A stretch of 64,000 nucleotides of DNA. It comes from Belnapia moabensis DSM 16746 (lineage in GTDB: Bacteria; Pseudomonadota; Alphaproteobacteria; Acetobacterales; Acetobacteraceae). This document shows positions 1 through 64,000 of this stretch, piece after piece (positions within the stretch are counted from its first letter, which is position 1; every line of letters begins with the position of its first letter). Location of the stretch: the NCBI RefSeq assembly GCF_000745835.1, contig NZ_JQKB01000003.1:124001-188000 (forward strand), given 5' to 3'. A program made the position numbers and the translations under genes. Under the pieces are notes generated by a model that was given only the letters and a program-made list of their open reading frames with translations, was not told where the DNA came from and searched no databases.

Positions 1-160
1 CCGGGCGAATACTTCTGTCTCCTCATGGATGTAGTGTCGTCCCAATACTGGACGCCGGACGGCACATGATCCCGTGGCATGGGACGAAGCGCGAGGCAGG
101 TTTCATGTGACGGGAGGCGGCATCGGCGCGATGCTGCGGGAACAGGCATGGGAGGAAAGC

Positions 161-334
161 ATGGGCGTGCGGGCGCTCGGCTATGTCGGGATCGAGGCGA
201 GCCGGATGGAGGAGCGGAGCGGAGCGCAGATCGCCTTCCGCCTTGCTGACCGCAGGCAGCGGATGCTGGCAGGGAACCACACCCCAATGCCTGGAGGATG
301 CAGCTGGTGGGACCGGCCGAGAGCGGCGAAGTGA
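161..334 (+). pseudogene. Remnant of a VOC-family (extradiol-dioxygenase-like) gene with internal deletion
   Basis: A 57-residue reading frame begins at an ATG preceded by an excellent ribosome binding site (GGAGGAAAG, 151-159). Its first residues (MGVRALGYVGIEAS) look like the start of a vicinal-oxygen-chelate domain of the 2,3-dihydroxybiphenyl dioxygenase type. A few residues later comes IAFRLADRRQRMLAG, which resembles the second strand region (LxLRxDDRxxRxxV) normally found some 20 residues further on, so an internal piece seems to be missing. The frame then runs into unrelated sequence and stops at 332-334, overlapping the GTG proposed for the next gene. Family resemblance is judged by eye. 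It could instead be a chance frame, but the strong RBS argues for a former gene. Confidence 0.45.
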
Positions 335-1962
335 CGCGGCCGGAGCGGCGACTCCCCTCCCCGCGCGCGATGGTCGTCGCGCCGCAGCCGGAGGCGGTGG
401 AGGCGGGTGCGGCGATGCTGGCGGCGGGCGGCAATGCGCTGGATGCGGCGCTGGCCTGCGCGATCACCCAGGGCGTCGTCGATCCGATGATGTGCGGCAT
501 CGGCGGAATCGCCACCTTGCAGGTCTTCGACCCGGCCAGCGGGACGCATACGGTGCTCAACGGGCTGGGGACCTGCCCGGCGGCGGCACGCCCGGACATG
601 TGGGCGGAGCATTTCCTCGGCGAGTGCCCGGACGGGTTCGGCTATCGCGTGCGGGGGTATGAGAACGAGTGCGGAGCGCAGGCCGTCACCGTGCCGGGGG
701 CGGTGCGGGTCTTCGCCGAGGCGCATGCGCGGCTCGGGCGGAAGGACTGGGCCAGCCTGTTCGAGGCGGCGATCGGCTTCGCCGAGGAGGGGTGGATCAT
801 CCGGCCGCATGTGCAGGCGATGTTCACCCTCGACGAGCGGCCCTATGGGCGGATGAGCTATCCGGAGAAGCTTGGCTACACCGAGGATGGGCGGCGGCTC
901 TACCTGCGGGAGGACGGGACGCCGAAGCGGCTCGGCGAGGTGGTGCGCAACCCGGAGCTGGCGGCGACGCTCCGGGTGCTGGCCGAGGGTGGGGCGGAGG
1001 AGTTCTACCGGGGGCGGATCGCGCGGGCGATCGTCGCGGCGATGGAGGCGCGGGGCGGGCTGATCGACGCCGGGGACCTCGACGGCTTCCGAGTGGCGGA
1101 GGGGGCGCCGCTGCGCGTGCCCTATCGCGGGTATGAGCTGGCGCTGCCGGAGCCGCCGGCGGGGGGCGTCGTCGTCGGCGAGATGCTGCGGATCCTGGAG
1201 CGCTTCGACCTCGTGGCGCTTGGGCACAACACGCCGGACTACGTCGCGGTGGTGGCGGAGGCGATGAAGATCGCGGGCATCGACAAGGAGGCGCATGTCT
1301 GCGACCCGGCCTTCCAGGATGTGCCGGTCGGGCGGCTGCTGTCGGACGGGTATGCCGATGCGTGTGCGGCGCGCATCCGGCGGGGGGAGCGGGCGAGCCT
1401 CACCCGCGCGGGGAGCGACGCGCCGAACACCACGCATGTCTCCTGCGTCGATGCGGAGGGGATGATGGTGTCGATGACGCATACTCTCGCCGTACCCTCG
1501 GGCCTCATCGTGCCGGGGATGGGGTTCATGCTGAACGGGGCGATGAACTGGATGGACCCGCGGCCGGGGCGGGCGGGCTCCATCGCGCCGGGGAAGCGAC
1601 GGTATTCCTCCATGACGCCGACGATCGTGCTGCGGGAGGGGAAGCCGGTCGTGACGCTCGGGGCGCCGGGCGGAGCCTGGATTACCGTCGCCGTCGCGCA
1701 GGTGCTGCTCAACCTGCTCGACTGGGGCATGGGGATGCAGGAGGCGGTGATGGCGCCGCGCTTCTCGGCAACGAGCGAGACGATCGACCTGTCGAACCGC
1801 ATTCCGCGCGCGACGGAGCGGGCGTTGCGGGCGATGGGCTATGCGACGAAGCGGAGCTACCAGAGCTACGCCTTCGCCGGGGTGCATGGCATCGCCGTCT
1901 GGGACGGCACCGCAGAGGGCGGAGCCGATCCGCAGCGGGATGGGTATGCGGCCGGGGTCTAG
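331..1962 (+). CDS. Gamma-glutamyltransferase family protein
   Basis: About 543 residues, the usual length of gamma-glutamyltranspeptidase precursors (Ntn hydrolases that cleave or transfer the gamma-glutamyl group of glutathione and related amides). The N-terminal GGNALDAA block (about 33-40) and the autocleavage/nucleophile motif NTTHVSCVD (366-374, Thr367 expected nucleophile) are present, followed by a small-subunit GGAWI-like segment. No clear signal peptide is seen, so a cytoplasmic location is possible. The GTG at 331 is preferred because it overlaps the stop of the preceding remnant frame (GTGA) and has GAGAG at good spacing. An ATG at 298 is possible but its GGAGG directly abuts the codon. 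It converges with the next gene, sharing the palindrome CTAG. Confidence 0.88.
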   Translation: MTRPERRLPSPRAMVVAPQPEAVEAGAAMLAAGGNALDAALACAITQGVVDPMMCGIGGIATLQVFDPASGTHTVLNGLGTCPAAARPDMWAEHFLGECPDGFGYRVRGYENECGAQAVTVPGAVRVFAEAHARLGRKDWASLFEAAIGFAEEGWIIRPHVQAMFTLDERPYGRMSYPEKLGYTEDGRRLYLREDGTPKRLGEVVRNPELAATLRVLAEGGAEEFYRGRIARAIVAAMEARGGLIDAGDLDGFRVAEGAPLRVPYRGYELALPEPPAGGVVVGEMLRILERFDLVALGHNTPDYVAVVAEAMKIAGIDKEAHVCDPAFQDVPVGRLLSDGYADACAARIRRGERASLTRAGSDAPNTTHVSCVDAEGMMVSMTHTLAVPSGLIVPGMGFMLNGAMNWMDPRPGRAGSIAPGKRRYSSMTPTIVLREGKPVVTLGAPGGAWITVAVAQVLLNLLDWGMGMQEAVMAPRFSATSETIDLSNRIPRATERALRAMGYATKRSYQSYAFAGVHGIAVWDGTAEGGADPQRDGYAAGV

Positions 1963-3056
1963 CGGTAGCCCGGGTCGGTGAGGTTGGTCAGCGGGAAGGC
2001 GCTGTGGACGTGCGGCTGCACGACCGGTGCGACGGGGTGCAGGTAGCTGCCGTCGAGCTGGCCGAAGCTCGTCACGCCGAGCAGGCCGAGCACGCCATGC
2101 ACCTCGTCCTGCAGGATGCGGAACATGCGGGCGACGCCGGCCTCGCCGGCCGCCGCGAGGGCGTAGCAGTACATCCGGCCCATGCCGACCAGCTCGGCGC
2201 CGAGGATGATGGCCTTCACGATGTCGGTGCCACGGACGAAGCCGCCATCGACCCAGACCTTGGCGCGGCCGCCGACCGCCTTCACCACCTCGGGCAGGAC
2301 GTCGAGGGAGCCGCGGCCATGGTCGAGCTGGCGGCCGCCATGGTTCGAGACATAGACCACCTCGACGCCGTGCTCGACGGCGAGCAGCGCATCCTCGGCG
2401 GTGGCGATGCCCTTGAGGGCGAGCGGCGTGTCGGGGAAGCGGTCCTTCCAGCGCTTCACGTCGTCCCAGTTCAAAGCGGCCTGGAAGTGCTGGCCGGTGG
2501 CGCGGACGCGCCAGGGCTTGACGAAGCGCTTGGCGATGTCGCGCTCGCGCCGGCTGTAGATCGCCGTGTCGACCGTCATGCAGAAGGCGTCGTAGCCGGC
2601 GCCGATGGCGCGCTGGCTGACCTCCTCGATCCAGTTCCAGTCGCCGCGGACATAGAGCTGGAAGACCTTGGGCCCCTGCCCCGCCTGGGCCATCGGCTCG
2701 AGGCCAGGCATGGAGACGGAGGAGACCATGATGGGGACGCCGTAGTCGCCTGCCGCGCGGCCGGCGGGGGCGCCGCCCTCCGGGTCGAAATTCTCGAGGC
2801 CGCCGACCGGGGCGAGCATCACCGGCAGGGTGATGGGCTTTCCGAGGAAGCGGCCGGAGAAGTCGATCTTGGAGACGTCGCGCAGGACGCGGGGGCGGAA
2901 GGCGAGGCTGTCGATGGCGGCGCGGTTGCGCATCATCGTCGTCTCGGTCTCGGTGGCGCCGACGAGGTAGTCCCAGTTGCCGGGGCTGAGGCGGCCCTTC
3001 GCCTCCTTGACGAATTCATGCAGCGTCTGGAAGGGGCTGTCTTCCGGTTGGGACAT
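1959..3056 (-). CDS. FMN-dependent alpha-hydroxy-acid oxidase/dehydrogenase
   Basis: 365 residues, typical for the glycolate oxidase/lactate dehydrogenase (FMN_dh) family, which oxidises 2-hydroxy acids to 2-oxo acids with FMN. The signature SNHGGRQLD (237-245, His239 as catalytic base) is intact, as are the QLYV strand (133-136), the flavin lysine in LALKG (about 215) and a VWVDGG phosphate-binding segment near 268. RBS AGGAAAA lies just before the ATG. It is probably the last gene of a minus-strand operon that starts at 7329, 57 bp after the lyase. The substrate is not readable. Its neighbours suggest that it acts on a hydroxy acid formed in the same catabolic route. Confidence 0.87.
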   Translation of the reverse strand: MSQPEDSPFQTLHEFVKEAKGRLSPGNWDYLVGATETETTMMRNRAAIDSLAFRPRVLRDVSKIDFSGRFLGKPITLPVMLAPVGGLENFDPEGGAPAGRAAGDYGVPIMVSSVSMPGLEPMAQAGQGPKVFQLYVRGDWNWIEEVSQRAIGAGYDAFCMTVDTAIYSRRERDIAKRFVKPWRVRATGQHFQAALNWDDVKRWKDRFPDTPLALKGIATAEDALLAVEHGVEVVYVSNHGGRQLDHGRGSLDVLPEVVKAVGGRAKVWVDGGFVRGTDIVKAIILGAELVGMGRMYCYALAAAGEAGVARMFRILQDEVHGVLGLLGVTSFGQLDGSYLHPVAPVVQPHVHSAFPLTNLTDPGYR

Positions 3057-3113
3057 TGTCGTTTTCCTCCGAAGGCGTGGGTCAGGCGGCAGGGCAGGAC
3101 GGGGGTGGCGGGC

Positions 3114-3983
3114 TCAGCCCCCCAGGAACTCCTTGGTCCAGCGCTTGTAATCGGCGTCGCGGGTGACGCGGCCCATGAAGTCGGCGCCTGGCACGCCTTG
3201 CAGGTCGGCGGGCTGTACGCCCTCGCGGAGCGCCTTCAGCGTGGCGTAGACGGCTTGTTGGGCGGCCATGATGGGCTGGTGGCCCTGGAGTGCGATGCGG
3301 ACGCCGCGGGCGGCGAGGTAGTCGCGGTCCTTCAGCTCGGTGCCCTCGATGCCGCCGATGATGATGGGCAGGGTGGCGACGGCGGCGACGGCGTCCAGTT
3401 CGGCGCGGGTCTTGATCCCCGTATAGAAGAGGGCGTCGGCGCCGCTCGCGGTATAGGCCTTGGTGCGGGCGACGGCGTCCTCCACGCCGTTGACGGAGAC
3501 GACGCCGCTGCGGGCGACGATGACGAAGGAGGGGTCGTCGCGGGCGGCGAGCGCGGCGCGGACCTTGCCGAGGCCCTCTTCCAGGGAGATGAGCGTGACG
3601 CGGCCATCGCCATGGGGGCGGGGGAGGACAGTGTCCTCGAGCGTCATGGCGGCGACGCCGGCATTCTCCAGCTCCTCCACCGTGCGCATGGCGTTCAGCG
3701 CGTTGCCGTAGCCGTGGTCGGCATCGACCAGCACCGGCAGGGTGCGGACGGCGCGGCAGATGCGGCGGGCCTGCTGGGCGAATTCGCTGAGCGTCAGCAC
3801 GATGAGGTCGGGGGCGCCGAGCACGGTGAGCGAGGCGGTGGAGCCGGCATACATGCCAACCTCGAAGCCGAGATCCTCGGCGATGCGGGCCGACATCGGG
3901 TCGAAGACGGAGCCGGGATGGATGCAGGCCGGGCCGGCGAGGACGGCGCGGAAGCGCTGGCGGCGGTCGGTGATGCTGGACAT
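3114..3983 (-). CDS. Isocitrate lyase/PEP mutase-family enzyme, oxaloacetate-decarboxylase-like
   Basis: 289 residues forming one PEP-mutase/isocitrate-lyase barrel. The Mg-binding region DADHGYGN (87-94) and LEDTVLP (115-121) are clear. The loop that carries the KKCGH or KRCGH cysteine in lyases reads PRPHGDG instead, so it is not a classical isocitrate or methylisocitrate lyase. The overall pattern fits the Pseudomonas PA4872 type of oxaloacetate decarboxylase. Start: the ATG at 3983 has GGAG nine bases upstream and lies five bases after the stop of the preceding gene; an upstream TTG at 4001 would overlap that gene. Same operon as the amidohydrolase. Likely C-C bond cleavage or decarboxylation of an oxo acid; exact substrate unknown. 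Confidence 0.82.
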   Translation of the reverse strand: MSSITDRRQRFRAVLAGPACIHPGSVFDPMSARIAEDLGFEVGMYAGSTASLTVLGAPDLIVLTLSEFAQQARRICRAVRTLPVLVDADHGYGNALNAMRTVEELENAGVAAMTLEDTVLPRPHGDGRVTLISLEEGLGKVRAALAARDDPSFVIVARSGVVSVNGVEDAVARTKAYTASGADALFYTGIKTRAELDAVAAVATLPIIIGGIEGTELKDRDYLAARGVRIALQGHQPIMAAQQAVYATLKALREGVQPADLQGVPGADFMGRVTRDADYKRWTKEFLGG

Positions 3984-3988
3984 GCGGC

Positions 3989-5236
3989 TCACTCCGGCCA
4001 ATGTAGAGGGGGGCGGTGCAGCGTGACGGGCTGGCGCGTGGCGCTGCGGCGGCCGCGCTTGAAGGCGGCGAGGACGGGGGCGACCTCGCGGATCGCGGCG
4101 ACGGGGTCTGGGGCGTCGATCAGTGTGAGGTCGGCCGGGTTGCCGACCGTGATGCCGTAGTCGCGGCGGCGCATCAGCCTGGCTGACTCGGTGGTGAACA
4201 TGGACCAGGTCTCGCGCAGGTCGTCCGGCATCGCGTGCTGGGTAACGTTGGCGTAAAGGTTCGCCATGCGAATGAGCTGGCCGTCGCCCATCGGGGTGAA
4301 GGCGTTCAGGATGTTGTTGGAGGAGATGGAGCAGGTGACGCCGAGGCGGTGCAGGCGGTTGGCGTCGGCCACGCTGCGCTCGATGCGGTGGTCCTTGTCG
4401 CGACCGCCGAGATAGACGTCGGTGGCGGGGAGGACGGTGAGCGCGACGCCGGCATCGGCCATGCGCTTCGCCATCGCGTCCAGCTCCGGCAGGGGCATGA
4501 CCGAGAGCTTGGTCAGGTGGCCGCAGGCGACGCGGCCGCCCCAGCCGTATTGCTCAGTCAGGTCGCAGACTAGGCGGGTGTCGAGATGGGCGGCGGAGGA
4601 GCCGCTGTCGACATGCATATCGATATCGGCGTCGTACTCGCGGGCCAGCTCGAAGACACGGCGGATCTGGCCGGCGGGGTCGGTGTCGTAACTGGGGGCG
4701 GCGCCGACGACGCGGGCGCCGTTGCGGAGCGCGGCCACCATCAGCTCGTCGGTGCCGGGGTTGTTGAGCAGGCCCTCCTGCGGCATCACGCAGATCTCGA
4801 TGTCGATGGCCCATTTGTACTCGTCGACCAGGGCCTTGACGCCCTCAAACCCGCGCAGGCCGACCTTCGGGTCCACCTCGGCATGGGTGCGCATCAGCGT
4901 GGTGCCGTGACCGATGCACTTCTCCAACGTGCGGCGGGCGCGGTCGGTCACGTCCTCAACGGTGAAAGTGTGCTTGATCGCGCTGGTGCGTTCCATCGCG
5001 TGATGCGGGAAGCGGGCGGTCTCGCAGGCGCAGCGGTCGATGGTGCAGGTCTTGTCGAGATGGATGTGGGTCTCAACGAAGCCGGGGGAGACGAGGCGGC
5101 CGGCGCAGTCGATCACCTCTGCCACATCGGCCGCGAGGTTCGGCGCGAGGGCGGCGATGAGGCCGTCCTTCACGCCGATATCGGTGGCGGTGCCGTCGGG
5201 CAGGCGGGCGTTGCGGAGGAGGAGGTCGAGGGCCAT
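3989..5236 (-). CDS. Amidohydrolase-family protein (cytosine deaminase/AtzC-like) with altered active site
   Basis: 415 residues, amidohydrolase superfamily, closest in layout to cytosine deaminase and isopropylammelide amidohydrolase. The first metal motif THIHLDK (56-62, His57/His59), the third ligand His208 and the GH motif His240 are present. By alignment in mind with E. coli CodA, the catalytic Glu217 position is Ser211 (HVDSGSS) and the metal ligand Asp313 position is Asn307 (ISSNNILN), followed by the expected MGDGQL loop. The reaction therefore cannot be assumed to be deamination. The ATG shares one base with the TGA of the HisD-like gene (TGATG), so the two are translationally coupled. 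Confidence 0.82.
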   Translation of the reverse strand: MALDLLLRNARLPDGTATDIGVKDGLIAALAPNLAADVAEVIDCAGRLVSPGFVETHIHLDKTCTIDRCACETARFPHHAMERTSAIKHTFTVEDVTDRARRTLEKCIGHGTTLMRTHAEVDPKVGLRGFEGVKALVDEYKWAIDIEICVMPQEGLLNNPGTDELMVAALRNGARVVGAAPSYDTDPAGQIRRVFELAREYDADIDMHVDSGSSAAHLDTRLVCDLTEQYGWGGRVACGHLTKLSVMPLPELDAMAKRMADAGVALTVLPATDVYLGGRDKDHRIERSVADANRLHRLGVTCSISSNNILNAFTPMGDGQLIRMANLYANVTQHAMPDDLRETWSMFTTESARLMRRRDYGITVGNPADLTLIDAPDPVAAIREVAPVLAAFKRGRRSATRQPVTLHRPPLHWPE

Positions 5237-6549
5237 CAGCGCTTCTCAGCCGCCGTGGCGTAGGGGATGTTGCGGCCGCCATAGCGGCGAACTCGGATAT
5301 TGGCCTGCTCGGCATGGCCGGCGAAGCCTTCGAGCATGCAGAGGCGGGAGCAGGCCTCGCCGATCATGGCGCTGGCCTCGTCGGTCAGCACGCGCTGGTA
5401 GGTGACCGTCTTCAGGAACTTCCCGACCCAGAGGCCGCCGGTGTAGCGCGCCGCCTTCTGCGTCGGCAGCGTGTGGTTGGTGCCGATGACCTTGTCGCCA
5501 TAGGAGACGTTGGTGCGGGGGCCGAGGAATAGGGCGCCGTAATTGGTCATGTGGCGCAGGAAGTGGTCGTCATCGCGGGTCATCACCTGCACGTGCTCGG
5601 AGGCAATGCGGTCGGCCTCGCGCACCATCTCGTCGAGGCTGTCGCAGACGATGACCTCGCCGTAGTCGCGCCAGGACTGCCGGGCGATCTCGGCGGTCGG
5701 GAGGATGGTGAGTAGGCGCTCGACCTCGGCGATGGTCTCGCGGGCGAGCTTCTCGGAGTCGGTCAGCAGGATGGCGGGGCTGGTGGGGCCGTGCTCGGCC
5801 TGGCCGAGGAGGTCCGTCGCGCAGAGCTCGGCATCGACGGTTTCGTCGGCGATGACGAGGGTCTCGGTCGGGCCGGCGAAGAGGTCGATGCCGACGCGGC
5901 CGAAGAGCTGGCGCTTGGCCTCGGCGACGAAGGCGTTTCCGGGGCCGACCAGCATGTCGACGGCGGGGATGCTCTCCGTCCCCAGCGCCATGGCGCCGAC
6001 GGCCTGGACGCCGCCGAGGCAGTAGATCACGTCGGCGCCGGCCAGGTGCTGGGCGGCGACGATGGCGGGCGCCGGCTTGCCCTTGTAGGGCGGGGCGCAG
6101 GTGACGATGCGGGGGACGCCGGCGACCTTCGCCGTCACCACCGACATATGGGCGGAGGCGAGTAGCGGGTACTTGCCGCCGGGGACGTAGCAGCCGACCG
6201 AATTCACCGGGATGTTCTTGTGGCCGAGGACGACGCCGGGGAGGGTTTCGACCTCGATGTCCTTCAGCGCCGCTTTCTGGTGCTCGGCGAAGTTGCGGAC
6301 CTGGGCCTGGGCGAAGCGGATGTCCTCGAGGTCCTGGCCGGTGAGCTGGGAGAGGCACTCCTCTATCTCGGCATCGGTCAGGCGGTAGTCGGCGCGGTCC
6401 CAGCCGTCGAACTTTACCGAGTACTCGCGGACGGCGGCGTCGCCGCGCTGCGCGATGTCGGCGAGCAGGCCCTCGACGATGCCGCGGACCTTGGTATCCG
6501 CATCGGCCTTGTCAGCGGCGGAGATGCTTTGCTTGAGCCAGCGAGCCAT
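5236..6549 (-). CDS. Histidinol-dehydrogenase-family NAD-dependent alcohol dehydrogenase (HpsN-like)
   Basis: 437 residues covering the whole HisD fold. All residues needed for zinc-dependent four-electron alcohol oxidation are visible by comparison with HisD: Gln250 and His253 (GQAEHGPTS), Glu318-His319 (ASEHVQV), Asp352 ([10 protein letters not shown]) and His412 (GHAEQANI). The context is catabolic, with no histidine-biosynthesis gene nearby, so this is probably a paralogue oxidising a terminal alcohol to a carboxylate. The sequence resembles proteins annotated as sulfopropanediol dehydrogenase (HpsN), but no other sulfonate gene is present, so the substrate is open. RBS AAGGAA precedes the ATG. 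Twelve bases separate it from the upstream SDR. Confidence 0.84.
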
Positions 6550-6561
6550 GGACGTGTTTCC

Positions 6562-7329
6562 TTACTCGGCGGTCCAGCCGCCATCGATGAGCATCGCCGA
6601 GCCCGTCATCAGGGCCGAGGCGTCGGAGGCGAGGAAGACGACGGGACCCATCAGATCCTGCACCTGGCCGAGGCGGCCGAGCTTGATCTTGCTGAGGACC
6701 CAATCGGCAAATTCGGGGCGCTCGAAGAAGGGCTTCGTCATCGGCGTCTCGATGAAGGTGGGGCCGATGGTGTTGGCGCGAATCCCGAGGGGGGCGAGCT
6801 CGATCGCCATCGCCTTGGTCCAGCCCTCCATCGCCCATTTGCTGGCGCAATAGACGCTGCGGTTGGGGCCGCCGACATGGCCCATCTGCGAGGAGATGTT
6901 GATGATGGAACCGGGGATGCGCTCCTCGGCCATGCGGCGGGCGACGGCCTGTGCCGCGAAGAAGCAGCCGCGGAGGTTCAGCGCCAGCACGGTGTCGAAA
7001 TCGGCCTCGGTTACCTCGAGGAAGGGAGCGTGGCGGGAGGTGCCGGCATTGTTAACGAAGGCGTGGAAGGCGGGGCGCGCGGCGATGGCGGCCTGGACGG
7101 CGGCGGTGTCGGCGATGTCGAGCACCAGCGCCTCGGCCTGGCCGCCGCAGGCGCGGATAGCCTCGGCGGCGGCCTCGACCTCATCGCCGGTGCGGGCGGC
7201 GAGCGTCACCGAGGCCCCTGCCCCGGCCAGCGCGGCGGCGGCGGCGAGGCCGATGCCGCGGCCGGCGCCGGTGACGAGGGCACGGCGGCCGTCGAGGCGG
7301 AAGCTCGGGGTCTCGGGGAGAACGGTCAT
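6562..7329 (-). CDS. SDR-family oxidoreductase
   Basis: 255 residues, classical short-chain dehydrogenase. The NAD(P)-binding TGAGRGIG (20-27), NNAG (93-96) and the catalytic set Ser147, Tyr160, Lys164 (YCASK) are all present, and the C-terminal ML-IDGGW stretch is typical. It appears to be the first gene of the minus-strand operon continuing through the HisD-like dehydrogenase, amidohydrolase, lyase and hydroxy-acid oxidase. A joint role in oxidising an alcohol substrate of that pathway is inferred. The RBS is weak (GCCGGG next to the ATG). Confidence 0.88.
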   Translation of the reverse strand: MTVLPETPSFRLDGRRALVTGAGRGIGLAAAAALAGAGASVTLAARTGDEVEAAAEAIRACGGQAEALVLDIADTAAVQAAIAARPAFHAFVNNAGTSRHAPFLEVTEADFDTVLALNLRGCFFAAQAVARRMAEERIPGSIINISSQMGHVGGPNRSVYCASKWAMEGWTKAMAIELAPLGIRANTIGPTFIETPMTKPFFERPEFADWVLSKIKLGRLGQVQDLMGPVVFLASDASALMTGSAMLIDGGWTAE

Positions 7330-7444
7330 CCCGGCAGGCTACACCGAGCGGCGGCGCGGTCCAGGCCCCCTTGCCAGGAGTGGCCGCGCCGGGACAGCTT
7401 TCGTTCCGAGGCCGCGGCATAGGCGGCGAAGGGAGAACGTCATC

Positions 7445-8443
7445 ATGAAGAGCCTGTTCAGCGCGCTCGCGGGCGCAGCGCTTGGCCTGTTCGCATCATC
7501 GGCCCTGGTTCCACCCGCCCTGGCGCAGACGCGCTGGGTGATGGCGACACCTTATGCGGAGGCGAATTTCCATACGCGCAACGTCCGCGCCTTCCTGGCC
7601 GATATCGAGCAGGGGACGGGCGGGCGGCTGGCGGTGCAGGCGCATCACAACGGGACGCTGCTGGCGATGCCGCAGATCAAGCGCGGGGTGCAGACCGGGC
7701 AGGTGCAACTCGGCGAGATCCTGCTCTCGGCCTATGGCAACGAGGACCCGTTCTTCGAGGTGGATAGCGTGCCGTTCCTCGCCGATACCGTCGAGGCGGC
7801 GGGGGCGCTGCACCGGGCGACCGAGCCCTATATCCGCGCGCGCTTCGAGCGGCAGGGGCTGACGCTGCTCTACATGGTCAACTGGACCGGACAGGGTTTC
7901 TACACGCGGGAGCCGCTGCAATCCGTCGAGGCGCTGAAGGGGACGCGGATGCGGGCCTTCAACAACCTGACCTTCCGCTTCGCCGAGCTGCTGGGGGCGC
8001 AGCCCGTCACCGTGCAGGTACCGGAGATCCCGCAGGCCTTTGCCACCAACGTGGTCAACGTGCTCTTCACCTCGGCGCAGACGGGGGTGGATGCGAGCGC
8101 CTGGGACTTCGCCCGCAACTTCACCGATGTGGGCGGGATGCGGCCGCGGAACGCGGTCTTTGCGAATAGCCGGGCGCTGGCCACGCTCGATGCGGCGCAG
8201 CGGGCGGCGGTAATGGAGGCGGCGAAGCGGGCGGAGGCGCGCGGGGCCGAGTATTCGCGCGAGGCGGAGGTGGAGATGGTCGGCAAGCTGCGGAGCCATG
8301 ACGTGCAGGTGGCCAGCGTGGCGCCGGCGATGCAGCAGCAGCTCCGCGCCATCGGCGAGGTGCAGACGCGGGAATGGCTCGGCCGCGCCGGGAGCGAGGG
8401 CGGGCAGATGCTGGAGCGGTATCGCGCCCTACTCAGCCGGTGA
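7445..8443 (+). CDS. TRAP transporter substrate-binding protein (DctP family)
   Basis: 332 residues with an N-terminal signal peptide (1-27, ending PPALAQ). The mature protein begins RWVMATPY and carries the DctP-type landmarks LRGMxMR-like (LKGTRMRAFNN) and the VQVPEIPQAF segment that contacts carboxylate ligands. Start ATG 7445 has GGGAGA ten bases upstream. It is divergent from the SDR at 7329, so the 115-bp gap should hold both promoters. No DctQ or DctM membrane subunit is in the window, so this receptor is an orphan here. It may deliver a carboxylic acid feeding the neighbouring catabolic operon. Confidence 0.86.
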   Translation: MKSLFSALAGAALGLFASSALVPPALAQTRWVMATPYAEANFHTRNVRAFLADIEQGTGGRLAVQAHHNGTLLAMPQIKRGVQTGQVQLGEILLSAYGNEDPFFEVDSVPFLADTVEAAGALHRATEPYIRARFERQGLTLLYMVNWTGQGFYTREPLQSVEALKGTRMRAFNNLTFRFAELLGAQPVTVQVPEIPQAFATNVVNVLFTSAQTGVDASAWDFARNFTDVGGMRPRNAVFANSRALATLDAAQRAAVMEAAKRAEARGAEYSREAEVEMVGKLRSHDVQVASVAPAMQQQLRAIGEVQTREWLGRAGSEGGQMLERYRALLSR

Positions 8444-8487
8444 AGCTGGCCGCATAGTGCGGCGCAGCATCGGTGGAGGATGGGGAG

Positions 8488-9225
8488 ATGGTGGCATTGG
8501 TGACGGGTGCGCAGCAGGGGATCGGGCGAGCTTGCGCCCTAGCCCTTGCGGCGGCGGGGCATGACGTCGCCATCAACTGGCTCGATGACCGGGAGGCGGC
8601 GGAGGCCGTAGCCGAGGGCGTGCGGGCGGCAGGGCGCAAGGCGGCGCTGGTCCAGGGGGATGTCGGCGCAGGGGCCAGGGCCTGCGCGGCGCTGGTCGAG
8701 GCGGCCTCGGCGGCGCTCGGGACGGTCGAGGTGCTGGTCAACAATGCGGGGATCTTTCCGCGGGTCGAATTCCTCGAGATGGGGGAAAGCCAGTGGGATC
8801 AGGTCTTCGCCGTCAACCTGAAGGGCAGCGTGTTCTGTGCGCAGGCGGCGGCCAGGGCGATGGTGGCGGGAGGCGTGAAGGGGTGCATCGTCAACCTGGC
8901 CTCCTCCGCGGTTCGGGGAACGCCGGTCGGGGTGCATTACAGCGCGACGAAGAACGGCGTGGTGGGCATCACCCGCTCCATGGCGCTGGCGCTGGCGCCG
9001 CATGGCATCCGGGTGAATGCGATCGCGCCGGGGCTGACCGATACGGCGCAGCCGCGCTACGGCAATACGGATGAGGAAGTGCGGGCGATGGGGGCGGCGC
9101 TGCCGCTCGGGCGTCTGGGGCGGCCTGAGGATATCGCCGACATGGCCGTCTTCTTGGCTTCGCTCGGAGCGTCCTGGATTACCGGGCAGGTCTATCATGT
9201 GAACGGGGGCGGCTACATGCCGTGA
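8488..9225 (+). CDS. SDR-family oxidoreductase (FabG/glucose-dehydrogenase-like)
   Basis: 245 residues. The cofactor motif TGAQQGIG (6-13), NNAG (85-88) and the catalytic Ser140, Tyr151, Lys155 (YSATK) are present, and the protein ends with the typical VNGGGYMP. The ATG at 8488 is chosen because GGAGGA (8475-8480) sits seven bases upstream; a GTG at 8473 would overlap this SD. It follows the TRAP receptor by 44 bp and is probably co-transcribed. Its TGA abuts the TCA (reverse stop) of the phosphatase, making the palindrome TGATCA. Substrate unknown. Confidence 0.87.
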   Translation: MVALVTGAQQGIGRACALALAAAGHDVAINWLDDREAAEAVAEGVRAAGRKAALVQGDVGAGARACAALVEAASAALGTVEVLVNNAGIFPRVEFLEMGESQWDQVFAVNLKGSVFCAQAAARAMVAGGVKGCIVNLASSAVRGTPVGVHYSATKNGVVGITRSMALALAPHGIRVNAIAPGLTDTAQPRYGNTDEEVRAMGAALPLGRLGRPEDIADMAVFLASLGASWITGQVYHVNGGGYMP

Positions 9226-9975
9226 TCATTCCAGCAGCAGGTCGCGGAGGCGCTCCAGGCGTGGGGCGGTGAGGCTGAGGCCGCGCTCCAGCAGCAGGGG
9301 CATGGCGCCGCCATGGGCCTCCACGGCGGCGTCCAGGGCGGCTTCCAGCAGCTCGGGATGGGTGGCGTAGAGGGCGTCGGCCAGGGGCTTCGGCGTGCCG
9401 GGCGGCAGGGCCAGGTCGCGGCGCCAGATGCGGTCGGTGGCGCGGTAGTCCTCCATCACCGTCTCGCGGCTGGCGCCGAGGGCGGTGAGGATCAGCGCGG
9501 CGGCGAGGCCGGTGCGGTCCTTGCCGGCGGAGCAGTGGAAGAGCAGCGCGTGGCGCTCCGGCTGGAGCAGCAGGTCGAAGAGGCCGCGATAGGCGCCGAT
9601 GAAGCGGGTGCCGTAGTCGAGATAGGCGCGGCGGAGGAGGTCGACCACATCCTCGCCGGTGCTCAGCTCGCGCTGCATGAGGTCGGCGAGCGAGGCGCCG
9701 ACGGTCGGCTCGATGGGGAGGTGGATGCGCTCGGCGCCCGCGGGCAGGCGGGAGGGGCGGTGGGCGGCTTCCTCGACGCCGCGGAGGTCGCAGACGGTGC
9801 GGAGGCCGAGGCCGGCGATCGTTTCCACGTCGCGCTCGGTGAGGTGGGCGAGGGTGGCGGAGCGGTAGAGGTGGCCGAGGCGGAGGCGGCGGCCATCGGC
9901 CATCTGCCAGCCGCCGAGGTCGCGGAGGTTGGAGGCGCCGTCGAGGGGGATGGCGATGGGGAGGTCGTCGGGCAT
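9226..9975 (-). CDS. Tyrosine/dual-specificity protein phosphatase-like protein
   Basis: 249 residues of the Y_phosphatase3 (SIW14/OCA-like, PtpB-like) class. The P-loop HCSAGKDRTG (147-156) holds Cys148 and Arg154 in the CX5R arrangement, and NLRDLGG (16-22) is the N-terminal signature of this family. These enzymes dephosphorylate tyrosine, serine/threonine or phosphoinositides; the target is not predictable. The ATG at 9975 is chosen for its GGAG six bases upstream; the open frame continues to 10128 but through a palindromic repeat. No signal peptide. Confidence 0.84.
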   Translation of the reverse strand: MPDDLPIAIPLDGASNLRDLGGWQMADGRRLRLGHLYRSATLAHLTERDVETIAGLGLRTVCDLRGVEEAAHRPSRLPAGAERIHLPIEPTVGASLADLMQRELSTGEDVVDLLRRAYLDYGTRFIGAYRGLFDLLLQPERHALLFHCSAGKDRTGLAAALILTALGASRETVMEDYRATDRIWRRDLALPPGTPKPLADALYATHPELLEAALDAAVEAHGGAMPLLLERGLSLTAPRLERLRDLLLE

Positions 9976-10017
9976 CGGGGGCTCCTCGGTGACGTTGGCG
10001 GTGGTTGTAGCAGCTTT

Positions 10018-10078
10018 CGGGAGGGGCGTTGCCCCTCCCGAGCCCTTCTCACCAAAGGCCAGAAGGTCATTGGAAACC
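10018..10078 (+). repeat. Dispersed palindromic intergenic element, copy A
   Basis: A perfect 10-bp stem (CGGGAGGGGC, 10018-10027, with GCCCCTCCCG, 10031-10040) around the loop GTT is followed by a second imperfect palindrome (CCAAAGGCC with GGTCATTGG) and the tail GGAAACC. The same order of parts occurs at 39506-39567 and, inverted, at 16764-16821. It sits between the divergent phosphatase and SDR genes. Its role is unknown; the first stem could act as a terminator or mRNA stabiliser. Confidence 0.7.
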
Positions 10079-10154
10079 AATGGTTTAACTCGAAGGATCC
10101 GGGGGCGGTGCGAGGGGATCGGAAGCATTGCCTTCGATGCACCCTCAAGGGCGG

Positions 10155-10184
10155 TTGACGCATAGCGAAAGCGGCAGGGACACT
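10155..10184 (+). promoter_or_regulatory. Weak sigma70-like promoter candidate before the SDR at 10213
   Basis: TTGACG (10155-10160) followed after 18 bases by GACACT. The -35 is good, but the -10 matches the consensus at only three of six positions. Position relative to the SDR start is sensible. Confidence 0.25.
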
Positions 10185-10212
10185 CGCCTCCAACAACCCA
10201 GGAGGAACAGCT

Positions 10213-11004
10213 ATGCCCGGATCATCGCTCTTCGACCTCAGCGGCAAGGTCGCCATCGTCACCGGCGGGTCGCGCGGCATCGGCCGGGCCATCGCCGAGC
10301 GGATTGCGGAGCATGGGGCGAAGGTCGTCGTCTCCTCCCGCAAGCTCGATGCCTGTCAGGTCGTGGTGGACGGCATCAAGGCCAAGGGCGGCGAGGCGGT
10401 GGCCATGGCCTGCAATATCGGCCGCAAGCCGGAGCTGCAGGCGCTGGCGGACGAGACCATCGCGCGCTGGGGCGGGGTCGATATCCTGGTCTGCAACGCG
10501 GCGATCAACCCGCATTTCGGGCCAGCCATGGGCATCCCCGACGAGGTCTTCGACAAGATGATGGCGACCAACATCAAGTCGAACATGTGGCTGTCGCACA
10601 TGTGCATCCCGAGCATGGAGGCGCGCGGGGGCGGGGCGATCGTCATCATCTCCTCGATCGGTGGGTACCGGGGTTCGGTCAATCTCGGCACCTATGCGAT
10701 CACCAAGGCGGCGGACCTGCAGCTGGCACGGAACCTAGCCTGCGAATGGGGGCCGAAGAATATCCGCGTCAACTGCATCGCGCCTGGGCTGGTGCGGACT
10801 GATTTCGCGCGGGCGCTGTGGGAGGACCCGGTCAACTACAAGAAGCGGACGCGGGATACGCCGCTGAAGCGGATCGGCGAGCCGGACGAGATCGCGGGGG
10901 CGGCGGTGTTCCTCGCCTCGCCGGCGGGGAGCTTCATGACCGGGCAGAGCATGATCATCGATGGTGGGGTGACCTGCGGCGTGCCAGCAAACGCGGAGGA
11001 CTAG
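10213..11004 (+). CDS. SDR-family oxidoreductase
   Basis: 263 residues, classical SDR with TGGSRGIG (17-24), CNAA in place of the usual NNAG (94-97), and the catalytic Ser148, Tyr161, Lys165 (YAITK). The C-terminal IIDGGVTCG is typical. A very strong RBS (AGGAGGAA) lies nine bases before the ATG, suggesting high expression. It stands alone: a divergent phosphatase upstream and a 405-bp gap downstream. Similar SDRs occur with acyl-CoA dehydrogenases in other proteobacteria, but nothing here fixes the substrate. Confidence 0.87.
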   Translation: MPGSSLFDLSGKVAIVTGGSRGIGRAIAERIAEHGAKVVVSSRKLDACQVVVDGIKAKGGEAVAMACNIGRKPELQALADETIARWGGVDILVCNAAINPHFGPAMGIPDEVFDKMMATNIKSNMWLSHMCIPSMEARGGGAIVIISSIGGYRGSVNLGTYAITKAADLQLARNLACEWGPKNIRVNCIAPGLVRTDFARALWEDPVNYKKRTRDTPLKRIGEPDEIAGAAVFLASPAGSFMTGQSMIIDGGVTCGVPANAED

Positions 11005-11137
11005 CAAATGGCGCGGGGATTGCTAGGTGGTCTCTGACACTCGCGCTGAGGCACCTGGCACGCCCCGGGCCGTGGTTATTGCCATAAGGCGCCTCGGTAT
11101 CGAAATGTTGCCGGCGGCGGGTAAAGCTTAATGAAAC

Positions 11138-11176
11138 GTGACTTCATGGCAGGGGCATCCTGTCATGAAGTGTCAC
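11138..11176. promoter_or_regulatory. Long inverted repeat, candidate operator or leader hairpin for the prkA operon
   Basis: GTGACTTCATGGCAGG (11138-11153) is mirrored by CCTGTCATGAAGTGTCAC (11159-11176). The arms are nearly complementary, with one mismatch and a two-base bulge, around a five-base spacer. It could bind a dimeric regulator or form a hairpin in the transcript. No known operator was recognised. Confidence 0.5.
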
Positions 11177-11305
11177 AGACCCGACCATCTACGGCGATTT
11201 GCCAGCTTGGTTCCAACTGTCGGGTTTGACTTGGCGGTGCCGGCAGGCAATGCGTGCTGAGCGGTGGGGGCCCTGCCCTCCCCTTCCCGTGATTTGCAGT
11301 CTACA

Positions 11306-11322
11306 GCGGCGCGGTGCGCCGC
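11306..11322. repeat. Short GC-rich perfect hairpin in the prkA leader
   Basis: GCGGCGC (11306-11312) and GCGCCGC (11316-11322) pair around GGT, and are followed by AGCAATAAAAGTTT. This resembles an attenuator or intrinsic terminator more than an operator, but the downstream T run is short. Confidence 0.4.
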
Positions 11323-11409
11323 AGCAATAAAAGTTTACCGCACTCGACGCCCCCATTCCGCACACTGTCTGCGTTGCCATCTAACTGGCAGCGCTTGCAG
11401 GGGCGGCCG

Positions 11410-13356
11410 ATGAACAGCATGCAGGACATCTTCGCCGATTATGCCCGGGCCTATGAATCCCGGCGCGAAACAGACATGTCCATCTCGGAGTATTTGGAAG
11501 GCTGCCGGAAGGATTCGGGATTCTATGCGAGTGCCCCCGAACGTATCCTTAAGGCGATCGGCGAGCCGACTGTCGTGGATACCGCGAAGGATGTGCGGCT
11601 CGGGCGGATCTTCCTAAACCGGACTATCCGCGTCTACCCGGCCTTCTCGGAATTCTATGGGATGGAGGAGACGATCGAGCGGATCGTCGGCTTCTTCCGT
11701 CATGCCGCCCAGGGGTTGGAGGAAAGGAAGCAGATCCTCTACCTGCTGGGTCCGGTGGGGGGCGGCAAGTCCTCGCTCGCCGAGCGCCTGAAGGCGCTGA
11801 TGGAGGCGGAGCCGATCTACGTGCTGAAGGCGGGCGACGAGATGAGCCCGGTCTTCGAGAGCCCGCTCGGGCTGTTTGACCCGGAGCGGATGGGGCCGAT
11901 GCTGGAGGACCGATACGGCATCCCCCGGCGGCGGCTGACTGGGCTGATGAGTCCGTGGGCGCTGAAGCGGCTGGATGCCTTCGGCGGAGACATCTCACAG
12001 TTCCGGGTGGTGAAGGTCAGGCCCTCGCGCCTCAGGCAGATCGCTATCGCCAAAACCGAGCCCGGCGACGAGAACAACCAGGACATCTCCTCACTGGTCG
12101 GCAAGGTGGATATCCGGAAGCTCGAGATGTTCGGACAGAACGATCCGGATGCCTACAGCTTCTCGGGCGGGTTGAACCGGGCGAACCAGGGCGTCTTGGA
12201 ATTCGTCGAGATGTTCAAGGCGCCGATCAAGATGCTCCACCCGTTGCTGACGGCGACGCAGGAGGGCAACTACATCGGCACCGAGAATATCGGCGCCCTG
12301 CCCTTCCAGGGCATCATCCTGGCCCATAGCAACGAGTCGGAATGGCAAAGTTTTAAGAACAACAAGAACAACGAAGCCTTCATCGACCGCATCTACGTCA
12401 TCAAGGTGCCCTACTGCCTGCGGGTGACTGAAGAGCAGAAGATCTACGAGAAGCTGGTCTCCTCATCGGAGCTCTCGGCCTCGCCCTGCGCCCCGGCCAC
12501 CTTGGAGATGCTGGCGCGGTTCACGGTGCTCTCGCGCCTGAAGAAGCACGAGAACTCCAACGTCTACGCCAAAATGCGGGTCTATGACGGCGAGTCGCTG
12601 AAGGAGACGGACCCGCGGGCGAAGAACCTGCAGGAGTACCGGGATGCGGCCGGGCCCGATGAGGGCATGGAGGGGGCCTCGACCCGCTTCGCCTTCAAGG
12701 TGCTGGCGGCGGCCTTCAACTACGACACGACCGAGATCGCGGCCGACCCCGTCCACCTGATGTATGTGCTGGAGCAGACGATCCGGCGCGAGCAGCTGCC
12801 GGACGAGACGGAGAAGCGCTACCTGGAGTTCATCAAGGGGGAGCTTGCGCCGCGCTACGCCGAGTTCATCGGCAACGAGATCCAGAAGGCCTATCTCGAG
12901 TCGTATAACGACTACGGCCAGAACCTCTTCGACCGCTACGTCGCCTATGCGGATGCCTGGGTCGAGGACATGGACTTCAAGGACCCGGATACCGGCCAGA
13001 TGATGAACCGGGAGCTGCTGAACCAGGAGCTCACCAAGATCGAGAAGCCGGCCGGCATCGCCAACCCGAAGGACTTCCGCAACGAAGTGGTGAAATTCGC
13101 CCTTCGGGCGCGGGCCAATCGGGGCGGGCGGAACCCCTCCTGGACCTCCTACGAGAAGATCCGTGAGGTGATCGAGCGGCGCATGTTCAGCCAGGTGGAG
13201 GACTTGCTGCCGGTGATCTCCTTCGGCTCCAAGAAGGACGGGGAGAGCGAGAAGAAGCACGGGGAGTTCGTGCAACGCATGGTCTCCCGGGGTTATACCG
13301 AAAGACAGGTCCGCCGGCTTGTTGAATGGTACATGCGCGTGAAGCAGGCCGGCTGA
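11410..13356 (+). CDS. prkA: PrkA family serine protein kinase
   Basis: 648 residues, matching the PrkA/YeaG length (about 640). The N-terminal AAA-like domain has a Walker A GPVGGGKSS (114-122), and the conserved C-terminal PrkA domain runs from about residue 390 to the end. The family is a cytoplasmic stress-linked kinase or protease-like ATPase (E. coli YeaG, B. subtilis PrkA). The ATG at 11410 is chosen by family length and an AGGGG just upstream; the open frame extends to 11314 without support. First gene of prkA-yeaH-spoVR; in enterobacteria this trio is induced in stationary phase and nitrogen stress. Confidence 0.95.
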   Translation: MNSMQDIFADYARAYESRRETDMSISEYLEGCRKDSGFYASAPERILKAIGEPTVVDTAKDVRLGRIFLNRTIRVYPAFSEFYGMEETIERIVGFFRHAAQGLEERKQILYLLGPVGGGKSSLAERLKALMEAEPIYVLKAGDEMSPVFESPLGLFDPERMGPMLEDRYGIPRRRLTGLMSPWALKRLDAFGGDISQFRVVKVRPSRLRQIAIAKTEPGDENNQDISSLVGKVDIRKLEMFGQNDPDAYSFSGGLNRANQGVLEFVEMFKAPIKMLHPLLTATQEGNYIGTENIGALPFQGIILAHSNESEWQSFKNNKNNEAFIDRIYVIKVPYCLRVTEEQKIYEKLVSSSELSASPCAPATLEMLARFTVLSRLKKHENSNVYAKMRVYDGESLKETDPRAKNLQEYRDAAGPDEGMEGASTRFAFKVLAAAFNYDTTEIAADPVHLMYVLEQTIRREQLPDETEKRYLEFIKGELAPRYAEFIGNEIQKAYLESYNDYGQNLFDRYVAYADAWVEDMDFKDPDTGQMMNRELLNQELTKIEKPAGIANPKDFRNEVVKFALRARANRGGRNPSWTSYEKIREVIERRMFSQVEDLLPVISFGSKKDGESEKKHGEFVQRMVSRGYTERQVRRLVEWYMRVKQAG

Positions 13357-13386
13357 CCCAGAACTGGACCGCGAGGCGCCTGCTCG

Positions 13387-14691
13387 ATGCAGATCCTGGA
13401 CCGCCGCCTGAACCCAAGCGGCCGTAGCCTGCCCAACCGCCAGCGCTTCCTGCGGCGGGCGAAATCACTGGTGCAGGAGGCGGTGCGGGATGCCTCGGCG
13501 AAGCGGGATATCCGCAGCGCCGATGAGGGGGGCGAGGTCTCGATACCCCTCCATGGTATCCGCGAGCCGAGCTTCCATCACGGGTCGGGTGGCATGCGCG
13601 ACCATGTGCTGCCCGGCAACAAGGAGTACCGCGAAGGGGACGAAATCCAGCGGCCGCAGGGTGGCGGCGGCGGGGGCGGGTCCGAGGGCTCGCCCGAGGG
13701 CGGGGGGGAGGATGCCTTCCGCTTCGTACTCACGCGGGAGGAGTTTCTTTCGCTCTTCCTCGACGACCTGGAACTGCCCGACCTCGCCAAGCGGCGGCTG
13801 GTTGAGGGGGCGGACCCGGCCTGGCACCGAGCGGGGTATTCGGTGGCGGGGACGCCGTCGAACCTTTCCCTGGCGCGCACCATGCGGAACAGCCTGTCGC
13901 GGCGCATTGCATTGAAGCGGCCAAAGCCGGAGGCGGTGGCGGCGCTGGAGGCGGAGATCGCCGAGCTGGAAGGCCAGCCGGGCAGCGAGGAGCGCATCGC
14001 CGCGCTGAAGGCGGAGCTGGCGGTGCAGCTGAAGCGCAGCCAGCGCATCCCCTGGATCGACCCGATCGACGTGCGCTACCGGCGCTTCGAGCCGGTCCCC
14101 CGTCCGGTGGCGCGGGCCGTCATGTTCTGCCTGATGGATGTCTCGGGCAGCATGACCGAGGACATGAAGGACCTGGCGAAGCGCTTCTACACGCTGCTCT
14201 ATATCTTCCTGCAGCGGCGCTACAAGCATGTGGACATCGTCTTCATCCGCCATACGCATGAGGCGGCGGAGGTGGATGAGCAGACCTTCTTCCATAGCCG
14301 GGAGACAGGTGGGACCTTGGTGTCCACCGCTTTGGAGGAGATGCGGAAGGTGGTCGCCGACCGCTATCCGCCGACGGATTGGAACATCTACGCCGCGCAG
14401 GCCTCGGATGGCGACAATGCCGCGGGCGACAGCCAGCGCACGGCGCGGCTGCTGATCGACGAGGTCCTGCCGGCCTGCCAGTACTATGCCTATATCGAGG
14501 TCGGGCGCGACGGCGAGCATGGCATGCCGGGCTTCCCGCGGGGTCCGACCGATCTGTGGCGGACCTATGAGCAGCTGGTCAGCGCCGGCGCGCCGATGGC
14601 GATGAAGAAGGTGCGCAACCGGCGGGACATCTTCCCCGTTTTCCGCGAGCTCTTCGCCAAGCGCGGATTGCTTGAGGAGGCGAAGGCATGA
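13387..14691 (+). CDS. YeaH/YhbH family protein (DUF444)
   Basis: 434 residues, full-length UPF0229/DUF444. A basic N-terminus is followed by a glycine-rich low-complexity linker (about 91-108) and a von Willebrand-type domain with the MIDAS-like DVSGS (251-255). The function is unknown; it is genetically tied to PrkA and SpoVR. It begins 30 bp after prkA with a weak SD and its TGA overlaps the ATG of spoVR (ATGA), so the three genes form one operon. Confidence 0.93.
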   Translation: MQILDRRLNPSGRSLPNRQRFLRRAKSLVQEAVRDASAKRDIRSADEGGEVSIPLHGIREPSFHHGSGGMRDHVLPGNKEYREGDEIQRPQGGGGGGGSEGSPEGGGEDAFRFVLTREEFLSLFLDDLELPDLAKRRLVEGADPAWHRAGYSVAGTPSNLSLARTMRNSLSRRIALKRPKPEAVAALEAEIAELEGQPGSEERIAALKAELAVQLKRSQRIPWIDPIDVRYRRFEPVPRPVARAVMFCLMDVSGSMTEDMKDLAKRFYTLLYIFLQRRYKHVDIVFIRHTHEAAEVDEQTFFHSRETGGTLVSTALEEMRKVVADRYPPTDWNIYAAQASDGDNAAGDSQRTARLLIDEVLPACQYYAYIEVGRDGEHGMPGFPRGPTDLWRTYEQLVSAGAPMAMKKVRNRRDIFPVFRELFAKRGLLEEAKA

Positions 14692-16223
14692 ACGCGCCCG
14701 TATCCACGCCCGGCCTCCTTTATGAGGGGGCGGACTGGGACTTCTCCACGCTCATGCGCATCCACGATGCCTGCGAGGAGGTGGCGGTCCGCGACCTCGG
14801 GCTGGACTTCTACCCGAACCGGATCGAGATCATCAGCGCGGAGCAGATGCTGGATGCCTATGCCAGCACGGGCCTGCCGCTATTCTACCGGCACTGGTCC
14901 TTCGGTAAGCAATTCGCCCAGCACGAGGCGCTGTACCGCAAGGGCCTGCGTGGGCTCGCCTATGAAATCGTCATCAACTCCGACCCCTGCCTCTCCTATG
15001 TGATGGAGGAGAACACCGCGACCTTGCAGGCGCTGGTGATCGCGCATGCGGCTTTCGGGCATAACCACTTCTTCAAGAACAACCGCATCTTCCGCGAGTG
15101 GACGGATGCGAAGGGCATCCTCGACTACCTCGAATTTGCCAAAGGCTATATCGCGGAGTGCGAGGACAAGTACGGCGAGATCGCGGTCGAGCGGGTGCTC
15201 GACTCGGCGCATGCGCTGATGAATTACGGCGTGCACCGGCATCACCGCCGGACCATCGACCTGCGCTCCGAGGAGCAGCGGGTGCGGGAGCGCCGGGCGC
15301 ATGACGAGCGGATGTACAACGTGTTGTGGAGCACGCTGCCGGAGCGGGCGAGCCAGGCGATCGGCGCCGACGAGGTCGAGAAGCGGCGGGCGATGCTGCA
15401 GCTGCCGCAGGAGAACGTCCTCTACTTCCTTGAGAAGTCGGCACCGCGGCTGGCGCCCTGGCAGCGCGAGGTGATCCGAATAGTCCGCAACGTGGCACAG
15501 TATTTTCATCCGCAGCGGCAGACCAAGATGATGAACGAGGGGTGCGCGACTTATGTGCACCACCGCATCCTCAACACGCTGCATGCGGAGGGACGGTTGA
15601 GCGACGGGGCGCTGCTGGAGGCGCTGCATTCGCATACCAGCGTCATCATGCAGCCGGATTTCGACGATCCGCGCTATTCGGGGATCAACCCATATGCGCT
15701 CGGCTTCGCCATGATGGAGGATATCGAGCGCATCTGCCGCGAGCCGACCGAGGAGGACCGCGAGTGGTTCCCCGATTTCGCCGGCAGCGGGGACCCGATG
15801 CCGACCTTGCGCTACGGCTGGTCCGAGTTTCGCGACGAGAGCTTCATCCTGCAATTCCTCAGCCCGCACCTCATGCGGAAGATGAAGTTCTTCCACCTGA
15901 AGGACGATGCGGCACAGCCGGTGCTGCGGGTCGATGCGATGCATGACGAGCGCGGCTACCGGCGGCTGCGGCGGGCGCTGGCGAAGCAGTACGACCCAGC
16001 CTGGATGGATCCGGATATCCAGGTGGTGGATGTCGATCTGTCGGGCGACCGGCGGCTGATCCTCGAACACCGGGTGCAGGACGGCCGGCTGCTGGAGGAG
16101 CAGGAGGCGCGGCAGGTGCTGCGGCACTTGGCGAACCTCTGGAGCTACGACGTGCTGCTGCGCGAGGTCGATCCGGCGACGGGCGCGAGCCTCCGGGAGC
16201 ATGCGGTGTCGCCGCCGAGGTAG
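14688..16223 (+). CDS. SpoVR family protein
   Basis: 511 residues covering the whole SpoVR/YcgB family. Conserved features include an FGKQF segment near the N-terminus, the histidine-rich FGHNHFFKNN region, and MMNEGCATYVHH in the middle. In B. subtilis it affects cortex formation; in non-sporulating bacteria it belongs to the PrkA/YeaH stress operon and its biochemical role is unknown. The start overlaps the yeaH stop by four bases. The next gene begins 60 bp later and is functionally unrelated. Confidence 0.94.
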   Translation: MNAPVSTPGLLYEGADWDFSTLMRIHDACEEVAVRDLGLDFYPNRIEIISAEQMLDAYASTGLPLFYRHWSFGKQFAQHEALYRKGLRGLAYEIVINSDPCLSYVMEENTATLQALVIAHAAFGHNHFFKNNRIFREWTDAKGILDYLEFAKGYIAECEDKYGEIAVERVLDSAHALMNYGVHRHHRRTIDLRSEEQRVRERRAHDERMYNVLWSTLPERASQAIGADEVEKRRAMLQLPQENVLYFLEKSAPRLAPWQREVIRIVRNVAQYFHPQRQTKMMNEGCATYVHHRILNTLHAEGRLSDGALLEALHSHTSVIMQPDFDDPRYSGINPYALGFAMMEDIERICREPTEEDREWFPDFAGSGDPMPTLRYGWSEFRDESFILQFLSPHLMRKMKFFHLKDDAAQPVLRVDAMHDERGYRRLRRALAKQYDPAWMDPDIQVVDVDLSGDRRLILEHRVQDGRLLEEQEARQVLRHLANLWSYDVLLREVDPATGASLREHAVSPPR

Positions 16224-16282
16224 CGCTTGTGGCGGGTGCGAGGGTGCCGGTAGCTTCGCCGGTCCTTGCAACGGAGTCTCGC

Positions 16283-16714
16283 ATGTCCGCCACCACCAGC
16301 CCAGTCACCGCGCGGAGCGGCGACCTCGATGCCGTACTGCTCGTCGGGCGCATCGCGATGGTCGTGCTGTTTCCGATCAGCGCCTATTTCAAGATCATGG
16401 GGTGGCCAGGCATCGTCGGGATGTTGACGCAGCAGGGAGCGCCACTGCCCTATCTCGGCGGCATAGTTGCGGTGCTGGCGGAGACTGTGTTCCCGCTGCT
16501 TGTCATCCTCGGGCTGTGGACGCGCTGGGCGGCTTTCGGGCTGATCCTCTACACGCTCGGGACCAGCGTCATCGCGCATCGGTTCTGGGAGTTCGAGGGG
16601 CCGGCGCAGATGGGCCAGATCTTCAGCTTCTTTAAGAACCTCTCGATGTGCGGCGGCTTCCTGCTGCTCGCCTGGATCGGGCCGGGGCGGTATGCGGTGC
16701 AGCCGAAGCCCTGA
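16283..16714 (+). CDS. DoxX family membrane protein
   Basis: 143 residues with about four hydrophobic segments (residues 20-40, 60-80, 87-107 and 118-135), the size and layout of DoxX/DoxD proteins. The family is variously linked to quinone-dependent oxidation or redox stress; no catalytic residue can be named. The ATG at 16283 is chosen because CGGAGT lies eight bases upstream; the frame is open to 16229. It converges with the serine hydrolase across a palindromic repeat. Confidence 0.8.
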   Translation: MSATTSPVTARSGDLDAVLLVGRIAMVVLFPISAYFKIMGWPGIVGMLTQQGAPLPYLGGIVAVLAETVFPLLVILGLWTRWAAFGLILYTLGTSVIAHRFWEFEGPAQMGQIFSFFKNLSMCGGFLLLAWIGPGRYAVQPKP

Positions 16715-16763
16715 GCGCATGGCGCGCCGTGGCGGGTATCACCGGTACTGATCAGAACCCAAG

Positions 16764-16821
16764 GGTTCCAAGGAGCTCTCGGTCCTTGGCAGGGGAGTTT
16801 GAGGGGGCGACACCCCCTCAA
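16764..16821 (-). repeat. Dispersed palindromic intergenic element, copy C (inverted)
   Basis: Read on the minus strand this has the same parts as the copies at 10018 and 39506: a stem TTGAGGGGG/CCCCCTCAA (arms 16799-16807 and 16813-16821), AAACTCCCC, a second palindrome (CCAAGGACC...GGTCCTTGG-type, imperfect) and GGAACCC. The outer stem contains the stop codon of the serine hydrolase (16818-16820), so the repeat may serve as the terminator of this convergent pair. Confidence 0.7.
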
Positions 16822-17861
16822 GCGACAGCGGCCAAGGTCGCCTTCATGAACCCATCGAGCTGTGTCTGATCCACCCAGCGCAGCACCGCGGTGATCCCGG
16901 CATCCGGATCGACCCAGGTGACGTTGCCGCCGGCGCCGGAGAAGCACCAGCTCCGCGCGCTGGCCGATGGCCAGCGGGTGCGGCCGGTGTTCAGCCACCA
17001 GAGCAGGCCGTAATGCGGGTTGAGGGCGCAGGGCGTGGCGCATTGGGCAACCCAGCCCTCGGGCAGCAGGCGGCGGCCGTCCCAGACGCCGTCCTGCAGG
17101 GTGAGTTGGCCGATGAGCGCCTGGTCCTCGGCATGGATGAAAACGCCGCCGCCCCAATGGCCGCCGCCGGAGACGCTCTGGATGCGGCGGCCCTCGATAT
17201 CGACCCAGGAGGTCTCGTAGCCGAGCCAGCGCCAGTCCTGCGAGGCGCCGATCGGGCGCGTGATGCGCTCGGCGAAGACCTCCGGCAGGGGGCGGCGGAA
17301 GAGGCGAAGGAGGGCAAGCGACAGGCGGTTCACCCGGACGTCGTTGTATTCCCAGTATTCGCCGGGCTTGTGAAGGGGGCGAGCTAAGCCCTTCTTCCCC
17401 TGCCCTTCCACGCCGAGGTTGCGGCCGCGGTCGATGAGGTCGGACTTGCCGAAGAGCGTACCCTCCCATTCGGAGGTGTTGGTCAGCAGGTGGCGCCAGG
17501 TGATGGCGGCGTTCTGCGGGCTGTCGAAGCCGCCGTCATCGACCAGGGCACGAACGGGCGCGTCGAGGTCGGGGATGAGGCCGTCGCCATGGGCGAGGCC
17601 GGCGAGAAGGGCGAGGTAGGACTTCGCTACCGAGAAGGTCATGTCGACGCGCTGCGTGTCGCCCCATTCGGCGACGCGGCGGCCGTTGTAAAGGATCAAC
17701 CCGTTGGGGGCACCGCGCGGGGCGACGGGGCCGATGATGGCGTTGGCCGGCGGCGGCTCGAAGAAGCCGACCTCGAGATGGGCGCGGATGTCCCGCGGCC
17801 AGGGGGATTCGTGCGACAGGGCGAAGTCGACGGCGGGGGCGAAGGCGGGAAGGGTCGGCAT
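16818..17861 (-). CDS. Serine hydrolase, class C beta-lactamase/esterase family
   Basis: 347 residues of the beta-lactamase-related (PF00144) fold. The SxxK motif SVAK (about 77-80) and the YxN-type EYND (about 168-171) are present; a GGGHWGGG loop lies near 236 and a C-terminal SGAGGN stands where the KTG triad usually lies. No signal peptide is seen, which argues against a true periplasmic beta-lactamase and for an esterase or amidase. RBS is weak. It is monocistronic, between a palindromic repeat and a 121-bp gap. Confidence 0.85.
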   Translation of the reverse strand: MPTLPAFAPAVDFALSHESPWPRDIRAHLEVGFFEPPPANAIIGPVAPRGAPNGLILYNGRRVAEWGDTQRVDMTFSVAKSYLALLAGLAHGDGLIPDLDAPVRALVDDGGFDSPQNAAITWRHLLTNTSEWEGTLFGKSDLIDRGRNLGVEGQGKKGLARPLHKPGEYWEYNDVRVNRLSLALLRLFRRPLPEVFAERITRPIGASQDWRWLGYETSWVDIEGRRIQSVSGGGHWGGGVFIHAEDQALIGQLTLQDGVWDGRRLLPEGWVAQCATPCALNPHYGLLWWLNTGRTRWPSASARSWCFSGAGGNVTWVDPDAGITAVLRWVDQTQLDGFMKATLAAVA

Positions 17862-17982
17862 GCGGCGAAGGTATCACGCAGGGACGGATAGGGCGCCAGG
17901 GGGTGCGAGACGCGTTCCCACGGCCGCGTGATCTCCTTTACATGAGGGCGCGCGGCGCGAAGCGCGTCACCGGAGAATACGC

Positions 17983-18900
17983 ATGTCGCAGGGCCAGACT
18001 GCCGCCCCCTCGAATTCCCCTCTCCTTCGGGTCGCGGAGTGGCTGCGGCCGCGGCGGAGGCTGGTGCCCGTGGCGCGGCTCGCGGGACCGGCCGGGCCGG
18101 CGGAGGCGGCGGTGCGTGCCCTGGCCCAGGCGGTGCCGATGGCGGGGGAGACGCTGCTTTGCCGCACGCTCGGGCGGCATAAGATGCTGGTCGATGCGGG
18201 TGACTTCACCCATGCGCCGCATCTTGCCGTGGACGGGTTCTGGGAGTGGTGGACGACGCGCTTCCTGGCCGAGCGCCTGAAGCCTGGGCAGGTCTTCGTC
18301 GATGGCGGGGCCTGCTACGGCTATTTCAGCCTGCTGGCGGCGGAATTGGTGGGACCGGCGGGCAAGGTCCTCGCCTTTGAGCCGCATCCGCGCTCGGCGG
18401 TACTGCTGCGGCGGAATCTCGCGCTCAACGGCATGGAAGGGCGGTCGCAGGTGGAGGAGGTGGCGCTGGCCGGGCCCGAATCGGGGCGGGTGATGCGCTT
18501 CGTCCTGCCGGAGGGCAGCCCGATGAATGCGCATCTGCTGCCGGAGGAGCTAGCGGGCGGCGGGGGCGGGCCCGGTATGGTGCGTGGCCCGGGGATTGCG
18601 ATGGTGGCGACGCGGGCGCTCGACCGGCATGGCAGGGTGAAGCCGGATGTGGTGAAGCTCGATCTCTGCGGCGCGGAGGAGGCAGCCTTCGCCGGGATGC
18701 AGGGGGTAATCGAGGCCAATCCGGCGGTGCAGGTGCTGCTCTGCTTCAACCCGGTGCGGTCGGCGGCGCCGGCGGATTTCCTTGGGCGGCTGGCGGGGCA
18801 GTTCAGGCTGCGGCGGCTGACGGCCCGGGGCGAGGCGCAAGACTGCACGCCCGCCGAGGCGATGTCCGGTGGGGATGTGATGCTCTACCTGGCGCGCTAG
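17983..18900 (+). CDS. FkbM family SAM-dependent methyltransferase
   Basis: 305 residues. A Rossmann-type methyltransferase domain starts near residue 95 with VFVDGGACYGYFSLLAA as the SAM-binding loop and LAFEPHP as the second strand acid. The FkbM motif that normally reads DVEGAE appears as DLCGAE. The N-terminal 90 residues are variable and basic. Typical targets are sugar hydroxyls or peptides; none is indicated here. RBS CGGAGAA is well placed. The TAG stop lies within the loop of a 9-bp hairpin. Confidence 0.85.
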   Translation: MSQGQTAAPSNSPLLRVAEWLRPRRRLVPVARLAGPAGPAEAAVRALAQAVPMAGETLLCRTLGRHKMLVDAGDFTHAPHLAVDGFWEWWTTRFLAERLKPGQVFVDGGACYGYFSLLAAELVGPAGKVLAFEPHPRSAVLLRRNLALNGMEGRSQVEEVALAGPESGRVMRFVLPEGSPMNAHLLPEELAGGGGGPGMVRGPGIAMVATRALDRHGRVKPDVVKLDLCGAEEAAFAGMQGVIEANPAVQVLLCFNPVRSAAPADFLGRLAGQFRLRRLTARGEAQDCTPAEAMSGGDVMLYLAR

Positions 18901-18911
18901 CTGCGCCAGGT
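18887..18911. terminator. Bidirectional terminator hairpin spanning the FkbM stop codon
   Basis: A perfect 9-bp stem, ACCTGGCGC (18887-18895) with GCGCCAGGT (18903-18911), closes over a seven-base loop that holds the TAG stop of the methyltransferase gene. It lies between the convergent methyltransferase and minE genes. No T run, so Rho-assisted or hairpin-only termination is inferred. Confidence 0.6.
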
Positions 18912-18917
18912 CCGTTG

Positions 18918-19208
18918 TCAGCTCGCGGCGGCCTGGCGGCCGGGCGAAGGTGCGGGCAGCTCGATCTCGATGGCGAGCGTCGACATGTCGCCGCCGCGGT
19001 CGAGGTCGAGCTTCACCTTGCCCGGGTCGATCGCCACGTAGCGGGCGACGACCGCAACCAGCTCCTGCTGGAGCTTCGGCAGGAAATCCTCGCGCGTCCG
19101 GCCGATGCGCTCATGGGCGAGCACGATTTGCAGGCGTTCCTTGGCGGCGGAGGCGCTGGGAGGCGCCTCTTCCTTGCGGGTGGCGCGGAAATAATCGAGC
19201 CAGCTCAT
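18918..19208 (-). CDS. minE: Cell division topological specificity factor MinE
   Basis: 96 residues, normal MinE length. The N-terminal SWLDYF membrane-binding part and the anti-MinCD helix with AKERLQIVLAHER (about 22-34) are clear, followed by the dimerising beta domain. MinE stimulates the MinD ATPase and keeps the division inhibitor away from midcell. The ATG shares one base with the minD TGA (TGATG). Last gene of minCDE. Confidence 0.97.
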   Translation of the reverse strand: MSWLDYFRATRKEEAPPSASAAKERLQIVLAHERIGRTREDFLPKLQQELVAVVARYVAIDPGKVKLDLDRGGDMSTLAIEIELPAPSPGRQAAAS

Positions 19209-20029
19209 CAGGCGGCCCTCCCCCCGAACAGGCGCTGGAACAGGCCGGGCTTCTTGGCCGGCTCGAGGAAGCGGTGCGGCAGGTCCTCGCCGAGGAAGCG
19301 GCCGACCGCGTCCTTGTAGGCCTGGCCGGCGACGCTCTCGGTATCCATGATGACCGGCGTGCCGGTGTTGGAGGCCTTCAGCACGCTCTCGTTCTCGGGG
19401 ATGACGCCGAGCAGGGGGATGGCGAGGATCTCGCGCACATCCTCAAGCTTCAGCATCTCGCCGCGCTCGACCCGGTTGGGGTCGTAGCGGGTGACGAGGA
19501 GGTGCTCCTTCACCTTGTCCTTCTTCTCCTCGGCGCGCTTCGACTTCGACTGCAGCACGCCGAGGATGCGGTCGCTGTCGCGGACCGAGGAGACCTCGGG
19601 GTTGGTGACGACGATCGCCTGGTCGGCGAAGTAGAGGGCGAGGAGGGCGCCCTTCTCGATGCCGGCGGGGCTGTCGCACAGGATGTAGTCGAAGTCGGCC
19701 GAGAGCTCCTCGATAATGGTCGAGACGCCCTCGCGGGTCAGCGCGTCCTTGTCGCGGGTCTGGCTGGCGGGGAGGATCGCCAGGGTGTCAACGCGCTTGT
19801 CGCGGATCAGCGCCTGGTTGAGGCGGGCCTCGCCCTGGATGACGTTGACGATGTCGAAGACCACGCGCCGCTCGACGCCCATGATGAGGTCGAGGTTTCG
19901 CAGGCCGACGTCGAAATCGATCACCACCGTCTTCTTGCCCCGCTGCGCGAGGCCGGTGGCGACGGCGGCGCTGGTCGTGGTCTTGCCGACGCCTCCCTTG
20001 CCGGAGGTGACAACGATCACTTGCGCCAT
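19208..20029 (-). CDS. minD: Septum site-determining ATPase MinD
   Basis: 273 residues. Deviant Walker A GKGGVGKTT (10-18) with the signature lysine Lys11, DFDVGLRN switch, and a C-terminal amphipathic helix rich in lysine and phenylalanine (EPAKKPGLFQRLFGG) that targets the membrane. It recruits MinC to the membrane and oscillates with MinE. GGGG lies nine bases before the ATG; 33 bp separate it from minC. Confidence 0.98.
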   Translation of the reverse strand: MAQVIVVTSGKGGVGKTTTSAAVATGLAQRGKKTVVIDFDVGLRNLDLIMGVERRVVFDIVNVIQGEARLNQALIRDKRVDTLAILPASQTRDKDALTREGVSTIIEELSADFDYILCDSPAGIEKGALLALYFADQAIVVTNPEVSSVRDSDRILGVLQSKSKRAEEKKDKVKEHLLVTRYDPNRVERGEMLKLEDVREILAIPLLGVIPENESVLKASNTGTPVIMDTESVAGQAYKDAVGRFLGEDLPHRFLEPAKKPGLFQRLFGGRAA

Positions 20030-20062
20030 GGACGCATCCCCCTCATCCCCATTCTCATCCCA

Positions 20063-20815
20063 TCACCCGAGCGGTGCGAACCGCATCTCCTCGCCCTCCA
20101 GCCGCACTTGCGTCGGCTTGCCGATGGGCGCGTCGCCGAGCCCCTCGCGCACCGCGTAGAAGCCGGCGATGGCGACGAGCTCCGGGTCGAAATTCAGCGC
20201 GAAGATCCGCGCCGTGGCATCGTCCGCGGCGCCGGCAACGGCGCGGCCGCGGAGTGCTCCGTATACATGTATGTTGCCGTCGGCAATGATCTCCGCACCG
20301 GCATTCACGGTCGCGGTGACGATGAGGTCGGCGCCCTGCGCATAGATGCGCTGACCGGAGCGGACGGGCTCCGCCACCAGCATGGCGGCGCGGCCGGAGC
20401 CGGAGAAGTCGGGGCGTGGGGCGGCCTCCGTCGCGGCCGCGGCGGGCGGCACGGGGATGGCCTCGGGCGGCGGGGCCGGCTCGGCCTCGGCGCCGACGGC
20501 GCGGAGGGGGGGAAGGCCTGCGTGCTGCGCCGCCTGCTTCATCGCCTGGCTGCCGCCGGAGGTGCCGATGGGCACGATCTCCAGCTTGTGGAGGCCCTCG
20601 ACGAGGCCGCGGAAATCCACCTCCTCCGGCGCCGCCTCGAGATCGGCAAGGCCGATGACGATGGGGGCGAAGCGGAGGAAGCCTGGGGCGCGGCGGAATT
20701 GGTCGCCGAGCGCGGGCAGCACGGCTTCCGGCCGCGGGTCCAGCAGGCGCAGGACGAGCAGGTTGAAATTGCCGGCCCGGAGGCGGAAGGCTTCTGGAAG
20801 CGTCTGGCTGCTCAA
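20063..20815 (-). CDS. minC: Septum site-determining protein MinC
   Basis: 250 residues. An N-terminal FtsZ-inhibiting domain (starting FRLRAGNFNLLVLRL) is joined by an alanine/proline-rich linker (about 100-145) to the C-terminal beta-helix domain (IYAQGADLIVTATVNAGAEI onward) that binds MinD. The only usable start is TTG at 20815: an in-frame TGA lies 15 codons upstream with no ATG or GTG between, and no start codon follows before conserved sequence. A modest SD (GAGAG) precedes it. Confidence 0.95.
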   Translation of the reverse strand: MSSQTLPEAFRLRAGNFNLLVLRLLDPRPEAVLPALGDQFRRAPGFLRFAPIVIGLADLEAAPEEVDFRGLVEGLHKLEIVPIGTSGGSQAMKQAAQHAGLPPLRAVGAEAEPAPPPEAIPVPPAAAATEAAPRPDFSGSGRAAMLVAEPVRSGQRIYAQGADLIVTATVNAGAEIIADGNIHVYGALRGRAVAGAADDATARIFALNFDPELVAIAGFYAVREGLGDAPIGKPTQVRLEGEEMRFAPLG

Positions 20816-20915
20816 GGCGCTCTCGGACCTGGCTGCGGCGTGGGGGGTTGCGGTTCCTCACCTATAGCGGCGCGGCGGCGAGGGGCGAAGCCCGAATACG
20901 CCGAAGCGTCCCGGA

Positions 20916-20943
20916 TTGGCGTGGCGGCTGGCCGGTTCATAAT
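20916..20943 (+). promoter_or_regulatory. Sigma70-like promoter candidate for the thioesterase operon
   Basis: TTGGCG (20916-20921), 16-base spacer, CATAAT (20938-20943). It matches the -35 consensus at four and the -10 at five of six positions, about 75 bp before the thioesterase start in the minC divergent gap. Confidence 0.4.
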
Positions 20944-21017
20944 GCCGGGGCAACCGGGGAGCGTGACGTGCCGCCTTCTGCCCTCATCCATGCCTGCCGA
21001 CTCGGCGGGGCCGCGGC

Positions 21018-21476
21018 GTGAGCCGGCCGCCCATCGGCACCCGTGCCGACTACCGCTGGTTCATCGCCATCCCGACCCGCTGGATGGACAACGACGTCTA
21101 TGGCCATGTGAACAACGTCACCTATTACAGCTGGGTCGATACGGCGGTGGCGCAGTTCCTGATCGAGCAGGGGGTGCTCGACCTGAAGGCCAGCAGCGAG
21201 GTCGGGCTGGTGGTGGATACCGGCTGCCGCTACTTCGCGCCGATCGCCTTCCCCGATTCCGTGACCTGCGGGGTGCGGTGCGGGCGGCTCGGGACCAGCT
21301 CCATCCGCTACGAGGTCGGCATCTTCCGCAATGCGGAGGAGCGGGCGAGTGCGGAGGCGCATTTCGTCCATGTCTATGTGGCACGGGCCGAGCAGGGGCG
21401 GAGCGTGCCCCTTCCCGCCCGGCTGCGCGAGGCCGCGACGCGGCTGCTGCTGCCCAAGGATAAGGAAGACGCGTGA
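21018..21476 (+). CDS. Acyl-CoA thioesterase, 4HBT hotdog family
   Basis: 152 residues, one hotdog domain. The FRWMDNDVYGHVNN-type signature (TRWMDNDVYGHVNN, about 21-34) places it with 4-hydroxybenzoyl-CoA/YbgC-type thioesterases, the aspartate in DNDVYGH being the catalytic acid. It would hydrolyse short or aromatic acyl-CoA. The start is a GTG at 21018. Its TGA overlaps the ATG of the dehydrogenase gene (TGATG), so the two form a small operon. Confidence 0.88.
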   Translation: MSRPPIGTRADYRWFIAIPTRWMDNDVYGHVNNVTYYSWVDTAVAQFLIEQGVLDLKASSEVGLVVDTGCRYFAPIAFPDSVTCGVRCGRLGTSSIRYEVGIFRNAEERASAEAHFVHVYVARAEQGRSVPLPARLREAATRLLLPKDKEDA

Positions 21477-22453
21477 TGCCTGGATTGAGCCGCCTTGCCA
21501 TCCTCGACGACTATCAGGGCGTGGCGCTGACGCGTGGGCCCTGGGACCGATTGCCCGAGGCGCTGACGATCGAGGTGTTCCGGGATACCGTCACCGAGAT
21601 GGAGGCGCTGGTGGCGCGGCTGCTGCCCTTCGACGCCATCCTCATCATGCGCGAGCGCACGCCCTTCCCGCGGGCGCTGCTGGAGCGGCTGCCGAATCTG
21701 CGGCTGCTGATCACCACCGGGGCGCGGAACCGGAGCGTCGATCTGGAGGCGGCGGCTGAGCGCGGGGTGACGGTCTGCGGCACGCCGAGCTTCGGGCATC
21801 CGACCGTCGATCTGACCTGGGGGCTGATCCTTTCGCTCATGCGGCGCATCCCGGAGCAGCAGGCCTCGCTGCGCTCGGGTGGTTGGCAGATCGCGCCGGG
21901 GGGGAGCATCGGCTCGACCTTCGAAGGGAAGGTGCTGGGGGTGATGGGGCTCGGCAATCTCGGCAGCCGGGTCGCCAAGGTGGGGCAGGCCTTCGGGATG
22001 GAGGTGATCGCCTGGAGCCAGAACCTCACCGCCGAGAAGGCCGAGGCGGCGGGGGCGCGGCTGGTCGGGAAGGCGCAGCTGATGGAGGAGGCGGATGTGG
22101 TGAGCCTGCACCTCATCCTGTCGGACCGGTCGCGGGGGATCGTCGGGGCGGAGGAGCTGGGGCGGATGAAGCGCTCGGCCTTCATCGTCAATACCAGCCG
22201 GGGGCCGCTGATCGAGCAGGAGGCGCTGATCACCGCCTTGCAGGACGGGCAAATCGCGGGGGCGGGCATCGACGTCTTCGACCGGGAGCCGCTGCCACCG
22301 GGGCATCCGCTGCTGGCGGCGCCCAATACCGTGCTGACGCCGCACCTGGGCTACGTCACCGAGGAGAATTACGCGCAGTACTTCCTCGGCGCCGTCGAGG
22401 CGGTGGAGGCCTTCCTGGCGGGGCGGCCGATCCGGGAGTTGCGCGCGGGGTGA
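21476..22453 (+). CDS. D-2-hydroxyacid dehydrogenase family protein
   Basis: 325 residues. The NAD-binding GLGNLGSRVAKVG segment (about 160-172), the substrate arginine in NTSRGPLI (about 240-247), a glutamate in the DREPLP region and the HLGY histidine near 296 are the standard set of the family. It reduces 2-oxo acids or oxidises D-2-hydroxy acids. The ATG at 21476 overlaps the thioesterase stop; a GTG one codon upstream is less likely. The gene is followed by a 117-bp gap before the ABC importer operon. Confidence 0.88.
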   Translation: MPGLSRLAILDDYQGVALTRGPWDRLPEALTIEVFRDTVTEMEALVARLLPFDAILIMRERTPFPRALLERLPNLRLLITTGARNRSVDLEAAAERGVTVCGTPSFGHPTVDLTWGLILSLMRRIPEQQASLRSGGWQIAPGGSIGSTFEGKVLGVMGLGNLGSRVAKVGQAFGMEVIAWSQNLTAEKAEAAGARLVGKAQLMEEADVVSLHLILSDRSRGIVGAEELGRMKRSAFIVNTSRGPLIEQEALITALQDGQIAGAGIDVFDREPLPPGHPLLAAPNTVLTPHLGYVTEENYAQYFLGAVEAVEAFLAGRPIRELRAG

Positions 22454-22570
22454 GCGGGATGCCGCTTTCGGCGGCAGCGCAGGGAAGTTAGCGGGACGGA
22501 AGCGCCTCACAGGTGCGGCATGGGCGTTGCATGGGCAGGCGAAACGTCCCGCTCCTGGAGGATCGCTTCC

Positions 22571-23518
22571 ATGCCCATCGCCCGCCGCGCGCTGCTTGGC
22601 GCCGCCTCCGCCGCCCTCGCCGCACCTGCCCTGCACGCGCAGGGCGTCACGGTGAGGATGGGGGCGCTGCGGCTGATCCATTCCATCGCGCCCTATCTCT
22701 ATGAGCGGTTTCAGCCGGCGGGGATGAAGATCGAGGTGATCCCCTTCGAGAGTCCGACCGAGGGCAAGAATGCGGTCGTGACCAAATCTGTGGATTTCGG
22801 TGCCTTCGGCATCGCCGCCGGCATCCTCGGCGCGGCGGCGCGGGAGCCGGTGACGGTGATCGGCTCCTGCTGCGACCGGGTCATGGCAGTGGTGGCGAAG
22901 AAGGAGGCCGAGATCGAGACGCTGCGCGACCTGCGCGGCAAGCGCGTCGGCATCTGGCCGGGTTCGACGCAGGAGGTCTTCATCCTCGAGCGGCTCAGGA
23001 TGGAGGGGATGACGATCCGCGACGTGCAGTCGGTGCGGGTCTCCTTCTCCGAGATGCCGATCGCGCTGGCCCGTGGCGATGTCGATGCCTATGTCGGGGC
23101 GGAACCGGGACCGGGTGTCTCCATTTCCTCGGGCGTCGGGAAGATCGTCGAGTATCCTTATTCGACGCCGATGGGCTCGCTGAACATGATCTTTGCCACG
23201 CATCCCGAGACCGTCGCGCAGCGGCCGGACCTCGTGCGGGCCATGCTGAAGGTGCACCGGCAGGCGAGCGAATTCGGCATGGCCAACCGCGGCGTCACCA
23301 TCGAGACTGCGGTGGCGAAGCTTGGGATGCGGCGGGATGCGTTGGAGGTCAGCCTGCCGAATGTCGAGCTGAACTGGCAGATGACCCCCGAGATGGTGGT
23401 GCGGGCGAAGACTTATGCCGAGCAGATGCTGAGCCTGAAGCAGATCCGCGCGCTGCCGGATTTCGGCACCTTCTTCGACGCGAGGTTCTCGGACGAGCTG
23501 GCGAAGTCTGCGGCATGA
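22571..23518 (+). CDS. ABC transporter substrate-binding protein (NMT1/SsuA/TauA-like)
   Basis: 315 residues. The N-terminus MPIARRALLGAASAALAAPA has a twin arginine and an Ala-rich hydrophobic stretch ending ALHAQG, compatible with Tat or Sec export. The mature part resembles NMT1-like receptors (nitrate, sulfonate, pyrimidine precursors). GGAGG precedes the ATG at good spacing; an upstream in-frame ATG lacks support. First gene of a complete importer: its TGA overlaps the permease ATG. The adjoining amidase genes suggest a nitrogen-containing ligand. Confidence 0.88.
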   Translation: MPIARRALLGAASAALAAPALHAQGVTVRMGALRLIHSIAPYLYERFQPAGMKIEVIPFESPTEGKNAVVTKSVDFGAFGIAAGILGAAAREPVTVIGSCCDRVMAVVAKKEAEIETLRDLRGKRVGIWPGSTQEVFILERLRMEGMTIRDVQSVRVSFSEMPIALARGDVDAYVGAEPGPGVSISSGVGKIVEYPYSTPMGSLNMIFATHPETVAQRPDLVRAMLKVHRQASEFGMANRGVTIETAVAKLGMRRDALEVSLPNVELNWQMTPEMVVRAKTYAEQMLSLKQIRALPDFGTFFDARFSDELAKSAA

Positions 23519-24315
23519 CGGCGCTGGCGGTGCGCGCCACCGCCTCGCGCCAAGCACTGCTGGCGGTGGCGGCGCCGGTGCTCGGCCTGCTCGCCTGGCA
23601 TGTGGCGACGAGCGGGCCGGGCTATCACCTGATCCCGCCGCCGGCCGACGTCGCGGTGCAGTGGTGGGACCTCGCCTTCGGCGGGGTCTGGGACGACCTC
23701 TATTCGGCGACGCTGTGGACCCATGCGATGGCGAGCCTCGGGCGGGTCTATGGCGGCTTCGCGCTGGCCGCGCTCGTCGCGCTGCCGATGGGGATGCTGA
23801 TCGGGCGCATCGCGGTGGTGCGGGACCTGCTCGACCCGTCCTTGCAGATCCTGCGGCCGATCCCGGTCACCGCCTGGCTGCCGCTGGCCATGATCGTCTT
23901 CGGCATCGGGCCGCGCAGCGCCTTCTTCCTGGTCTTCCTCGGCGCCTTCTATCCGTTCCTGCTGAATACGGTCTTCGGCGTGAGGAGCGTCGAGGGGCGG
24001 CTGTTCGAGGCGGCGGCGATGCTCGGCGTCGGGCGGCAGGCGGTGTTCTGGAAGGTGGTACTGCCGGCCTCCCTCCCCTCGATCTTCACGGGGCTCAGGT
24101 TGGGGCTGGGGTTTGCCTGGGTGGTGATCGTCGTCGGCGAGATGACGGGGGTGCAGACGGGGCTCGGCGCCATCATCATGGAGGCGCGGCAGCTCTCGCG
24201 GACGGAGATCGTCATCTCTGGGATGGTGACGATCGGGGTGCTGGGGTTCCTCTCCGACCGGGCGGTGCAGCTGCTCGGGCGTCGGCTGCTGCGCTGGAGT
24301 CCGCAACATGGGTGA
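23515..24315 (+). CDS. ABC transporter permease (SsuC/TauC family)
   Basis: 266 residues with about six membrane segments. The coupling-helix EAA motif is readable as EAAAMLGVGRQAVFWKVVLP (about 163-182). It would form the homodimeric membrane channel for the receptor upstream and the ATPase downstream. The start overlaps the receptor stop by four bases and the stop overlaps the ATPase start by eight, so all three are translationally coupled. Confidence 0.92.
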   Translation: MTALAVRATASRQALLAVAAPVLGLLAWHVATSGPGYHLIPPPADVAVQWWDLAFGGVWDDLYSATLWTHAMASLGRVYGGFALAALVALPMGMLIGRIAVVRDLLDPSLQILRPIPVTAWLPLAMIVFGIGPRSAFFLVFLGAFYPFLLNTVFGVRSVEGRLFEAAAMLGVGRQAVFWKVVLPASLPSIFTGLRLGLGFAWVVIVVGEMTGVQTGLGAIIMEARQLSRTEIVISGMVTIGVLGFLSDRAVQLLGRRLLRWSPQHG

Positions 24316-25099
24316 GGTGCTGGAGCGGCCGGCGGCGACGGGGACGGTGCTGCCGATCCTCGACATCCAGCATGTCGACAAGCGCTTCGCCTTCGGGGCA
24401 GAGACGATCACGGCGCTCTCGGATGCGACGCTGCGCATCGGCAAGGGAGAATTCATCTGCCTGATCGGGCCGTCCGGCTGCGGGAAATCGACCCTGCTGC
24501 GGATGATCGCGGGGTTCGAGACAGTGAGCAGCGGCGCCTTGCTCATGTGGGGCAAGCCGGTGAGTGGGCCGGGGCCGGACCGGGGAATGGTGTTCCAGGA
24601 TTACGGGCTCTTTCCCTGGCTGACGGTGAGCCAGAACATCGCCTTCGGGCCGGTGGCGCGCGGGCGGCCGAAGGCGGAGGCGGCGGCGATCGCCAGGCGC
24701 TTCGTCGAGATGGTGGGGCTGACGCGCTTCGCGGAAGCCTATCCGCACCAGCTCTCTGGGGGCATGAAGCAGCGGGTCGCCATCGCCCGGGTGCTCGCCA
24801 ACGATGCAGAGGTGGTGCTGATGGACGAGCCCTTCGGTGCGTTGGATGCGATGACGCGCGAGCGGCTGCAGGAGGATCTGCTGGAGATTTGGGCGCGCGC
24901 GAAGCTCAGCATCATCTTCGTCACCCATGCGATCGAGGAGGCGATCATCCTCGCCGACCGGGTGGTGGTGATGTCGCCGGGACCGGGGCGGATCATCGCC
25001 GATGAGCGCATCGCCCTGCCCAGGCCGCGCGACCCGACGGGGGTGGAGTTCAACGCGCTCAGGCGGCATCTTTCGGGGCTGCTCGGCAGTCATCATTAG
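24308..25099 (+). CDS. ABC transporter ATP-binding protein (SsuB/TauB family)
   Basis: 263 residues. Walker A GPSGCGKST (about 55-63), Q-loop FQDYGLFPW, signature LSGGMKQR (about 148-155), Walker B VVLMDEPFGALD and the H-loop VTHAIEEA are all intact. It powers the importer encoded just upstream. GGAG lies nine bases before the ATG. The hydrolase gene follows after 11 bp, so the importer and the amide-hydrolase genes are likely one transcript. Confidence 0.94.
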   Translation: MGEVLERPAATGTVLPILDIQHVDKRFAFGAETITALSDATLRIGKGEFICLIGPSGCGKSTLLRMIAGFETVSSGALLMWGKPVSGPGPDRGMVFQDYGLFPWLTVSQNIAFGPVARGRPKAEAAAIARRFVEMVGLTRFAEAYPHQLSGGMKQRVAIARVLANDAEVVLMDEPFGALDAMTRERLQEDLLEIWARAKLSIIFVTHAIEEAIILADRVVVMSPGPGRIIADERIALPRPRDPTGVEFNALRRHLSGLLGSHH

Positions 25100-25110
25100 G
25101 GGTTCCCGCC

Positions 25111-25953
25111 ATGGCATATGATCCGCTGCCGCCCTTCTGGGCCGGCGCCAGCAAGGCCGAGCGCAGCGCGGCCTATGACAACAGCACGGCGGTGAAGGAC
25201 AGCCCGGCGCTGATCGCGGCGCGGAATGCCGAGGCGGCGCCGTTCCGCGCGGCGCGCGCCGGGCATCTCGACCTGGGCTACGGGGCGACGGAGCGGACAG
25301 CGTGGGATCTCTTCCCCGCGAAGGAGGCATCGGCGCCCTGCCTCGTTTTCATCCATGGCGGCTATTGGCAGCGGAACCGGCGGGAGGATTTCTGTGCCTT
25401 CATGGCGGGGGCGCTGGAGCGCGGGTGGTCGGCGGCGTTGCCGGGCCACACGCTGGGACCGGAGGCCTCGCTGACGCAGATCGTGGGTGAGATCAGGGCT
25501 TCGTTGGACTGGCTCGCCCTGCATGGGAGGGAGCATGGGATCGCGGGGAAGGTCGTGGTCTCGGGCTGGTCGGCAGGCGGGCATCTGACGGCGATGGCAC
25601 TCGACCATCCGCGGGTCTCGGCGGGGCTCGCCATCTCCGGCATCTTTGAGCTGGCGCCGATCCGGGATACCGAGCTCGACGAGAAGCTCGGGCTGACCGA
25701 GGCGGAGCTGGCCTCGCTATCGCCGATGCGGCTGCCGGTGGTGCGGAAGCCGCTCGCCATCGCCTATGGCACCGGCGAGCTGCCGGAGCTGCGGCGGCAG
25801 TCGCGGGCGTTCCACAAGCTGCGGGCCGAGGCGCATGCACCGGGGGCGCTGATCCCGGTGAGCGGGGCGGATCACTTCCGCATCCTAGAGGCGCTGAAGG
25901 CGCCGGATGGGGAGTTGCTACGGGCGGCGGACGAGCTGCTGAGGTTCGGCTGA
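25111..25953 (+). CDS. Alpha/beta hydrolase, arylformamidase (kynurenine formamidase)-like
   Basis: 280 residues. The oxyanion motif HGGYW (about 79-83), nucleophile elbow GWSAGG and a late GADHF histidine form the set seen in N-formylkynurenine formamidase and related esterases. No tryptophan-degradation gene is adjacent, so another formamide or carbamate may be the substrate. The TGA shares its last base with the ATG of the allophanate hydrolase gene (TGATG). Confidence 0.85.
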   Translation: MAYDPLPPFWAGASKAERSAAYDNSTAVKDSPALIAARNAEAAPFRAARAGHLDLGYGATERTAWDLFPAKEASAPCLVFIHGGYWQRNRREDFCAFMAGALERGWSAALPGHTLGPEASLTQIVGEIRASLDWLALHGREHGIAGKVVVSGWSAGGHLTAMALDHPRVSAGLAISGIFELAPIRDTELDEKLGLTEAELASLSPMRLPVVRKPLAIAYGTGELPELRRQSRAFHKLRAEAHAPGALIPVSGADHFRILEALKAPDGELLRAADELLRFG

Positions 25954-27731
25954 TGGTGCCGGCGGCTTTCACCTTCGCGGCGCTGGCGGGCTTCTTCGCG
26001 CAGGGCGGCAGCCCGGTGGCGGTGACGGAGGCGGCGCTCGCGCGGATCGCGGCGTGGGACGATCCGGCGCTGTTCCTGGCGCGGGTGTCCGACGAGGAGG
26101 TGCTGGCGCGGGCGAAGGCGCTGGCGGCGGAGGGGCCGCGCGGGCGGCCGCTCTTCGGCCTGCCTTTCGTGGTGAAGGACAATATCGACTGCGCCGGGCT
26201 GCCGACGACGGCGGCCTGCCCGGATTTCGCCTATGTGCCGGAGGCGGATGCGCCGGCGGTGGCGCGGCTGCTGGCAGCGGGTGCGGTGCTGCTGGGGAAG
26301 GTCAATCTCGACCAGTTCGCTACGGGGCTGAACGGGACGCGGAGCCCGCATGGCACGCCGCGCAACCCGGTGGCGGCGGAGTGCATCCCGGGTGGTTCGT
26401 CTTCCGGCTCGGCGGCGGCGGTAGCGGCGGGGATCGCGGCCTTCTCGCTGGGGACGGATACGGCCGGGTCGGGGCGGGTGCCTGCCATGGCCTGCAACAT
26501 CGTCGGGTTGAAGCCGAGCCTCGGGCTGGTGCCGACCATGGGGGTCGTGCCGGCTTGCCGGTCGTTGGATTGCGTCTCGGTTTTCGCGCTGACGGTCGCG
26601 GATGCCGCTGCCGTGCTCGAGGTGATGGCGGGGGTGGCGGAGGGGGACCGGTATGGACGCCCGGCCCCGCTCGGCTGGCGGACGGCTCCGGCGGCCCAGC
26701 CGGCCTGGCTGCTGGCGGCGCCACTGCCGGGGCAGCTGGTCTTCGATACGGCGGATGATGCGGCGCTCTATGAGGCGGCGCTGGCACGGGCCGGAACGGT
26801 GGAGAGGGTGGATATCGCGCCCTTCCTCGCCATCGCGCAGCGGCTCTATGACGGGGCTTGGGTGGCGGAGCGGACGGCGGCGCTGCGGGGCTTCCTCGTC
26901 GAGCGGCCGGGGAGCGTGCATCCGGTGACGCGGAGTATCCTGGAAGCGGGGCTCGGCAAGCTGACCGTCGATGCCTGGGAGGATTTCCACGCCGCCGCCG
27001 AGGCCAAGCGGTTGGCGAGGCTGCTCTTCGCCCGGGTGGATGCGCTGGTGCTGCCGACGGCGCCGGGGGTGCCGACGCTTGCCGACCTCGCGGCGGAGCC
27101 GGTGGCGGCGAACAGCCGGCTCGGGACCTATACCAACTTCGTCAATATTTGCGACCTCGCGGCGCTGGCGGTGCCAGCGGGGTTCCGCGGCGACGGGCGG
27201 CCCTTCGGCGTGACGCTGGTGGGGCCGGCCTTTTCCGAGGCGCGGCTGGCGGGGCTGGGGGCCGGGCTGCACGCCTCGGCGGGGGTTGGGCTCGGGGCGC
27301 TGGGCGGGGCGGTACCGGCGGCGCCGGAGCCCCCTGCCCTCACCTCCGACGAATTGCCGCTGCTGGCGATTGGGGCGCATATGGCGGGGCTGCCGCTCAA
27401 TCCGCAGCTGCTCCGACATGGCGGGCGGTTCCTCGGCAAGGCGCGGACGGCGACGGTCTATCGGCTGCACGATCTCGGCGGACGGCCAGGGATGGTGCGG
27501 GTCGGCGAAGGTGGCGTCGCGGTGGCGGGTGAGGTCTGGGCGGTGCCGGCCGCTTCGGTGGGGCCGTTCCTCGCCGAGATTCCGCCGCCGCTCGGCTTCG
27601 GGCGGGTGGAGATGGCGGACGGGTCGCGGCCGCTCGGCTTCCTCTGCGAGGCGGCGGGTGTCGCGGGAATGCCGGATATCTCGGCGACGGGTGGGTGGCG
27701 GGCCTATCTCAAAGGTAAGGAGGGGGCGTGA
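25953..27731 (+). CDS. atzF: Allophanate hydrolase
   Basis: 592 residues, the length of AtzF. The amidase-signature domain (about 1-440) has the triad Lys75 (VVKDN), Ser149 (GGSSSGSA) and nucleophile Ser173 (GTDTAGSGR), with spacings matching AtzF Lys91-Ser165-Ser189. The C-terminal domain (about 465-590) is the extra allophanate-hydrolase domain that removes the remaining carboxyl group. The reaction is allophanate to ammonia and carbon dioxide. No urea carboxylase gene is in the window, so allophanate may come from another route. Coupled at both ends by one-base stop/start overlaps. Confidence 0.93.
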   Translation: MVPAAFTFAALAGFFAQGGSPVAVTEAALARIAAWDDPALFLARVSDEEVLARAKALAAEGPRGRPLFGLPFVVKDNIDCAGLPTTAACPDFAYVPEADAPAVARLLAAGAVLLGKVNLDQFATGLNGTRSPHGTPRNPVAAECIPGGSSSGSAAAVAAGIAAFSLGTDTAGSGRVPAMACNIVGLKPSLGLVPTMGVVPACRSLDCVSVFALTVADAAAVLEVMAGVAEGDRYGRPAPLGWRTAPAAQPAWLLAAPLPGQLVFDTADDAALYEAALARAGTVERVDIAPFLAIAQRLYDGAWVAERTAALRGFLVERPGSVHPVTRSILEAGLGKLTVDAWEDFHAAAEAKRLARLLFARVDALVLPTAPGVPTLADLAAEPVAANSRLGTYTNFVNICDLAALAVPAGFRGDGRPFGVTLVGPAFSEARLAGLGAGLHASAGVGLGALGGAVPAAPEPPALTSDELPLLAIGAHMAGLPLNPQLLRHGGRFLGKARTATVYRLHDLGGRPGMVRVGEGGVAVAGEVWAVPAASVGPFLAEIPPPLGFGRVEMADGSRPLGFLCEAAGVAGMPDISATGGWRAYLKGKEGA

Positions 27732-28102
27732 TGGAGGTCGATCTGCCGGAGGTGCTGGCCGAGATGCGGGCGGCCTTCGCCGAGTATGAGCGGGCGCTCG
27801 TCACCAACGACGTACCGGTGCTGCAGGCGCTGTTCCGCCGCGACGGTCGGACGCTGCGCTACGGGCCGGCGGAGTGCCTCTATGGCTGGGAGGCGATCGC
27901 GGCCTTCCGTAGCGGGCGCTCGCCGGTCGGGCTGGCGCGGGAGCTGGAGAATACGGTGATCACCACCTTCGGGCACGACTTCGCCGTGGCCAATACGGAA
28001 TTCATCCGGGCGGGGAAGCGAGGGCGGCAGAGCCAGACATGGGTGCGCTTTCCCGAGGATGGCTGGGGGATCGTTGCCGCCCATGTGTCGCTGATGGGCT
28101 AA
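27731..28102 (+). CDS. AtzH-like protein (DUF3225, NTF2-like fold)
   Basis: 123 residues, the size and pattern of the AtzH-like family (SnoaL/NTF2-type cone fold, motifs YERALVTNDVPVLQALF and RYGPAE). In Pseudomonas sp. ADP AtzH is a 1,3-dicarboxyurea hydrolase in the cyanuric acid pathway, next to AtzF. The pairing with an allophanate hydrolase gene here is therefore meaningful. The ATG at 27731 overlaps the preceding stop. Its TAA overlaps the stop of the convergent M20 gene. Confidence 0.82.
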   Translation: MEVDLPEVLAEMRAAFAEYERALVTNDVPVLQALFRRDGRTLRYGPAECLYGWEAIAAFRSGRSPVGLARELENTVITTFGHDFAVANTEFIRAGKRGRQSQTWVRFPEDGWGIVAAHVSLMG

Positions 28103-29301
28103 CCCTTCAGGTAGGTTTCCGCGGCGTCGGCGAGGATCTGGCAGCAGAGCGCCAGGTCCTCCTCCTTGGTGTCCTCCGCCCAGTGGTGGCTGATGCCGCC
28201 GATGGAGGGGGTGAATAGCATCGAGACGGGCATGACGCGGGCGATGTATTGCGCGTCATGGCCAGCGCCGCTCGGCATGCGCTGCCAGAGGCCGGGGGCG
28301 TGGCGCTCCGCCGCGGAGTCGAGGGCGGCCATCATCGCGGTGTCGCAGGGGGCGGGGAGCGACTTGCTGATGTTGGTCAGCATCGCCTCGCAGCGCTCAC
28401 GGCAGTTGCTCTCCTGCACGCAGGCGCGGAGGCAGGCTTCCATGCGATCGAGCGTCGCCACGTCGATGTCGCGGAACTGGAAGAGGATGTCGGCGCGGCC
28501 GGGGATGATGCTCGGCGCGCCGGGCTCGACCGAGATGCGGCCGGTGGTCCAGGTGCTGCGTGCGCCGCAGGCCTTGGGCATCTCCCGGTCGATCATCGAA
28601 AGCAGGCGCACGGCGGTGAGGCCGGCGTCGCGGCGCTCGGCCATGGTGGTGCCGCCGGCATGGTCCTGCATGCCCTCGATGGTGATGCGCCACTGCCAGA
28701 TGGCGACGATGCCGGTGACCACGCCGGCGCGGCGGCCGGCGCGCTCGAGCTGCGTGCCCTGCTCGATATGCATCTCGAAGAAGCCCTTGTGGCGGCCGGG
28801 CTCGAGCTGCATGCGCGGCTTGCCGGCGAGGCCGGCGGCGGCCAGCGCCTCGCGTAGCGGCGTGCCGTCATTGCGGCTGCGGCTGCGGTCGATCTCCTCC
28901 TCAGGCAGGGCGCCGATGATCGACTTGCTGCCGAGGAAGCCGCCCTCGAAATGCCCCTCCTCATCGGCGAAGGCAGCGACGTCGACGGGTAGGCCGGCGC
29001 GGGCCAAGGCGAGCGCCGCCATGACGCCAAGCGCGCCGTCGAGCCAGCCGGCCTGGTTCTGGCTCTCGATATGGCTGCCGGCGAGAAGATGGGGCCCCGG
29101 GCTGCGATGGCGGCCGTAGACATTGCCGATGCCGTCGATGCTCGGCTCCAGGCCGATCTCCGCCATGCGCTCCATCAGCCAGCGCCGGCTCTCCATGTCC
29201 TGCGGCGAATAGGTCGGGCGGTGGACGCCGGTCTTGTAGGCGCCGATCCGGCGAAGTTCTTTGAGGTCGCGGAGGAAGCGGTCGGCGTCGATCTGCGGCA
29301 T
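28099..29301 (-). CDS. M20 family amidohydrolase (N-carbamoyl-amino-acid hydrolase/ureidoglycolate-type)
   Basis: 400 residues, Zn-dependent M20 fold of the hydantoinase/carbamoylase class. Metal ligands are recognisable: His77 (GSHIESQ), Asp88 (LDGALGV), Glu114-Glu115 (ADEEGHFEG), a HIEQG histidine and a late GISHH histidine. Substrates of the class are N-carbamoyl amino acids, beta-ureidopropionate and ureidoglycolate. The ATG at 29301 is preferred over the open extension to 29394, which is Arg/Pro-rich. Convergent with the AtzH-like gene but in the same functional cluster. Confidence 0.88.
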   Translation of the reverse strand: MPQIDADRFLRDLKELRRIGAYKTGVHRPTYSPQDMESRRWLMERMAEIGLEPSIDGIGNVYGRHRSPGPHLLAGSHIESQNQAGWLDGALGVMAALALARAGLPVDVAAFADEEGHFEGGFLGSKSIIGALPEEEIDRSRSRNDGTPLREALAAAGLAGKPRMQLEPGRHKGFFEMHIEQGTQLERAGRRAGVVTGIVAIWQWRITIEGMQDHAGGTTMAERRDAGLTAVRLLSMIDREMPKACGARSTWTTGRISVEPGAPSIIPGRADILFQFRDIDVATLDRMEACLRACVQESNCRERCEAMLTNISKSLPAPCDTAMMAALDSAAERHAPGLWQRMPSGAGHDAQYIARVMPVSMLFTPSIGGISHHWAEDTKEEDLALCCQILADAAETYLKG

Positions 29302-29421
29302 GATGGTCCCCGGTTGCGTCGCGGCATGCTGGCGCCGGAGCGGGGGGCGCGCAACCGGGCGGCGCAGGGCCGATGTGGCGCGGGGCGACGGCATCGGTCA
29401 TGCCGGTGGCGGTGCGGCATG

Positions 29422-29448
29422 GCGCCTGCCTGCCGCTTGTGCAGGCGC
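29422..29448. repeat. Perfect inverted repeat in the carbamoylase/Bug-receptor divergent gap
   Basis: GCGCCTGC (29422-29429) and GCAGGCGC (29441-29448) lie around an 11-base spacer, in the 238-bp gap between divergent genes. The 19-bp centre spacing would suit a dimeric regulator contacting both promoters, though a GC-rich chance hairpin is possible. Confidence 0.35.
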
Positions 29449-29539
29449 TGTCTCGTGGCGACGGTTTCCCCGATGCCGCGGCCTTGCCGGGGCCTGGGGC
29501 AGCCGCGACCATCGGCGCCCTGCCGCAGGAGAACCATCG

Positions 29540-30517
29540 ATGACCGCCTTCGCCCCGACGCGCCGCGCCGCGCTCGCCGCGTTGCTCGCCGCCCCTGCCC
29601 TCGTGCCCGCGCGGGCGCAGGGCTGGGCGCCGAGCCAGCCGGTGCGGGTGATCATCCCCTTCACGCCGGGCGGGACGATGGATCCGGTGGTGCGCATCGT
29701 GCAGAACCTCCTCACGCAATCTCTCGGCCAGCCGGTGGTGATCGAGCACCGGCCGGGCGGAGCGACGGTGATCGGCACGCAGGAGGTGGCGCGTTCGGCC
29801 CCCGATGGCCACACAATGATCATGATCGCCAATAGCTTCGCGGCGAATGTCACGCTCCGGCCGAGCATGCCCTACAAGCCGCTGACGGATTTCGCGCCGC
29901 TGGTGATGGCGACCGTGGTGCCGCATGTGCTGGTGGTGCATCCCTCTGTCGCGCGGAACTTCGACGGCTTCCTTGAGGCGGGGCGGAAGCCCGGGCCGGG
30001 CCTCGCTTTCGGCTCCTATGGCATCGGCACCTCGAACCATCTGGGCGGCGAGCAATTCCGCGAGGCGGCGCGGCTGAATGCGACGCATGTGCCCTATAAC
30101 GGCGCGCCGCAGGCGATGACGGACCTGATCGGCAACCGGCTGCAATTCATGTTCGCCAACCTGCCGGACGTGATCCAGCCGGCGCAGCTCGGGCAGATGC
30201 GGGCCGTCGCCATCTCGGCCGAGGCGCGCGTGAAGGAGCTGCCCGATGTGCCGACGATGGCGGAGCTCGGATTCCCGCTGGTGCTCTCCGACAGCTGGTT
30301 CGGGCTGATCCTGCGCGCCGATGTGCCGGCGCCGGCACGGGCGCGGCTGGAAACCGCCTGGATCGAGGCGTTGAACCGACCGGAGGTGAAGGGGCGGCTG
30401 GAGGAGTTGGGCTTCACCGTGCTGGCCCGGCCCGGGGCGCAGTTCGGCGAGGAGATCCTGCGCTATACCAAGACCTATGCGGAGGTGGTCCGCGCCAACG
30501 GAATCAAGGTGGAGTAA
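29540..30517 (+). CDS. Tripartite tricarboxylate transporter substrate-binding protein (Bug/TctC family)
   Basis: 325 residues. Signal peptide with a twin-arginine-like start (APTRRAALAALL) and cleavage near PARAQ. Family landmarks are IIPFTPGGTMDPVVR, VVIEHRPGGATVIGT and the PDGHTM segment. Bug proteins bind carboxylates or amides with water-mediated contacts. GCAGGAG lies nine bases before the ATG. TctA and TctB are not in the window. The RidA gene follows after 4 bp, so they are co-transcribed. Confidence 0.9.
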   Translation: MTAFAPTRRAALAALLAAPALVPARAQGWAPSQPVRVIIPFTPGGTMDPVVRIVQNLLTQSLGQPVVIEHRPGGATVIGTQEVARSAPDGHTMIMIANSFAANVTLRPSMPYKPLTDFAPLVMATVVPHVLVVHPSVARNFDGFLEAGRKPGPGLAFGSYGIGTSNHLGGEQFREAARLNATHVPYNGAPQAMTDLIGNRLQFMFANLPDVIQPAQLGQMRAVAISAEARVKELPDVPTMAELGFPLVLSDSWFGLILRADVPAPARARLETAWIEALNRPEVKGRLEELGFTVLARPGAQFGEEILRYTKTYAEVVRANGIKVE

Positions 30518-30521
30518 GAGG

Positions 30522-30908
30522 ATGGAACCGCTCGAGCACATCTTTCCCGAGGGGCAGCACAAGGTGCCCGCACCGCTCTCGCCGGCGGTGAAGGTCGGCA
30601 ATCTGCTCTTCGTCTCCGGCATCCCGGCCTATGCGGCGGATGGGACGCTGGCAGTCGGCGACTTCACCGCACAGATGACGCAAACCATGGCGAACATCAC
30701 CGCCATCCTGGCCGTCGTGGGAGCGGGATGGGACCGCGTGGCGAAGGTCAACGTGCTGCTGACCCGGCGCGAGGACTTCGCCGAGATGAACCGGATCTAT
30801 GCCGCGCACTTCCTGGACGGGAAGTACCCGGCACGGACCACAGCGATCGTCTACTCGCTGCCGCGGCCCAATTTCCTGCTGGAAATCGAGTGTATCGCCG
30901 TCCTCTAG
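30522..30908 (+). CDS. RidA family enamine/imine deaminase-like protein
   Basis: 128 residues, one YjgF/YER057c/UK114 trimer domain. Landmarks are the VGNLLFVSG strand, the TLAVGDF segment and the conserved arginine in YPARTTAIV (about 103) that binds carboxylates. It would speed release of ammonia from reactive enamines or imines, or hydrolyse an aminoacrylate-like intermediate, which fits a nitrogen-compound pathway. GGAG lies seven bases upstream of the ATG. Its TAG abuts the reverse stop of the cyclase (TAGCTA). Confidence 0.9.
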   Translation: MEPLEHIFPEGQHKVPAPLSPAVKVGNLLFVSGIPAYAADGTLAVGDFTAQMTQTMANITAILAVVGAGWDRVAKVNVLLTRREDFAEMNRIYAAHFLDGKYPARTTAIVYSLPRPNFLLEIECIAVL

Positions 30909-31697
30909 CTAGTCGTCGATGATGGCGACGGCGCGGGTCCAGCCGGCGGAGCCGCGATGGACCTTGACTGGGAAGCAGACGACCTGGAAGCCGTCCGATG
31001 GCAGGCTTTCCAGGTTGTGCAACTTCTCGAGATGCGAGTAGCCGATCTCGCGGCCAGCGCGGTGGCCTTCCCAGATCAGCGAGGCATCGCCGCCCTCGGC
31101 GATCTTGCGCTTCGTGTGGCTGAAGGGGGCATCCCAGGACCAGGCATCGGTGCCAACGAGGCGAATGCCGCGCTCCAGCAGCCAGAGCGTCGCCGCCTTG
31201 CCCATGCCACAGCCGCGGTCGATGTAGTCCTCCTCGCCATAGCGCAGGCCGGCGGCGGTGTTGACGACGACGATCTCGAGCGGCCGCAGCTCATGGCCGA
31301 TGCGCTTCAGCTCGGCCTCGACATCGCCGGGCTGGACGACATAGCCGTCCTCCATGTGGCGGAAGTCGAGCTTCACGGCGGAGTTGAAGCACCATTCCAG
31401 CGGCACCTCGTCGATGCGCCAGGAGGGTTCGCCGCCGGGCACCAGGCGCTCATTCATCCGCGAGAAGTAGTGGTAGGGCGCGTCGAGATGCGTGCCGTTA
31501 TGGGTGCTGATGTCGACGCGCTCCACGGCCGCGTATTCGCCATTCGGCAGGGCGGAGACGGGGACGCCCATATAGGCCGCCATGTGCGGGGCGGACATGT
31601 GGTGATCGACATACTCGATCTTCGGCAGCATCTCCGGCGGGTCGGAGCGGATGCCCGCCTTCAGCGGGACGGAGATGTCGATGAAGCGGCGGGGCAT
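30909..31697 (-). CDS. Cyclase family protein (KynB-like metal-dependent amidase)
   Basis: 262 residues. The family signature HxGTHxDxPxH is read as HNGTHLDAPYHY (about 65-76), which binds the active-site metal in KynB formamidase and isatin hydrolase. It is about 50 residues longer than KynB. Substrates may be cyclic amides or N-formyl compounds. The ATG at 31697 has GGGAGA upstream; 11 bp separate it from the SDR that precedes it, forming a two-gene operon convergent with RidA. Confidence 0.86.
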   Translation of the reverse strand: MPRRFIDISVPLKAGIRSDPPEMLPKIEYVDHHMSAPHMAAYMGVPVSALPNGEYAAVERVDISTHNGTHLDAPYHYFSRMNERLVPGGEPSWRIDEVPLEWCFNSAVKLDFRHMEDGYVVQPGDVEAELKRIGHELRPLEIVVVNTAAGLRYGEEDYIDRGCGMGKAATLWLLERGIRLVGTDAWSWDAPFSHTKRKIAEGGDASLIWEGHRAGREIGYSHLEKLHNLESLPSDGFQVVCFPVKVHRGSAGWTRAVAIIDD

Positions 31698-31708
31698 GCG
31701 AGGTCTCC

Positions 31709-32494
31709 CTAGAAGATCGAGTAACCGCCGTCGATGACGAAGCTGTCGCCGGTGTGGAAGGCGCTGGCGGCGCTCATCAAATAGACGCCGACGCCGCCGA
31801 AATCCTCGCCCGTACCCCAGCGGCGCATCGGCACGCGGGGCAGGACATTGCCGGCAAATTTCGGGTCGGCGACGGAGCGGGCGGTCATGTCCGTCTCGAT
31901 CCAGCCAGGGAGGATGGCGTGGGCGCGGATGCCGTGGCGGGCCTGCTCCACCGCGAGGGCGCGGATCATCGAGACCATGCCGCCCTTCGATGCGCCGTAA
32001 TGCTCGTTGCGGGCCGCGCCCTCGATAGCGGCGAGCGAGGCGGTGCCGACCAGGACGCCGCCCTTGTCGCCCGATTCGGCGCGGGCGCGCATGTGGCGGA
32101 CGGCGGCGCGGAAGGTGAGGAAGGCGCCGGTGAGGTTGACGCGGATCACCCGGTCCCACTGCTCCTTTGTGCGCTCAATGAAGGGGCCGGAGCGGCCGCC
32201 GGAGATGCCGGCATTGGCGAAGCAGCCATCGACGCGGCCGAGTTGCGCCAGCGTCTCGGCGAAGGCGGCCTCTACCTCGGCCTCCTCGCCGACATCGCAG
32301 CGGAGCGCGAGGACGCGGCGGCCGGTGGCGGCGAGGCGGGCGCGGGCGGCCTCGTTCTTCGCCTCGTTGGTGCCCCAGATGGCGATGTCGGCGCCGGCCT
32401 GGGCCAGCGCCTCGGCCAAGCCGAGGCCGATGCCGCCATTGCCGCCGGTGACGAGCGCCACCTTGCCTGTCAGGTCGAAGGGCGCGTAGGCCAT
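31709..32494 (-). CDS. SDR-family oxidoreductase
   Basis: 261 residues. Cofactor motif TGGNGGIG (about 16-23), NAG (about 94-96, ANAGISG) and catalytic serine in GTASL, tyrosine and lysine in YGASK are present. The first gene of a two-gene operon with the cyclase. ATG 32494 is preceded by GGAGG; the open frame extends further to 32533 without support. Divergent from the ferredoxin gene with only 69 bp between starts. Confidence 0.88.
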   Translation of the reverse strand: MAYAPFDLTGKVALVTGGNGGIGLGLAEALAQAGADIAIWGTNEAKNEAARARLAATGRRVLALRCDVGEEAEVEAAFAETLAQLGRVDGCFANAGISGGRSGPFIERTKEQWDRVIRVNLTGAFLTFRAAVRHMRARAESGDKGGVLVGTASLAAIEGAARNEHYGASKGGMVSMIRALAVEQARHGIRAHAILPGWIETDMTARSVADPKFAGNVLPRVPMRRWGTGEDFGGVGVYLMSAASAFHTGDSFVIDGGYSIF

Positions 32495-32563
32495 GCTGGT
32501 TTTCCTCCCCAGGGTCCGGCCGGCAGGTTGCACCCTCTGCCGGGGAGCGCCAAGGAGGCCCGA

Positions 32564-32887
32564 ATGCCGCAGATCACCTTCCTCCTACCCGATGGGCGTG
32601 CCGAGACGCTGGAGGCGGGGGATGCGCCGACGGTAATGCATCTGGCGATCCGCCACGACCTGCCCGGCATGCCGGCGGAATGCGGCGGGCAGCTCGCCTG
32701 CGCGACCTGCATGATCGATGTGGCGGAGGCGTGGCGCGGGCGGCTGCCGGAGGCCTCACCGGATGAGCGGGATATGATCGAGGACAAGGTCGGCCGCGTG
32801 CCGGAGGGGCGGCGGCTCTGCTGCCAGATCGCGGTGACCTCGGCGCTGGATGGGCTGGTGGTCGCCATCCCCGAGCGGCAAGCGTAG
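32564..32887 (+). CDS. 2Fe-2S ferredoxin
   Basis: 107 residues, adrenodoxin/putidaredoxin type. The cluster cysteines are Cys40, Cys46, Cys49 (ECGGQLACATC) and Cys86, with a second cysteine Cys87 beside the last. Such ferredoxins feed electrons to monooxygenases or Rieske oxygenases; no reductase or oxygenase partner is in the window. AAGGAGG precedes the ATG. It converges on the SGNH hydrolase with a 6-bp gap. Confidence 0.9.
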   Translation: MPQITFLLPDGRAETLEAGDAPTVMHLAIRHDLPGMPAECGGQLACATCMIDVAEAWRGRLPEASPDERDMIEDKVGRVPEGRRLCCQIAVTSALDGLVVAIPERQA

Positions 32888-32893
32888 CGCCCG

Positions 32894-34207
32894 TCAGCGC
32901 AGGGCGGGCAGCAGCGCTCCGAGGTCGATGCTGTTGGCCATCGCCAGGTAGCCGGCGCGGTTGGGGTGGAGGCGGTCCCCGGGGCCACCCGTAGTGCTCT
33001 CAGGCACCATTTCCGGGCGGATGCCGCCGGTCGCCGGGTCGAGCGTCGCGGCGTCGAAGTCGATGACCGCGTCGAAGAGCCCGCTGCGGCGGATGAACTC
33101 GTTCAGCGCGCGCCGCTTCTCGTCCTGCTCGCGGAAGCCGTGCGGCTGGCCCTCGGTACTGAGAGCAGGGGTCAACGTTGCACCGATCACCCGAACGCCC
33201 GGCAGGCGGGCGCGGATTCGGGCGACGGTGTCGCGTATTGCGGCCTGCACCGTCTCCACGCTCGCATTGCCATTGCGGCTGAAATCGTTGATGCCCTCCA
33301 GCCAGATCACCGTGGTGACGCCTGAGAGGGTCAGCACGTCGCGCTCCAGCCGCTGGCCGGCGGCGGGGCCGCCGGGGAAGGGTTTCTGTGGCGAGTATTC
33401 GGCGGGGCCGGCGACCTGGTTGCCGCCAATGCCGGCATTGACCACGGCGGCGCGGTTGCCGAAGCGGGCGACGAGGCGGCGGTTGAGGATGTCGGGCCAG
33501 CGGTCGTCGCCATTGAGGGTGCTGGCGGTGCCGTCGGTGATGCTGTCGCCGAAGCAGACCACGACGGGCGTGCCGGCGGGGGCGCGGACATCGAGCGCGT
33601 CGAGGAAGAACCAGCTCGTCGTGCTGAAGGGGAAGGCCCCCTCGCCTTCCTCATGGCCGAGCGAACCGACGCCGGGCGGCGTCGCGTAGGAGGTCTGCAG
33701 CGCCTTGGCGTGCCAGGTCATCGGCCCGCTCTCGCCGGCGACATGCAGGCTGACGGCGAGCTTGCGGCCCTGCATGGTCCCAGGCCCGGTCTCGGGCACG
33801 AAGGCCAGGGTGACGGGGTCGCTCCAGGCGCTCTCGCCAGGGGGCAGGGTGAGGGCTTCGCGGCCAGCGAAACGGACCGGCTGGTTGCTGCCGGGGACCA
33901 GCGCGGCGCCGCCGAGTTGCAGGCCAATACTCACGCCGTCCAGCGTCAGCGGGCGGGTACCGAAGGCGTTGGAGAAGCGCAGGCGGACCTCCCTCCCCCA
34001 GAGGCTCGGGCGGAGGATGAGGCGGAGGGTCTGGTCGCTAGCGCCGCGGGCAGGGTCAGGGAAAGCGAATCGCTGGTCCGGCTGGGCGGAGGGGTTGCCG
34101 GTCGGATAGGGGCCCTGAACGGAAGCGGCCCAGCTGGTCGCCCAGGCCTGGGCCTTGGCAGGCATCGCAAGGCTCATGGCGACGAGTAGCGCGGCGACGA
34201 GGCGCAT
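32894..34207 (-). CDS. Secreted SGNH/GDSL hydrolase
   Basis: 437 residues. Signal peptide 1-20 (ending MPAKAQA), then a beta-rich N-terminal domain (about 25-200) and a GDSL domain with block I FGDSITDG, block II GIGGN, block III GIND and block V RLHPN. The Ser/Asp/His triad is thus complete. The family includes acyl esterases and carbohydrate esterases. AGGAGG sits six bases before the ATG at 34207; a longer frame upstream is Arg/Pro-rich and not supported. Confidence 0.87.
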   Translation of the reverse strand: MRLVAALLVAMSLAMPAKAQAWATSWAASVQGPYPTGNPSAQPDQRFAFPDPARGASDQTLRLILRPSLWGREVRLRFSNAFGTRPLTLDGVSIGLQLGGAALVPGSNQPVRFAGREALTLPPGESAWSDPVTLAFVPETGPGTMQGRKLAVSLHVAGESGPMTWHAKALQTSYATPPGVGSLGHEEGEGAFPFSTTSWFFLDALDVRAPAGTPVVVCFGDSITDGTASTLNGDDRWPDILNRRLVARFGNRAAVVNAGIGGNQVAGPAEYSPQKPFPGGPAAGQRLERDVLTLSGVTTVIWLEGINDFSRNGNASVETVQAAIRDTVARIRARLPGVRVIGATLTPALSTEGQPHGFREQDEKRRALNEFIRRSGLFDAVIDFDAATLDPATGGIRPEMVPESTTGGPGDRLHPNRAGYLAMANSIDLGALLPALR

Positions 34208-34338
34208 CCGGGTCCCTCCTGGCAGTGCGGCCAGTCTGGGCGGCGGCGGGGCGGGCGTCCACTGATGCGGTGAACCTCCGTCCGGCGCATGACCGAGCTG
34301 CTTCGCGCTACGATCCGGGAAACCAGGAGGGCGGCGCC

Positions 34339-34602
34339 TCAGCGCCAGCCGTAGCCGCCGCCGTATCCATTGCGATAGCCACCACCGTAGCCTCTGCCAT
34401 ATCCGCTGCCGTAGCCTCCACGGTAGCTGCCACCGTAGTAGCCGCGGCTGTAGCCGCCGCCATAGGCATAACGGGGCGAGCCACCATAGCCATAGCCGTA
34501 ACCGCTCTGGCGGTGGCCGTAGCCGCCCGTATAGGCGACGCAGCCGCCGAGGCTGGCGGTGACGGTCAGCAGGGCGAGGATCTTCATCAGCCGGCGGGTC
34601 AT
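34339..34602 (-). CDS. Small Gly/Tyr-rich lipoprotein
   Basis: 87 residues. A lipoprotein signal peptide with lipobox SLGGC (cysteine about 21) is followed by about 65 residues made of Gly-Tyr-rich repeats (GYGYGYGG, YGGGYSRG, GYGRGYGGGY). GGGAGG lies six bases before the ATG; an upstream in-frame start is not supported. No recognised family beyond low complexity. A shorter Tyr/Pro-rich lipoprotein of the same style occurs at 51401-51577. Probably an outer-membrane or envelope structural peptide. Confidence 0.65.
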   Translation of the reverse strand: MTRRLMKILALLTVTASLGGCVAYTGGYGHRQSGYGYGYGGSPRYAYGGGYSRGYYGGSYRGGYGSGYGRGYGGGYRNGYGGGYGWR

Positions 34603-34781
34603 GGCGACCTCCCTGGAGGAATGGCGGTTGGGGGACGGGCCTTCCTCCTGCGTCACATGAACGGCCGGAGGTATGGCCGGAGCGCGGCGGGGCGGTGCTG
34701 GTTTCGAGGCAGCACGGCCTTGTTTCCGCCTTACCTCGGAGGTCATGGCGGCGCGGCGGGCGGCTCGCTAGCCTCGGCGGC

Positions 34782-35549
34782 ATGGAGAATTTCGGGCGGA
34801 TGCTGAAGGAGTGGCGGCAGGTGCGGCGGCGCAGCCAGCTCGACTTGGCGCTGGATGCGGAGATCTCGGCGCGGCATCTGAGCTTCATCGAGACCGGCCG
34901 GGCCAGGCCGAGCAGGGAGATGGTGCTGCGCCTCGCCGAGCAGCTCGACATGCCGCTGCGCGAGCGGAACCTGCTGCTACTGGCGGCGGGCTTCGCCCCG
35001 GTCTTTCCGGAGCGGGGCTATGAGGACCCGGCGCTCGGCCCGGTGCGGGCGATGGTGGAGCGGGTGCTGGCGGGGCATGCACCCTTCCCCGCCGTCGCCA
35101 TCGACCGGCACTGGACCCTGCTGGCGGCGAATGCGGCGGTCGGGCCGCTGCTGGCGGGCTGCGATGCAGTGCTGCTGAAGCCGCCCGTCAACGTGCTGCG
35201 GCTCAGCCTGCATGAGCGGGGGCTGGCGCCGCGGATCGCCAACCTGCCGGAATGGCGGGCGCATCTGCTCCTGCGGCTCCGGCGGCAGGTGGCGGAGACG
35301 GCAGACCCGGTGCTTTCGGCTTTGCTGGAGGAGCTGATCTCCTATCCCTCGCCGAGTTCGGACCGGCGGGCGGGCGAAGAGGCTGGCATCGCGGTGCCCT
35401 TCCAGCTGGCGACGGAGGCGGGGGTGCTCAGCTTCCTCAGCACGACCATGGTCTTCGGCACGCCGCGCGACATCCTGCTCTCGGAGCTGGCGGTGGAGGC
35501 CTTCTTGCCGGCGGACGACTTCACCCTGGTGGCGCTCGGCGGGCGATGA
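34782..35549 (+). CDS. XRE-family transcriptional regulator with MmyB-like ligand domain
   Basis: 255 residues. N-terminal helix-turn-helix (about 5-62; SQLDLALDAEISARHLSFIE as the HTH core) joined to an MmyB-like PAS-type domain (about 95-250; PFPAVAIDRHWTLLAANAA, the NPVNVLRL-like PPVNVLRLSLH). Members often control a divergent dehydrogenase gene, but here the divergent neighbour is the small lipoprotein gene. The ATG is chosen because the HTH begins directly after it; the SD is poor. Its stop lies one base from that of the convergent gene. Confidence 0.87.
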   Translation: MENFGRMLKEWRQVRRRSQLDLALDAEISARHLSFIETGRARPSREMVLRLAEQLDMPLRERNLLLLAAGFAPVFPERGYEDPALGPVRAMVERVLAGHAPFPAVAIDRHWTLLAANAAVGPLLAGCDAVLLKPPVNVLRLSLHERGLAPRIANLPEWRAHLLLRLRRQVAETADPVLSALLEELISYPSPSSDRRAGEEAGIAVPFQLATEAGVLSFLSTTMVFGTPRDILLSELAVEAFLPADDFTLVALGGR

Positions 35550-35550
35550 C

Positions 35551-36375
35551 TCAGACGCGGCCGAGCAGGCCGCCGGCGGTGACGGCGAGGCGGTCGGAGA
35601 GGCCGCGGGTCGGCGGGATGGGCCGGCCGCGGGCGAGGCGGCGGAGGTCGCGGCGGGCGAGCACCAGTGGCAGGGCGGCGGCGATGGCGCCGCGGGGCGG
35701 GCGGGGACGGAGGCTGCGGGCCCTGTCGAGCCCCTGCCCCGCCAGGCCGGCGATGACGGGGGCGGCGGTGGCGGGCTCGGCAATGACCGCTTCGGCGCTA
35801 AGGCCCGCAGCGGCGAGGCGGTCGGCGGGCAGGAGGCACCGGCCCTGGCCGGCCAGGCTGACGGTGCTGCGGAGGATGCCGGCAAGGCCATAGGCGGCGC
35901 CGGCCTCCTGCAAGGCGGCGAGCGCCGGGCCGGCGGCGCCGAGCAGGCGGCCGGCGGCGACAGCGAAGCCGCCGGCGCTGGCGCGCAGATAGGCGGCAAA
36001 GGCGGACTCGGTCGGGATGCCTTCCTCCTCCGCCTCGGCCTCGCGGGCATCGGCCATGGCCTGGAGATCGGGCGGATCGAGCAGGCCGGCGGCGATGGCG
36101 GCGTGCAGGGGCTCGGCGACCTCGTGGCGGCGGGGGGGCTTGCCGGTCGCCGCCTCCTCCACCGCGTCGCGCCACCATTGCAGGCGGATCAGCGCGATCA
36201 TCGGGGTGCGGGCGGCCTCGCGGGCGCGGGCGAGCTCGTGGTTGTAGGCGATCAGGGTGAAGAGCGCCTCGCGCCGGTCCGGCGGCGCGAAGAGCGCGCA
36301 GAGGAAGCGGTCGGGGTCATGCGCGCGGGCGAAGGCGCCAATCGGGGAGAGCGTGCTGGGCATCACAGGCTTCAT
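35551..36375 (-). CDS. Squalene/phytoene synthase-family protein, NDUFAF6-like
   Basis: 274 residues of the isoprenoid synthase fold. The first region (YNHELARARE, LIRLQWWRDAV) fits the family, but the second Asp-rich motif (NILRDVxxD) is replaced by GILRSTVSLAGQGRCLLP, which instead resembles NDUFAF6, the complex I assembly factor. Catalysis of a prenyl condensation is therefore doubtful. A second ATG four codons in (36363) is possible. The carboxy-terminal part is Arg/Ala-rich. Stand-alone gene, divergent from sodB. Confidence 0.78.
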   Translation of the reverse strand: MKPVMPSTLSPIGAFARAHDPDRFLCALFAPPDRREALFTLIAYNHELARAREAARTPMIALIRLQWWRDAVEEAATGKPPRRHEVAEPLHAAIAAGLLDPPDLQAMADAREAEAEEEGIPTESAFAAYLRASAGGFAVAAGRLLGAAGPALAALQEAGAAYGLAGILRSTVSLAGQGRCLLPADRLAAAGLSAEAVIAEPATAAPVIAGLAGQGLDRARSLRPRPPRGAIAAALPLVLARRDLRRLARGRPIPPTRGLSDRLAVTAGGLLGRV

Positions 36376-36385
36376 GCCCGCTTGC

Positions 36386-36414
36386 TTGACGGGCGGGAAG
36401 CCGCCGCCTAGCTC
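36386..36414 (+). promoter_or_regulatory. Promoter candidate for sodB
   Basis: TTGACG (36386-36391), 17-base spacer and TAGCTC (36409-36414). The -35 is good and the -10 poor. Two similar copies of CCTAGCTC (36407 and 36419 regions) lie just downstream. Confidence 0.25.
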
Positions 36415-36470
36415 TCGACCTAGCTCCCGGACCTACCGGGTGCCGTACCCACCATAACGGGAGAGATCCA

Positions 36471-37109
36471 ATGGCCTTCAGCCTGCCGCCGCTGCCATAC
36501 GACACCAGCGCGCTCGCCGCCCAGGGCATGTGCCAGGAGACGCTCGAGCTGCATCATGGCAAGCACCACAACGCCTATGTCACCGCGCTCAACGGGCTGA
36601 TCGAGAGCAAGGGCCTCGCCGGCAAGTCGCTCGAGGACATCGTCGCCGAGGCGGGCAAGGCCGGGGCCGACGGGCTGCCGGTGCTCAACCAGGCGGGGCA
36701 GCACTGGAACCACATCCTGTTCTGGCAGGTGATGTCGCCGAAGGGTGGCGGAGACAAGCTGCCGGGGACGCTGGCGGCGAAGATCGACCAGGATCTCGGC
36801 GGCCTCGCGCAGTTCAAGGAGGCCTTCAAGCAGGCCGGTGTGACGCAGTTCGGCTCCGGCTGGGCCTGGCTGATCGTCGGCGCCGACGGCAAGCTGAAGG
36901 TGACGAAGACGCCGAACGGCTCCAACCCGGTCGCTACCGGCGAGGGCACCCCGATCCTCGGCGTCGATGTGTGGGAGCACGCCTACTATCTCGACTTCCG
37001 CAACGTGCGCCCGAACTACCTCGACAACTTCCTCAACAAGCTGGTCGATTGGGAAGTCGTGGAGACGCTGCTGAAGAATGGCGGCCTGAAGTCCGGCCAG
37101 AGCGCCTGA
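36471..37109 (+). CDS. sodB: Superoxide dismutase, Fe type
   Basis: 212 residues, typical Fe/Mn superoxide dismutase without a signal peptide. Metal ligands His28 (LHHGKHH), His81 (HWNHILFW), Asp166 and His170 (DVWEHAYY) are present. The glutamine at 77 (NQAGQHWNH) sits where iron-dependent enzymes carry theirs, so Fe is favoured; cambialistic use is possible. RBS GGGAGAG is well placed. A strong hairpin follows the stop. Confidence 0.95.
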   Translation: MAFSLPPLPYDTSALAAQGMCQETLELHHGKHHNAYVTALNGLIESKGLAGKSLEDIVAEAGKAGADGLPVLNQAGQHWNHILFWQVMSPKGGGDKLPGTLAAKIDQDLGGLAQFKEAFKQAGVTQFGSGWAWLIVGADGKLKVTKTPNGSNPVATGEGTPILGVDVWEHAYYLDFRNVRPNYLDNFLNKLVDWEVVETLLKNGGLKSGQSA

Positions 37110-37124
37110 GGCTTCGGAAGGGAC

Positions 37125-37151
37125 CCGGTCTCAGCGCAGGGCTGAGACCGG
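37125..37151. terminator. Bidirectional terminator hairpin between sodB and the isochorismatase-like gene
   Basis: A perfect 11-bp stem, CCGGTCTCAGC (37125-37135) with GCTGAGACCGG (37141-37151), loop GCAGG. The minus-strand stop codon (37131-37133) and the last codons of the convergent hydrolase are inside the hairpin, so the same bases code and probably terminate. Confidence 0.7.
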
Positions 37152-37727
37152 CACCACCACGGCGAAGCGGTCCGCCAGCTCGGCGAGCGCGATGCGGTGG
37201 ATCTCGGCGCCGCTGAGGGCGGGGCCGCCGAGCGGATCCGGCAGGGCGCGGGTCGCCGCGGCATCGCCCGCGATCGTCACCCGGTAGCCGAGGTCGAGCG
37301 CCGCGCGGGCGGTACTGCTGATGCACATATGTGTCTGGAAGCCGGCAAGGACCAGTTCCTTGCGGCCAAGCGCGGCCAGCGCCTCGCCGAGGCCGGTCTG
37401 GGCGAAGGCGTTCGGCAGGGGCTTCTCGATCACCTGCTCGCCGGACTGCGGCGCGGCCTCCGCCACGATCGCGCCGCCTTCCGCCTCGCGGTCAAAGAGG
37501 CTGCCGGGGCGGCCCTTGTGCGCGATGTGGATGACCGGCGTGCCGGCGGCGCGGGCCGCATGCAGGAGGGTAGCGAGGCGCTCCAGCGCCGGCTCGATCC
37601 CCTCCAGTGGCAGCTTGCCGGTGCGGTACTCGCCCTGGGCGTCGACTACGACGAGCACGGCATCGGCAAGGCTCGGTGGGGCGAGCGCGGCGCCTGCCAT
37701 CTGCAGCAGGGTCTTGGGATCGGACAT
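37131..37727 (-). CDS. Isochorismatase-family cysteine hydrolase
   Basis: 198 residues. The catalytic triad of the family is visible as Asp29 (VVVDAQGEY), a lysine in EKPLPNAF (about 101) and the nucleophile cysteine in THMCISSTAR (about 134). The family includes nicotinamidases, N-carbamoylsarcosine amidase and true isochorismatase. No siderophore or nicotinamide gene is near, so an amidase role is guessed only. RBS AGGAGCC precedes the ATG. Confidence 0.88.
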   Translation of the reverse strand: MSDPKTLLQMAGAALAPPSLADAVLVVVDAQGEYRTGKLPLEGIEPALERLATLLHAARAAGTPVIHIAHKGRPGSLFDREAEGGAIVAEAAPQSGEQVIEKPLPNAFAQTGLGEALAALGRKELVLAGFQTHMCISSTARAALDLGYRVTIAGDAAATRALPDPLGGPALSGAEIHRIALAELADRFAVVVPVSALR

Positions 37728-37805
37728 CGGTGGCTCCTCGGTTGTTATCGGATCATGCCAAGATAGGACCGGCCTGACCTCTGCCGAGGGCGCGGGACGG
37801 TTCCT

Positions 37806-38228
37806 CTATTCCGCGAATACCGGATGGCGGGCGAGGCCGGGGGCGAAGCGGGCGAAGGGTTCGGCCAGCGCCTCGGGCCAGCGGGCTTGGCGGCCTGGGG
37901 CGAGGTGGACCGGGCCGCCATCGACCAACAGCAGGAGGAAAAGCTGCTCGGCCTGCCAATCGAAGGCGAGGAAAAGGCCGCGATCGCCCTCCCTGCCCCA
38001 GCCGACCAGCCAGCGTTCGGCGACCATGGCGACCGGGGGACCGGGCAGGCGCAGCCCCTCATAGACCGATTGCTGGCGGCCACGCGCGGCGCCGCGCAGC
38101 GGCATGGACACGGCGGGTTCAGCGGCAAGCTGGACCAGCGTGCCGCCGAGGGCGCGGCGGGCATCGGGCTCGGCGGCCAGGGCCGGCACCGGCAGCAGCA
38201 GCGCCGCCAGTGCCCGGCGCGGGATCAC
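37806..38228 (-). CDS. Secreted protein of unknown function downstream of yajC
   Basis: 140 residues. The GTG at 38228 overlaps the TGA of yajC (GTGA), so translation is coupled. The N-terminus MIPRRALAALLLPVPALAAEP is a clear Sec signal peptide. The mature part has alternating beta-like stretches (SVYEGLRLPG, GLFLAFDWQAEQLFLLLLVDG, GPVHLAPG) and no cysteine. No family is recognised. The position behind yajC suggests a periplasmic role, but nothing else indicates function. Confidence 0.68.
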   Translation of the reverse strand: MIPRRALAALLLPVPALAAEPDARRALGGTLVQLAAEPAVSMPLRGAARGRQQSVYEGLRLPGPPVAMVAERWLVGWGREGDRGLFLAFDWQAEQLFLLLLVDGGPVHLAPGRQARWPEALAEPFARFAPGLARHPVFAE

Positions 38229-38557
38229 GCCTTGGTCTCGGCTCCGATCGGCTTCAGCACGTCGCCGATGGTCTGGCGCAGCACGCTGACGCGGACATTG
38301 GGAGCGATCTCCACCTCCACCTCGTCCACGCCTTCCTTCACGGTGACCACCTTGGCGATGATGCCGCCCGCGGTCAGCACGCGGTCGCCGCGCTTGAGCG
38401 AGGCGAGCAAGGCGCGGTGCTCGCGCTGCTTCTTCTGCTGCGGACGGATCAGCAGGAAGTAGAAGACGCCGAAGATCAGCAGCAGCGGCGCGAGCTGGGT
38501 GACGAGCGCGGCGGCGCCGCCGGCGGCGTCCTGGGCGTAGGCGGGGGAGATCAGCAT
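38225..38557 (-). CDS. yajC: Preprotein translocase subunit YajC
   Basis: 110 residues. One N-terminal membrane helix (about 22-40, LAPLLLIFGVFYFLLIRPQQ) followed by the conserved cytoplasmic RPQQKKQREH and LKRGDRVLTAGGI motifs. It accompanies SecDF in protein export. The ATG at 38557 with AAGGA upstream is chosen over a longer frame with no similarity. The secD and secF genes usually found next are absent here. Confidence 0.93.
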   Translation of the reverse strand: MLISPAYAQDAAGGAAALVTQLAPLLLIFGVFYFLLIRPQQKKQREHRALLASLKRGDRVLTAGGIIAKVVTVKEGVDEVEVEIAPNVRVSVLRQTIGDVLKPIGAETKA

Positions 38558-38656
38558 CCCGGGCGAATTCCTTATTGGGCCGGCTTGCCGTAGACGGCGG
38601 GCGCAAACTAGCTTTCGCCCCCCGCCCGTCAAGCCTCCCCCGTACTGGAACACTCC

Positions 38657-39502
38657 ATGGACACCGCCCTGCTGACCCGCATCGCTGAAGCGCTGGAGCG
38701 CCTGGCACCGCCGCCGCCGCCCGCGCCCTCGCTGGACGGGGCGGATGCCTTCGTATGGCATCCGGAGCCGGTGGCGCGGCTGACGCCGGTGCCGAAGGTG
38801 GCGCGGGTCGAGATCGGGCTGCTGCAGGGCGTCGACCGGCAGAAGGGCATCCTGCTCGAGAACACGCTGCGCTTCGCCCGCGGCTTCCCGGCCAACAACG
38901 TGATGCTGTGGGGCGCGCGGGGGATGGGGAAGTCATCGCTGGTGAAGGCGGCCCATGCCGCGGCGCTGGCCGAGCGTGCGGGAAGCCTCGCTCTGATCGA
39001 AATCCAGCGGGAGGATATCCGTAGCCTGCCGGCGCTGCTCAACATCCTGCGCGGGCAGGCGCGGCGCTGCCTGGTCTTCTGCGACGACCTGTCCTTCGAG
39101 CGAGAGGATGCCGACTACAAGGCGCTGAAGAGCGTGCTCGATGGCGGGATCGAGGGGCGGCCGGCGAATGTGCTGTTCTACGCGACCAGCAACCGGCGCC
39201 ACCTGATGTCGCGCGACATGATCGAGAACGAGCGCAGCACCGCCATCAACCCGGGCGAAGCGGTGGAGGAGAAGGTCTCGCTCAGCGACCGCTTCGGGCT
39301 GTGGCTCGGCTTCCACAATTGCGACCAGCCGACCTACTTCGCCATGGTCGAAGGCTATGCGCGGGCGCTCGGCCTTGAGGTCGGCGAGGAGGAGATCAGG
39401 CGGCAGGCCAATGAGTGGTCGGTGACGCGCGGCGGGCGGTCGGGACGGGTGGCCTGGCAGTTCATCCAGGATCTGGCGGGAAGAATGGGGGTGGCTGCCT
39501 GA
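38657..39502 (+). CDS. ATP-binding protein, DUF815 family
   Basis: 281 residues, AAA-type ATPase of the DUF815 family. Walker A GARGMGKSS (86-94), Walker B-like CLVFCDDLSFE (about 134-144) and sensor-like FYATSNRRHL (about 174-183). The function is unknown; the gene is commonly beside yajC in Alphaproteobacteria, as here (divergent). SD is weak. The stop is followed within four bases by a palindromic repeat. Confidence 0.9.
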   Translation: MDTALLTRIAEALERLAPPPPPAPSLDGADAFVWHPEPVARLTPVPKVARVEIGLLQGVDRQKGILLENTLRFARGFPANNVMLWGARGMGKSSLVKAAHAAALAERAGSLALIEIQREDIRSLPALLNILRGQARRCLVFCDDLSFEREDADYKALKSVLDGGIEGRPANVLFYATSNRRHLMSRDMIENERSTAINPGEAVEEKVSLSDRFGLWLGFHNCDQPTYFAMVEGYARALGLEVGEEEIRRQANEWSVTRGGRSGRVAWQFIQDLAGRMGVAA

Positions 39503-39505
39503 AGG

Positions 39506-39567
39506 TTGAGGAGGGCTTTGCCCTCCTCAAACTCCACCCACCAAAGACCGAAGGGCCTTTGGAAACC
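39506..39567 (+). repeat. Dispersed palindromic intergenic element, copy B; likely terminator
   Basis: The best copy. A perfect 11-bp stem (TTGAGGAGGGC, 39506-39516, with GCCCTCCTCAA, 39520-39530, loop TTT) is followed by ACTCCACC, a second palindrome CCAAAG/CTTTGG (39541-39546 and 39557-39562) and GGAAACC. It fills nearly the whole gap between the convergent DUF815 and serS genes and probably terminates both. Confidence 0.75.
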
Positions 39568-39572
39568 TTGAG

Positions 39573-40829
39573 TCAGGCGATGCGGTCCTGGCCGCTCATC
39601 CAGGGGCGTAAGACCTCTGGGATCAAGATGCTACCATCCGCTTGCTGGTGGGTCTCCATCACCGCGATCAAGGCGCGGCCGACGGCGACGCCGCTGCCGT
39701 TCAGCGTGTGCAGGAAGACATTGCCCTTGCCCTCGGTGGGCTTCATGCGGGCATTCATCCGCCGGGCCTGGAAGTCGCGGCAGTTGGAGCAGGAGGAAAT
39801 CTCCCGCCACGCCCCCTGCCCCGGTAACCAGACCTCGAGGTCATAGGTCTTCGCCGCGCCGAAGCCGGTATCGCCGGCGCAGAGCACGATGCGGCGCCAG
39901 GTGAGGCCAAGCTCCGTCAGCACCCGCTCGGCGCAGCGCGTCATCCGCTCGTGCTCCTCGGCGCTGTCCTCGGGGCGGGTGACGGAGACCATCTCGACCT
40001 TGTGGAACTGGTGCTGGCGGAGCATCCCCCGCGTGTCGCGCCCGGCGCTGCCGGCCTCGGAGCGGAAGCTTGGCGAGAGGGCGGTATAGCGGAAGGGCAG
40101 CGCGGCTTCGGGGACAATCTCGTCGCGGACCAGGTTGGTCAGCGGCACCTCGGCGGTCGGGATGAGGTAGCGGCCGTCCGTGGTCTTGAAGAGGTCTTCC
40201 TCGAACTTCGGCAGCTGGCCGGTGCCGTACATGCTGGCCGGGTTGACGAGATAGGGCACGGAGGTCTCGGTGTAGCCGTGCTCCGTCGCGTGGAGGGTCA
40301 GCATCCACTGGCCGAGGGCGCGCTCGAGCCGGGCGAGCGCGCCGCGGAGGACGGTGAAGCGGGCGCCGGCCAGCTTGGTGGCAGCGGCGAAATCCATCAG
40401 GCCTAGGGCTTCGCCGAGCTCGAAATGCTGCTTCGGAGCGAAGTTCGGTCGGGGCGGCTCACCATGCTGGTGCAGGACGACGTTGTCCGACTCGTCGCGG
40501 CCATCCGGGACGTCCGCGTCGAGGATATTGGGAAGCGTCGCGAGCCGGTCGTCGATCTCGAAGCGCCGGGTCTCGAAGGCTTCAAGAAATTGACGGAGCT
40601 CGCGGGCCTCGTCCTCAAGCGCCGCCGTGTCCTCGCCCTTGCGCTTCCGCATGCCGATCTGCTTCGCCAGCTCGTTGCGGCGGGTCAGCGCCTCCTGCTG
40701 GCGCGTCACGTCCTCGCGGCGGGCGGCATCTAGCGCGAGCAGCTCCGCACTGAGAGGTGCGAGGCCGCGGCGGGCCATGGCGGCGTCGAACCCGGCCGGG
40801 TCGGCGCGGAGGGCGCGGATGTCATGCAT
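39573..40829 (-). CDS. serS: Seryl-tRNA synthetase
   Basis: 418 residues. An N-terminal coiled-coil tRNA-binding arm (about 25-110, rich in Arg/Lys/Glu) and a class II catalytic domain with the TSVPYLV and YGTGQLPKF region, motif 2 ([20 protein letters not shown]) and motif 3 ([14 protein letters not shown]). It charges tRNA-Ser and tRNA-Sec. Last gene of the scp-tat-serS block, 3 bp after tatC. Confidence 0.97.
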
Positions 40830-40832
40830 GGG

Positions 40833-41624
40833 TCAGGTCTTCGTCCCGCCGTCCTTCTTCCGCCCCATCCAGGTCGCGGCGAGGATCGAGATCTCGTAAA
40901 GGGCGATCATAGGCACGGCGAGGCCGATCTGGCTGATGACGTCGGGCGGAGTGATCACGGCGGCGAACACGAACATGCCGACGATGGCGTAGCGGCGGCC
41001 CTTCCTCAGCGTCTCGACGCTCAGGATGCCGACGCGGCACAGCAGCGTCAGCAGCACCGGCAGCTGGAAGGCGATGCCGAAGGCGAGGATCATCTGCATG
41101 ACCAGCGAGAGGTATTCGCTGACCTTGGCCTCGAGCTGGATCGGCAACGCGCCGTCGCCGGGCGGCGTCTCGAAGGTGATAAAGAAGTGCCAGGCGAGCG
41201 GGAAGATGAAGTAGTAGGCCAGCGCCGCGCCCATCACGAAGAGAAAGGGCGAGGCGACGAGGAAGGGCGTGATCGCCCGTTTCTCGCTGCGGTAGAGGCC
41301 GGGGGCGACGAAGAGCCAGAGCTGCGTCGCCCAGATCGGGAAGCTGAAGAAGACGGCACCGAAGAAGGCGACCTTCAGGTAGGTGAAGAAGGCCTCGTAG
41401 AGGGCGGTGAAGATCATCCGCCGCTCGCCGCCGCCCTGGCTCTGCAGGATGTCGGCCAGCGGCCGGGCGAGGAAGCCGTAGATCTGCGCGGAGAAGTAGT
41501 AGCAGATGGCGAAGGCGATGGCGAAGGCGCCGACCGACCAGAGAAGCCGCGTGCGCAGCTCCATCAGGTGGTCGAGCAGCGGCATCGGCTTGTCGTCGAT
41601 GGTATCGTCCGGGTCGCGCGGCAC
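40833..41624 (-). CDS. tatC: Twin-arginine translocase subunit TatC
   Basis: 263 residues with six membrane helices. The conserved N-terminal LLDHLMELRTRLL (about 16-28), with the signal-recognition glutamate, and the FxFP-like cytoplasmic loop are present. It is the signal-peptide receptor of the Tat exporter. The frame starts with GTG at 41624, 12 bp after tatB; an ATG at 41585 would leave only one residue before the conserved motif, so the GTG is preferred despite a weak SD. Confidence 0.95.
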   Translation of the reverse strand: MPRDPDDTIDDKPMPLLDHLMELRTRLLWSVGAFAIAFAICYYFSAQIYGFLARPLADILQSQGGGERRMIFTALYEAFFTYLKVAFFGAVFFSFPIWATQLWLFVAPGLYRSEKRAITPFLVASPFLFVMGAALAYYFIFPLAWHFFITFETPPGDGALPIQLEAKVSEYLSLVMQMILAFGIAFQLPVLLTLLCRVGILSVETLRKGRRYAIVGMFVFAAVITPPDVISQIGLAVPMIALYEISILAATWMGRKKDGGTKT

Positions 41625-41636
41625 GGGCGTGGGTGC

Positions 41637-42149
41637 TCAGCTCTGTTTGGTCGGTTGGGGCGGGGCCGGCTCGGCCGGCGGCACGAAGGCGGGGGCGGCC
41701 GGCGGCGCGGCGGCCACGGTCGGGGCGGGCACGGCGCTTGGCGGGATGAAGGCCGGTGCTGCCGGGCGTGGCGGCTCGGCTGCGGGCGGGGGTGGCGGAC
41801 CGAAGCTCTCGGCGGCCGGCGCGGGCGTGGGCTCGGGCGGCGGGGAGTAGCTCGGCTTCAGCGGGTCCTCGGTGAAGGTCTTGCGGATCGTGCCGTCCTT
41901 GTCCACCGCCTTCGTGAATTCGTCGCGGACGTTGAAGCGGCGGATCTCGTTGATCGACTGCCGCACCTCGTCGAGATTGGCCTCGCGCACCAGCTCGTCG
42001 GCCTGGCCCTGGAACTCGCTGGCCATGCGGCGCAGCTTGGAGATGCCGCGGGCGACGCCGCGGATGGCCTCGGGCAGGTCCTTCGGGCCGATGACGACGA
42101 GCGCCACCACGCCGATCAGGGCAATCTCGGACCAGGCTAGATCAAACAT
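41637..42149 (-). CDS. tatB: Twin-arginine translocase subunit TatB
   Basis: 170 residues. One membrane helix (about 5-20) ending in the VIGPKDLPEAIR hinge, an amphipathic helix, and a long Pro/Ala-rich tail (about 100-170). TatB forms the receptor complex with TatC. RBS CGGAG precedes the ATG. In many related genomes tatA stands immediately upstream; here a 66-bp gap and an ABC ATPase gene are found instead. Confidence 0.93.
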   Translation of the reverse strand: MFDLAWSEIALIGVVALVVIGPKDLPEAIRGVARGISKLRRMASEFQGQADELVREANLDEVRQSINEIRRFNVRDEFTKAVDKDGTIRKTFTEDPLKPSYSPPPEPTPAPAAESFGPPPPPAAEPPRPAAPAFIPPSAVPAPTVAAAPPAAPAFVPPAEPAPPQPTKQS

Positions 42150-42215
42150 CGTGTCTCCGGCTCCGCCTCGTCGCGCGGGCCGCCTCCGTTAGCAGGATAG
42201 TCTGCCTGCGCCAAT

Positions 42216-43256
42216 CTAGGGAGCGGGGGTCGGAAATACGAAGGCGCGTTCGGGATCCAACGCCAGCTTCACCTCCTCTCCACGTCGGAGCGGCAGGCCG
42301 GGCGGCAGCCGGGCATGAAGATGCAGCGTCCCTCCGGCCCCGTCGGGCAGGGTGAGATGGGCGAGGCTGGTGGCGCCCAGCAGGCGGCAGGCCTCGACGC
42401 GGGCGACGGGGCCCTCGGCGCCGCCGAGGCGGAGGCCTTCCGGGCGAAGGAGAAGCTCGGCCGGGCCGTCGGGTAGGGGGCAGGGAAGCGGGCCGAGGAC
42501 GGTCCTTGCCTCGCCAGCACGGATTCGGGCAGGCAGGCGGTTCACCTCGCCGAGGAAGGTGGCGACGAAGGGGCTGGCGGGATGGAGATAAAGCTCCTGC
42601 GGCGTGCCGAGCTGGGCCACCCTCCCCTCCTGCATGAGGGCGATGCGGTCGGCGAGGAACATCGCCTCCTCCGCGTCATGGGTGACGATGAGGGCGGGGA
42701 TGCCGGCGGATTGCAGGACATGCAGCGTGTCGTCGCGCACCTGCTCGCGGAGCCTCGCGTCGAGGCTGGCGAAGGCCTCGTCGAGCAGCAGGGCGCGTGG
42801 ACGGGGGGCGAGCGCCCGCGCCAGCGCGACGCGCTGCTGCTGGCCGCCGGAAAGGGTGTGGGGGTAGGCGTTGGCCATCGCCTCCAGCCCGACCCGGGCC
42901 AGGGCCTCGGCCACCTGCCAGGCGCGCTCGCCGCGCGGGGTGGCGCCGAGGCCGAAGGCGACGTTGCCGGCGACGGTCAGGTGGGGGAAGAGGGCGTAGT
43001 CCTGGAAGACGAAGCCGACCCGCCGGGCCTCGGGCGGCAGCTCTCGGCCTGGCTCGGCAAGCGTGGTGCCATCCAGCTCGATGCGGCCGGCCTGGAGCGG
43101 CTCGAGGCCAGCGACGAGGCGGAGCAGCGTCGTCTTTCCGTCACCCGAGGGGCCAAGCAGGCAGAGAATCTCGCCGGCGGCGACTTCGAGGTCGATGCCG
43201 CGGAGGATCTCGCTTGCCCCATAGGCGTGGCGGATGCCGCTGAGGCGGAGACTCAT
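42216..43256 (-). CDS. ABC transporter ATP-binding protein (FbpC/PotA-like) without a permease
   Basis: 346 residues. ATPase domain (1-235) plus a C-terminal TOBE-like regulatory domain (about 275-346), the layout of iron, spermidine or sulfate importers. Walker A is GPSGDGKTT (35-43) with Asp where Cys, Ser or Ala is usual; signature LSGGQQQR, Walker B LLLDEAFASLD, H-loop VTHDAEEA. The ATG overlaps the scpB stop (ATGA). No permease or receptor gene is adjacent, so its partners must be elsewhere or it was moved here. Confidence 0.9.
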   Translation of the reverse strand: MSLRLSGIRHAYGASEILRGIDLEVAAGEILCLLGPSGDGKTTLLRLVAGLEPLQAGRIELDGTTLAEPGRELPPEARRVGFVFQDYALFPHLTVAGNVAFGLGATPRGERAWQVAEALARVGLEAMANAYPHTLSGGQQQRVALARALAPRPRALLLDEAFASLDARLREQVRDDTLHVLQSAGIPALIVTHDAEEAMFLADRIALMQEGRVAQLGTPQELYLHPASPFVATFLGEVNRLPARIRAGEARTVLGPLPCPLPDGPAELLLRPEGLRLGGAEGPVARVEACRLLGATSLAHLTLPDGAGGTLHLHARLPPGLPLRRGEEVKLALDPERAFVFPTPAP

Positions 43257-43867
43257 GCCGAGTGCGGCGAGGCCGGCTCGTTCACCAATTCCTCGCGGCG
43301 CGGCAGGTCGGTCAGCGCCTTCAGGCCGAATTGCTCGAGGAAGCGCGGGGTGGTGCCCCAGAGGCTCGGGCGGCCGGGGACCTCCTTGCGGCCGCGCGGG
43401 GCGATGAGGCCCATCTCCAGCAAGGCTTCGAGCGTCGATTGCGAGAGAGAGGCGCCGCGGATCTCCTCGATCTCGGCGCGGGTCGCGGGTTGGTGGTAGG
43501 CGATGATGGCGAGGGTTTCCATCGCCACGCGCGGCAGGCGACGGGGGACCTCGACCACCTTGGTGATGGCCGGCGCCAGGTCGGGCGCTGTGCGGAAGGC
43601 GACGCCGCCGGCGACCTCGACCAGCTCGACCGGACGGCCGGCGGTTGTCGCCATCAACGCGGTGATGACGGCACGGGGGTCGATGCCAAGTGGCAGGGCA
43701 TGAGCCAGCCGGGCAGGCGCGACAGGGCGGTCGCTGGCGAAGATCAGCGCCTCGGCGATGCGCAGCGCATGTGCGAAGAGGGCCGGGTCCGCCTCCACAA
43801 CAGGCTCGGCGGTGGTTTCGAGCAGGGCTTCGGCCAAGGGTTCGGCGGGCTCAGGCAGCTCGGACAT
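43253..43867 (-). CDS. scpB: Segregation and condensation protein B
   Basis: 204 residues. Winged-helix pair of ScpB, with LRIAEALIFAS near the N-terminus, the ETLAIIAYHQPATRAEIEEIRG motif region (about 114-135) and RPSLWGTTPRFLEQFGL near the end. It forms the SMC-ScpAB condensin with ScpA. The start overlaps the scpA end by 17 bases. Confidence 0.95.
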   Translation of the reverse strand: MSELPEPAEPLAEALLETTAEPVVEADPALFAHALRIAEALIFASDRPVAPARLAHALPLGIDPRAVITALMATTAGRPVELVEVAGGVAFRTAPDLAPAITKVVEVPRRLPRVAMETLAIIAYHQPATRAEIEEIRGASLSQSTLEALLEMGLIAPRGRKEVPGRPSLWGTTPRFLEQFGLKALTDLPRREELVNEPASPHSA

Positions 43868-44615
43868 CGGGGATCGCTTCGGTCGGGGCGGTGCGGCGGA
43901 CCAGGATGGGGCCGAAGGCGCGGTCCTGCTGCAGCTCGATGGCGCCGCCGCGGGCGGTCTCGAGCGCGGCGATGAGGGTGCTGGCCAGCGCGGCGCGCTG
44001 CTCGACCGGGTCGGTCAGGCCTTCGGGTAGGAAGCGGTGCAGCACCGCCCAGTCCGGCAGCGCGCCGATCAGCCGGCCGAGCCGGGCCAGCGCATCCTGC
44101 ACCGTCCAGAGCTTGCGGTGCTTCGGCGTGTAGGGGCGGCGGGCGAGCGCCCGGCGACGGGCGGCGGCATAGGCCTGGAGCAGGGCAGGCAGGTCGGCAT
44201 GGAGGCCGCTGCGGTCCTCGATGCGGAGCTGCTCGGCGGCGCCGCGGGCGAAGACCTCGCGGCCGAGCTGGCCGCGATTGGTCAACCAGGCGGCGGCGAG
44301 GCGCATGCGCTCCAGCTCGGCGAGGCGGTCGGTCAGCGCGGCGGCGAGGGCCTCGGCATCGACCTCCTCGGTTGGGTCGGGTGGGACCAGCAGGCGGGAC
44401 TTCAGCCAGGCGAGCCAGGCGGCCATCACCAGCCAGTCGGCCGCCAGTTCGAGGCGGACGCGGCGGGCCTGCTCCAGCACGGCGAGGAACTGGTCCACGA
44501 GGGCGATGATGGAAATCTTCTCGAGATCGACCTTCTGCGCCCGCGCCAGGTCGAGCAGTAGGTCAAGCGGCCCCTCGAAGCCGTCGAGGCGGAGATGCAG
44601 GACCGGCTGGGTCAT
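43851..44615 (-). CDS. scpA: Segregation and condensation protein A
   Basis: 254 residues. Starts with the family pattern FEGPLDLLLDLARAQKVDL (about 13-31) and ends with a winged-helix ALETARGGAIELQQDRAFGPI segment. It is the kleisin bridging SMC heads. ATG 44615 has GGGGGAGGGG upstream and overlaps the site-2 protease stop (ATGA). Confidence 0.95.
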   Translation of the reverse strand: MTQPVLHLRLDGFEGPLDLLLDLARAQKVDLEKISIIALVDQFLAVLEQARRVRLELAADWLVMAAWLAWLKSRLLVPPDPTEEVDAEALAAALTDRLAELERMRLAAAWLTNRGQLGREVFARGAAEQLRIEDRSGLHADLPALLQAYAAARRRALARRPYTPKHRKLWTVQDALARLGRLIGALPDWAVLHRFLPEGLTDPVEQRAALASTLIAALETARGGAIELQQDRAFGPILVRRTAPTEAIPDVRAA

Positions 44616-45331
44616 TCGCCCCCTCCCCCATTGCCCGTGACCAGCAGCACGAGGTCGAAGGCCTGGGCGATGACGTTGCGGAGTGCCCAGCCGACCGGGT
44701 CGTAGCCTTCCGCGATTCGCGGCAGCAGGAAGACAGCGATGAGCACGATGAGGATGCCCCAGCGCTCCAGTCGCATATAGGGCAGCGCCAGCGCCCGCGG
44801 CAGCAGGCCGGCGACGATCCGCCCGCCATCGAGCGGCGGGATGGGCAGCAGGTTGAACAGGCCGAGGACCAGGTTGGCGAGGATTGCGTACTGGACGAAG
44901 CGGAGGCCGGCGAAGAGCAGGTCGCGCGGCGCCGTGCCGTCGAGCGCGACCAGCGGGTGGACCAGCAGGCCGGCGATGATCGCCAGGGCGAAATTCATCA
45001 AGGGGCCAGCGGCGGCGACCAACATCATCCCCTGCCGCGGGTGGCGCAGCGCCCAAATATTCACCGGCACCGGCTTGGCCCAGCCGAACATGAACTCGAC
45101 CCGGCCGATGGTCAGCAACTGGCCGAGCAGCAATATGCCGGGTACCAGCACCGTGCCGACCGGGTCCACATGGCGGATCGGGTTGAGGCTGAGACGGCCG
45201 GCCAGCTTCGCCGTCGGATCGCCGAGGGCGAGCGCGGCATAGCCATGCGCCGCCTCGTGCAAGGTGATCGCCAGGACCGAGGCGAGCACCGCGGCCACCA
45301 GCTCCGGCAGCCAGCCGAAGCCCTCGGTCAC
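44612..45331 (-). CDS. Site-2 protease family membrane metalloprotease (M50)
   Basis: 239 residues with about five or six membrane segments. The zinc motif HEAAH (25-29) and the second ligand motif in PIPPLDGGR (about 173-181) are both present. Intramembrane cleavage of a regulatory protein is the family role. GTG 45331 overlaps the nagZ TGA (GTGA); the longer upstream frame overlaps nagZ and is rejected. In Alphaproteobacteria it is commonly encoded between nagZ and scpA. Confidence 0.92.
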   Translation of the reverse strand: MTEGFGWLPELVAAVLASVLAITLHEAAHGYAALALGDPTAKLAGRLSLNPIRHVDPVGTVLVPGILLLGQLLTIGRVEFMFGWAKPVPVNIWALRHPRQGMMLVAAAGPLMNFALAIIAGLLVHPLVALDGTAPRDLLFAGLRFVQYAILANLVLGLFNLLPIPPLDGGRIVAGLLPRALALPYMRLERWGILIVLIAVFLLPRIAEGYDPVGWALRNVIAQAFDLVLLVTGNGGGGE

Positions 45332-46326
45332 GCGGCGGCCACGAGCCGAGCGTCCCGGAGGGCGAGCAGGCTGGCGGGGTCGAGCGCCTGGCGGGCGGCC
45401 AGCACCCGGGTGCGGGTCTCGGCTAGCCGCACCTCTGCCTGTTCCGGAAGGGTGGGGCAGCCGGCAAGGACGGCGGCGCTGTCCTCCAGCACGCCGTTGC
45501 AGTGGAGGACGATGTCGCAGCCGGCGGCGATCGCGGCTGCGGCGAGCTCGCCGGGCTCGCCTTCCAGCGCCTTCATGCAAAGGTCGTCGCTGACCAGCAC
45601 GCCCTGGAAGCCGATGGCGCGGCGGATCACCTGGCCAATGACCAGCGGCGAGAGGGTTGCCGGGCGCTCCGGGTCCAGCTCCTCATAGACGATATGCGCG
45701 GTCATGGCCCAGGCAGCGATGTCGGCCAGGGCGGCGAAGGGGCCGCAATCCTCGACCAGCATCTCGCGCGGGGCGGTGACGCGGGGCAGCTCGTAATGGC
45801 TGTCGACCATGGCGCGGCCGTGGCCGGGGATGTGCTTTACCACGGGGATGCAGCCGGCCTGCTGGAGGCCTTCGGCCCAGGCGAGGCCGAGGCGGGCGAC
45901 CTCCTCCGGGTCGTCGCTGAAGGCGCGGTCGCCGATGATGCCATGGGCGCCAGGCATCCGCAGGTCGAGGACCGGGGCGCAGACCACGTCGAAGCCGGCC
46001 TCGCGGCAGATCAGGCCGTGGAGCGCGGCATTGGCGCGGGCGGCCTCGTCCGGAGCACCCTCGAAGCGGGCGGCGGGCGGGAAGTCGGGCCAGTGCGGGG
46101 CGCGGAGGCGGGCGACGCGGCCGCCCTCCTGGTCGACCAGGATGGGGGCGGATTCGCCCAGCTCCTCACGGATGGAGGCGGTGAGGGCGCGCAACTGCGC
46201 GGGGTCGGCGATGTTGCGGGCAAAGAGGATTACGCCGAGCGGGGGCGTGGCGCGCAGCAGCGCCCGTTCCTCCTCGCTCAGCGCATGGCCGGAGAGGCCG
46301 ATGATGGCGGCGCGCGGCCGGGTCAT
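45328..46326 (-). CDS. nagZ: Beta-N-acetylhexosaminidase NagZ
   Basis: 332 residues, glycoside hydrolase family 3. The family signature KHIPGHG (164-170), the Asp175-His177 general acid/base dyad (VDSHYELP) and the nucleophile aspartate in VSDDLCM (about 248) are visible. It removes GlcNAc from anhydro-muropeptides during peptidoglycan recycling. ATG 46326 is chosen because it follows the SPOR gene stop by seven bases; an upstream start would overlap that gene. Confidence 0.94.
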   Translation of the reverse strand: MTRPRAAIIGLSGHALSEEERALLRATPPLGVILFARNIADPAQLRALTASIREELGESAPILVDQEGGRVARLRAPHWPDFPPAARFEGAPDEAARANAALHGLICREAGFDVVCAPVLDLRMPGAHGIIGDRAFSDDPEEVARLGLAWAEGLQQAGCIPVVKHIPGHGRAMVDSHYELPRVTAPREMLVEDCGPFAALADIAAWAMTAHIVYEELDPERPATLSPLVIGQVIRRAIGFQGVLVSDDLCMKALEGEPGELAAAAIAAGCDIVLHCNGVLEDSAAVLAGCPTLPEQAEVRLAETRTRVLAARQALDPASLLALRDARLVAAA

Positions 46327-46333
46327 TCCGGGT

Positions 46334-47104
46334 TCAGCCCCCGACCGGGTTGCAGGGCGCGGCCTTGGCCTGCACCGCGGCGCAAAGAGCGCGGGCAGCC
46401 GCGGCATTGGCGAGGCCGCCGGCGCGGAGGCGGTAGAGCGGCGGCTTCCCGTCGCGGTCGAAGCGGGAGATCACCGGTTGGAAGGCAGCCAGTTCGGGGA
46501 TGCGCTGCTGCAGGCGCTCCCACTCGCCACGCGCGGATTCCTCGGAGCTGAGGGCGGCAAGCTGGACCATCGCCCGGCCATTGGCGGCCGGGGCGATAGC
46601 AGGGTTGGCCGGGGCGGCGACGGGCAGCGGGCGCGGCGGGCTGGGCGGCGCCACCGGTGCGGCAACGACCGGGGCTGGCGCCGGCACCGGGGCGAGAGCG
46701 ACAGGTGGCGGGGCCGGCTCGGGTGCGGCAGCCTGGGGCGCGGGCGCCGGCGGGGCAGCCTGCTGGCGGAGCAGGTCGAGCGCCGGGCTCTCCGGGCCGC
46801 GGTCGAGGCGGGAGGATGCTGTCACGTTGCGCTCTGCGGCACGGCGGACCGAGGGCGGCTCCAGCACCAGCTGGTCCTGGTTCGGCACGACGAGGCCCCC
46901 GGGGGCGTCCGGCTTGATCTTCACCGGGCGCGTATCCGCCTCGATGGTCGGCACAACCCGGGGCCCCATACGGGAGATGCCCCAATAGGCCGCGCCGCCC
47001 ACCGCCAGGGTGCCGAGCAGCCCGCCGGCGACCGCCAGCATGCGCCAACTAGGACCCGGCTCGGCCGGCCGGGCGCGCCAGGATGGAACCGTGATATCGC
47101 TCAC
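46334..47104 (-). CDS. SPOR domain-containing membrane protein
   Basis: 256 residues. One membrane helix near 25-47 ([20 protein letters not shown]), a long Pro/Ala-rich periplasmic linker (about 110-175) and a C-terminal SPOR domain (about 180-256, [20 protein letters not shown]) that binds denuded septal peptidoglycan. GTG start overlapping the argS TGA (GTGA). Confidence 0.9.
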
Positions 47105-48867
47105 CGCATCTCCTCGACGGGCGTGACCCCCATCACCCTGAGGCCCGAGCGGATGACCGTCGCCGTTGCGGCAACCAGCGCGAGCCTCGCCCGCGTCGCC
47201 TCCGGCTCATCCCCCCGGATGAAGCGGAGGGTCGTGTCCTCTCGTCCCCTGTTCCACAATACGTGAAAATCGCCGGCCAAGTCATGGAGAAAGAAGGCGA
47301 TGCGGTGCGGCTCGCGGGCCAGCGCCGCGGATTCCACGGTGCGCGGCCAGGCGGCGAGGCGGCGGATCAGGGCCAGTTCGGCCTGATCGGCCAGCGAATC
47401 GAGCGGGGCCTCGGCGAGGTCCGCGGGGTCGCCGGCGCTGCGGAGGACGCTGCGGCAGCGGGCATGGGCGTACTGCACGTAGAAGACCGGATTCTCGCGC
47501 GACTGCTCGACGACCTTGTCAAGGTCGAATTCCATCTGCGCGTCGGCCTTGCGGGTCAGCATGGTGAAGCGGACGGCGTCGCGTCCGACCTCCTCGATCA
47601 GGTCGGCCAGCGTCACATAGGTGCCGGCGCGCTTGCTCATCCGCACCGGCTCGCCTCCCTTCATCACCTTGACGATCTGGGTCAGCACCACGTCGAGCGG
47701 GACCGGGCGGTCTGCCGAGAGGGCCGAGACGGCGGCCTGCATCCGCTTGACGTAGCCGCCATGGTCGGCGCCCCAGATATGCACGAGTTCATCGAAGCCG
47801 CGGGCCAGCTTGTCCGCGTGGTTGCCGATGTCGTTGGCGAAATAGGTGTTGCTGCCGTCCGACTTGCGGAGCGGGCGGTCCACGTCGTCGCCGAAGCGGG
47901 TGGAGGCGAAGAGGGTCTGAGGGCGGGGTTCCCAGTCGTCGGGGGTCTTGCCCTTGGGGGGTTCGAGGACGCCTTCATAGACCAGGCCGCGCTCGGCGAG
48001 CGTTGCGATGGCGCGGTCGGCGACGCCGGCGCGGACCAGTTCCGCCTCGCTGATGAAGACGTCGTGGCGGACGCCGAGGGCGGCGAGGTCCTGGCGGATC
48101 TCGGCCATCATCGCCTCGACGGTGAAGGGGCGGACGGTGTCGAGCCAGAGCGCTGGGTCGGCCGGGAGGGCGCCGGGGGCGAGGGCGTCGCCGTAGCGGG
48201 CCTTCAGCGCCTCGCCGACGGGGATGAGGTATTCACCGCGGTATTGCAGGCCGCCAGGGATGTTCGCCGCGTATTCCTCCTCGGTCAGCATCGTGCCGAG
48301 GGCCTGCAGGTAACGCCAGTAGGCGGCCCAGGCGAGGGCCTGCACCTGCGCCCCGGCATCGTTGATGTAGTACTCCTTCGTCACCGCCCAGCCGGCCTTG
48401 TCGAGCAGGTTGGCGAGCGCATCGCCCACCACGGCGCCGCGGCAATGGCCGACATGCATGGGGCCGGTCGGGTTGGCGGAGACGTATTCGACATCGACCT
48501 TGCGGCCGGCGCCGATTGCGCTGTCGCCATAGGCCTCGGCGGCCTCGAGGATCACCGGGAGCTGGGCGCGGAGGAAGGACTCGCGCAGGCGGAGGTTGAC
48601 GAAGCCGGGGCCGGCGGGGGCGGCGGATTCGACCTCGGGCAGGGCAGAGAGGCGCTCGGCCAGGGCGGCGGCGAGCTTCGGCGGAGGCTGGCGGGCGGGC
48701 TTGGCGACGACGAGGGCGGCATTGGTCGCCATGTCGCCATGCGTCGGGTCGCGCGGCGGCTCCATCTGCACCTTGGCGAAGGCCTCGGCGGGCAGCTCGG
48801 GCAGGAGGTCCTGCAGGGCGGCGATGGCGCGGGCGCGGAGGGCCGCGAAGATATCGGTGCTGGTCAT
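47101..48867 (-). CDS. argS: Arginyl-tRNA synthetase
   Basis: 588 residues, class I. The HIGH-type motif is PTGPMHVGH (about 125-133), a KMSKS-like MSKRAGTY occurs near 398, and a C-terminal DALR anticodon-binding domain ends the protein. It charges tRNA-Arg. It is followed by the SPOR gene by direct overlap and preceded by the dGTPase gene by 48 bp. Confidence 0.97.
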
Positions 48868-48915
48868 GCTGCGCTGCGGTTTAGCCCGCGATGGCCCTGG
48901 GTGGAAACACCGGCG

Positions 48916-50070
48916 TTACCCGGGGATATTCGGGTCCGTCAGGCGGCGGTGCTCTTCCAGCGCGTAGCGGTCGGTCATGCCGGCGATATAGTCGCAGACG
49001 ACGCGGGCGCAGGTCGGGCTGCCAGCCTCCCCTGCCCTCGCCCTCCAGTCGTCGGGGAGCATCTGAGGGCCGCCGTGGAGGAGCTGGAACAGGAGCTGGC
49101 TGACCCGCTTCGACTTCTGCATCGCCCGGTTGACCCGCCAGTGGCGGTAGAGGCGGGTGAAGAGGAAGTCGCGGATGACCTGGTTCGCCTCGGCCATGGG
49201 GCGGGAGAAGGCGATCACCGGTTCGGCCGCGGCGCGGATGTCGTCGGCGCTTTGCGGGGCCAGGGCGGCGATGCGGCGGCTGGCCTCCTCCACCACGTCC
49301 TGGATCATCAGGTTGATGACCCGGCGGACGGTCTCGGTCACGAGCCGGTCGCGGGCGATGCCGGGGTGGAGGGCGAGCACCTCGCGATAGGCGTCGCCGA
49401 CCAGGGGAAGAGAAGCGATCTCCTCGACGGTGAGGATGCGGGCGCGGATGCCGTCATCGAGGTCGTGGTTGTTGTAGGCGATGTCGTCGGAGAGGGCGGC
49501 GACCTGGGCCTCGGCGGAGGCATGGGTCAGCAGGTCGAGGGGGTGGCGGCGGTCGTACTCGGCGATGAAGGCCGAGGGGCGGCGTAGCGGCCCGTTGTGC
49601 TTGGCGAGGCCTTCCAGCGTCTCCCAGGACAGGTTGAGGCCGTCGAAGCTGGCGTAGCGGGCCTCGAGGGTGGTGACGACCTTCAGCGACTGGGCATTGT
49701 GGTCGAAGCCGCCATAGGGGCGCATCTGGCTGTCGAGCGCCTCCTCCCCGGCATGGCCGAAGGGCGGGTGGCCGAGGTCGTGGGCGAGCGCCAGGGCCTC
49801 GGCCAGATCCTCGTCGAGGCGGAGGCGACGGGCCAGGCTGCGGGCGATCTGGGCGACTTCGATGCTGTGGGTCAGGCGGGTGCGGAAGTAGTCGCCTTCA
49901 TGGAAAATGAAGACCTGCGTCTTGTATTGCAGGCGGCGGAAGGCGCCGGTGTGGATGATGCGATCGCGGTCGCGCTGCCAGGGGGAGCGGGCATCGGCGG
50001 GCTCGGGATGCAGCCGGCCGCGGGAGTGGCGGGGATCGACGGCCCAAGGAGCGCGGGGTTCGGACGGCAT
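48916..50070 (-). CDS. dgt: Deoxyguanosinetriphosphate triphosphohydrolase-like protein
   Basis: 384 residues. HD-domain nucleotide hydrolase with the GAFRRLQYKTQVF signature (42-54), His68 in RLTHSIEV, the HD pair in AHDLGHPPFGHAGE (96-109) and a later ALSDDIAYNNHDLDD. It splits dNTPs to nucleoside and triphosphate. The ATG at 50070 is preferred over one five codons upstream, which lacks an SD. Starts the minus-strand core operon and is divergent from the erpA-like gene. Confidence 0.92.
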   Translation of the reverse strand: MPSEPRAPWAVDPRHSRGRLHPEPADARSPWQRDRDRIIHTGAFRRLQYKTQVFIFHEGDYFRTRLTHSIEVAQIARSLARRLRLDEDLAEALALAHDLGHPPFGHAGEEALDSQMRPYGGFDHNAQSLKVVTTLEARYASFDGLNLSWETLEGLAKHNGPLRRPSAFIAEYDRRHPLDLLTHASAEAQVAALSDDIAYNNHDLDDGIRARILTVEEIASLPLVGDAYREVLALHPGIARDRLVTETVRRVINLMIQDVVEEASRRIAALAPQSADDIRAAAEPVIAFSRPMAEANQVIRDFLFTRLYRHWRVNRAMQKSKRVSQLLFQLLHGGPQMLPDDWRARAGEAGSPTCARVVCDYIAGMTDRYALEEHRRLTDPNIPG

Positions 50071-50157
50071 GGCGCTGCCTAGCATGGGCGGAGGCGAGGT
50101 TGGAAATCAGGCTGCGGCGACCCTATCTTGGCTGCCGAAGCTGATCGAGATACTGCC

Positions 50158-50508
50158 ATGCCCGATGGTGCCGACCTGCCCCGTTTCCGTGTGACCCCCC
50201 GCGCCGCCGCCGAGGTGGCGGAGATCGCGCGCCGTGAGGGACGGCCGGAGGCAGGACTCCGCGTCTCGGTGAGTGCCGGTGGGTGCTCAGGCTTCCAGTA
50301 CGGTTTCGCGCTGGAGGATGCGGCTGCGGAGGACGACCTAGTGGTGGAGGCCGGCGGCGTGCGGGTCTTCATCGACGGCGTCTCGCTCGACCTGCTGGCG
50401 GGATCGGAGCTGGATTGGAACGATTCGCTGATCGGGGCGCATTTCGTCGTGCGCAATCCCCAGGCGGTCTCGGGTTGCGGCTGCGGCGTCAGCTTCGCGG
50501 TCGGGTAA
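50158..50508 (+). CDS. HesB/IscA/ErpA-type iron-sulfur cluster carrier
   Basis: 116 residues. The three conserved cysteines are Cys43 (GGCSGFQY), Cys107 and Cys109 (SGCGCGVSF). A-type carriers receive and deliver 2Fe-2S or 4Fe-4S clusters. ErpA is the likeliest type given the usual position next to dgt in Alphaproteobacteria. ATG 50158 follows GAGA; an upstream TTG is not needed. The stop codon lies in a hairpin. Confidence 0.92.
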   Translation: MPDGADLPRFRVTPRAAAEVAEIARREGRPEAGLRVSVSAGGCSGFQYGFALEDAAAEDDLVVEAGGVRVFIDGVSLDLLAGSELDWNDSLIGAHFVVRNPQAVSGCGCGVSFAVG

Positions 50509-50527
50509 GGGCCGCTTCCCTCTTACC
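50504..50527 (+). terminator. Hairpin spanning the stop codon of the iron-sulfur carrier gene
   Basis: GGTAAGGG and CCCTCTTACC pair with a two-base bulge; the TAA stop (50506-50508) is in the left arm. A TCTTACC right arm without T run. Weaker than the other hairpins. Confidence 0.4.
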
Positions 50528-50557
50528 AAGCGATCCGCTTCCGGCGATGGTGGGGCC

Positions 50558-51328
50558 ATGCTTCGCCTCGCCAGTTTCAACGTGAACTCGATCCGCCGCC
50601 GGGCGCCGCATGTGCGGCGCTTCCTCGAGCGGCATCAGCCGGATCTGCTCTTCCTTCAGGAACTGAAGTGCAAGACGGAGGAATTCCCGGCTGCGGAATT
50701 CGAGGGGAGCGGGTATCGCATCCAGGCGATCGGGCAGCCGGGCGGGCGAAATGGCGTCGCGGTGCTCGGGCGCATCGAATTCGAGGTGACGGGGGACGCG
50801 CTGCCGGGCGAGGCGGAGGATGATCATGCCCGCTTCGTCTCGGTCCGCGCGGCGGGAATGGAGGCGGCGGGAATCTACCTGCCGAACGGGAATTCGGGCG
50901 GCGAGGCCGGCTTCCAGTACAAGTTGCGCTGGATGGAGCGGCTGCGGGACTGGGTGGCGGCAAGGCTCGATGTATTCGTGCCGGTGGCGGTGCTGGGTGA
51001 CTTCAACGTCTGCCCGACCGAGGCGGACCTCTCGCCCGGGGCGCTGCCGGCGACGGATGCGTTGGTGCATCCCGAGAGCCGAGCGCGGTTCAGGGCCCTC
51101 ACCCATATCGGGATGACGGATGCGCTGCGGGCGCTGCATCCGGGGGATGCGCCCTTCACCTATTGGGATTACGGGCCGGCCTTCAACATGAACCGCGGGC
51201 TGCGGATCGACCATGCGCTGCTCAGCCCGGAGCTGGCGGAGCGGCTGACGGGGTGTGGCGTGGATACGGTCGCCCGGTCGGAGGACCAGCCAAGCGATCA
51301 TGCGCCGGTTTGGGTCGAGTTGCGGTAG
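50558..51328 (+). CDS. xth: Exodeoxyribonuclease III
   Basis: 256 residues, endonuclease/exonuclease/phosphatase fold. Conserved blocks are FNVNSIRRR (6-14), LLFLQELKCK with the metal-binding glutamate (about 30-39), NGVAV, LGDFNVCPTE (about 145-154) and SDHAPV (about 246-251). It acts in base-excision repair as an AP endonuclease and 3' exonuclease. It follows the iron-sulfur carrier by 49 bp; the TAG lies in a perfect hairpin. Confidence 0.93.
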   Translation: MLRLASFNVNSIRRRAPHVRRFLERHQPDLLFLQELKCKTEEFPAAEFEGSGYRIQAIGQPGGRNGVAVLGRIEFEVTGDALPGEAEDDHARFVSVRAAGMEAAGIYLPNGNSGGEAGFQYKLRWMERLRDWVAARLDVFVPVAVLGDFNVCPTEADLSPGALPATDALVHPESRARFRALTHIGMTDALRALHPGDAPFTYWDYGPAFNMNRGLRIDHALLSPELAERLTGCGVDTVARSEDQPSDHAPVWVELR

Positions 51329-51341
51329 GCGCTTCTACCGC
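51322..51341 (+). terminator. Terminator hairpin spanning the exonuclease III stop codon
   Basis: GCGGTAG (51322-51328) pairs perfectly with CTACCGC (51335-51341) around a six-base loop; the left arm ends with the TAG stop codon itself. No T run. Confidence 0.5.
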
Positions 51342-51400
51342 CAGCCGCCGGAGAGCGAGGGTGGATTGAGCGCCGGCGGGTCAGCGTCCCCTGCCCTTTC

Positions 51401-51577
51401 TCACCAGCGGCGCCAGCCATGGCCATAGCCGTAGGGGCGGCCGTAATAAACAGCAGGCGGGGGCGGGGGCGGCGCGTAATAGGGCCGACCATAATAGGGC
51501 CGGGCCGGCGCGACGACGCAGCCGGAGAGCAGGGTGAGCGCCGGCAGCAGGAGCAGCGGCAGCAGGAAGCGTTTCAT
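51401..51577 (-). CDS. Very small Tyr/Pro-rich lipoprotein
   Basis: 58 residues. Signal peptide MKRFLLPLLLLPALTLLSGC with lipobox LLSGC (Cys20), then a short tail of Pro/Tyr/Gly repeats (RPYYGRPYYAPPPPPP, YGYGHGWRRW). GGAG precedes the ATG. It resembles the Gly/Tyr lipoprotein at 34339-34602 in design and C-terminal aromatic/basic end (GYGWR versus GHGWRRW). Function unknown; probably envelope-associated. Confidence 0.62.
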   Translation of the reverse strand: MKRFLLPLLLLPALTLLSGCVVAPARPYYGRPYYAPPPPPPAVYYGRPYGYGHGWRRW

Positions 51578-51688
51578 CGCGATCACTCCTCGTGACGGGT
51601 GCCGATAGAAACCCGGGCTCTGTGACGAAAGCGAGGCATGACCGATGAAACCCCTGCCAGGCCTGGGCTTCACCGGCCGGCTCACGCG

Positions 51689-53407
51689 CTATTGGTCGGC
51701 GTAGCAATGCGTCTCGGCCGCGCCGCCCGGATGGGTGACGGCGCCGAGATGGGCCGGGCCGACGAGCTGGGCGTATTTCCACAGGGCGCCCGAGTTGTAG
51801 TCGGTCGGGCGAGGCTTCCACTCGGCACGGCGGCGGGTGAGTTCCGCTTCCTCGACCAGCATGTCGATCGTTCCATTCTCGGCGTCGATGACGATGCGGT
51901 CGCCATTGCGCAGAAGGGCGATGGGGCCGCCAACCGCCGCCTCGGGCCCGACATGGCCGATGCAGAAGCCGCGGGTGGCGCCGCTGAAGCGGCCATCGGT
52001 GATCAGCGCCACGCTTTCGCCCATGCCCTGGCCGTAGATGGCGGCGGTGGTGGAGAGCATCTCGCGCATGCCGGGCCCGCCCTTCGGCCCCTCGTAGCGG
52101 ATGACGATAACGTCGCCCGGCTTGTAGGCGCGCTGCTCGACGGCCTGGAAGGCCTCCTCCTCGCTGTCGAAGCAGAGGGCAGTGCCCTCGAAGCGAAGGG
52201 TTTTCATCCCCGCGACCTTCACGATGGCGCCGTCCGGGGCGAGGTTGCCCTTCAAGCCGACGACGCCGCCGGTCGGCGAGAGCGCTTGGCTCACCGGGTA
52301 GATGACGTCCTGACCGGTGGGGAAGACGACGCTCTCGTGGTTCTCGGCGAGCGTCCGGCCGGTGACGGTCATGCAGTCCCCATGCAGCAGGCCGGCCTCG
52401 AGCAGCGCCTTGATGATGACAGGGATGCCGCCGACCTTGTGGACATCATAGGCGACGTATTTCCCGCCCGGCTTGAGGTCGGCGATGTAGGGTGTGCGGC
52501 GCATGATGGCGACGACGTCGTCCATGGTGAAGCGGAGGTCGGCCTCATGCGCGATGGCGGGCAGGTGGAGGCCCGCGTTGGTGCTGCCGCCCGTCGCGCC
52601 GACGATGACAGCGGCATTCTCCAGTGACTTCAGCGTGACGATGTCGCGCGGGCGGAGGTTGTGGCGGACCAGCTCCATCACCGCCCGGCCCGACTCCGCG
52701 GCCCAGCGGTCGCGCTCCTCGAAGGGGGCGGGTGTGCCGGCGGAGCCGGGGAGCGCGAGGCCGATTGCCTCGGAGACGGTCGCCATGGTGTTGGCGGTGA
52801 ACTGGCCGCCGCAGGCGCCGGCGGAGGGGCAGGCGACGCATTCCAGCTCGTGCAGCTCCTCCTCCGAAAGGTTGCCGGCGGCGTGCTGGCCGACCGCCTC
52901 GAAGACGTCGACCACCGTGACGTCGCGGCCCTTGTAGGTGCCGGGGAGGATGGAGCCGCCATACATGAAGACGCTCGGGATGTTCAGGCGGAGCATCGCC
53001 ATCATCATCCCTGGAAGCGACTTGTCGCAGCCGGCCAGCCCCACCAGCGCGTCATAGCAGTGGCCGCGCACCGTCAGCTCCACCGTGTCGGCGATGGCGT
53101 CGCGCGAGGCGAGCGAGGACTTCATCCCCTGATGGCCCATGGCGATGCCGTCGGTGACGGTGATGGTGGTGAACTCGCGCGGCGTGCCGCCGCCGACCTT
53201 CACCCCTTGCTTCACACTCTGCGCCTGGCGGTGGAGGTCGATATTGCAAGGCGCGGCCTCGTTCCAGCAGGTGGCGACACCGACGAAGGGCTGGGCGATC
53301 TCGGCTTCGGTGAGGCCCATCGCGTAGTAGTAGCTGCGATGGGGCGCGCGCTCGGGGCCGACCGTGGTGTGGCGGCTCGGGAGCTTCGACTTGTCCCATT
53401 CGGTCAT
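51689..53407 (-). CDS. ilvD: Dihydroxy-acid dehydratase
   Basis: 572 residues, IlvD/Edd family. Cysteines of the iron-sulfur site: Cys54 (AAPCN), Cys127 (GCDKSLPGMMM) and one in SAGACGGQFTANTM (about 199). It makes 2-oxoisovalerate and 3-methyl-2-oxovalerate in valine and isoleucine synthesis; some relatives are sugar-acid dehydratases. The presence of the ACGGQ and GCDKS motifs supports IlvD. GGAGG precedes the ATG. Confidence 0.93.
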   Translation of the reverse strand: MTEWDKSKLPSRHTTVGPERAPHRSYYYAMGLTEAEIAQPFVGVATCWNEAAPCNIDLHRQAQSVKQGVKVGGGTPREFTTITVTDGIAMGHQGMKSSLASRDAIADTVELTVRGHCYDALVGLAGCDKSLPGMMMAMLRLNIPSVFMYGGSILPGTYKGRDVTVVDVFEAVGQHAAGNLSEEELHELECVACPSAGACGGQFTANTMATVSEAIGLALPGSAGTPAPFEERDRWAAESGRAVMELVRHNLRPRDIVTLKSLENAAVIVGATGGSTNAGLHLPAIAHEADLRFTMDDVVAIMRRTPYIADLKPGGKYVAYDVHKVGGIPVIIKALLEAGLLHGDCMTVTGRTLAENHESVVFPTGQDVIYPVSQALSPTGGVVGLKGNLAPDGAIVKVAGMKTLRFEGTALCFDSEEEAFQAVEQRAYKPGDVIVIRYEGPKGGPGMREMLSTTAAIYGQGMGESVALITDGRFSGATRGFCIGHVGPEAAVGGPIALLRNGDRIVIDAENGTIDMLVEEAELTRRRAEWKPRPTDYNSGALWKYAQLVGPAHLGAVTHPGGAAETHCYADQ

Positions 53408-53476
53408 GGCGTATCCTCCGGTTCTGGCCGTGAGGGTCGCAAAGTCTCGGGATAAGGCAAGCGGAGATGGCGCCCG

Positions 53477-54244
53477 TCAGATTCGGGACCAGCCGAGGCA
53501 GTTCGCCACCGGCAGGCCGGTGCCGACCAGCATCGCGCCGCGGCGGTAGAGCGTCCAGGCGCTGCCGGCCTCGCCCAGGTCGACAGCGACCAGCTCGCCC
53601 GAGGCATCGGCCCAGACGAGGCGCCCATCGGCGGCCGCGACGGCCTCGGCGGCGCCGGCGAGGCCGATACCCGGCCGGAACAGGACCAGGGCCGTGGTGG
53701 CATCGGTGGGCGGCAGCGCCGCCACGGGCGCCGCGCCGATGACGGCCAGAGAGAGCATCGCCGCGACCCGCAGCCCGCCCCGGCCGGGCGGCCCCGCATC
53801 GCCGCGCCGCAGCAGCCACGCGCCCGCCAACAGCGGCGGGAGGCCGATGACGGCAAGCCAGCCGATATCCCATGCCAGCGGGTTCGGCACATCCACCCGG
53901 ATGCGGTGGATGCCGACGATCCAATGGAAGCCGACCACATCGACCAGCTGCCAGATGCCGAAGCCGAGCAGCGCCCAGCCGAACAGGCGCATCCCCCGCG
54001 TCTCGCCGAGCCCCGACCGGGCCCGCCAGAGCAGGAAGAGACCGAGCAGCGCGATGGCATAGACGGCGACGTGGAACAGTCCGTCCCAAAGAATCTGCGT
54101 GCGGGTGTCGCGCAGAGCCTCACCGCCGACGAGGCTGAGGAAATGGTGCCATTGAAGCACCTGGTGCAGCAGGATGCCGTCGAAGAACCCGCCCAGGGCG
54201 AAGCCGAGGACGCCGATGGCGAGTGGCAGGCGTTGGGCCGGCAT
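53477..54244 (-). CDS. DUF2243 membrane protein with C-terminal extension
   Basis: 255 residues. The N-terminal two thirds match DUF2243: GGFFDGILLHQVLQWHHFLS (about 17-36) and four or so helices with conserved His and Asp. An additional C-terminal part after about 180 (one more helix, then about 75 polar residues) is not part of the usual family. Function unknown; His residues inside the membrane suggest metal or haem binding. GGGGAGA precedes the ATG. Confidence 0.8.
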   Translation of the reverse strand: MPAQRLPLAIGVLGFALGGFFDGILLHQVLQWHHFLSLVGGEALRDTRTQILWDGLFHVAVYAIALLGLFLLWRARSGLGETRGMRLFGWALLGFGIWQLVDVVGFHWIVGIHRIRVDVPNPLAWDIGWLAVIGLPPLLAGAWLLRRGDAGPPGRGGLRVAAMLSLAVIGAAPVAALPPTDATTALVLFRPGIGLAGAAEAVAAADGRLVWADASGELVAVDLGEAGSAWTLYRRGAMLVGTGLPVANCLGWSRI

Positions 54245-54317
54245 GCGGTGTCTCCCCTGATGGGGAGCGAACGCCGCAGCGCGGCCGGCGATCATGGCCT
54301 ACGGGCGGAATGTCCGC

Positions 54318-54875
54318 TCAGGCGGCCCGGCGCAGGGCGGCCGAACGCGCAGCATGGTCGGCGCGATGCCAGCCCTCCGGCTCGGCAAGGCCCGTCCCCG
54401 GCGAGGCCCGCCCCGTCACCAGCCGGTCGGCGACGGCGCCGGTGGCGAAGGCGTAGACGGCCTTGTGCAGCAGGTCGACCACCTGCTCGTCGCGCGGCCA
54501 GGTCCAGGGCGGCGCGCCGATGCCGGTGGCGTTCTCCAGGCTCTGGTCGTTCAGCAGGCGCAGGTTGAGGAAGAGGAAGGAGCCGAAGGGGCCGCCGACG
54601 CCGCCCCGCGCCATCACGGCGCGGACCATGCCGAGCAGGATGCCCTGGCCCCAATGCATCGCCCAGTTGAGGCCTTGCCGCTCGCGGTCCGGGCGCGCAG
54701 GGCGGCCGAGCAGGCGTTCGAGCGTGTGGCCGGGCACGAAAGAATTCGGGCGGCCGGTCACCGCCTGCTCCAGCTTCTCGCCGAGCGTCATGGCGGCGAC
54801 GCCGGCCGCCCCCGCCAGCAGCCCGGCGGCAAGCAGCGGCATCGCGCCGCCGCGATCGTGATCCATCCTGGCCAT
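54318..54875 (-). CDS. Membrane protein of unknown function
   Basis: 185 residues. An N-terminal Gly/Ala-rich hydrophobic segment (about 12-30), further weaker hydrophobic stretches near 73-90 and 97-112, and a charged tail. Ends like MHWGQGILLGMVRAVMA and PFGSFLFLNLRLLNDQSLEN are conserved-looking but no family is recognised. GGGGA lies nine bases upstream of the ATG at 54875. Lies between DUF2243 and valS. Confidence 0.72.
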   Translation of the reverse strand: MARMDHDRGGAMPLLAAGLLAGAAGVAAMTLGEKLEQAVTGRPNSFVPGHTLERLLGRPARPDRERQGLNWAMHWGQGILLGMVRAVMARGGVGGPFGSFLFLNLRLLNDQSLENATGIGAPPWTWPRDEQVVDLLHKAVYAFATGAVADRLVTGRASPGTGLAEPEGWHRADHAARSAALRRAA

Positions 54876-54892
54876 GCGACTTGTCCCCTTCC

Positions 54893-54915
54893 CGGAGGGG
54901 CTGGATGCCCCTCCG
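54893..54915 (-). terminator. Hairpin after valS, possibly a diverged palindromic repeat (copy D)
   Basis: A perfect 9-bp stem, CGGAGGGGC (54893-54901) with GCCCCTCCG (54907-54915). On the plus strand the following bases (GGCCCCAACGCCCGAGGAAAGGG) recall the tail of copies A-C only loosely. On the minus strand it follows the valS stop at 54941 and may terminate it. Confidence 0.5.
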
Positions 54916-54940
54916 CGGCCCCAACGCCCGAGGAAAGGGT

Positions 54941-57625
54941 CTAGTCGCCGATGCGGGCCATCGCTGCGTCGAGGCGGGCCATCTCGGCCTGGAAATTGGC
55001 CAGGCGCTCGCGGTTCTCCTCGACCACCTCCTCCTTGGCGCGGGCGACGAAATCGGCGTTGGCGAGCTTCGCTTCCACCTTCCGCGCCTCGGCCTCGGCC
55101 TTGGCGCGGTCCTTGGCAAGGCGGGCGCGTTCGGCGGCGAGGTCGATGATGCCGGCGAGCGGCAGGATCAGCGTCGCCTCGCCGAGCACGGTCTGGGCGA
55201 CGCCCTTGGGCACCTCGCCCGCGAGCGGCACGATCTCGGTGACGCGGCCGAGGCGGCGGACGGCCTCGATCCAGCGATCTGCGCGGGCCAGGTTCTCCGG
55301 CGCGGCGTCCTTCACCAGCAGTGGCGTGGTGATGGAGGGGGCGATGTTCACCTCGGCGCGGACGGCGCGGAGCTCGGAGATGAGGCGGACGATCCAATCC
55401 AGCTCCTCGCGGGCGGAGGCGGCCTCGGCGACGGGCACTGCTTCGGGCCAGGGGGCGCGGATCAGGCTGCATTCCGCGCCGTAGCCGAAGCGGTCCCACA
55501 GTTCCTCCGTGACGAAGGGCATCGCCGGGTGGAGGAGGCGGAGGATCAGGCCGAGGACGTGTTGCGCGGCGCCCTTCACCTCGTCCTTCTCGGGCCCGTC
55601 CGGGCCGTTGAAGACGGGCTTGGCGAACTCCAGGAACCAGTCGCAGAAGCTGCCCCAGACGAAGCGGTAACAGGCGGCGGCGTAGTCGTCGAAGCGGTAG
55701 GCTTCGAGAGCCGTATCCGCTTCCGCCACAGCGGTGTTGGCGGCGTCGAGGATCCAGCGGGCGAGCGGCATGCGCGCCTCGGCCGGGTGCCAGCCGGACT
55801 GAGGAGCGATGCCGTTCATCTCGCAGAAGCGGGCGGCGTTCCACAGCTTGGTGGCGAAGCTGCGATAGTCCTCGACGCGCTTGCGGCCGAGCTTCACGTC
55901 GCGGCCCGGGCCGGTCAGCGCGCATATGGTGAAGCGGAGGGCGTCGGCGCCATAGGCGTCGATCAGCTCCAGGGGGTCCATGACGTTCCCCTTCGACTTC
56001 GACATCTTCTGGCCCTTCTCGTCGCGGACGAGGCCATGGATGTAGACGTGGCGGAAGGGGACATCGCCCATGAAGTGGATGCCCATCATCATCATCCGGG
56101 CGACCCAGAAGAAGATGATGTCGAAGCCTGTCACCAGCACGTCGCCAGGGTAGTAGCGGGCGAGCTCGGGCGTCTTGTCGGGCCAGCCCAGCGTCGAGAA
56201 GGGCCAGAGGGCGCTGCTGAACCAGGTGTCGAGCACGTCCGGGTCGCGCTCCAGCGGGACGTCCTCGCCGTACTTCGCGCGGGCGGCGGCCTTCGCCTCC
56301 TCCTCGGTCTTCTCGACGAAGACTGTGCCGTCGGGTGCGTACCAGGCGGGGATCTGGTGGCCCCACCAGAGCTGGCGGGAGACGCACCAGGGCTGGATGT
56401 CGCGCATCCAGGCGAAGAAGGTGTTCTCCCATTGCTTCGGCACGAATTGGGTGCGGCCGGTCTCGACCGCCTCGATGGCGGGCTTCGCCAGGGTTGCGGC
56501 GTCGGCATACCACTGGATGGTGAGGCGCGGCTCGAGCGGGACGCCGCCGCGGTCGCCATGCGGGACCTGGTGGGTGTGCGGCTCGACCTGGACGAGGAGT
56601 TCGAGCTCCTCCAGCTTTGCCACGATGGCCTTGCGGGCGGCGAAGCGGTCCATGCCCTGCAGCGTGTCGAGGAAGGCGAGGTCGGCCTCGGCGGTGAGGT
56701 CGGGGCGGAGCTCGGCGAGGTCGATCCGCGCCTCGGCATCGAGGACGGAGGGCATCGGCAGCGCGTGCCGACGGCCGACCTCGAAGTCGTTGAAGTCGTG
56801 CGCGGGGGTGATCTTCACCGCGCCGGTGCCCTTCTCCGGGTCGGAGTACTCATCGGCGACGACGGGGATGCGGCGGCCCGTCAGCGGCAGGATCACCTGC
56901 TTGCCGACGAGGGCAGCAAAGCGCGCATCCCCCGGATGGACGGCGACGGCGGTGTCGCCGAGCATCGTCTCGGGCCGGGTCGTCGCCACCACGATCTCGC
57001 CGCCGCCCTCGACGGGGTAGCGGATGTGCCAGAGGCTGCCCTTCACCTCGCGGCTCTCCACCTCGAGGTCGGAGATCGCCGTCTGCAGCTTCGGGTCCCA
57101 ATTCACCAGGCGACGGTCGCGGTAGATCAGCCCCTGGCGGTGCAGGGTGACGAAGACCTCGCGGACAGCCTTGGAGAGGCCCTCATCCATGGTGAAACGT
57201 TCGCGCGGCCAGTCGAGGCTGGCTCCGAGGCGGCGGAGCTGCTTGGTGATGGTGCCGCCGCTCTCCGCCTTCCATTGCCATACGCGGTCGAGGAAGGCGG
57301 CGCGGCCCATGCTGCGCCGGTTCTGGTTGCCCTCGGTCGCCAGCAGGCGCTCGACCACCATCTGCGTGGCAATGCCGGCATGGTCGGTGCCGGGCTGCCA
57401 AAGCGCGTCCCGCCCCTGCATCCGACGCCAGCGGACCAGCGTGTCCTGAATGGTGAAGGTCAGCGCATGACCCATGTGAAGGCTGCCGGTGACGTTCGGC
57501 GGCGGGATCATGATGGTGAAGGGCGTGGCGGCCGAGGCAGGGTCGCAGGCGAAGGCGCCCGAGCTCTCCCAGCCTTCATAGAGGCGGGTTTCGAAGCTGC
57601 CCGGGGTGAGGGTCTTGTCCAGCAT
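54941..57625 (-). CDS. valS: Valyl-tRNA synthetase
   Basis: 894 residues, class I. HIGH-type PPPNVTGSLHMGHAL near 42-56, the editing (CP1) domain in the middle (GTGAVKITPAHDFND), KMSKS at about 543-547 (GQKMSKSKGNVMD) and a C-terminal coiled coil (about 830-894). Charges tRNA-Val and hydrolyses Thr-tRNA-Val. The ATG at 57625 is preferred over a TTG at 57661, which adds no conserved sequence. Follows popZ by 50 bp. Confidence 0.97.
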   Translation of the reverse strand: MLDKTLTPGSFETRLYEGWESSGAFACDPASAATPFTIMIPPPNVTGSLHMGHALTFTIQDTLVRWRRMQGRDALWQPGTDHAGIATQMVVERLLATEGNQNRRSMGRAAFLDRVWQWKAESGGTITKQLRRLGASLDWPRERFTMDEGLSKAVREVFVTLHRQGLIYRDRRLVNWDPKLQTAISDLEVESREVKGSLWHIRYPVEGGGEIVVATTRPETMLGDTAVAVHPGDARFAALVGKQVILPLTGRRIPVVADEYSDPEKGTGAVKITPAHDFNDFEVGRRHALPMPSVLDAEARIDLAELRPDLTAEADLAFLDTLQGMDRFAARKAIVAKLEELELLVQVEPHTHQVPHGDRGGVPLEPRLTIQWYADAATLAKPAIEAVETGRTQFVPKQWENTFFAWMRDIQPWCVSRQLWWGHQIPAWYAPDGTVFVEKTEEEAKAAARAKYGEDVPLERDPDVLDTWFSSALWPFSTLGWPDKTPELARYYPGDVLVTGFDIIFFWVARMMMMGIHFMGDVPFRHVYIHGLVRDEKGQKMSKSKGNVMDPLELIDAYGADALRFTICALTGPGRDVKLGRKRVEDYRSFATKLWNAARFCEMNGIAPQSGWHPAEARMPLARWILDAANTAVAEADTALEAYRFDDYAAACYRFVWGSFCDWFLEFAKPVFNGPDGPEKDEVKGAAQHVLGLILRLLHPAMPFVTEELWDRFGYGAECSLIRAPWPEAVPVAEAASAREELDWIVRLISELRAVRAEVNIAPSITTPLLVKDAAPENLARADRWIEAVRRLGRVTEIVPLAGEVPKGVAQTVLGEATLILPLAGIIDLAAERARLAKDRAKAEAEARKVEAKLANADFVARAKEEVVEENRERLANFQAEMARLDAAMARIGD

Positions 57626-57674
57626 GGGCGCATCCGTCCCCTGCCGGACGGGCGCCGTCAAGGGGCGAGGCGGA

Positions 57675-58229
57675 TCAGCCCAGGGCGCGGCCGACGACGC
57701 GCTCGATCTCGGCGCGGACCAGGCGCTCGACCAGGGCGGGAAGGTGCTGGTCGAGCCAGTCCTTCAGCAGGGGGCGCAGTTCCTCCCGCACCACATCCTC
57801 AATGCTCGGGCCGCCGCGGGTGACGGCGGCGCCGCGGTCCTGGGAGACGGCGCGGATCAGGGTGCCGATGGCGGCGGTGGCGGCGGCGGCGACGGTGGGG
57901 GCAATCAACGCCTCGGCCGGCGGCGGGGGTTCGGGGGCAGGCTCGGGTTCTGGTTCGGGGGGCACGGCGAGCACGGGCCGGGGCAGCGCCTCCGGCTCAG
58001 GCTTCGGCGCGGAACCCGGTTCCGGTGGCGGAGCTGGCGCGGCAGCAGCGGGCTCCTGCACCAGCATCTCCTCGGTCAGGGTCAGCGGTTCGGCGGAGGA
58101 TGACGCGGCCGGAGCCGAGGCCGCGCCGGGTTCGTCCTCGTTCAGGATGCGGCGGATGGAGGCGAGAATATCCTCCATGCTCGGGTCGGCGGGGGCGCCC
58201 CCCGGCTGAGCCGGCCGCTCCTCGGCCAT
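57675..58229 (-). CDS. popZ: Polar organizing protein PopZ (DUF2497)
   Basis: 184 residues. The N-terminal helix PSMEDILASIRRILNED (about 16-32) and the C-terminal SIEDVVREELRPLLKDWL and LPALVERLVRAEIERV helices (about 142-178) match PopZ, which forms a polar condensate and anchors ParB-parS. The middle is a low-complexity Pro/Glu/Ala linker (about 55-112). The ATG shares one base with the tolC TGA (TGATG). Confidence 0.88.
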   Translation of the reverse strand: MAEERPAQPGGAPADPSMEDILASIRRILNEDEPGAASAPAASSSAEPLTLTEEMLVQEPAAAAPAPPPEPGSAPKPEPEALPRPVLAVPPEPEPEPAPEPPPPAEALIAPTVAAAATAAIGTLIRAVSQDRGAAVTRGGPSIEDVVREELRPLLKDWLDQHLPALVERLVRAEIERVVGRALG

Positions 58230-59665
58230 CAGCGGCGCTCCGCCACGCCGGAATAGTCGCCGAGGCCGATCCAGCGGTTGCGCACCTCGTTGTAGTAGGC
58301 GCGCATGTCGTAGAGATCGACGGCGAGGCCGAGATCGCTCGCGGTCAGACGGCCGATGGTCGCGGCCAGCGCGTAGGATTGCTGGACGACGGTTGCGAGG
58401 GCCTGGACCAAGCTGGTGCGGGCGTTCAGCAGTTCCTGCTCGGCGTTCAGCACGTCGAGGGTGGTGCGGCTGCCGACGATCGCCTCGCGCTGGACGCCGT
58501 CGAGGGCGATCTCGGCGGCGCGGATCTGGGCGCGGACGCTCTCGACCTGGGCCCGCGAGCTCTGCAGCTGCTCCCAGGCCTGGGTCGCCTGCTGGACCGC
58601 GGTGCGGCGCTGGTCGTCCACCGTCTGCCGGGCCTGCTGCTGGCTCTGCCGGGCCTGGCGGACGGCCGCGTACTCCGCGCCGCCCTGGTAGAGCGGCACG
58701 GTGAGGTTGGCCGTCACCTGGGCGAAGGTCTGGCGGGTGTGGTTGGTGAGGTTGTTGTCGTTCCGCCCGGCCTGGGTGCTGACACTGAGCGTTGGCGCGA
58801 GGGCGGAGGTCTGGATGTTGACGTTGTCCCGCGCCCCGGCCTCGTCAAAAAGGGCGGCGACGACGTTCGGGTTGTTGGCGGCCGCGGCCTGGGCCACCTC
58901 CTGGCCGGTGCGGAGCGGCACGCGGAGCGGCTGCGGCGCAACCAGCGTGCCGGGCGGCAGGCCGACCAGGCGCTGGAAGGTGGCGCGTGAGATCTGGAGG
59001 TTGCCCTCAGCCTGTGCACGCTGCGAGCGGGCGCCGGCGAGGCGCGATTCAGCCTGGGCGACGTCGGTGCGGGTGATCTCGCCGACGCGGAAGCGCTCAT
59101 TGGTCGCTCGCAGCTGCTCGGTCAGCACCTGCTCGTTGTTGATGTTGAGGCGCAGCAGCTCCTGGTCGCGGATGACGCCGACATAGGCCGTCACCGTGTC
59201 CTGCATCACCTGCTGCTCGGTCGCCAGCAGGCGGGCGCGCTGGGCAAGCACCTGGTTCTCCGCCCGCCGGGTAGAGGCGACGGTGCGGCCGCCGCGAAAA
59301 ATCGGCTGGGTGATGGTGACGGTGTTGGTGGCGATCGTCCGGTCGTTATGGGTGCTGACGCCGACCTGGCGCGGGCCGCCGGTGTTCGGATCGAGCGCTG
59401 TGGTCAGGGCGCGGACACGGCCGTCGGAATAGCCGAAGCTGTTGGCGATGGAGACCGTCGGCCGCCATCCGGCGAGGGCCTGGGGAACGTTCTCGTCCAC
59501 TGCCCGGAGTTGGGCTCGGGCAGCGAGTAGCGCCGGGTTGTTGGCATAGGCCTGGGCCAGGGCATCCGCCAAGGTCTGCGCCCCGGCCTGCGGCGCCAGC
59601 GCGACCAGGGCGGCCGGGGCGAGCAGGGCGGCGGTCAGCACCGGAAAGGGGCGAGTCCACTTCAT
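58229..59665 (-). CDS. tolC: TolC family outer membrane protein
   Basis: 478 residues. Signal peptide (about 1-29, ending QAGAQ) then the TolC duplicated helical repeats: LADALAQAYANNPALLAARAQ near 31-51, GEITRTDVAQAESRLAGA (about 196-213) and VGSRTTLDVLNAEQELLNAR (about 395-414). It forms the outer-membrane duct of type I secretion and efflux. AGGA lies ten bases before the ATG. Pairs with pcm upstream, as often in Alphaproteobacteria. Confidence 0.94.
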   Translation of the reverse strand: MKWTRPFPVLTAALLAPAALVALAPQAGAQTLADALAQAYANNPALLAARAQLRAVDENVPQALAGWRPTVSIANSFGYSDGRVRALTTALDPNTGGPRQVGVSTHNDRTIATNTVTITQPIFRGGRTVASTRRAENQVLAQRARLLATEQQVMQDTVTAYVGVIRDQELLRLNINNEQVLTEQLRATNERFRVGEITRTDVAQAESRLAGARSQRAQAEGNLQISRATFQRLVGLPPGTLVAPQPLRVPLRTGQEVAQAAAANNPNVVAALFDEAGARDNVNIQTSALAPTLSVSTQAGRNDNNLTNHTRQTFAQVTANLTVPLYQGGAEYAAVRQARQSQQQARQTVDDQRRTAVQQATQAWEQLQSSRAQVESVRAQIRAAEIALDGVQREAIVGSRTTLDVLNAEQELLNARTSLVQALATVVQQSYALAATIGRLTASDLGLAVDLYDMRAYYNEVRNRWIGLGDYSGVAERR

Positions 59666-59740
59666 CGTAAGCTGATCCTTGCGGAGCTATATTAACAAGG
59701 TCCTACAGCATCCACGCTTTTGTTGCGAGGACGCCGCGCT

Positions 59741-60397
59741 TCAGAAGACGAAGCCGGGGCGGCGGGCGAAGGCCGGCAGGGGAGCCGTCGCGCAGTCGAA
59801 GGCGGTGACGGTGCTGACGCTGCCGCCGAGCTTCTGCCCCAGCACCGCCTTGCCCTGCCGGCGGCCGATGCCGATGACGGCGACCAGGCGACCGCCTTCG
59901 GCCAGCTGCTCGGTGAAAACCGGTGGAACCTCCGGAATCTCACCCTCGATCAGCACGATGTCATAGGGCGCAGCGGCGGCGAAGCCCTGGGTGGGATCGC
60001 TCGCCTCCAGCCGCACCGCGCCGGCCGGCAGGCAGGACGGCAGAGCGGCGCGGGCGATCTCGAGCAATGGCGCATCGGCCTCGAGGGCGGTGACGCGGGC
60101 GCCGATCCGGGCCAGCACGGCGGCGCCATAGCCGGTGCCGGCGCCGGCCACGAGGGCGCGGTCGCCGGGCCGCACCGCGGCGAGTTGGATCAACCGGGCC
60201 AGCACCATCGGCTCGATCATCGCCCGACCGCCGGGGAGCGGGATGTCCTCATCGGTATAGGCCCGGGCCGTGGCTGCACGGGGAAGGAAGCGCTCGCGCG
60301 GCAGGTCGCGCATCGCTTCGAGCAGGCGGGGATCGGTCACCTTGTTGGGGCGAAGCTGTCCGTCCACCATGCGCTTGCGCGCATCCGCATAGTCCAT
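59741..60397 (-). CDS. pcm: Protein-L-isoaspartate O-methyltransferase family protein
   Basis: 218 residues. The DYADARKRMVDGQLRPN start (2-18), the catalytic-region ALVAGAGTGYGAAVLARIGA SAM-binding loop (about 80-99) and a C-terminal beta-strand with GIGRR fit the PCMT fold. The GSGSGY of true PIMT reads GAGTGYG and the activity may differ (many alphaproteobacterial tolC-linked copies are non-canonical). ATG 60397 has GGAG; longer frame to 60553 rejected. Confidence 0.86.
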   Translation of the reverse strand: MDYADARKRMVDGQLRPNKVTDPRLLEAMRDLPRERFLPRAATARAYTDEDIPLPGGRAMIEPMVLARLIQLAAVRPGDRALVAGAGTGYGAAVLARIGARVTALEADAPLLEIARAALPSCLPAGAVRLEASDPTQGFAAAAPYDIVLIEGEIPEVPPVFTEQLAEGGRLVAVIGIGRRQGKAVLGQKLGGSVSTVTAFDCATAPLPAFARRPGFVF

Positions 60398-60568
60398 GAG
60401 GCGCAATCTCCAGCCGCCGCCAAGGCTCGCCCGCCGGGACGGTCCTTGCGGCCGGAGGGGGTTATAGGGGGCGCCTCCCCTCGACGCCAAGCGGGCGTGT
60501 TGCGGCGCACGCTTGACCTGACGCCTCTGTGGCCTCAAAGAGGCGCGGCGCACGGGGCTTGCCTCGGC

Positions 60569-60642
60569 GGTCCGGTGGCCGAGTGGTCAGGCACAGGTCT
60601 GCAAAACCTGCTACGGCGGTTCAATTCCGCCCCGGACCTCCA
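60569..60642 (+). tRNA. tRNA-Cys (GCA)
   Basis: All arms fold: acceptor GGTCCGG/CCGGACC, anticodon stem CAGGT/ACCTG with anticodon GCA at 60601-60603, T stem GGCGG/CCGCC with loop TTCAATT. The CCA end is encoded (60640-60642). 74 nt. Confidence 0.96.
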
Positions 60643-60707
60643 GCTCTTGTCTCGTGGGGGCTTTCATCATCAGCGGTGCCCTGCTATAGGCGCCGCCCAC
60701 TGGCTGA

Positions 60708-60782
60708 TCCGGCGTGGCGCAGCGGTAGCGCAGCGGACTGTTAATCCGTTGGTCGTTGGTTCGAATCCAACCGCCGGAGCCA
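60708..60782 (+). tRNA. tRNA-Asn (GTT)
   Basis: Acceptor TCCGGCG/CGCCGGA, anticodon stem CGGACT..AATCCG with anticodon GTT at 60740-60742, T arm GTTGG TTCGAAT CCAAC. CCA is encoded (60780-60782). 75 nt; lies 65 bp after tRNA-Cys. Confidence 0.97.
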
Positions 60783-60833
60783 TCCTTCCCCTCTCCCTTG
60801 CCGATCCCCCCTGCCCCGCCCTATCGGTGGTGC

Positions 60834-61043
60834 ATGGACATCCCCCGCATCGGCCATAATGGCGGCCCGCCGCTCGATCCCGAGGAAAGCTGGCGCGGCT
60901 ATGTCTGGCGCCGGGCCCACAAGCGGGCCTGGAAGACGCCGCCGCGCGAGATCGCGCTCCGCCGGCTCGCGCGGGCCGAGGAGCTGGGTATGACCTACAA
61001 GGAGTATACGCTCGAGATCTTGGAACGCGGGCGCTACCTGTGA
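60834..61043 (+). CDS. Small conserved protein with GHNGGPPLD motif
   Basis: 69 residues, basic (many Arg/Lys). The N-terminus DIPRIGHNGGPPLDPEESW carries a motif common in short alphaproteobacterial proteins of unknown function, sometimes near phage genes. The rest is a predicted helical YKEYTLEILERGRYL. Weak RBS. Its TGA overlaps the GTG of the DUF4345 gene (GTGA). Confidence 0.7.
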   Translation: MDIPRIGHNGGPPLDPEESWRGYVWRRAHKRAWKTPPREIALRRLARAEELGMTYKEYTLEILERGRYL

Positions 61044-61414
61044 GCGGGACGGGCTGGTTCCGGCTCGCCGTGGCGGTGGGCGGGCTGGTGCCGGTGCTGG
61101 CAGGGCTCGGTGGAATGCTGACGGGACCCGCGATGCTCGGAGCCGAGTCGGGGGCGGATGAGGACAGCCATCTCCGCTATCTCTCCGGGTTACTGCTCGG
61201 CATCGGGCTCGGGTTCTGGAGCACGCTCGGCGATCCGGCGCGGCATGCGGGACGGTTCCGGCTGCTGACGGCGATCGTCGTGCTGGGCGGGCTTGGGCGC
61301 CTCTTCGGCCTGGCCGTCCGCGGGGTGCCGGGGTGGCCGATGCTGGCGGCGCTCGGCATGGAGCTGGTGGTGACGCCGCTACTCTGCCTCTGGCAGGCGA
61401 GGCTGGTGCGATGA
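61040..61414 (+). CDS. DUF4345-like membrane protein
   Basis: 124 residues with four membrane helices (about 7-27, 45-65, 73-91, 97-117). HLRYLSGLLLGIGLGFW (about 44-60) is the signature of DUF4345. Function unknown. GTG start at 61040 overlaps the previous stop; its TGA overlaps the ATG of the next gene (ATGA), so three genes are chained. Confidence 0.8.
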   Translation: MSGTGWFRLAVAVGGLVPVLAGLGGMLTGPAMLGAESGADEDSHLRYLSGLLLGIGLGFWSTLGDPARHAGRFRLLTAIVVLGGLGRLFGLAVRGVPGWPMLAALGMELVVTPLLCLWQARLVR

Positions 61415-63045
61415 GGCGGGGGCTGGCGATCGGCCTCGTCGCGCTGCTGTCGGTGGGGTTCTTCTTCCGAAATCAGATCGGCGACGGCTTCACCCTGCTG
61501 GTGGGCGACCGGCATGATGCGGTGATCGAGCTCTCGATCCTCGAGCATTGGGTCAATGTTCTGGCGGGACGCTCGGCCTGGGACCGGACGGACTACTTCT
61601 TTCCGGTTCCGGGGACGCTCGGCTACAATGACGGCTATCTCGTCTTCGGCCTGTTGCAGGCGGGGTTCCGGGCGGCGGGGGTGGACCTCTTCCTCGGCGG
61701 CGAGCTGGTCAACATGACCTTGAGGCTGATCGGCTTCCTCGGCGCTTATGCGCTCGGGCGGCGGGCGATCGGGCTGCCCTTTGGCTGGGCGCTGCTTGGG
61801 GCGGCGCTCTTCACCATCAGCAACAACCTCTACATCCGTGGCAGCCACGCTCAGCTGTTCAGCGTAGGGCTGGTGCCGGTCCTGGCGCTGCTGCTGCATG
61901 GGGCGGTCGTGGCATTGCTGGAAGGGCGGCGGGGCGCGCTGCTGGGCTGGGGGGCGGGATTCGCGCTGGGCTTCGCGGCCTGCCTGATGACCGGCTTCTA
62001 CATGGCTTGGTACTTCGCTTGGTGCGGCGGCGTGATGCTGCTGGCTTGGCTGGTGGTGGCGGGGCGGCCGGCGCGGCGGCGGCTGCTCGGAGCCATGCGG
62101 ACGCAGGCCTTGCCGTTGGCGGCCATCGGCCTGCTGGCCGTAGTCGCGGAAATCCCCTTCCTTTCGCTCTACCTGCCGAAGGCGGCGGAGACGGGGATGC
62201 ACCCTTGGGCCGATGTGCTGAGGCACGTCCCCTCCCCGCTCGACATTATCCATGTGGGCGAGGCGAACTATCTCTGGGGCTGGCTGGTGCGGGCGATGAA
62301 CGGTGTCTTCCGGCCCGGCTTCCCCTTCTGGTCGGAGCTGATGACGGGGATGCCGCCGCTGCTGCTGCTGATCTTCGCAGCCTCGCTGCTCTGGCTCTGG
62401 CGCGGCGGGGGCGAGGCGCCGCCGGGGCGCGTGGCCATGCTGCGTGCGCTCGCCATCGCGGTGCTGGTGACCTGGGCGCTCAGCCTGCAGCTGGGCGGCG
62501 TGACGGGGTGGTCGCTGGTCTACCGCCTCGTGCCGGGGGCGAAGGCGGCGCGGGTGGTGGCGCGCTATCAGATTTTTCTCACCCTGCCCGTCATCCTGTT
62601 GGCGATGACGGTGCTCTCAGCGGAGGCGCGACGGCTGCCGCGGCTGACCGTGGCGCTGCTCTGCGGGCTGCTGCTGGCGGAGGAGGCGAATGGCTACGCG
62701 CCGCTCTTCCTCGACCGGCCGCTGGAAGCGGGGCGGCTGGCAGCGGTGCCGCCGGCGCCGCCGGAATGCCACGCCTTCTACGTCTCGGCGGCGCGGAGGG
62801 AGAGCCGCTTCGGCGAGGAGGTCGCCAATGTCTACAACCACAATACCGAGGCGATGCTGGTGGCGGCGGTGCGGCGTGTGCCGACGATCAACGGCATCTC
62901 CACCTTCAACCCGCCTTTCTGGCCCGATGCGATCCCGGATGACCCGCGATACCTGGCACAGGTGCGGGCCTATGCCGCGCATTGGCAGGTGACGGGGCTC
63001 TGTGCACTGGACCTCCAACGCTTCACCTGGAGCGGGCCGGAGTAG
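61411..63045 (+). CDS. Multi-spanning membrane protein, glycosyltransferase-C-like
   Basis: 544 residues with about ten or eleven membrane helices, a large periplasmic-type loop after the first (about 30-70, GDRHDAVIELSILEHW) and a C-terminal soluble part (about 435-544). The layout recalls GT-C family membrane glycosyltransferases or O-antigen/arabinosyl-type enzymes; an Asp pair GDRHDAV near 34-40 could be catalytic. No specific family recognised. ATG 61411 overlaps the DUF4345 stop; the longer frame to 61333 is rejected. Confidence 0.7.
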   Translation: MRRGLAIGLVALLSVGFFFRNQIGDGFTLLVGDRHDAVIELSILEHWVNVLAGRSAWDRTDYFFPVPGTLGYNDGYLVFGLLQAGFRAAGVDLFLGGELVNMTLRLIGFLGAYALGRRAIGLPFGWALLGAALFTISNNLYIRGSHAQLFSVGLVPVLALLLHGAVVALLEGRRGALLGWGAGFALGFAACLMTGFYMAWYFAWCGGVMLLAWLVVAGRPARRRLLGAMRTQALPLAAIGLLAVVAEIPFLSLYLPKAAETGMHPWADVLRHVPSPLDIIHVGEANYLWGWLVRAMNGVFRPGFPFWSELMTGMPPLLLLIFAASLLWLWRGGGEAPPGRVAMLRALAIAVLVTWALSLQLGGVTGWSLVYRLVPGAKAARVVARYQIFLTLPVILLAMTVLSAEARRLPRLTVALLCGLLLAEEANGYAPLFLDRPLEAGRLAAVPPAPPECHAFYVSAARRESRFGEEVANVYNHNTEAMLVAAVRRVPTINGISTFNPPFWPDAIPDDPRYLAQVRAYAAHWQVTGLCALDLQRFTWSGPE

Positions 63046-63155
63046 CTTGCGCGGCGTGTCGAGCTTAGCCATGATCGTGGTGGGAGAAGAAATGCAGCAC
63101 CGGCTGACACCGTCGGCCTGACGTCGCTAGGCGCAGGCATCACGAGGTTTGCGCC

Positions 63156-64000
63156 ATGCCTGCCCAACACGAAATTCCTGCGACGCCCGAGGCGCTGATC
63201 TGGGGCTCGCTCGATGCGGCGACACCGCCGGCGCTGACCGTCGACTCCGGCGATGTGGTGACGATCACCGCCGTGCCGGCCGGCGGCACGCCCGCTTTTC
63301 CGCCCGATGCGGCACTGGTGCCGGAGGCCTATCGTGCCGCCGTCGGGGGGCTGGCACAGGGGCCGGGAGCGCATTTCGTCAACCGGCCCGTCTTCGTCCG
63401 CGGCGCAGCGCAGGGCGATGTGCTGCAGGTCGACATCCTTTCGGCCGAGCCGTGGATGGATTGGGGCTTCGTCTCCATCATGCCGCTGCTCGGCACGCTG
63501 CCCGACGAATTCACCGAGTACGAGACAATCCATCCTCGCATCGACAGGGCGCGCGGCACCTGCCGCCTGCCCTGGGGGATGGAGTTGCCGCTTGATCCTT
63601 TCTTCGGCGTCATCGGCGTGGCGCCGCCGCCGGAATGGGGGTGCTGCTCCACCAACGTGCCGCGCGCCTTCGGCGGCAACATGGACAACAAGGAGCTGAA
63701 GGCGGGGACGACGCTTTATCTGCCGGTCTTCAACGAGGGCGCGCTCTTCTACGCTGGCGACGGGCATGGCGTGCAGGGCGATGGCGAGGTCTGCATCACC
63801 GCGCTGGAGACCGGGCTGAAGGGCAGCTTCCGGCTGACGGTGCGGAAGGATCTGAGCCTGAAGATGCCCTTCGCGGAGACGGCGACGCACCTGATCTCGA
63901 TCGGGCTCGACGAGGATCTCGACGATGCGGCGAAGCAGGCGGTACGCGAGATGGTGCGGGAGATCTGCGCCCGCACCAACCTCAGCCGCAACCAAGCCTA
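63156..64000 (+). CDS. Acetamidase/formamidase family protein, truncated by the window end
   Basis: An open frame of 281 codons running off the window without a stop. Family features: FVRGAAQGDVLQVDI, GVIGVAPPPEWGCCS, PRAFGGNMDNKELKAGTTLYLPV and the GDGHGVQGDGE motif with metal-binding histidine and aspartate residues. Acetamidase/formamidase enzymes release ammonia from short amides; adds to the amide-hydrolase theme. The ATG at 63156 lies within TTTGCGCC with no strong SD; a family full length of about 300-330 fits about 20-50 residues missing. Confidence 0.88.
   Translation, partial: MPAQHEIPATPEALIWGSLDAATPPALTVDSGDVVTITAVPAGGTPAFPPDAALVPEAYRAAVGGLAQGPGAHFVNRPVFVRGAAQGDVLQVDILSAEPWMDWGFVSIMPLLGTLPDEFTEYETIHPRIDRARGTCRLPWGMELPLDPFFGVIGVAPPPEWGCCSTNVPRAFGGNMDNKELKAGTTLYLPVFNEGALFYAGDGHGVQGDGEVCITALETGLKGSFRLTVRKDLSLKMPFAETATHLISIGLDEDLDDAAKQAVREMVREICARTNLSRNQA

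Follow-up and report, generated by a model that had tools for sequence, protein, structure and literature searches.

A clade of CodA/AtzC-branch amidohydrolases with a rearranged metal site, seen from an operon of Belnapia moabensis

A 64,000-nucleotide stretch of DNA from Belnapia moabensis DSM 16746 (referred to below as the window) codes for an amidohydrolase (3989..5236, minus strand) in which a catalytic acid and a metal ligand of cytosine deaminase CodA seem to be missing. This raises the question if the gene is decaying, if its product has become a binding protein, or if it is an enzyme with a rebuilt site, and if the changes are private to its operon. To our knowledge, the beta-8 Asp, the ligand in question, is close to universal in the amidohydrolase superfamily. 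It is a metal ligand in both nearest characterised enzymes, CodA and AtzC (PMC4577212).

The gene, its operon and its fold

The amidohydrolase (P0001) has 415 residues and is encoded by a complete ORF. It passes the cut-offs of PF07969 (89.7 bits, cut-off 29.7) and PF01979 (68.5 bits, cut-off 25). The minus-strand operon has the order SDR dehydrogenase, HisD-like dehydrogenase, amidohydrolase, lyase, FMN-dependent dehydrogenase. The first gene codes for the SDR dehydrogenase (6562..7329). It is followed by that for a HisD-like Zn/NAD dehydrogenase (P0002, 5236..6549), which overlaps the amidohydrolase start (TGATG) and is found only in operons of the window type. The lyase is a PEP-mutase/isocitrate-lyase family protein (3114..4001), and its nearest solved relative is the oxaloacetate decarboxylase PA4872. 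The listed start of this gene is a TTG; an ATG at 3983, six codons further in, lies beyond the amidohydrolase stop. The operon ends with the gene for an FMN-dependent dehydrogenase family protein (PF01070, 1959..3056). Convergent to it is a gene for a gamma-glutamyltranspeptidase family protein (298..1962, plus strand), a family that recurs beside related amidohydrolase genes elsewhere. The earlier note had described the amidohydrolase gene as complete and translationally coupled; the gene is indeed complete and under selection, and the TGATG overlap is seen in the sequence. Its nearest named relative among the best 80 of 506 matches is from Belnapia arida (96%).

Divergent to the operon is a gene for a DctP-type TRAP receptor (7475-8443, plus strand); the ten proteins that were scanned in the first 11 kb of the window include no TRAP membrane subunit.

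The nearest PDB entry to the HisD-like protein is HpsN, a DHPS dehydrogenase (8v35, E 2e-117). The residues typical of the HisD/HpsN superfamily are present in P0002, namely the Zn ligands Q250, H253, D352 and H412 and the catalytic pair E318-H319 (roles as given for HisD and HpsN in PMC11382572). The motif that defines HpsN according to the same report is G-R-Y-A/S-H, which contains His126. P0002 has G-K-Y-P-L, with Leu at the position of His126, and a function as DHPS dehydrogenase was ruled out on the basis of this missing histidine. The protein may, as far as its residues tell, represent a third specificity of the HisD/HpsN fold.

An AlphaFold2 model of the window protein was computed from 47 aligned rows (the window protein plus 46 of the 80 scan loci) and has a mean pLDDT of 93.4 and a pTM of 0.92. 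The top structural matches (Foldseek, VIA-align) are CodA, the Klebsiella 5-methylcytosine deaminase and Pseudomonas AtzC, with Z 52.6-54.6 and rmsd 1.9-2.4 over 386-409 residues. CodA entries reach Z 53.0-54.6 at 27% identity and AtzC reaches 52.6-53.0; imidazolonepropionase scores far lower (Z 39.7). The superfamily motifs (beta-1 HxH, beta-5 His and beta-6 His) are present in all 152 sequences of the clade described below. The protein has the CodA fold, a distorted TIM barrel, and belongs to the CodA/AtzC branch of the amidohydrolase superfamily.

Active-site residues compared with CodA and AtzC

CodA from E. coli aligns to residues 7-404 of the window protein (phmmer, E 4e-43). Residues were mapped with MAFFT using E. 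coli K-12 CodA, whose residues are given in crystal numbering; all codons cited are on the minus strand. The fold is shared with CodA (PDB 1k6w, 3o7u), and so are the beta-1 HxH motif (His57-x-His59, 5060..5068; CodA H61/H63), Gln153 (4778..4780; Gln156), the beta-5 ligand His208 (4613..4615; H214) and His240 on beta-6 (4517..4519; H246). Ser211 (codon AGC, 4604..4606) is found at the position of Glu217. Asn307, Asn308 and Asn311 (4304..4318) are found at those of the metal ligand Asp313 and of Asp314 and Asp317, so that the Asp-Asp-x-x-Asp of CodA reads Asn-Asn-x-x-Asn; the codon of Asn307 was checked and is AAC at 4316-4318. Asp273 (4418..4420), an invariant acid in the helix after beta-7, corresponds to Asn279, and Lys62 (5051..5053) to Thr66. 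Lys62, Arg68 and Arg323 are basic, and their CodA counterparts are not.

The earlier note had reported, by eye, the changes at the Glu217 and Asp313 positions together with the retention of His57, His59, His208 and His240. Both changes are real and the histidines are kept, as judged from phmmer, MAFFT and the codons. The asparagines at 308 and 311, Lys62 and Asp273 go beyond it. Measured by the catalytic Glu217 and Asp313 of CodA, the window protein, with Ser211 and Asn307, does not qualify. The mononuclear subtype III site (His, His, His, Asp) likewise lacks its beta-8 Asp, since Asn307 is found in the window protein and in 152/152 clade sequences.

An alignment shift that hides the true Asp was considered and ruled out: the phmmer alignment to CodA is gapless from residue 207, and the next acids downstream in CodA (Asp314 and Asp317) are Asn here too.

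From the alignment, it appears that the Asn/Asp on beta-7 and beta-8 became Asp/Asn, which makes Asp273 a candidate for the substitute acid. In the model, Asp273 is in a short helix (270-276) after beta-7 (264-268), and Asn307 follows beta-8 (302-304). It is plausible rather than shown that Asp273 faces the pocket, because its counterpart in CodA, Asn279, is flanked by Val278 (the residue just before) and Leu282 (three after), which the AtzC authors list among the active-site differences (PMC4577212). The earlier note took the ligand position as lost unless a different acid fills it; Asp273, beside the site, may be such an acid.

The protein also shares its fold with AtzC (N-isopropylammelide amidohydrolase; PDB 4cqb, 2qt3), where Lys65, Gln160, Asn304 and His249 correspond to Lys62, Gln153, Asn308 and His240. 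AtzC numbering and roles are those of PMC4577212; the AtzC sequence that was aligned numbers four higher after residue 65. According to that report, the zinc of AtzC is held by His60, His62, His217 and Asp303, the residues Gln160, Asn304 and Lys65 are placed as ring-binding, and the His249Ala variant has no detectable activity. AtzC differs in having the metal ligand Asp303 where Asn307 is found here, in keeping an Asp at the Asp317 position, and in having no Asp opposite Asp273, in a stretch that aligns poorly. The AtzC authors match His219 to CodA Glu217 by structural comparison (PMC4577212). Our sequence alignment disagrees, as an AtzC Asp and not His219 is opposite the Ser211/Glu217 column.

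In carbonic anhydrase, three histidines are enough to hold zinc. The AtzC authors liken their mechanism to that of carbonic anhydrase (PMC4577212). On both grounds, a metal is probably still bound by the three histidines of the window protein. The protein might also be a real enzyme with another chemistry, either metal-free or metal-dependent but non-hydrolytic (a lyase or isomerase), in which His240 and Asp273 would form an acid-base pair. We consider this unlikely, though not far-fetched. It would account for the loss of the acids of the CodA site region (Glu217, Asp313 and Asp317) and for the basic Lys62, Arg68 and Arg323, a combination that would fit a negatively charged substrate or a site that lacks a metal. 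However, the three ligand histidines are invariant (152/152), and this is difficult to account for if no metal is bound.

Conservation and distribution of the signature

The changes were followed in 218 distinct aligned sequences. These stem from 250 translated matches, with identical proteins merged and with the window protein, CodA and YahJ included. Excluded were matches covering less than 60% of a query and one partial sequence (L224); 12 sequences running over a stop, which had been omitted from an earlier alignment, were included after being cut at the stop. A signature with no acid at 211 and with Asp273, Asn307, Asn308 and Asn311 is fixed in 152 of the 218, a sample that is skewed to close relatives because many rows are from the best 80 of 506 matches. 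The signature sequences are called the NN clade here. The remaining 66 rows (canonical) have an acid (Glu or Asp) at 211 and Asp at both 307 and 311; position 273 is never Asp in them, but Asn, a gap, or once each Thr and Ser. Mixed forms do not occur among the 218 rows. The three ligand histidines and the equivalents of Gln153 and His240 are kept in all signature sequences, and Lys62 in 44/44 NN rows. The pair Asn307-Asn308 was also found in 110/110 matching loci of relatives (of 116 loci, with the window's own gene and some genomes entered twice). Thus, the changes are not a peculiarity of the window gene. As to whether close homologues keep Ser and Asn, which the earlier note wanted to see checked, Asn307 is constant in the signature sequences; position 211 is variable and holds S, T, F, L, M, V or I.

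A sequencing error or a pseudogene was ruled out by the 110/110 loci, the 152/152 sequences, and the purifying selection on the window gene (dN/dS 0.09-0.24 in comparison with nine relatives). Nothing beyond the unusual residues themselves speaks for a degenerating gene or an assembly error, and the complete ORF and the overlap with the upstream gene speak against it as well; this explanation is practically negligible. The same change, fixed across a large group of relatives, points to a rebuilt active site and not to a damaged gene. We conclude that the protein represents a clade-wide variant with a rearranged metal site, which is neither decay nor a private invention of the window operon.

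In a tree built without the signature columns, a single branch separates the signature type (44 of 69 rows) from the rest, with SH-aLRT 91. A second tree, also without these columns, gives the same (37 of 61 rows) with a support of 90, which the program does not star (stars are given at 95). A single origin is thus favoured by the sequences but not proven, and the support of 90-91, below the star level, counts against our preferred reading given below. As the swap appears only once on the trees, its covariation amounts to one event. Position 211 changes class three times on the tree. Phe is found there in the basal and outer branches, so Ser/Thr looks derived and Ser211 looks like a late state.

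A pseudoenzyme, or a binding or regulatory subunit as in the CRMPs, was also considered, and we regard it as improbable. One ligand and a catalytic acid are lost, and there is a precedent with an amidohydrolase fold and ligand loss: CRMP-4 is reported to keep only two of the six metal-binding residues of dihydropyrimidinase (PMC4051505). A pseudoenzyme of the kind of the CRMPs and other pseudo-dihydropyrimidinases would be expected to have lost most of these residues, but the NN clade is changed at just one of four ligand positions; its histidines are kept, the rest of the site is invariant, and an invariant acid has been gained. The earlier note had proposed a new chemistry or a binding role. 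Of these, the first is the more natural: changes that are fixed across a whole clade speak for a different chemistry, or at the least for an active site of another kind. A pure binding role seems less likely.

Signature members are found in Acetobacteraceae, Rhizobium, Agrobacterium, Aureimonas, Pleomorphomonas, Methylobacterium, Haematobacter, Sinorhizobium and another Rhodobacterales bacterium. They also occur in Enterococcus faecalis and in two genomes (L178, L181) related to that of the window at phylum level only. The whole-genome searches covered the window's own phylum; the Enterococcus member is from a plasmid collection. Matches to the window protein (E 1e-20) were found in 153/299 genomes of the order sample, and matches to the clade profile in 67/299 genomes of the phylum sample (E 1e-40) and 54/385 of the class sample (E 1e-60), all three counts being mixtures of signature members and canonical relatives. 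The Enterococcus record (L201, NZ_CP143580.1 294171-311352) is a 747-kb "plasmid" with chromosomal-looking genes and may be a mislabelled piece of the chromosome.

The window protein reaches no NCBIfam cut-off; the best model is NF004636 (251.5 vs. 408), and the cytosine deaminase models NF006685 (171 bits, cut-off 483) and NF005748 (203.6, cut-off 438) are also missed. Eight further NN-clade proteins reach none either among the NCBIfam families listed at E 1e-40. These unreached cut-offs are in line with another chemistry. In annotated plasmid regions, clade members are called "amidohydrolase family protein" or "cytosine deaminase"; the latter is probably wrong as to the substrate. The clade was not found to be named in the open-access literature searched, partly with neighbours and pathways as targets, a search which subscription papers would escape.

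Gene neighbourhoods and a proposed function

(a) At the 23 window-type loci, the HisD-like gene is present in 23, the lyase and the FMN-dependent dehydrogenase in 22 each and the SDR dehydrogenase in 20, with the missing ones at contig ends. HisD, lyase and FMN-dependent dehydrogenase are each found in 0/57 of the other scan loci. The HisD-like/lyase operon, in which the earlier note had placed the changed site, is therefore the setting of the window type only, and as a cause of the residue changes it was ruled out by the same 0/57.

(b) Further neighbours were counted at loci that have a flank of 2.5 kb or more on one side (23 window-type, 55 other scan, 34 further NN and 37 canonical loci). 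A gamma-glutamyltranspeptidase gene adjoins in 12/23, 1/55 and 10/34 of the three NN groups, in this order, compared to 1/37 canonical loci. The sole canonical case (L199, a plasmid from Sinorhizobium sp. BG8), counted as such, also holds a match to the window protein (44% identity) in two pieces, and this gene may be frame-broken. A PF01425 amidase adjoins in 0/23, 17/55 and 3/34 vs. 2/37, a cytosine/purine-type permease in 0/23, 0/55 and 5/34 vs. 0/37, and a GntR-FCD regulator in 0/23, 0/55 and 8/34 vs. 0/37. Canonical counts are lowered by shorter flanks (mean 6.0 kb vs. 9.8-10.9 kb for the NN groups), and the NN side is favoured because the choice of families was guided by the NN loci. Rows are related to each other, and one canonical locus was counted twice, in the amidase as well as in the deaminase figures. 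Two candidates do not discriminate and were dropped as specific neighbours: 8-oxoguanine deaminase (0/23, 1/55 and 4/34 vs. 5/37) and LIV-type transporter genes (0/23, 5/55 and 8/34 vs. 7/37). TctC receptors adjoin in 42/55 other scan loci, 0/23 window-type and 0/34 further NN loci. This receptor family is abundant in these bacteria.

(c) In four loci from distant genomes of the phylum (L244, L245, L247 and L165), a gene for a LIV-type permease-ATPase fusion is directly upstream of the NN-clade gene. This suggests a dedicated importer, but canonical relatives often have LIV-type genes nearby, too.

(d) YahJ-type amidohydrolases (E. coli YahJ) share HxH...K, Gln, His and His with the NN clade but retain an acid (Glu or Asp) at 211 and the Asp at 307. 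Genes for such proteins, with the beta-8 Asp kept, are near the NN-clade gene in L202 (5216-9224), L121, L122, L124 and L248; in Sinorhizobium, a gamma-glutamyltranspeptidase gene is between the two. Do the two proteins form a pathway pair or a complex? The adjoining YahJ-type gene in L121, L122, L124 and L202 would also fit a partner role for a pseudoenzyme. However, the annotation of 5/9 plasmid regions (L160, L161, L165, L166 and L167) shows no further amidohydrolase or deaminase within 7 kb.

(e) The basal group of the tree consists of L133, L182 and the Enterococcus protein. The first is beside a cytosine/purine-type permease, and the second (same as L246) is upstream of a gamma-glutamyltranspeptidase gene. 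The Enterococcus gene is in a cluster that also codes for FdrA, AllH (PF11392), a carbamate kinase and an AllD-like protein with the annotation ureidoglycolate dehydrogenase. No AllG was identified there; a protein of 451 residues encoded among these genes has no Pfam match. DUF2877 and carbamate-kinase-like genes also adjoin YahJ, as in the Enterococcus cluster. An oxalurate pathway is reportedly present in Streptococcus faecalis and is said to be induced by parabanic acid, going by the titles of older papers. Parabanate is a candidate substrate taken from one such title. In E. coli, AllF (FdrA), AllG and AllH are reported to form an oxamic transcarbamylase that acts on oxalurate (PMC11326118). 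Because of this role and the All-type cluster, opening of a cyclic ureide to oxalurate or ureidoglycolate is the natural first candidate in Enterococcus.

With moderate confidence, we predict that the NN clade, as a distinct clade of the CodA/AtzC branch, consists of working hydrolases with a rewired site, which probably depend on a metal and act on N-heterocycles or cyclic ureides. The basis, from sequences and the model, is the fold, the three ligand histidines, the Gln, the beta-6 His, the beta-8/beta-7 exchange, the loss of the beta-5 acid, the unity of the clade and the purifying selection. The three histidines would still bind one metal ion; Asn307 could serve as a fourth, neutral ligand, or Asp273 could replace it or form a hydrogen bond to it. 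His240, the equivalent of AtzC His249, would activate the metal-bound water with the help of Asp273, which could alternatively be the hydrogen-bond partner of Asn307, a new ligand, or the base. The ring would be bound by Lys62, Gln153 and Asn308, in the manner of Lys65, Gln160 and Asn304 of AtzC. Judging from the neighbours, the substrate would be an N-heterocycle or a cyclic ureide that probably carries a carboxylate or gives rise to one. The opened product might then be passed to the amidase, to the gamma-glutamyltranspeptidase-like hydrolase or, in Enterococcus, to the oxalurate pathway. The window lineage would have recruited the enzyme to the SDR/HisD-like/lyase/FMN-dehydrogenase operon. 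As a counterpoint to hydrolysis of ureides, the neighbouring genes vary from branch to branch, and several of these settings give no hint of ureides (TctC, 42/55). The grouping of the window gene with dehydrogenases and a lyase is what the reading as another chemistry would expect, but hydrolases are frequent neighbours in other branches.

It is tempting to go one step further. Beta-7 (Asp273) may have taken over from beta-8 in providing the metal ligand, or the enzyme may do without a metal altogether, and the reaction may be an undescribed ring opening (e.g., of a parabanate-like or hydroxyhydantoin-like ureide that feeds oxalurate in Enterococcus). We consider this a doubtful proposal. If true, the clade would represent a new active-site subtype and provide a missing enzyme of ureide catabolism. 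The NN clade, which extends over several classes of Proteobacteria and to Enterococcus, is a clean natural experiment on how such sites can be rebuilt, and its recurrent neighbours (amidase, gamma-glutamyltranspeptidase, cytosine/purine-type permease and oxalurate genes) give concrete substrates to try.
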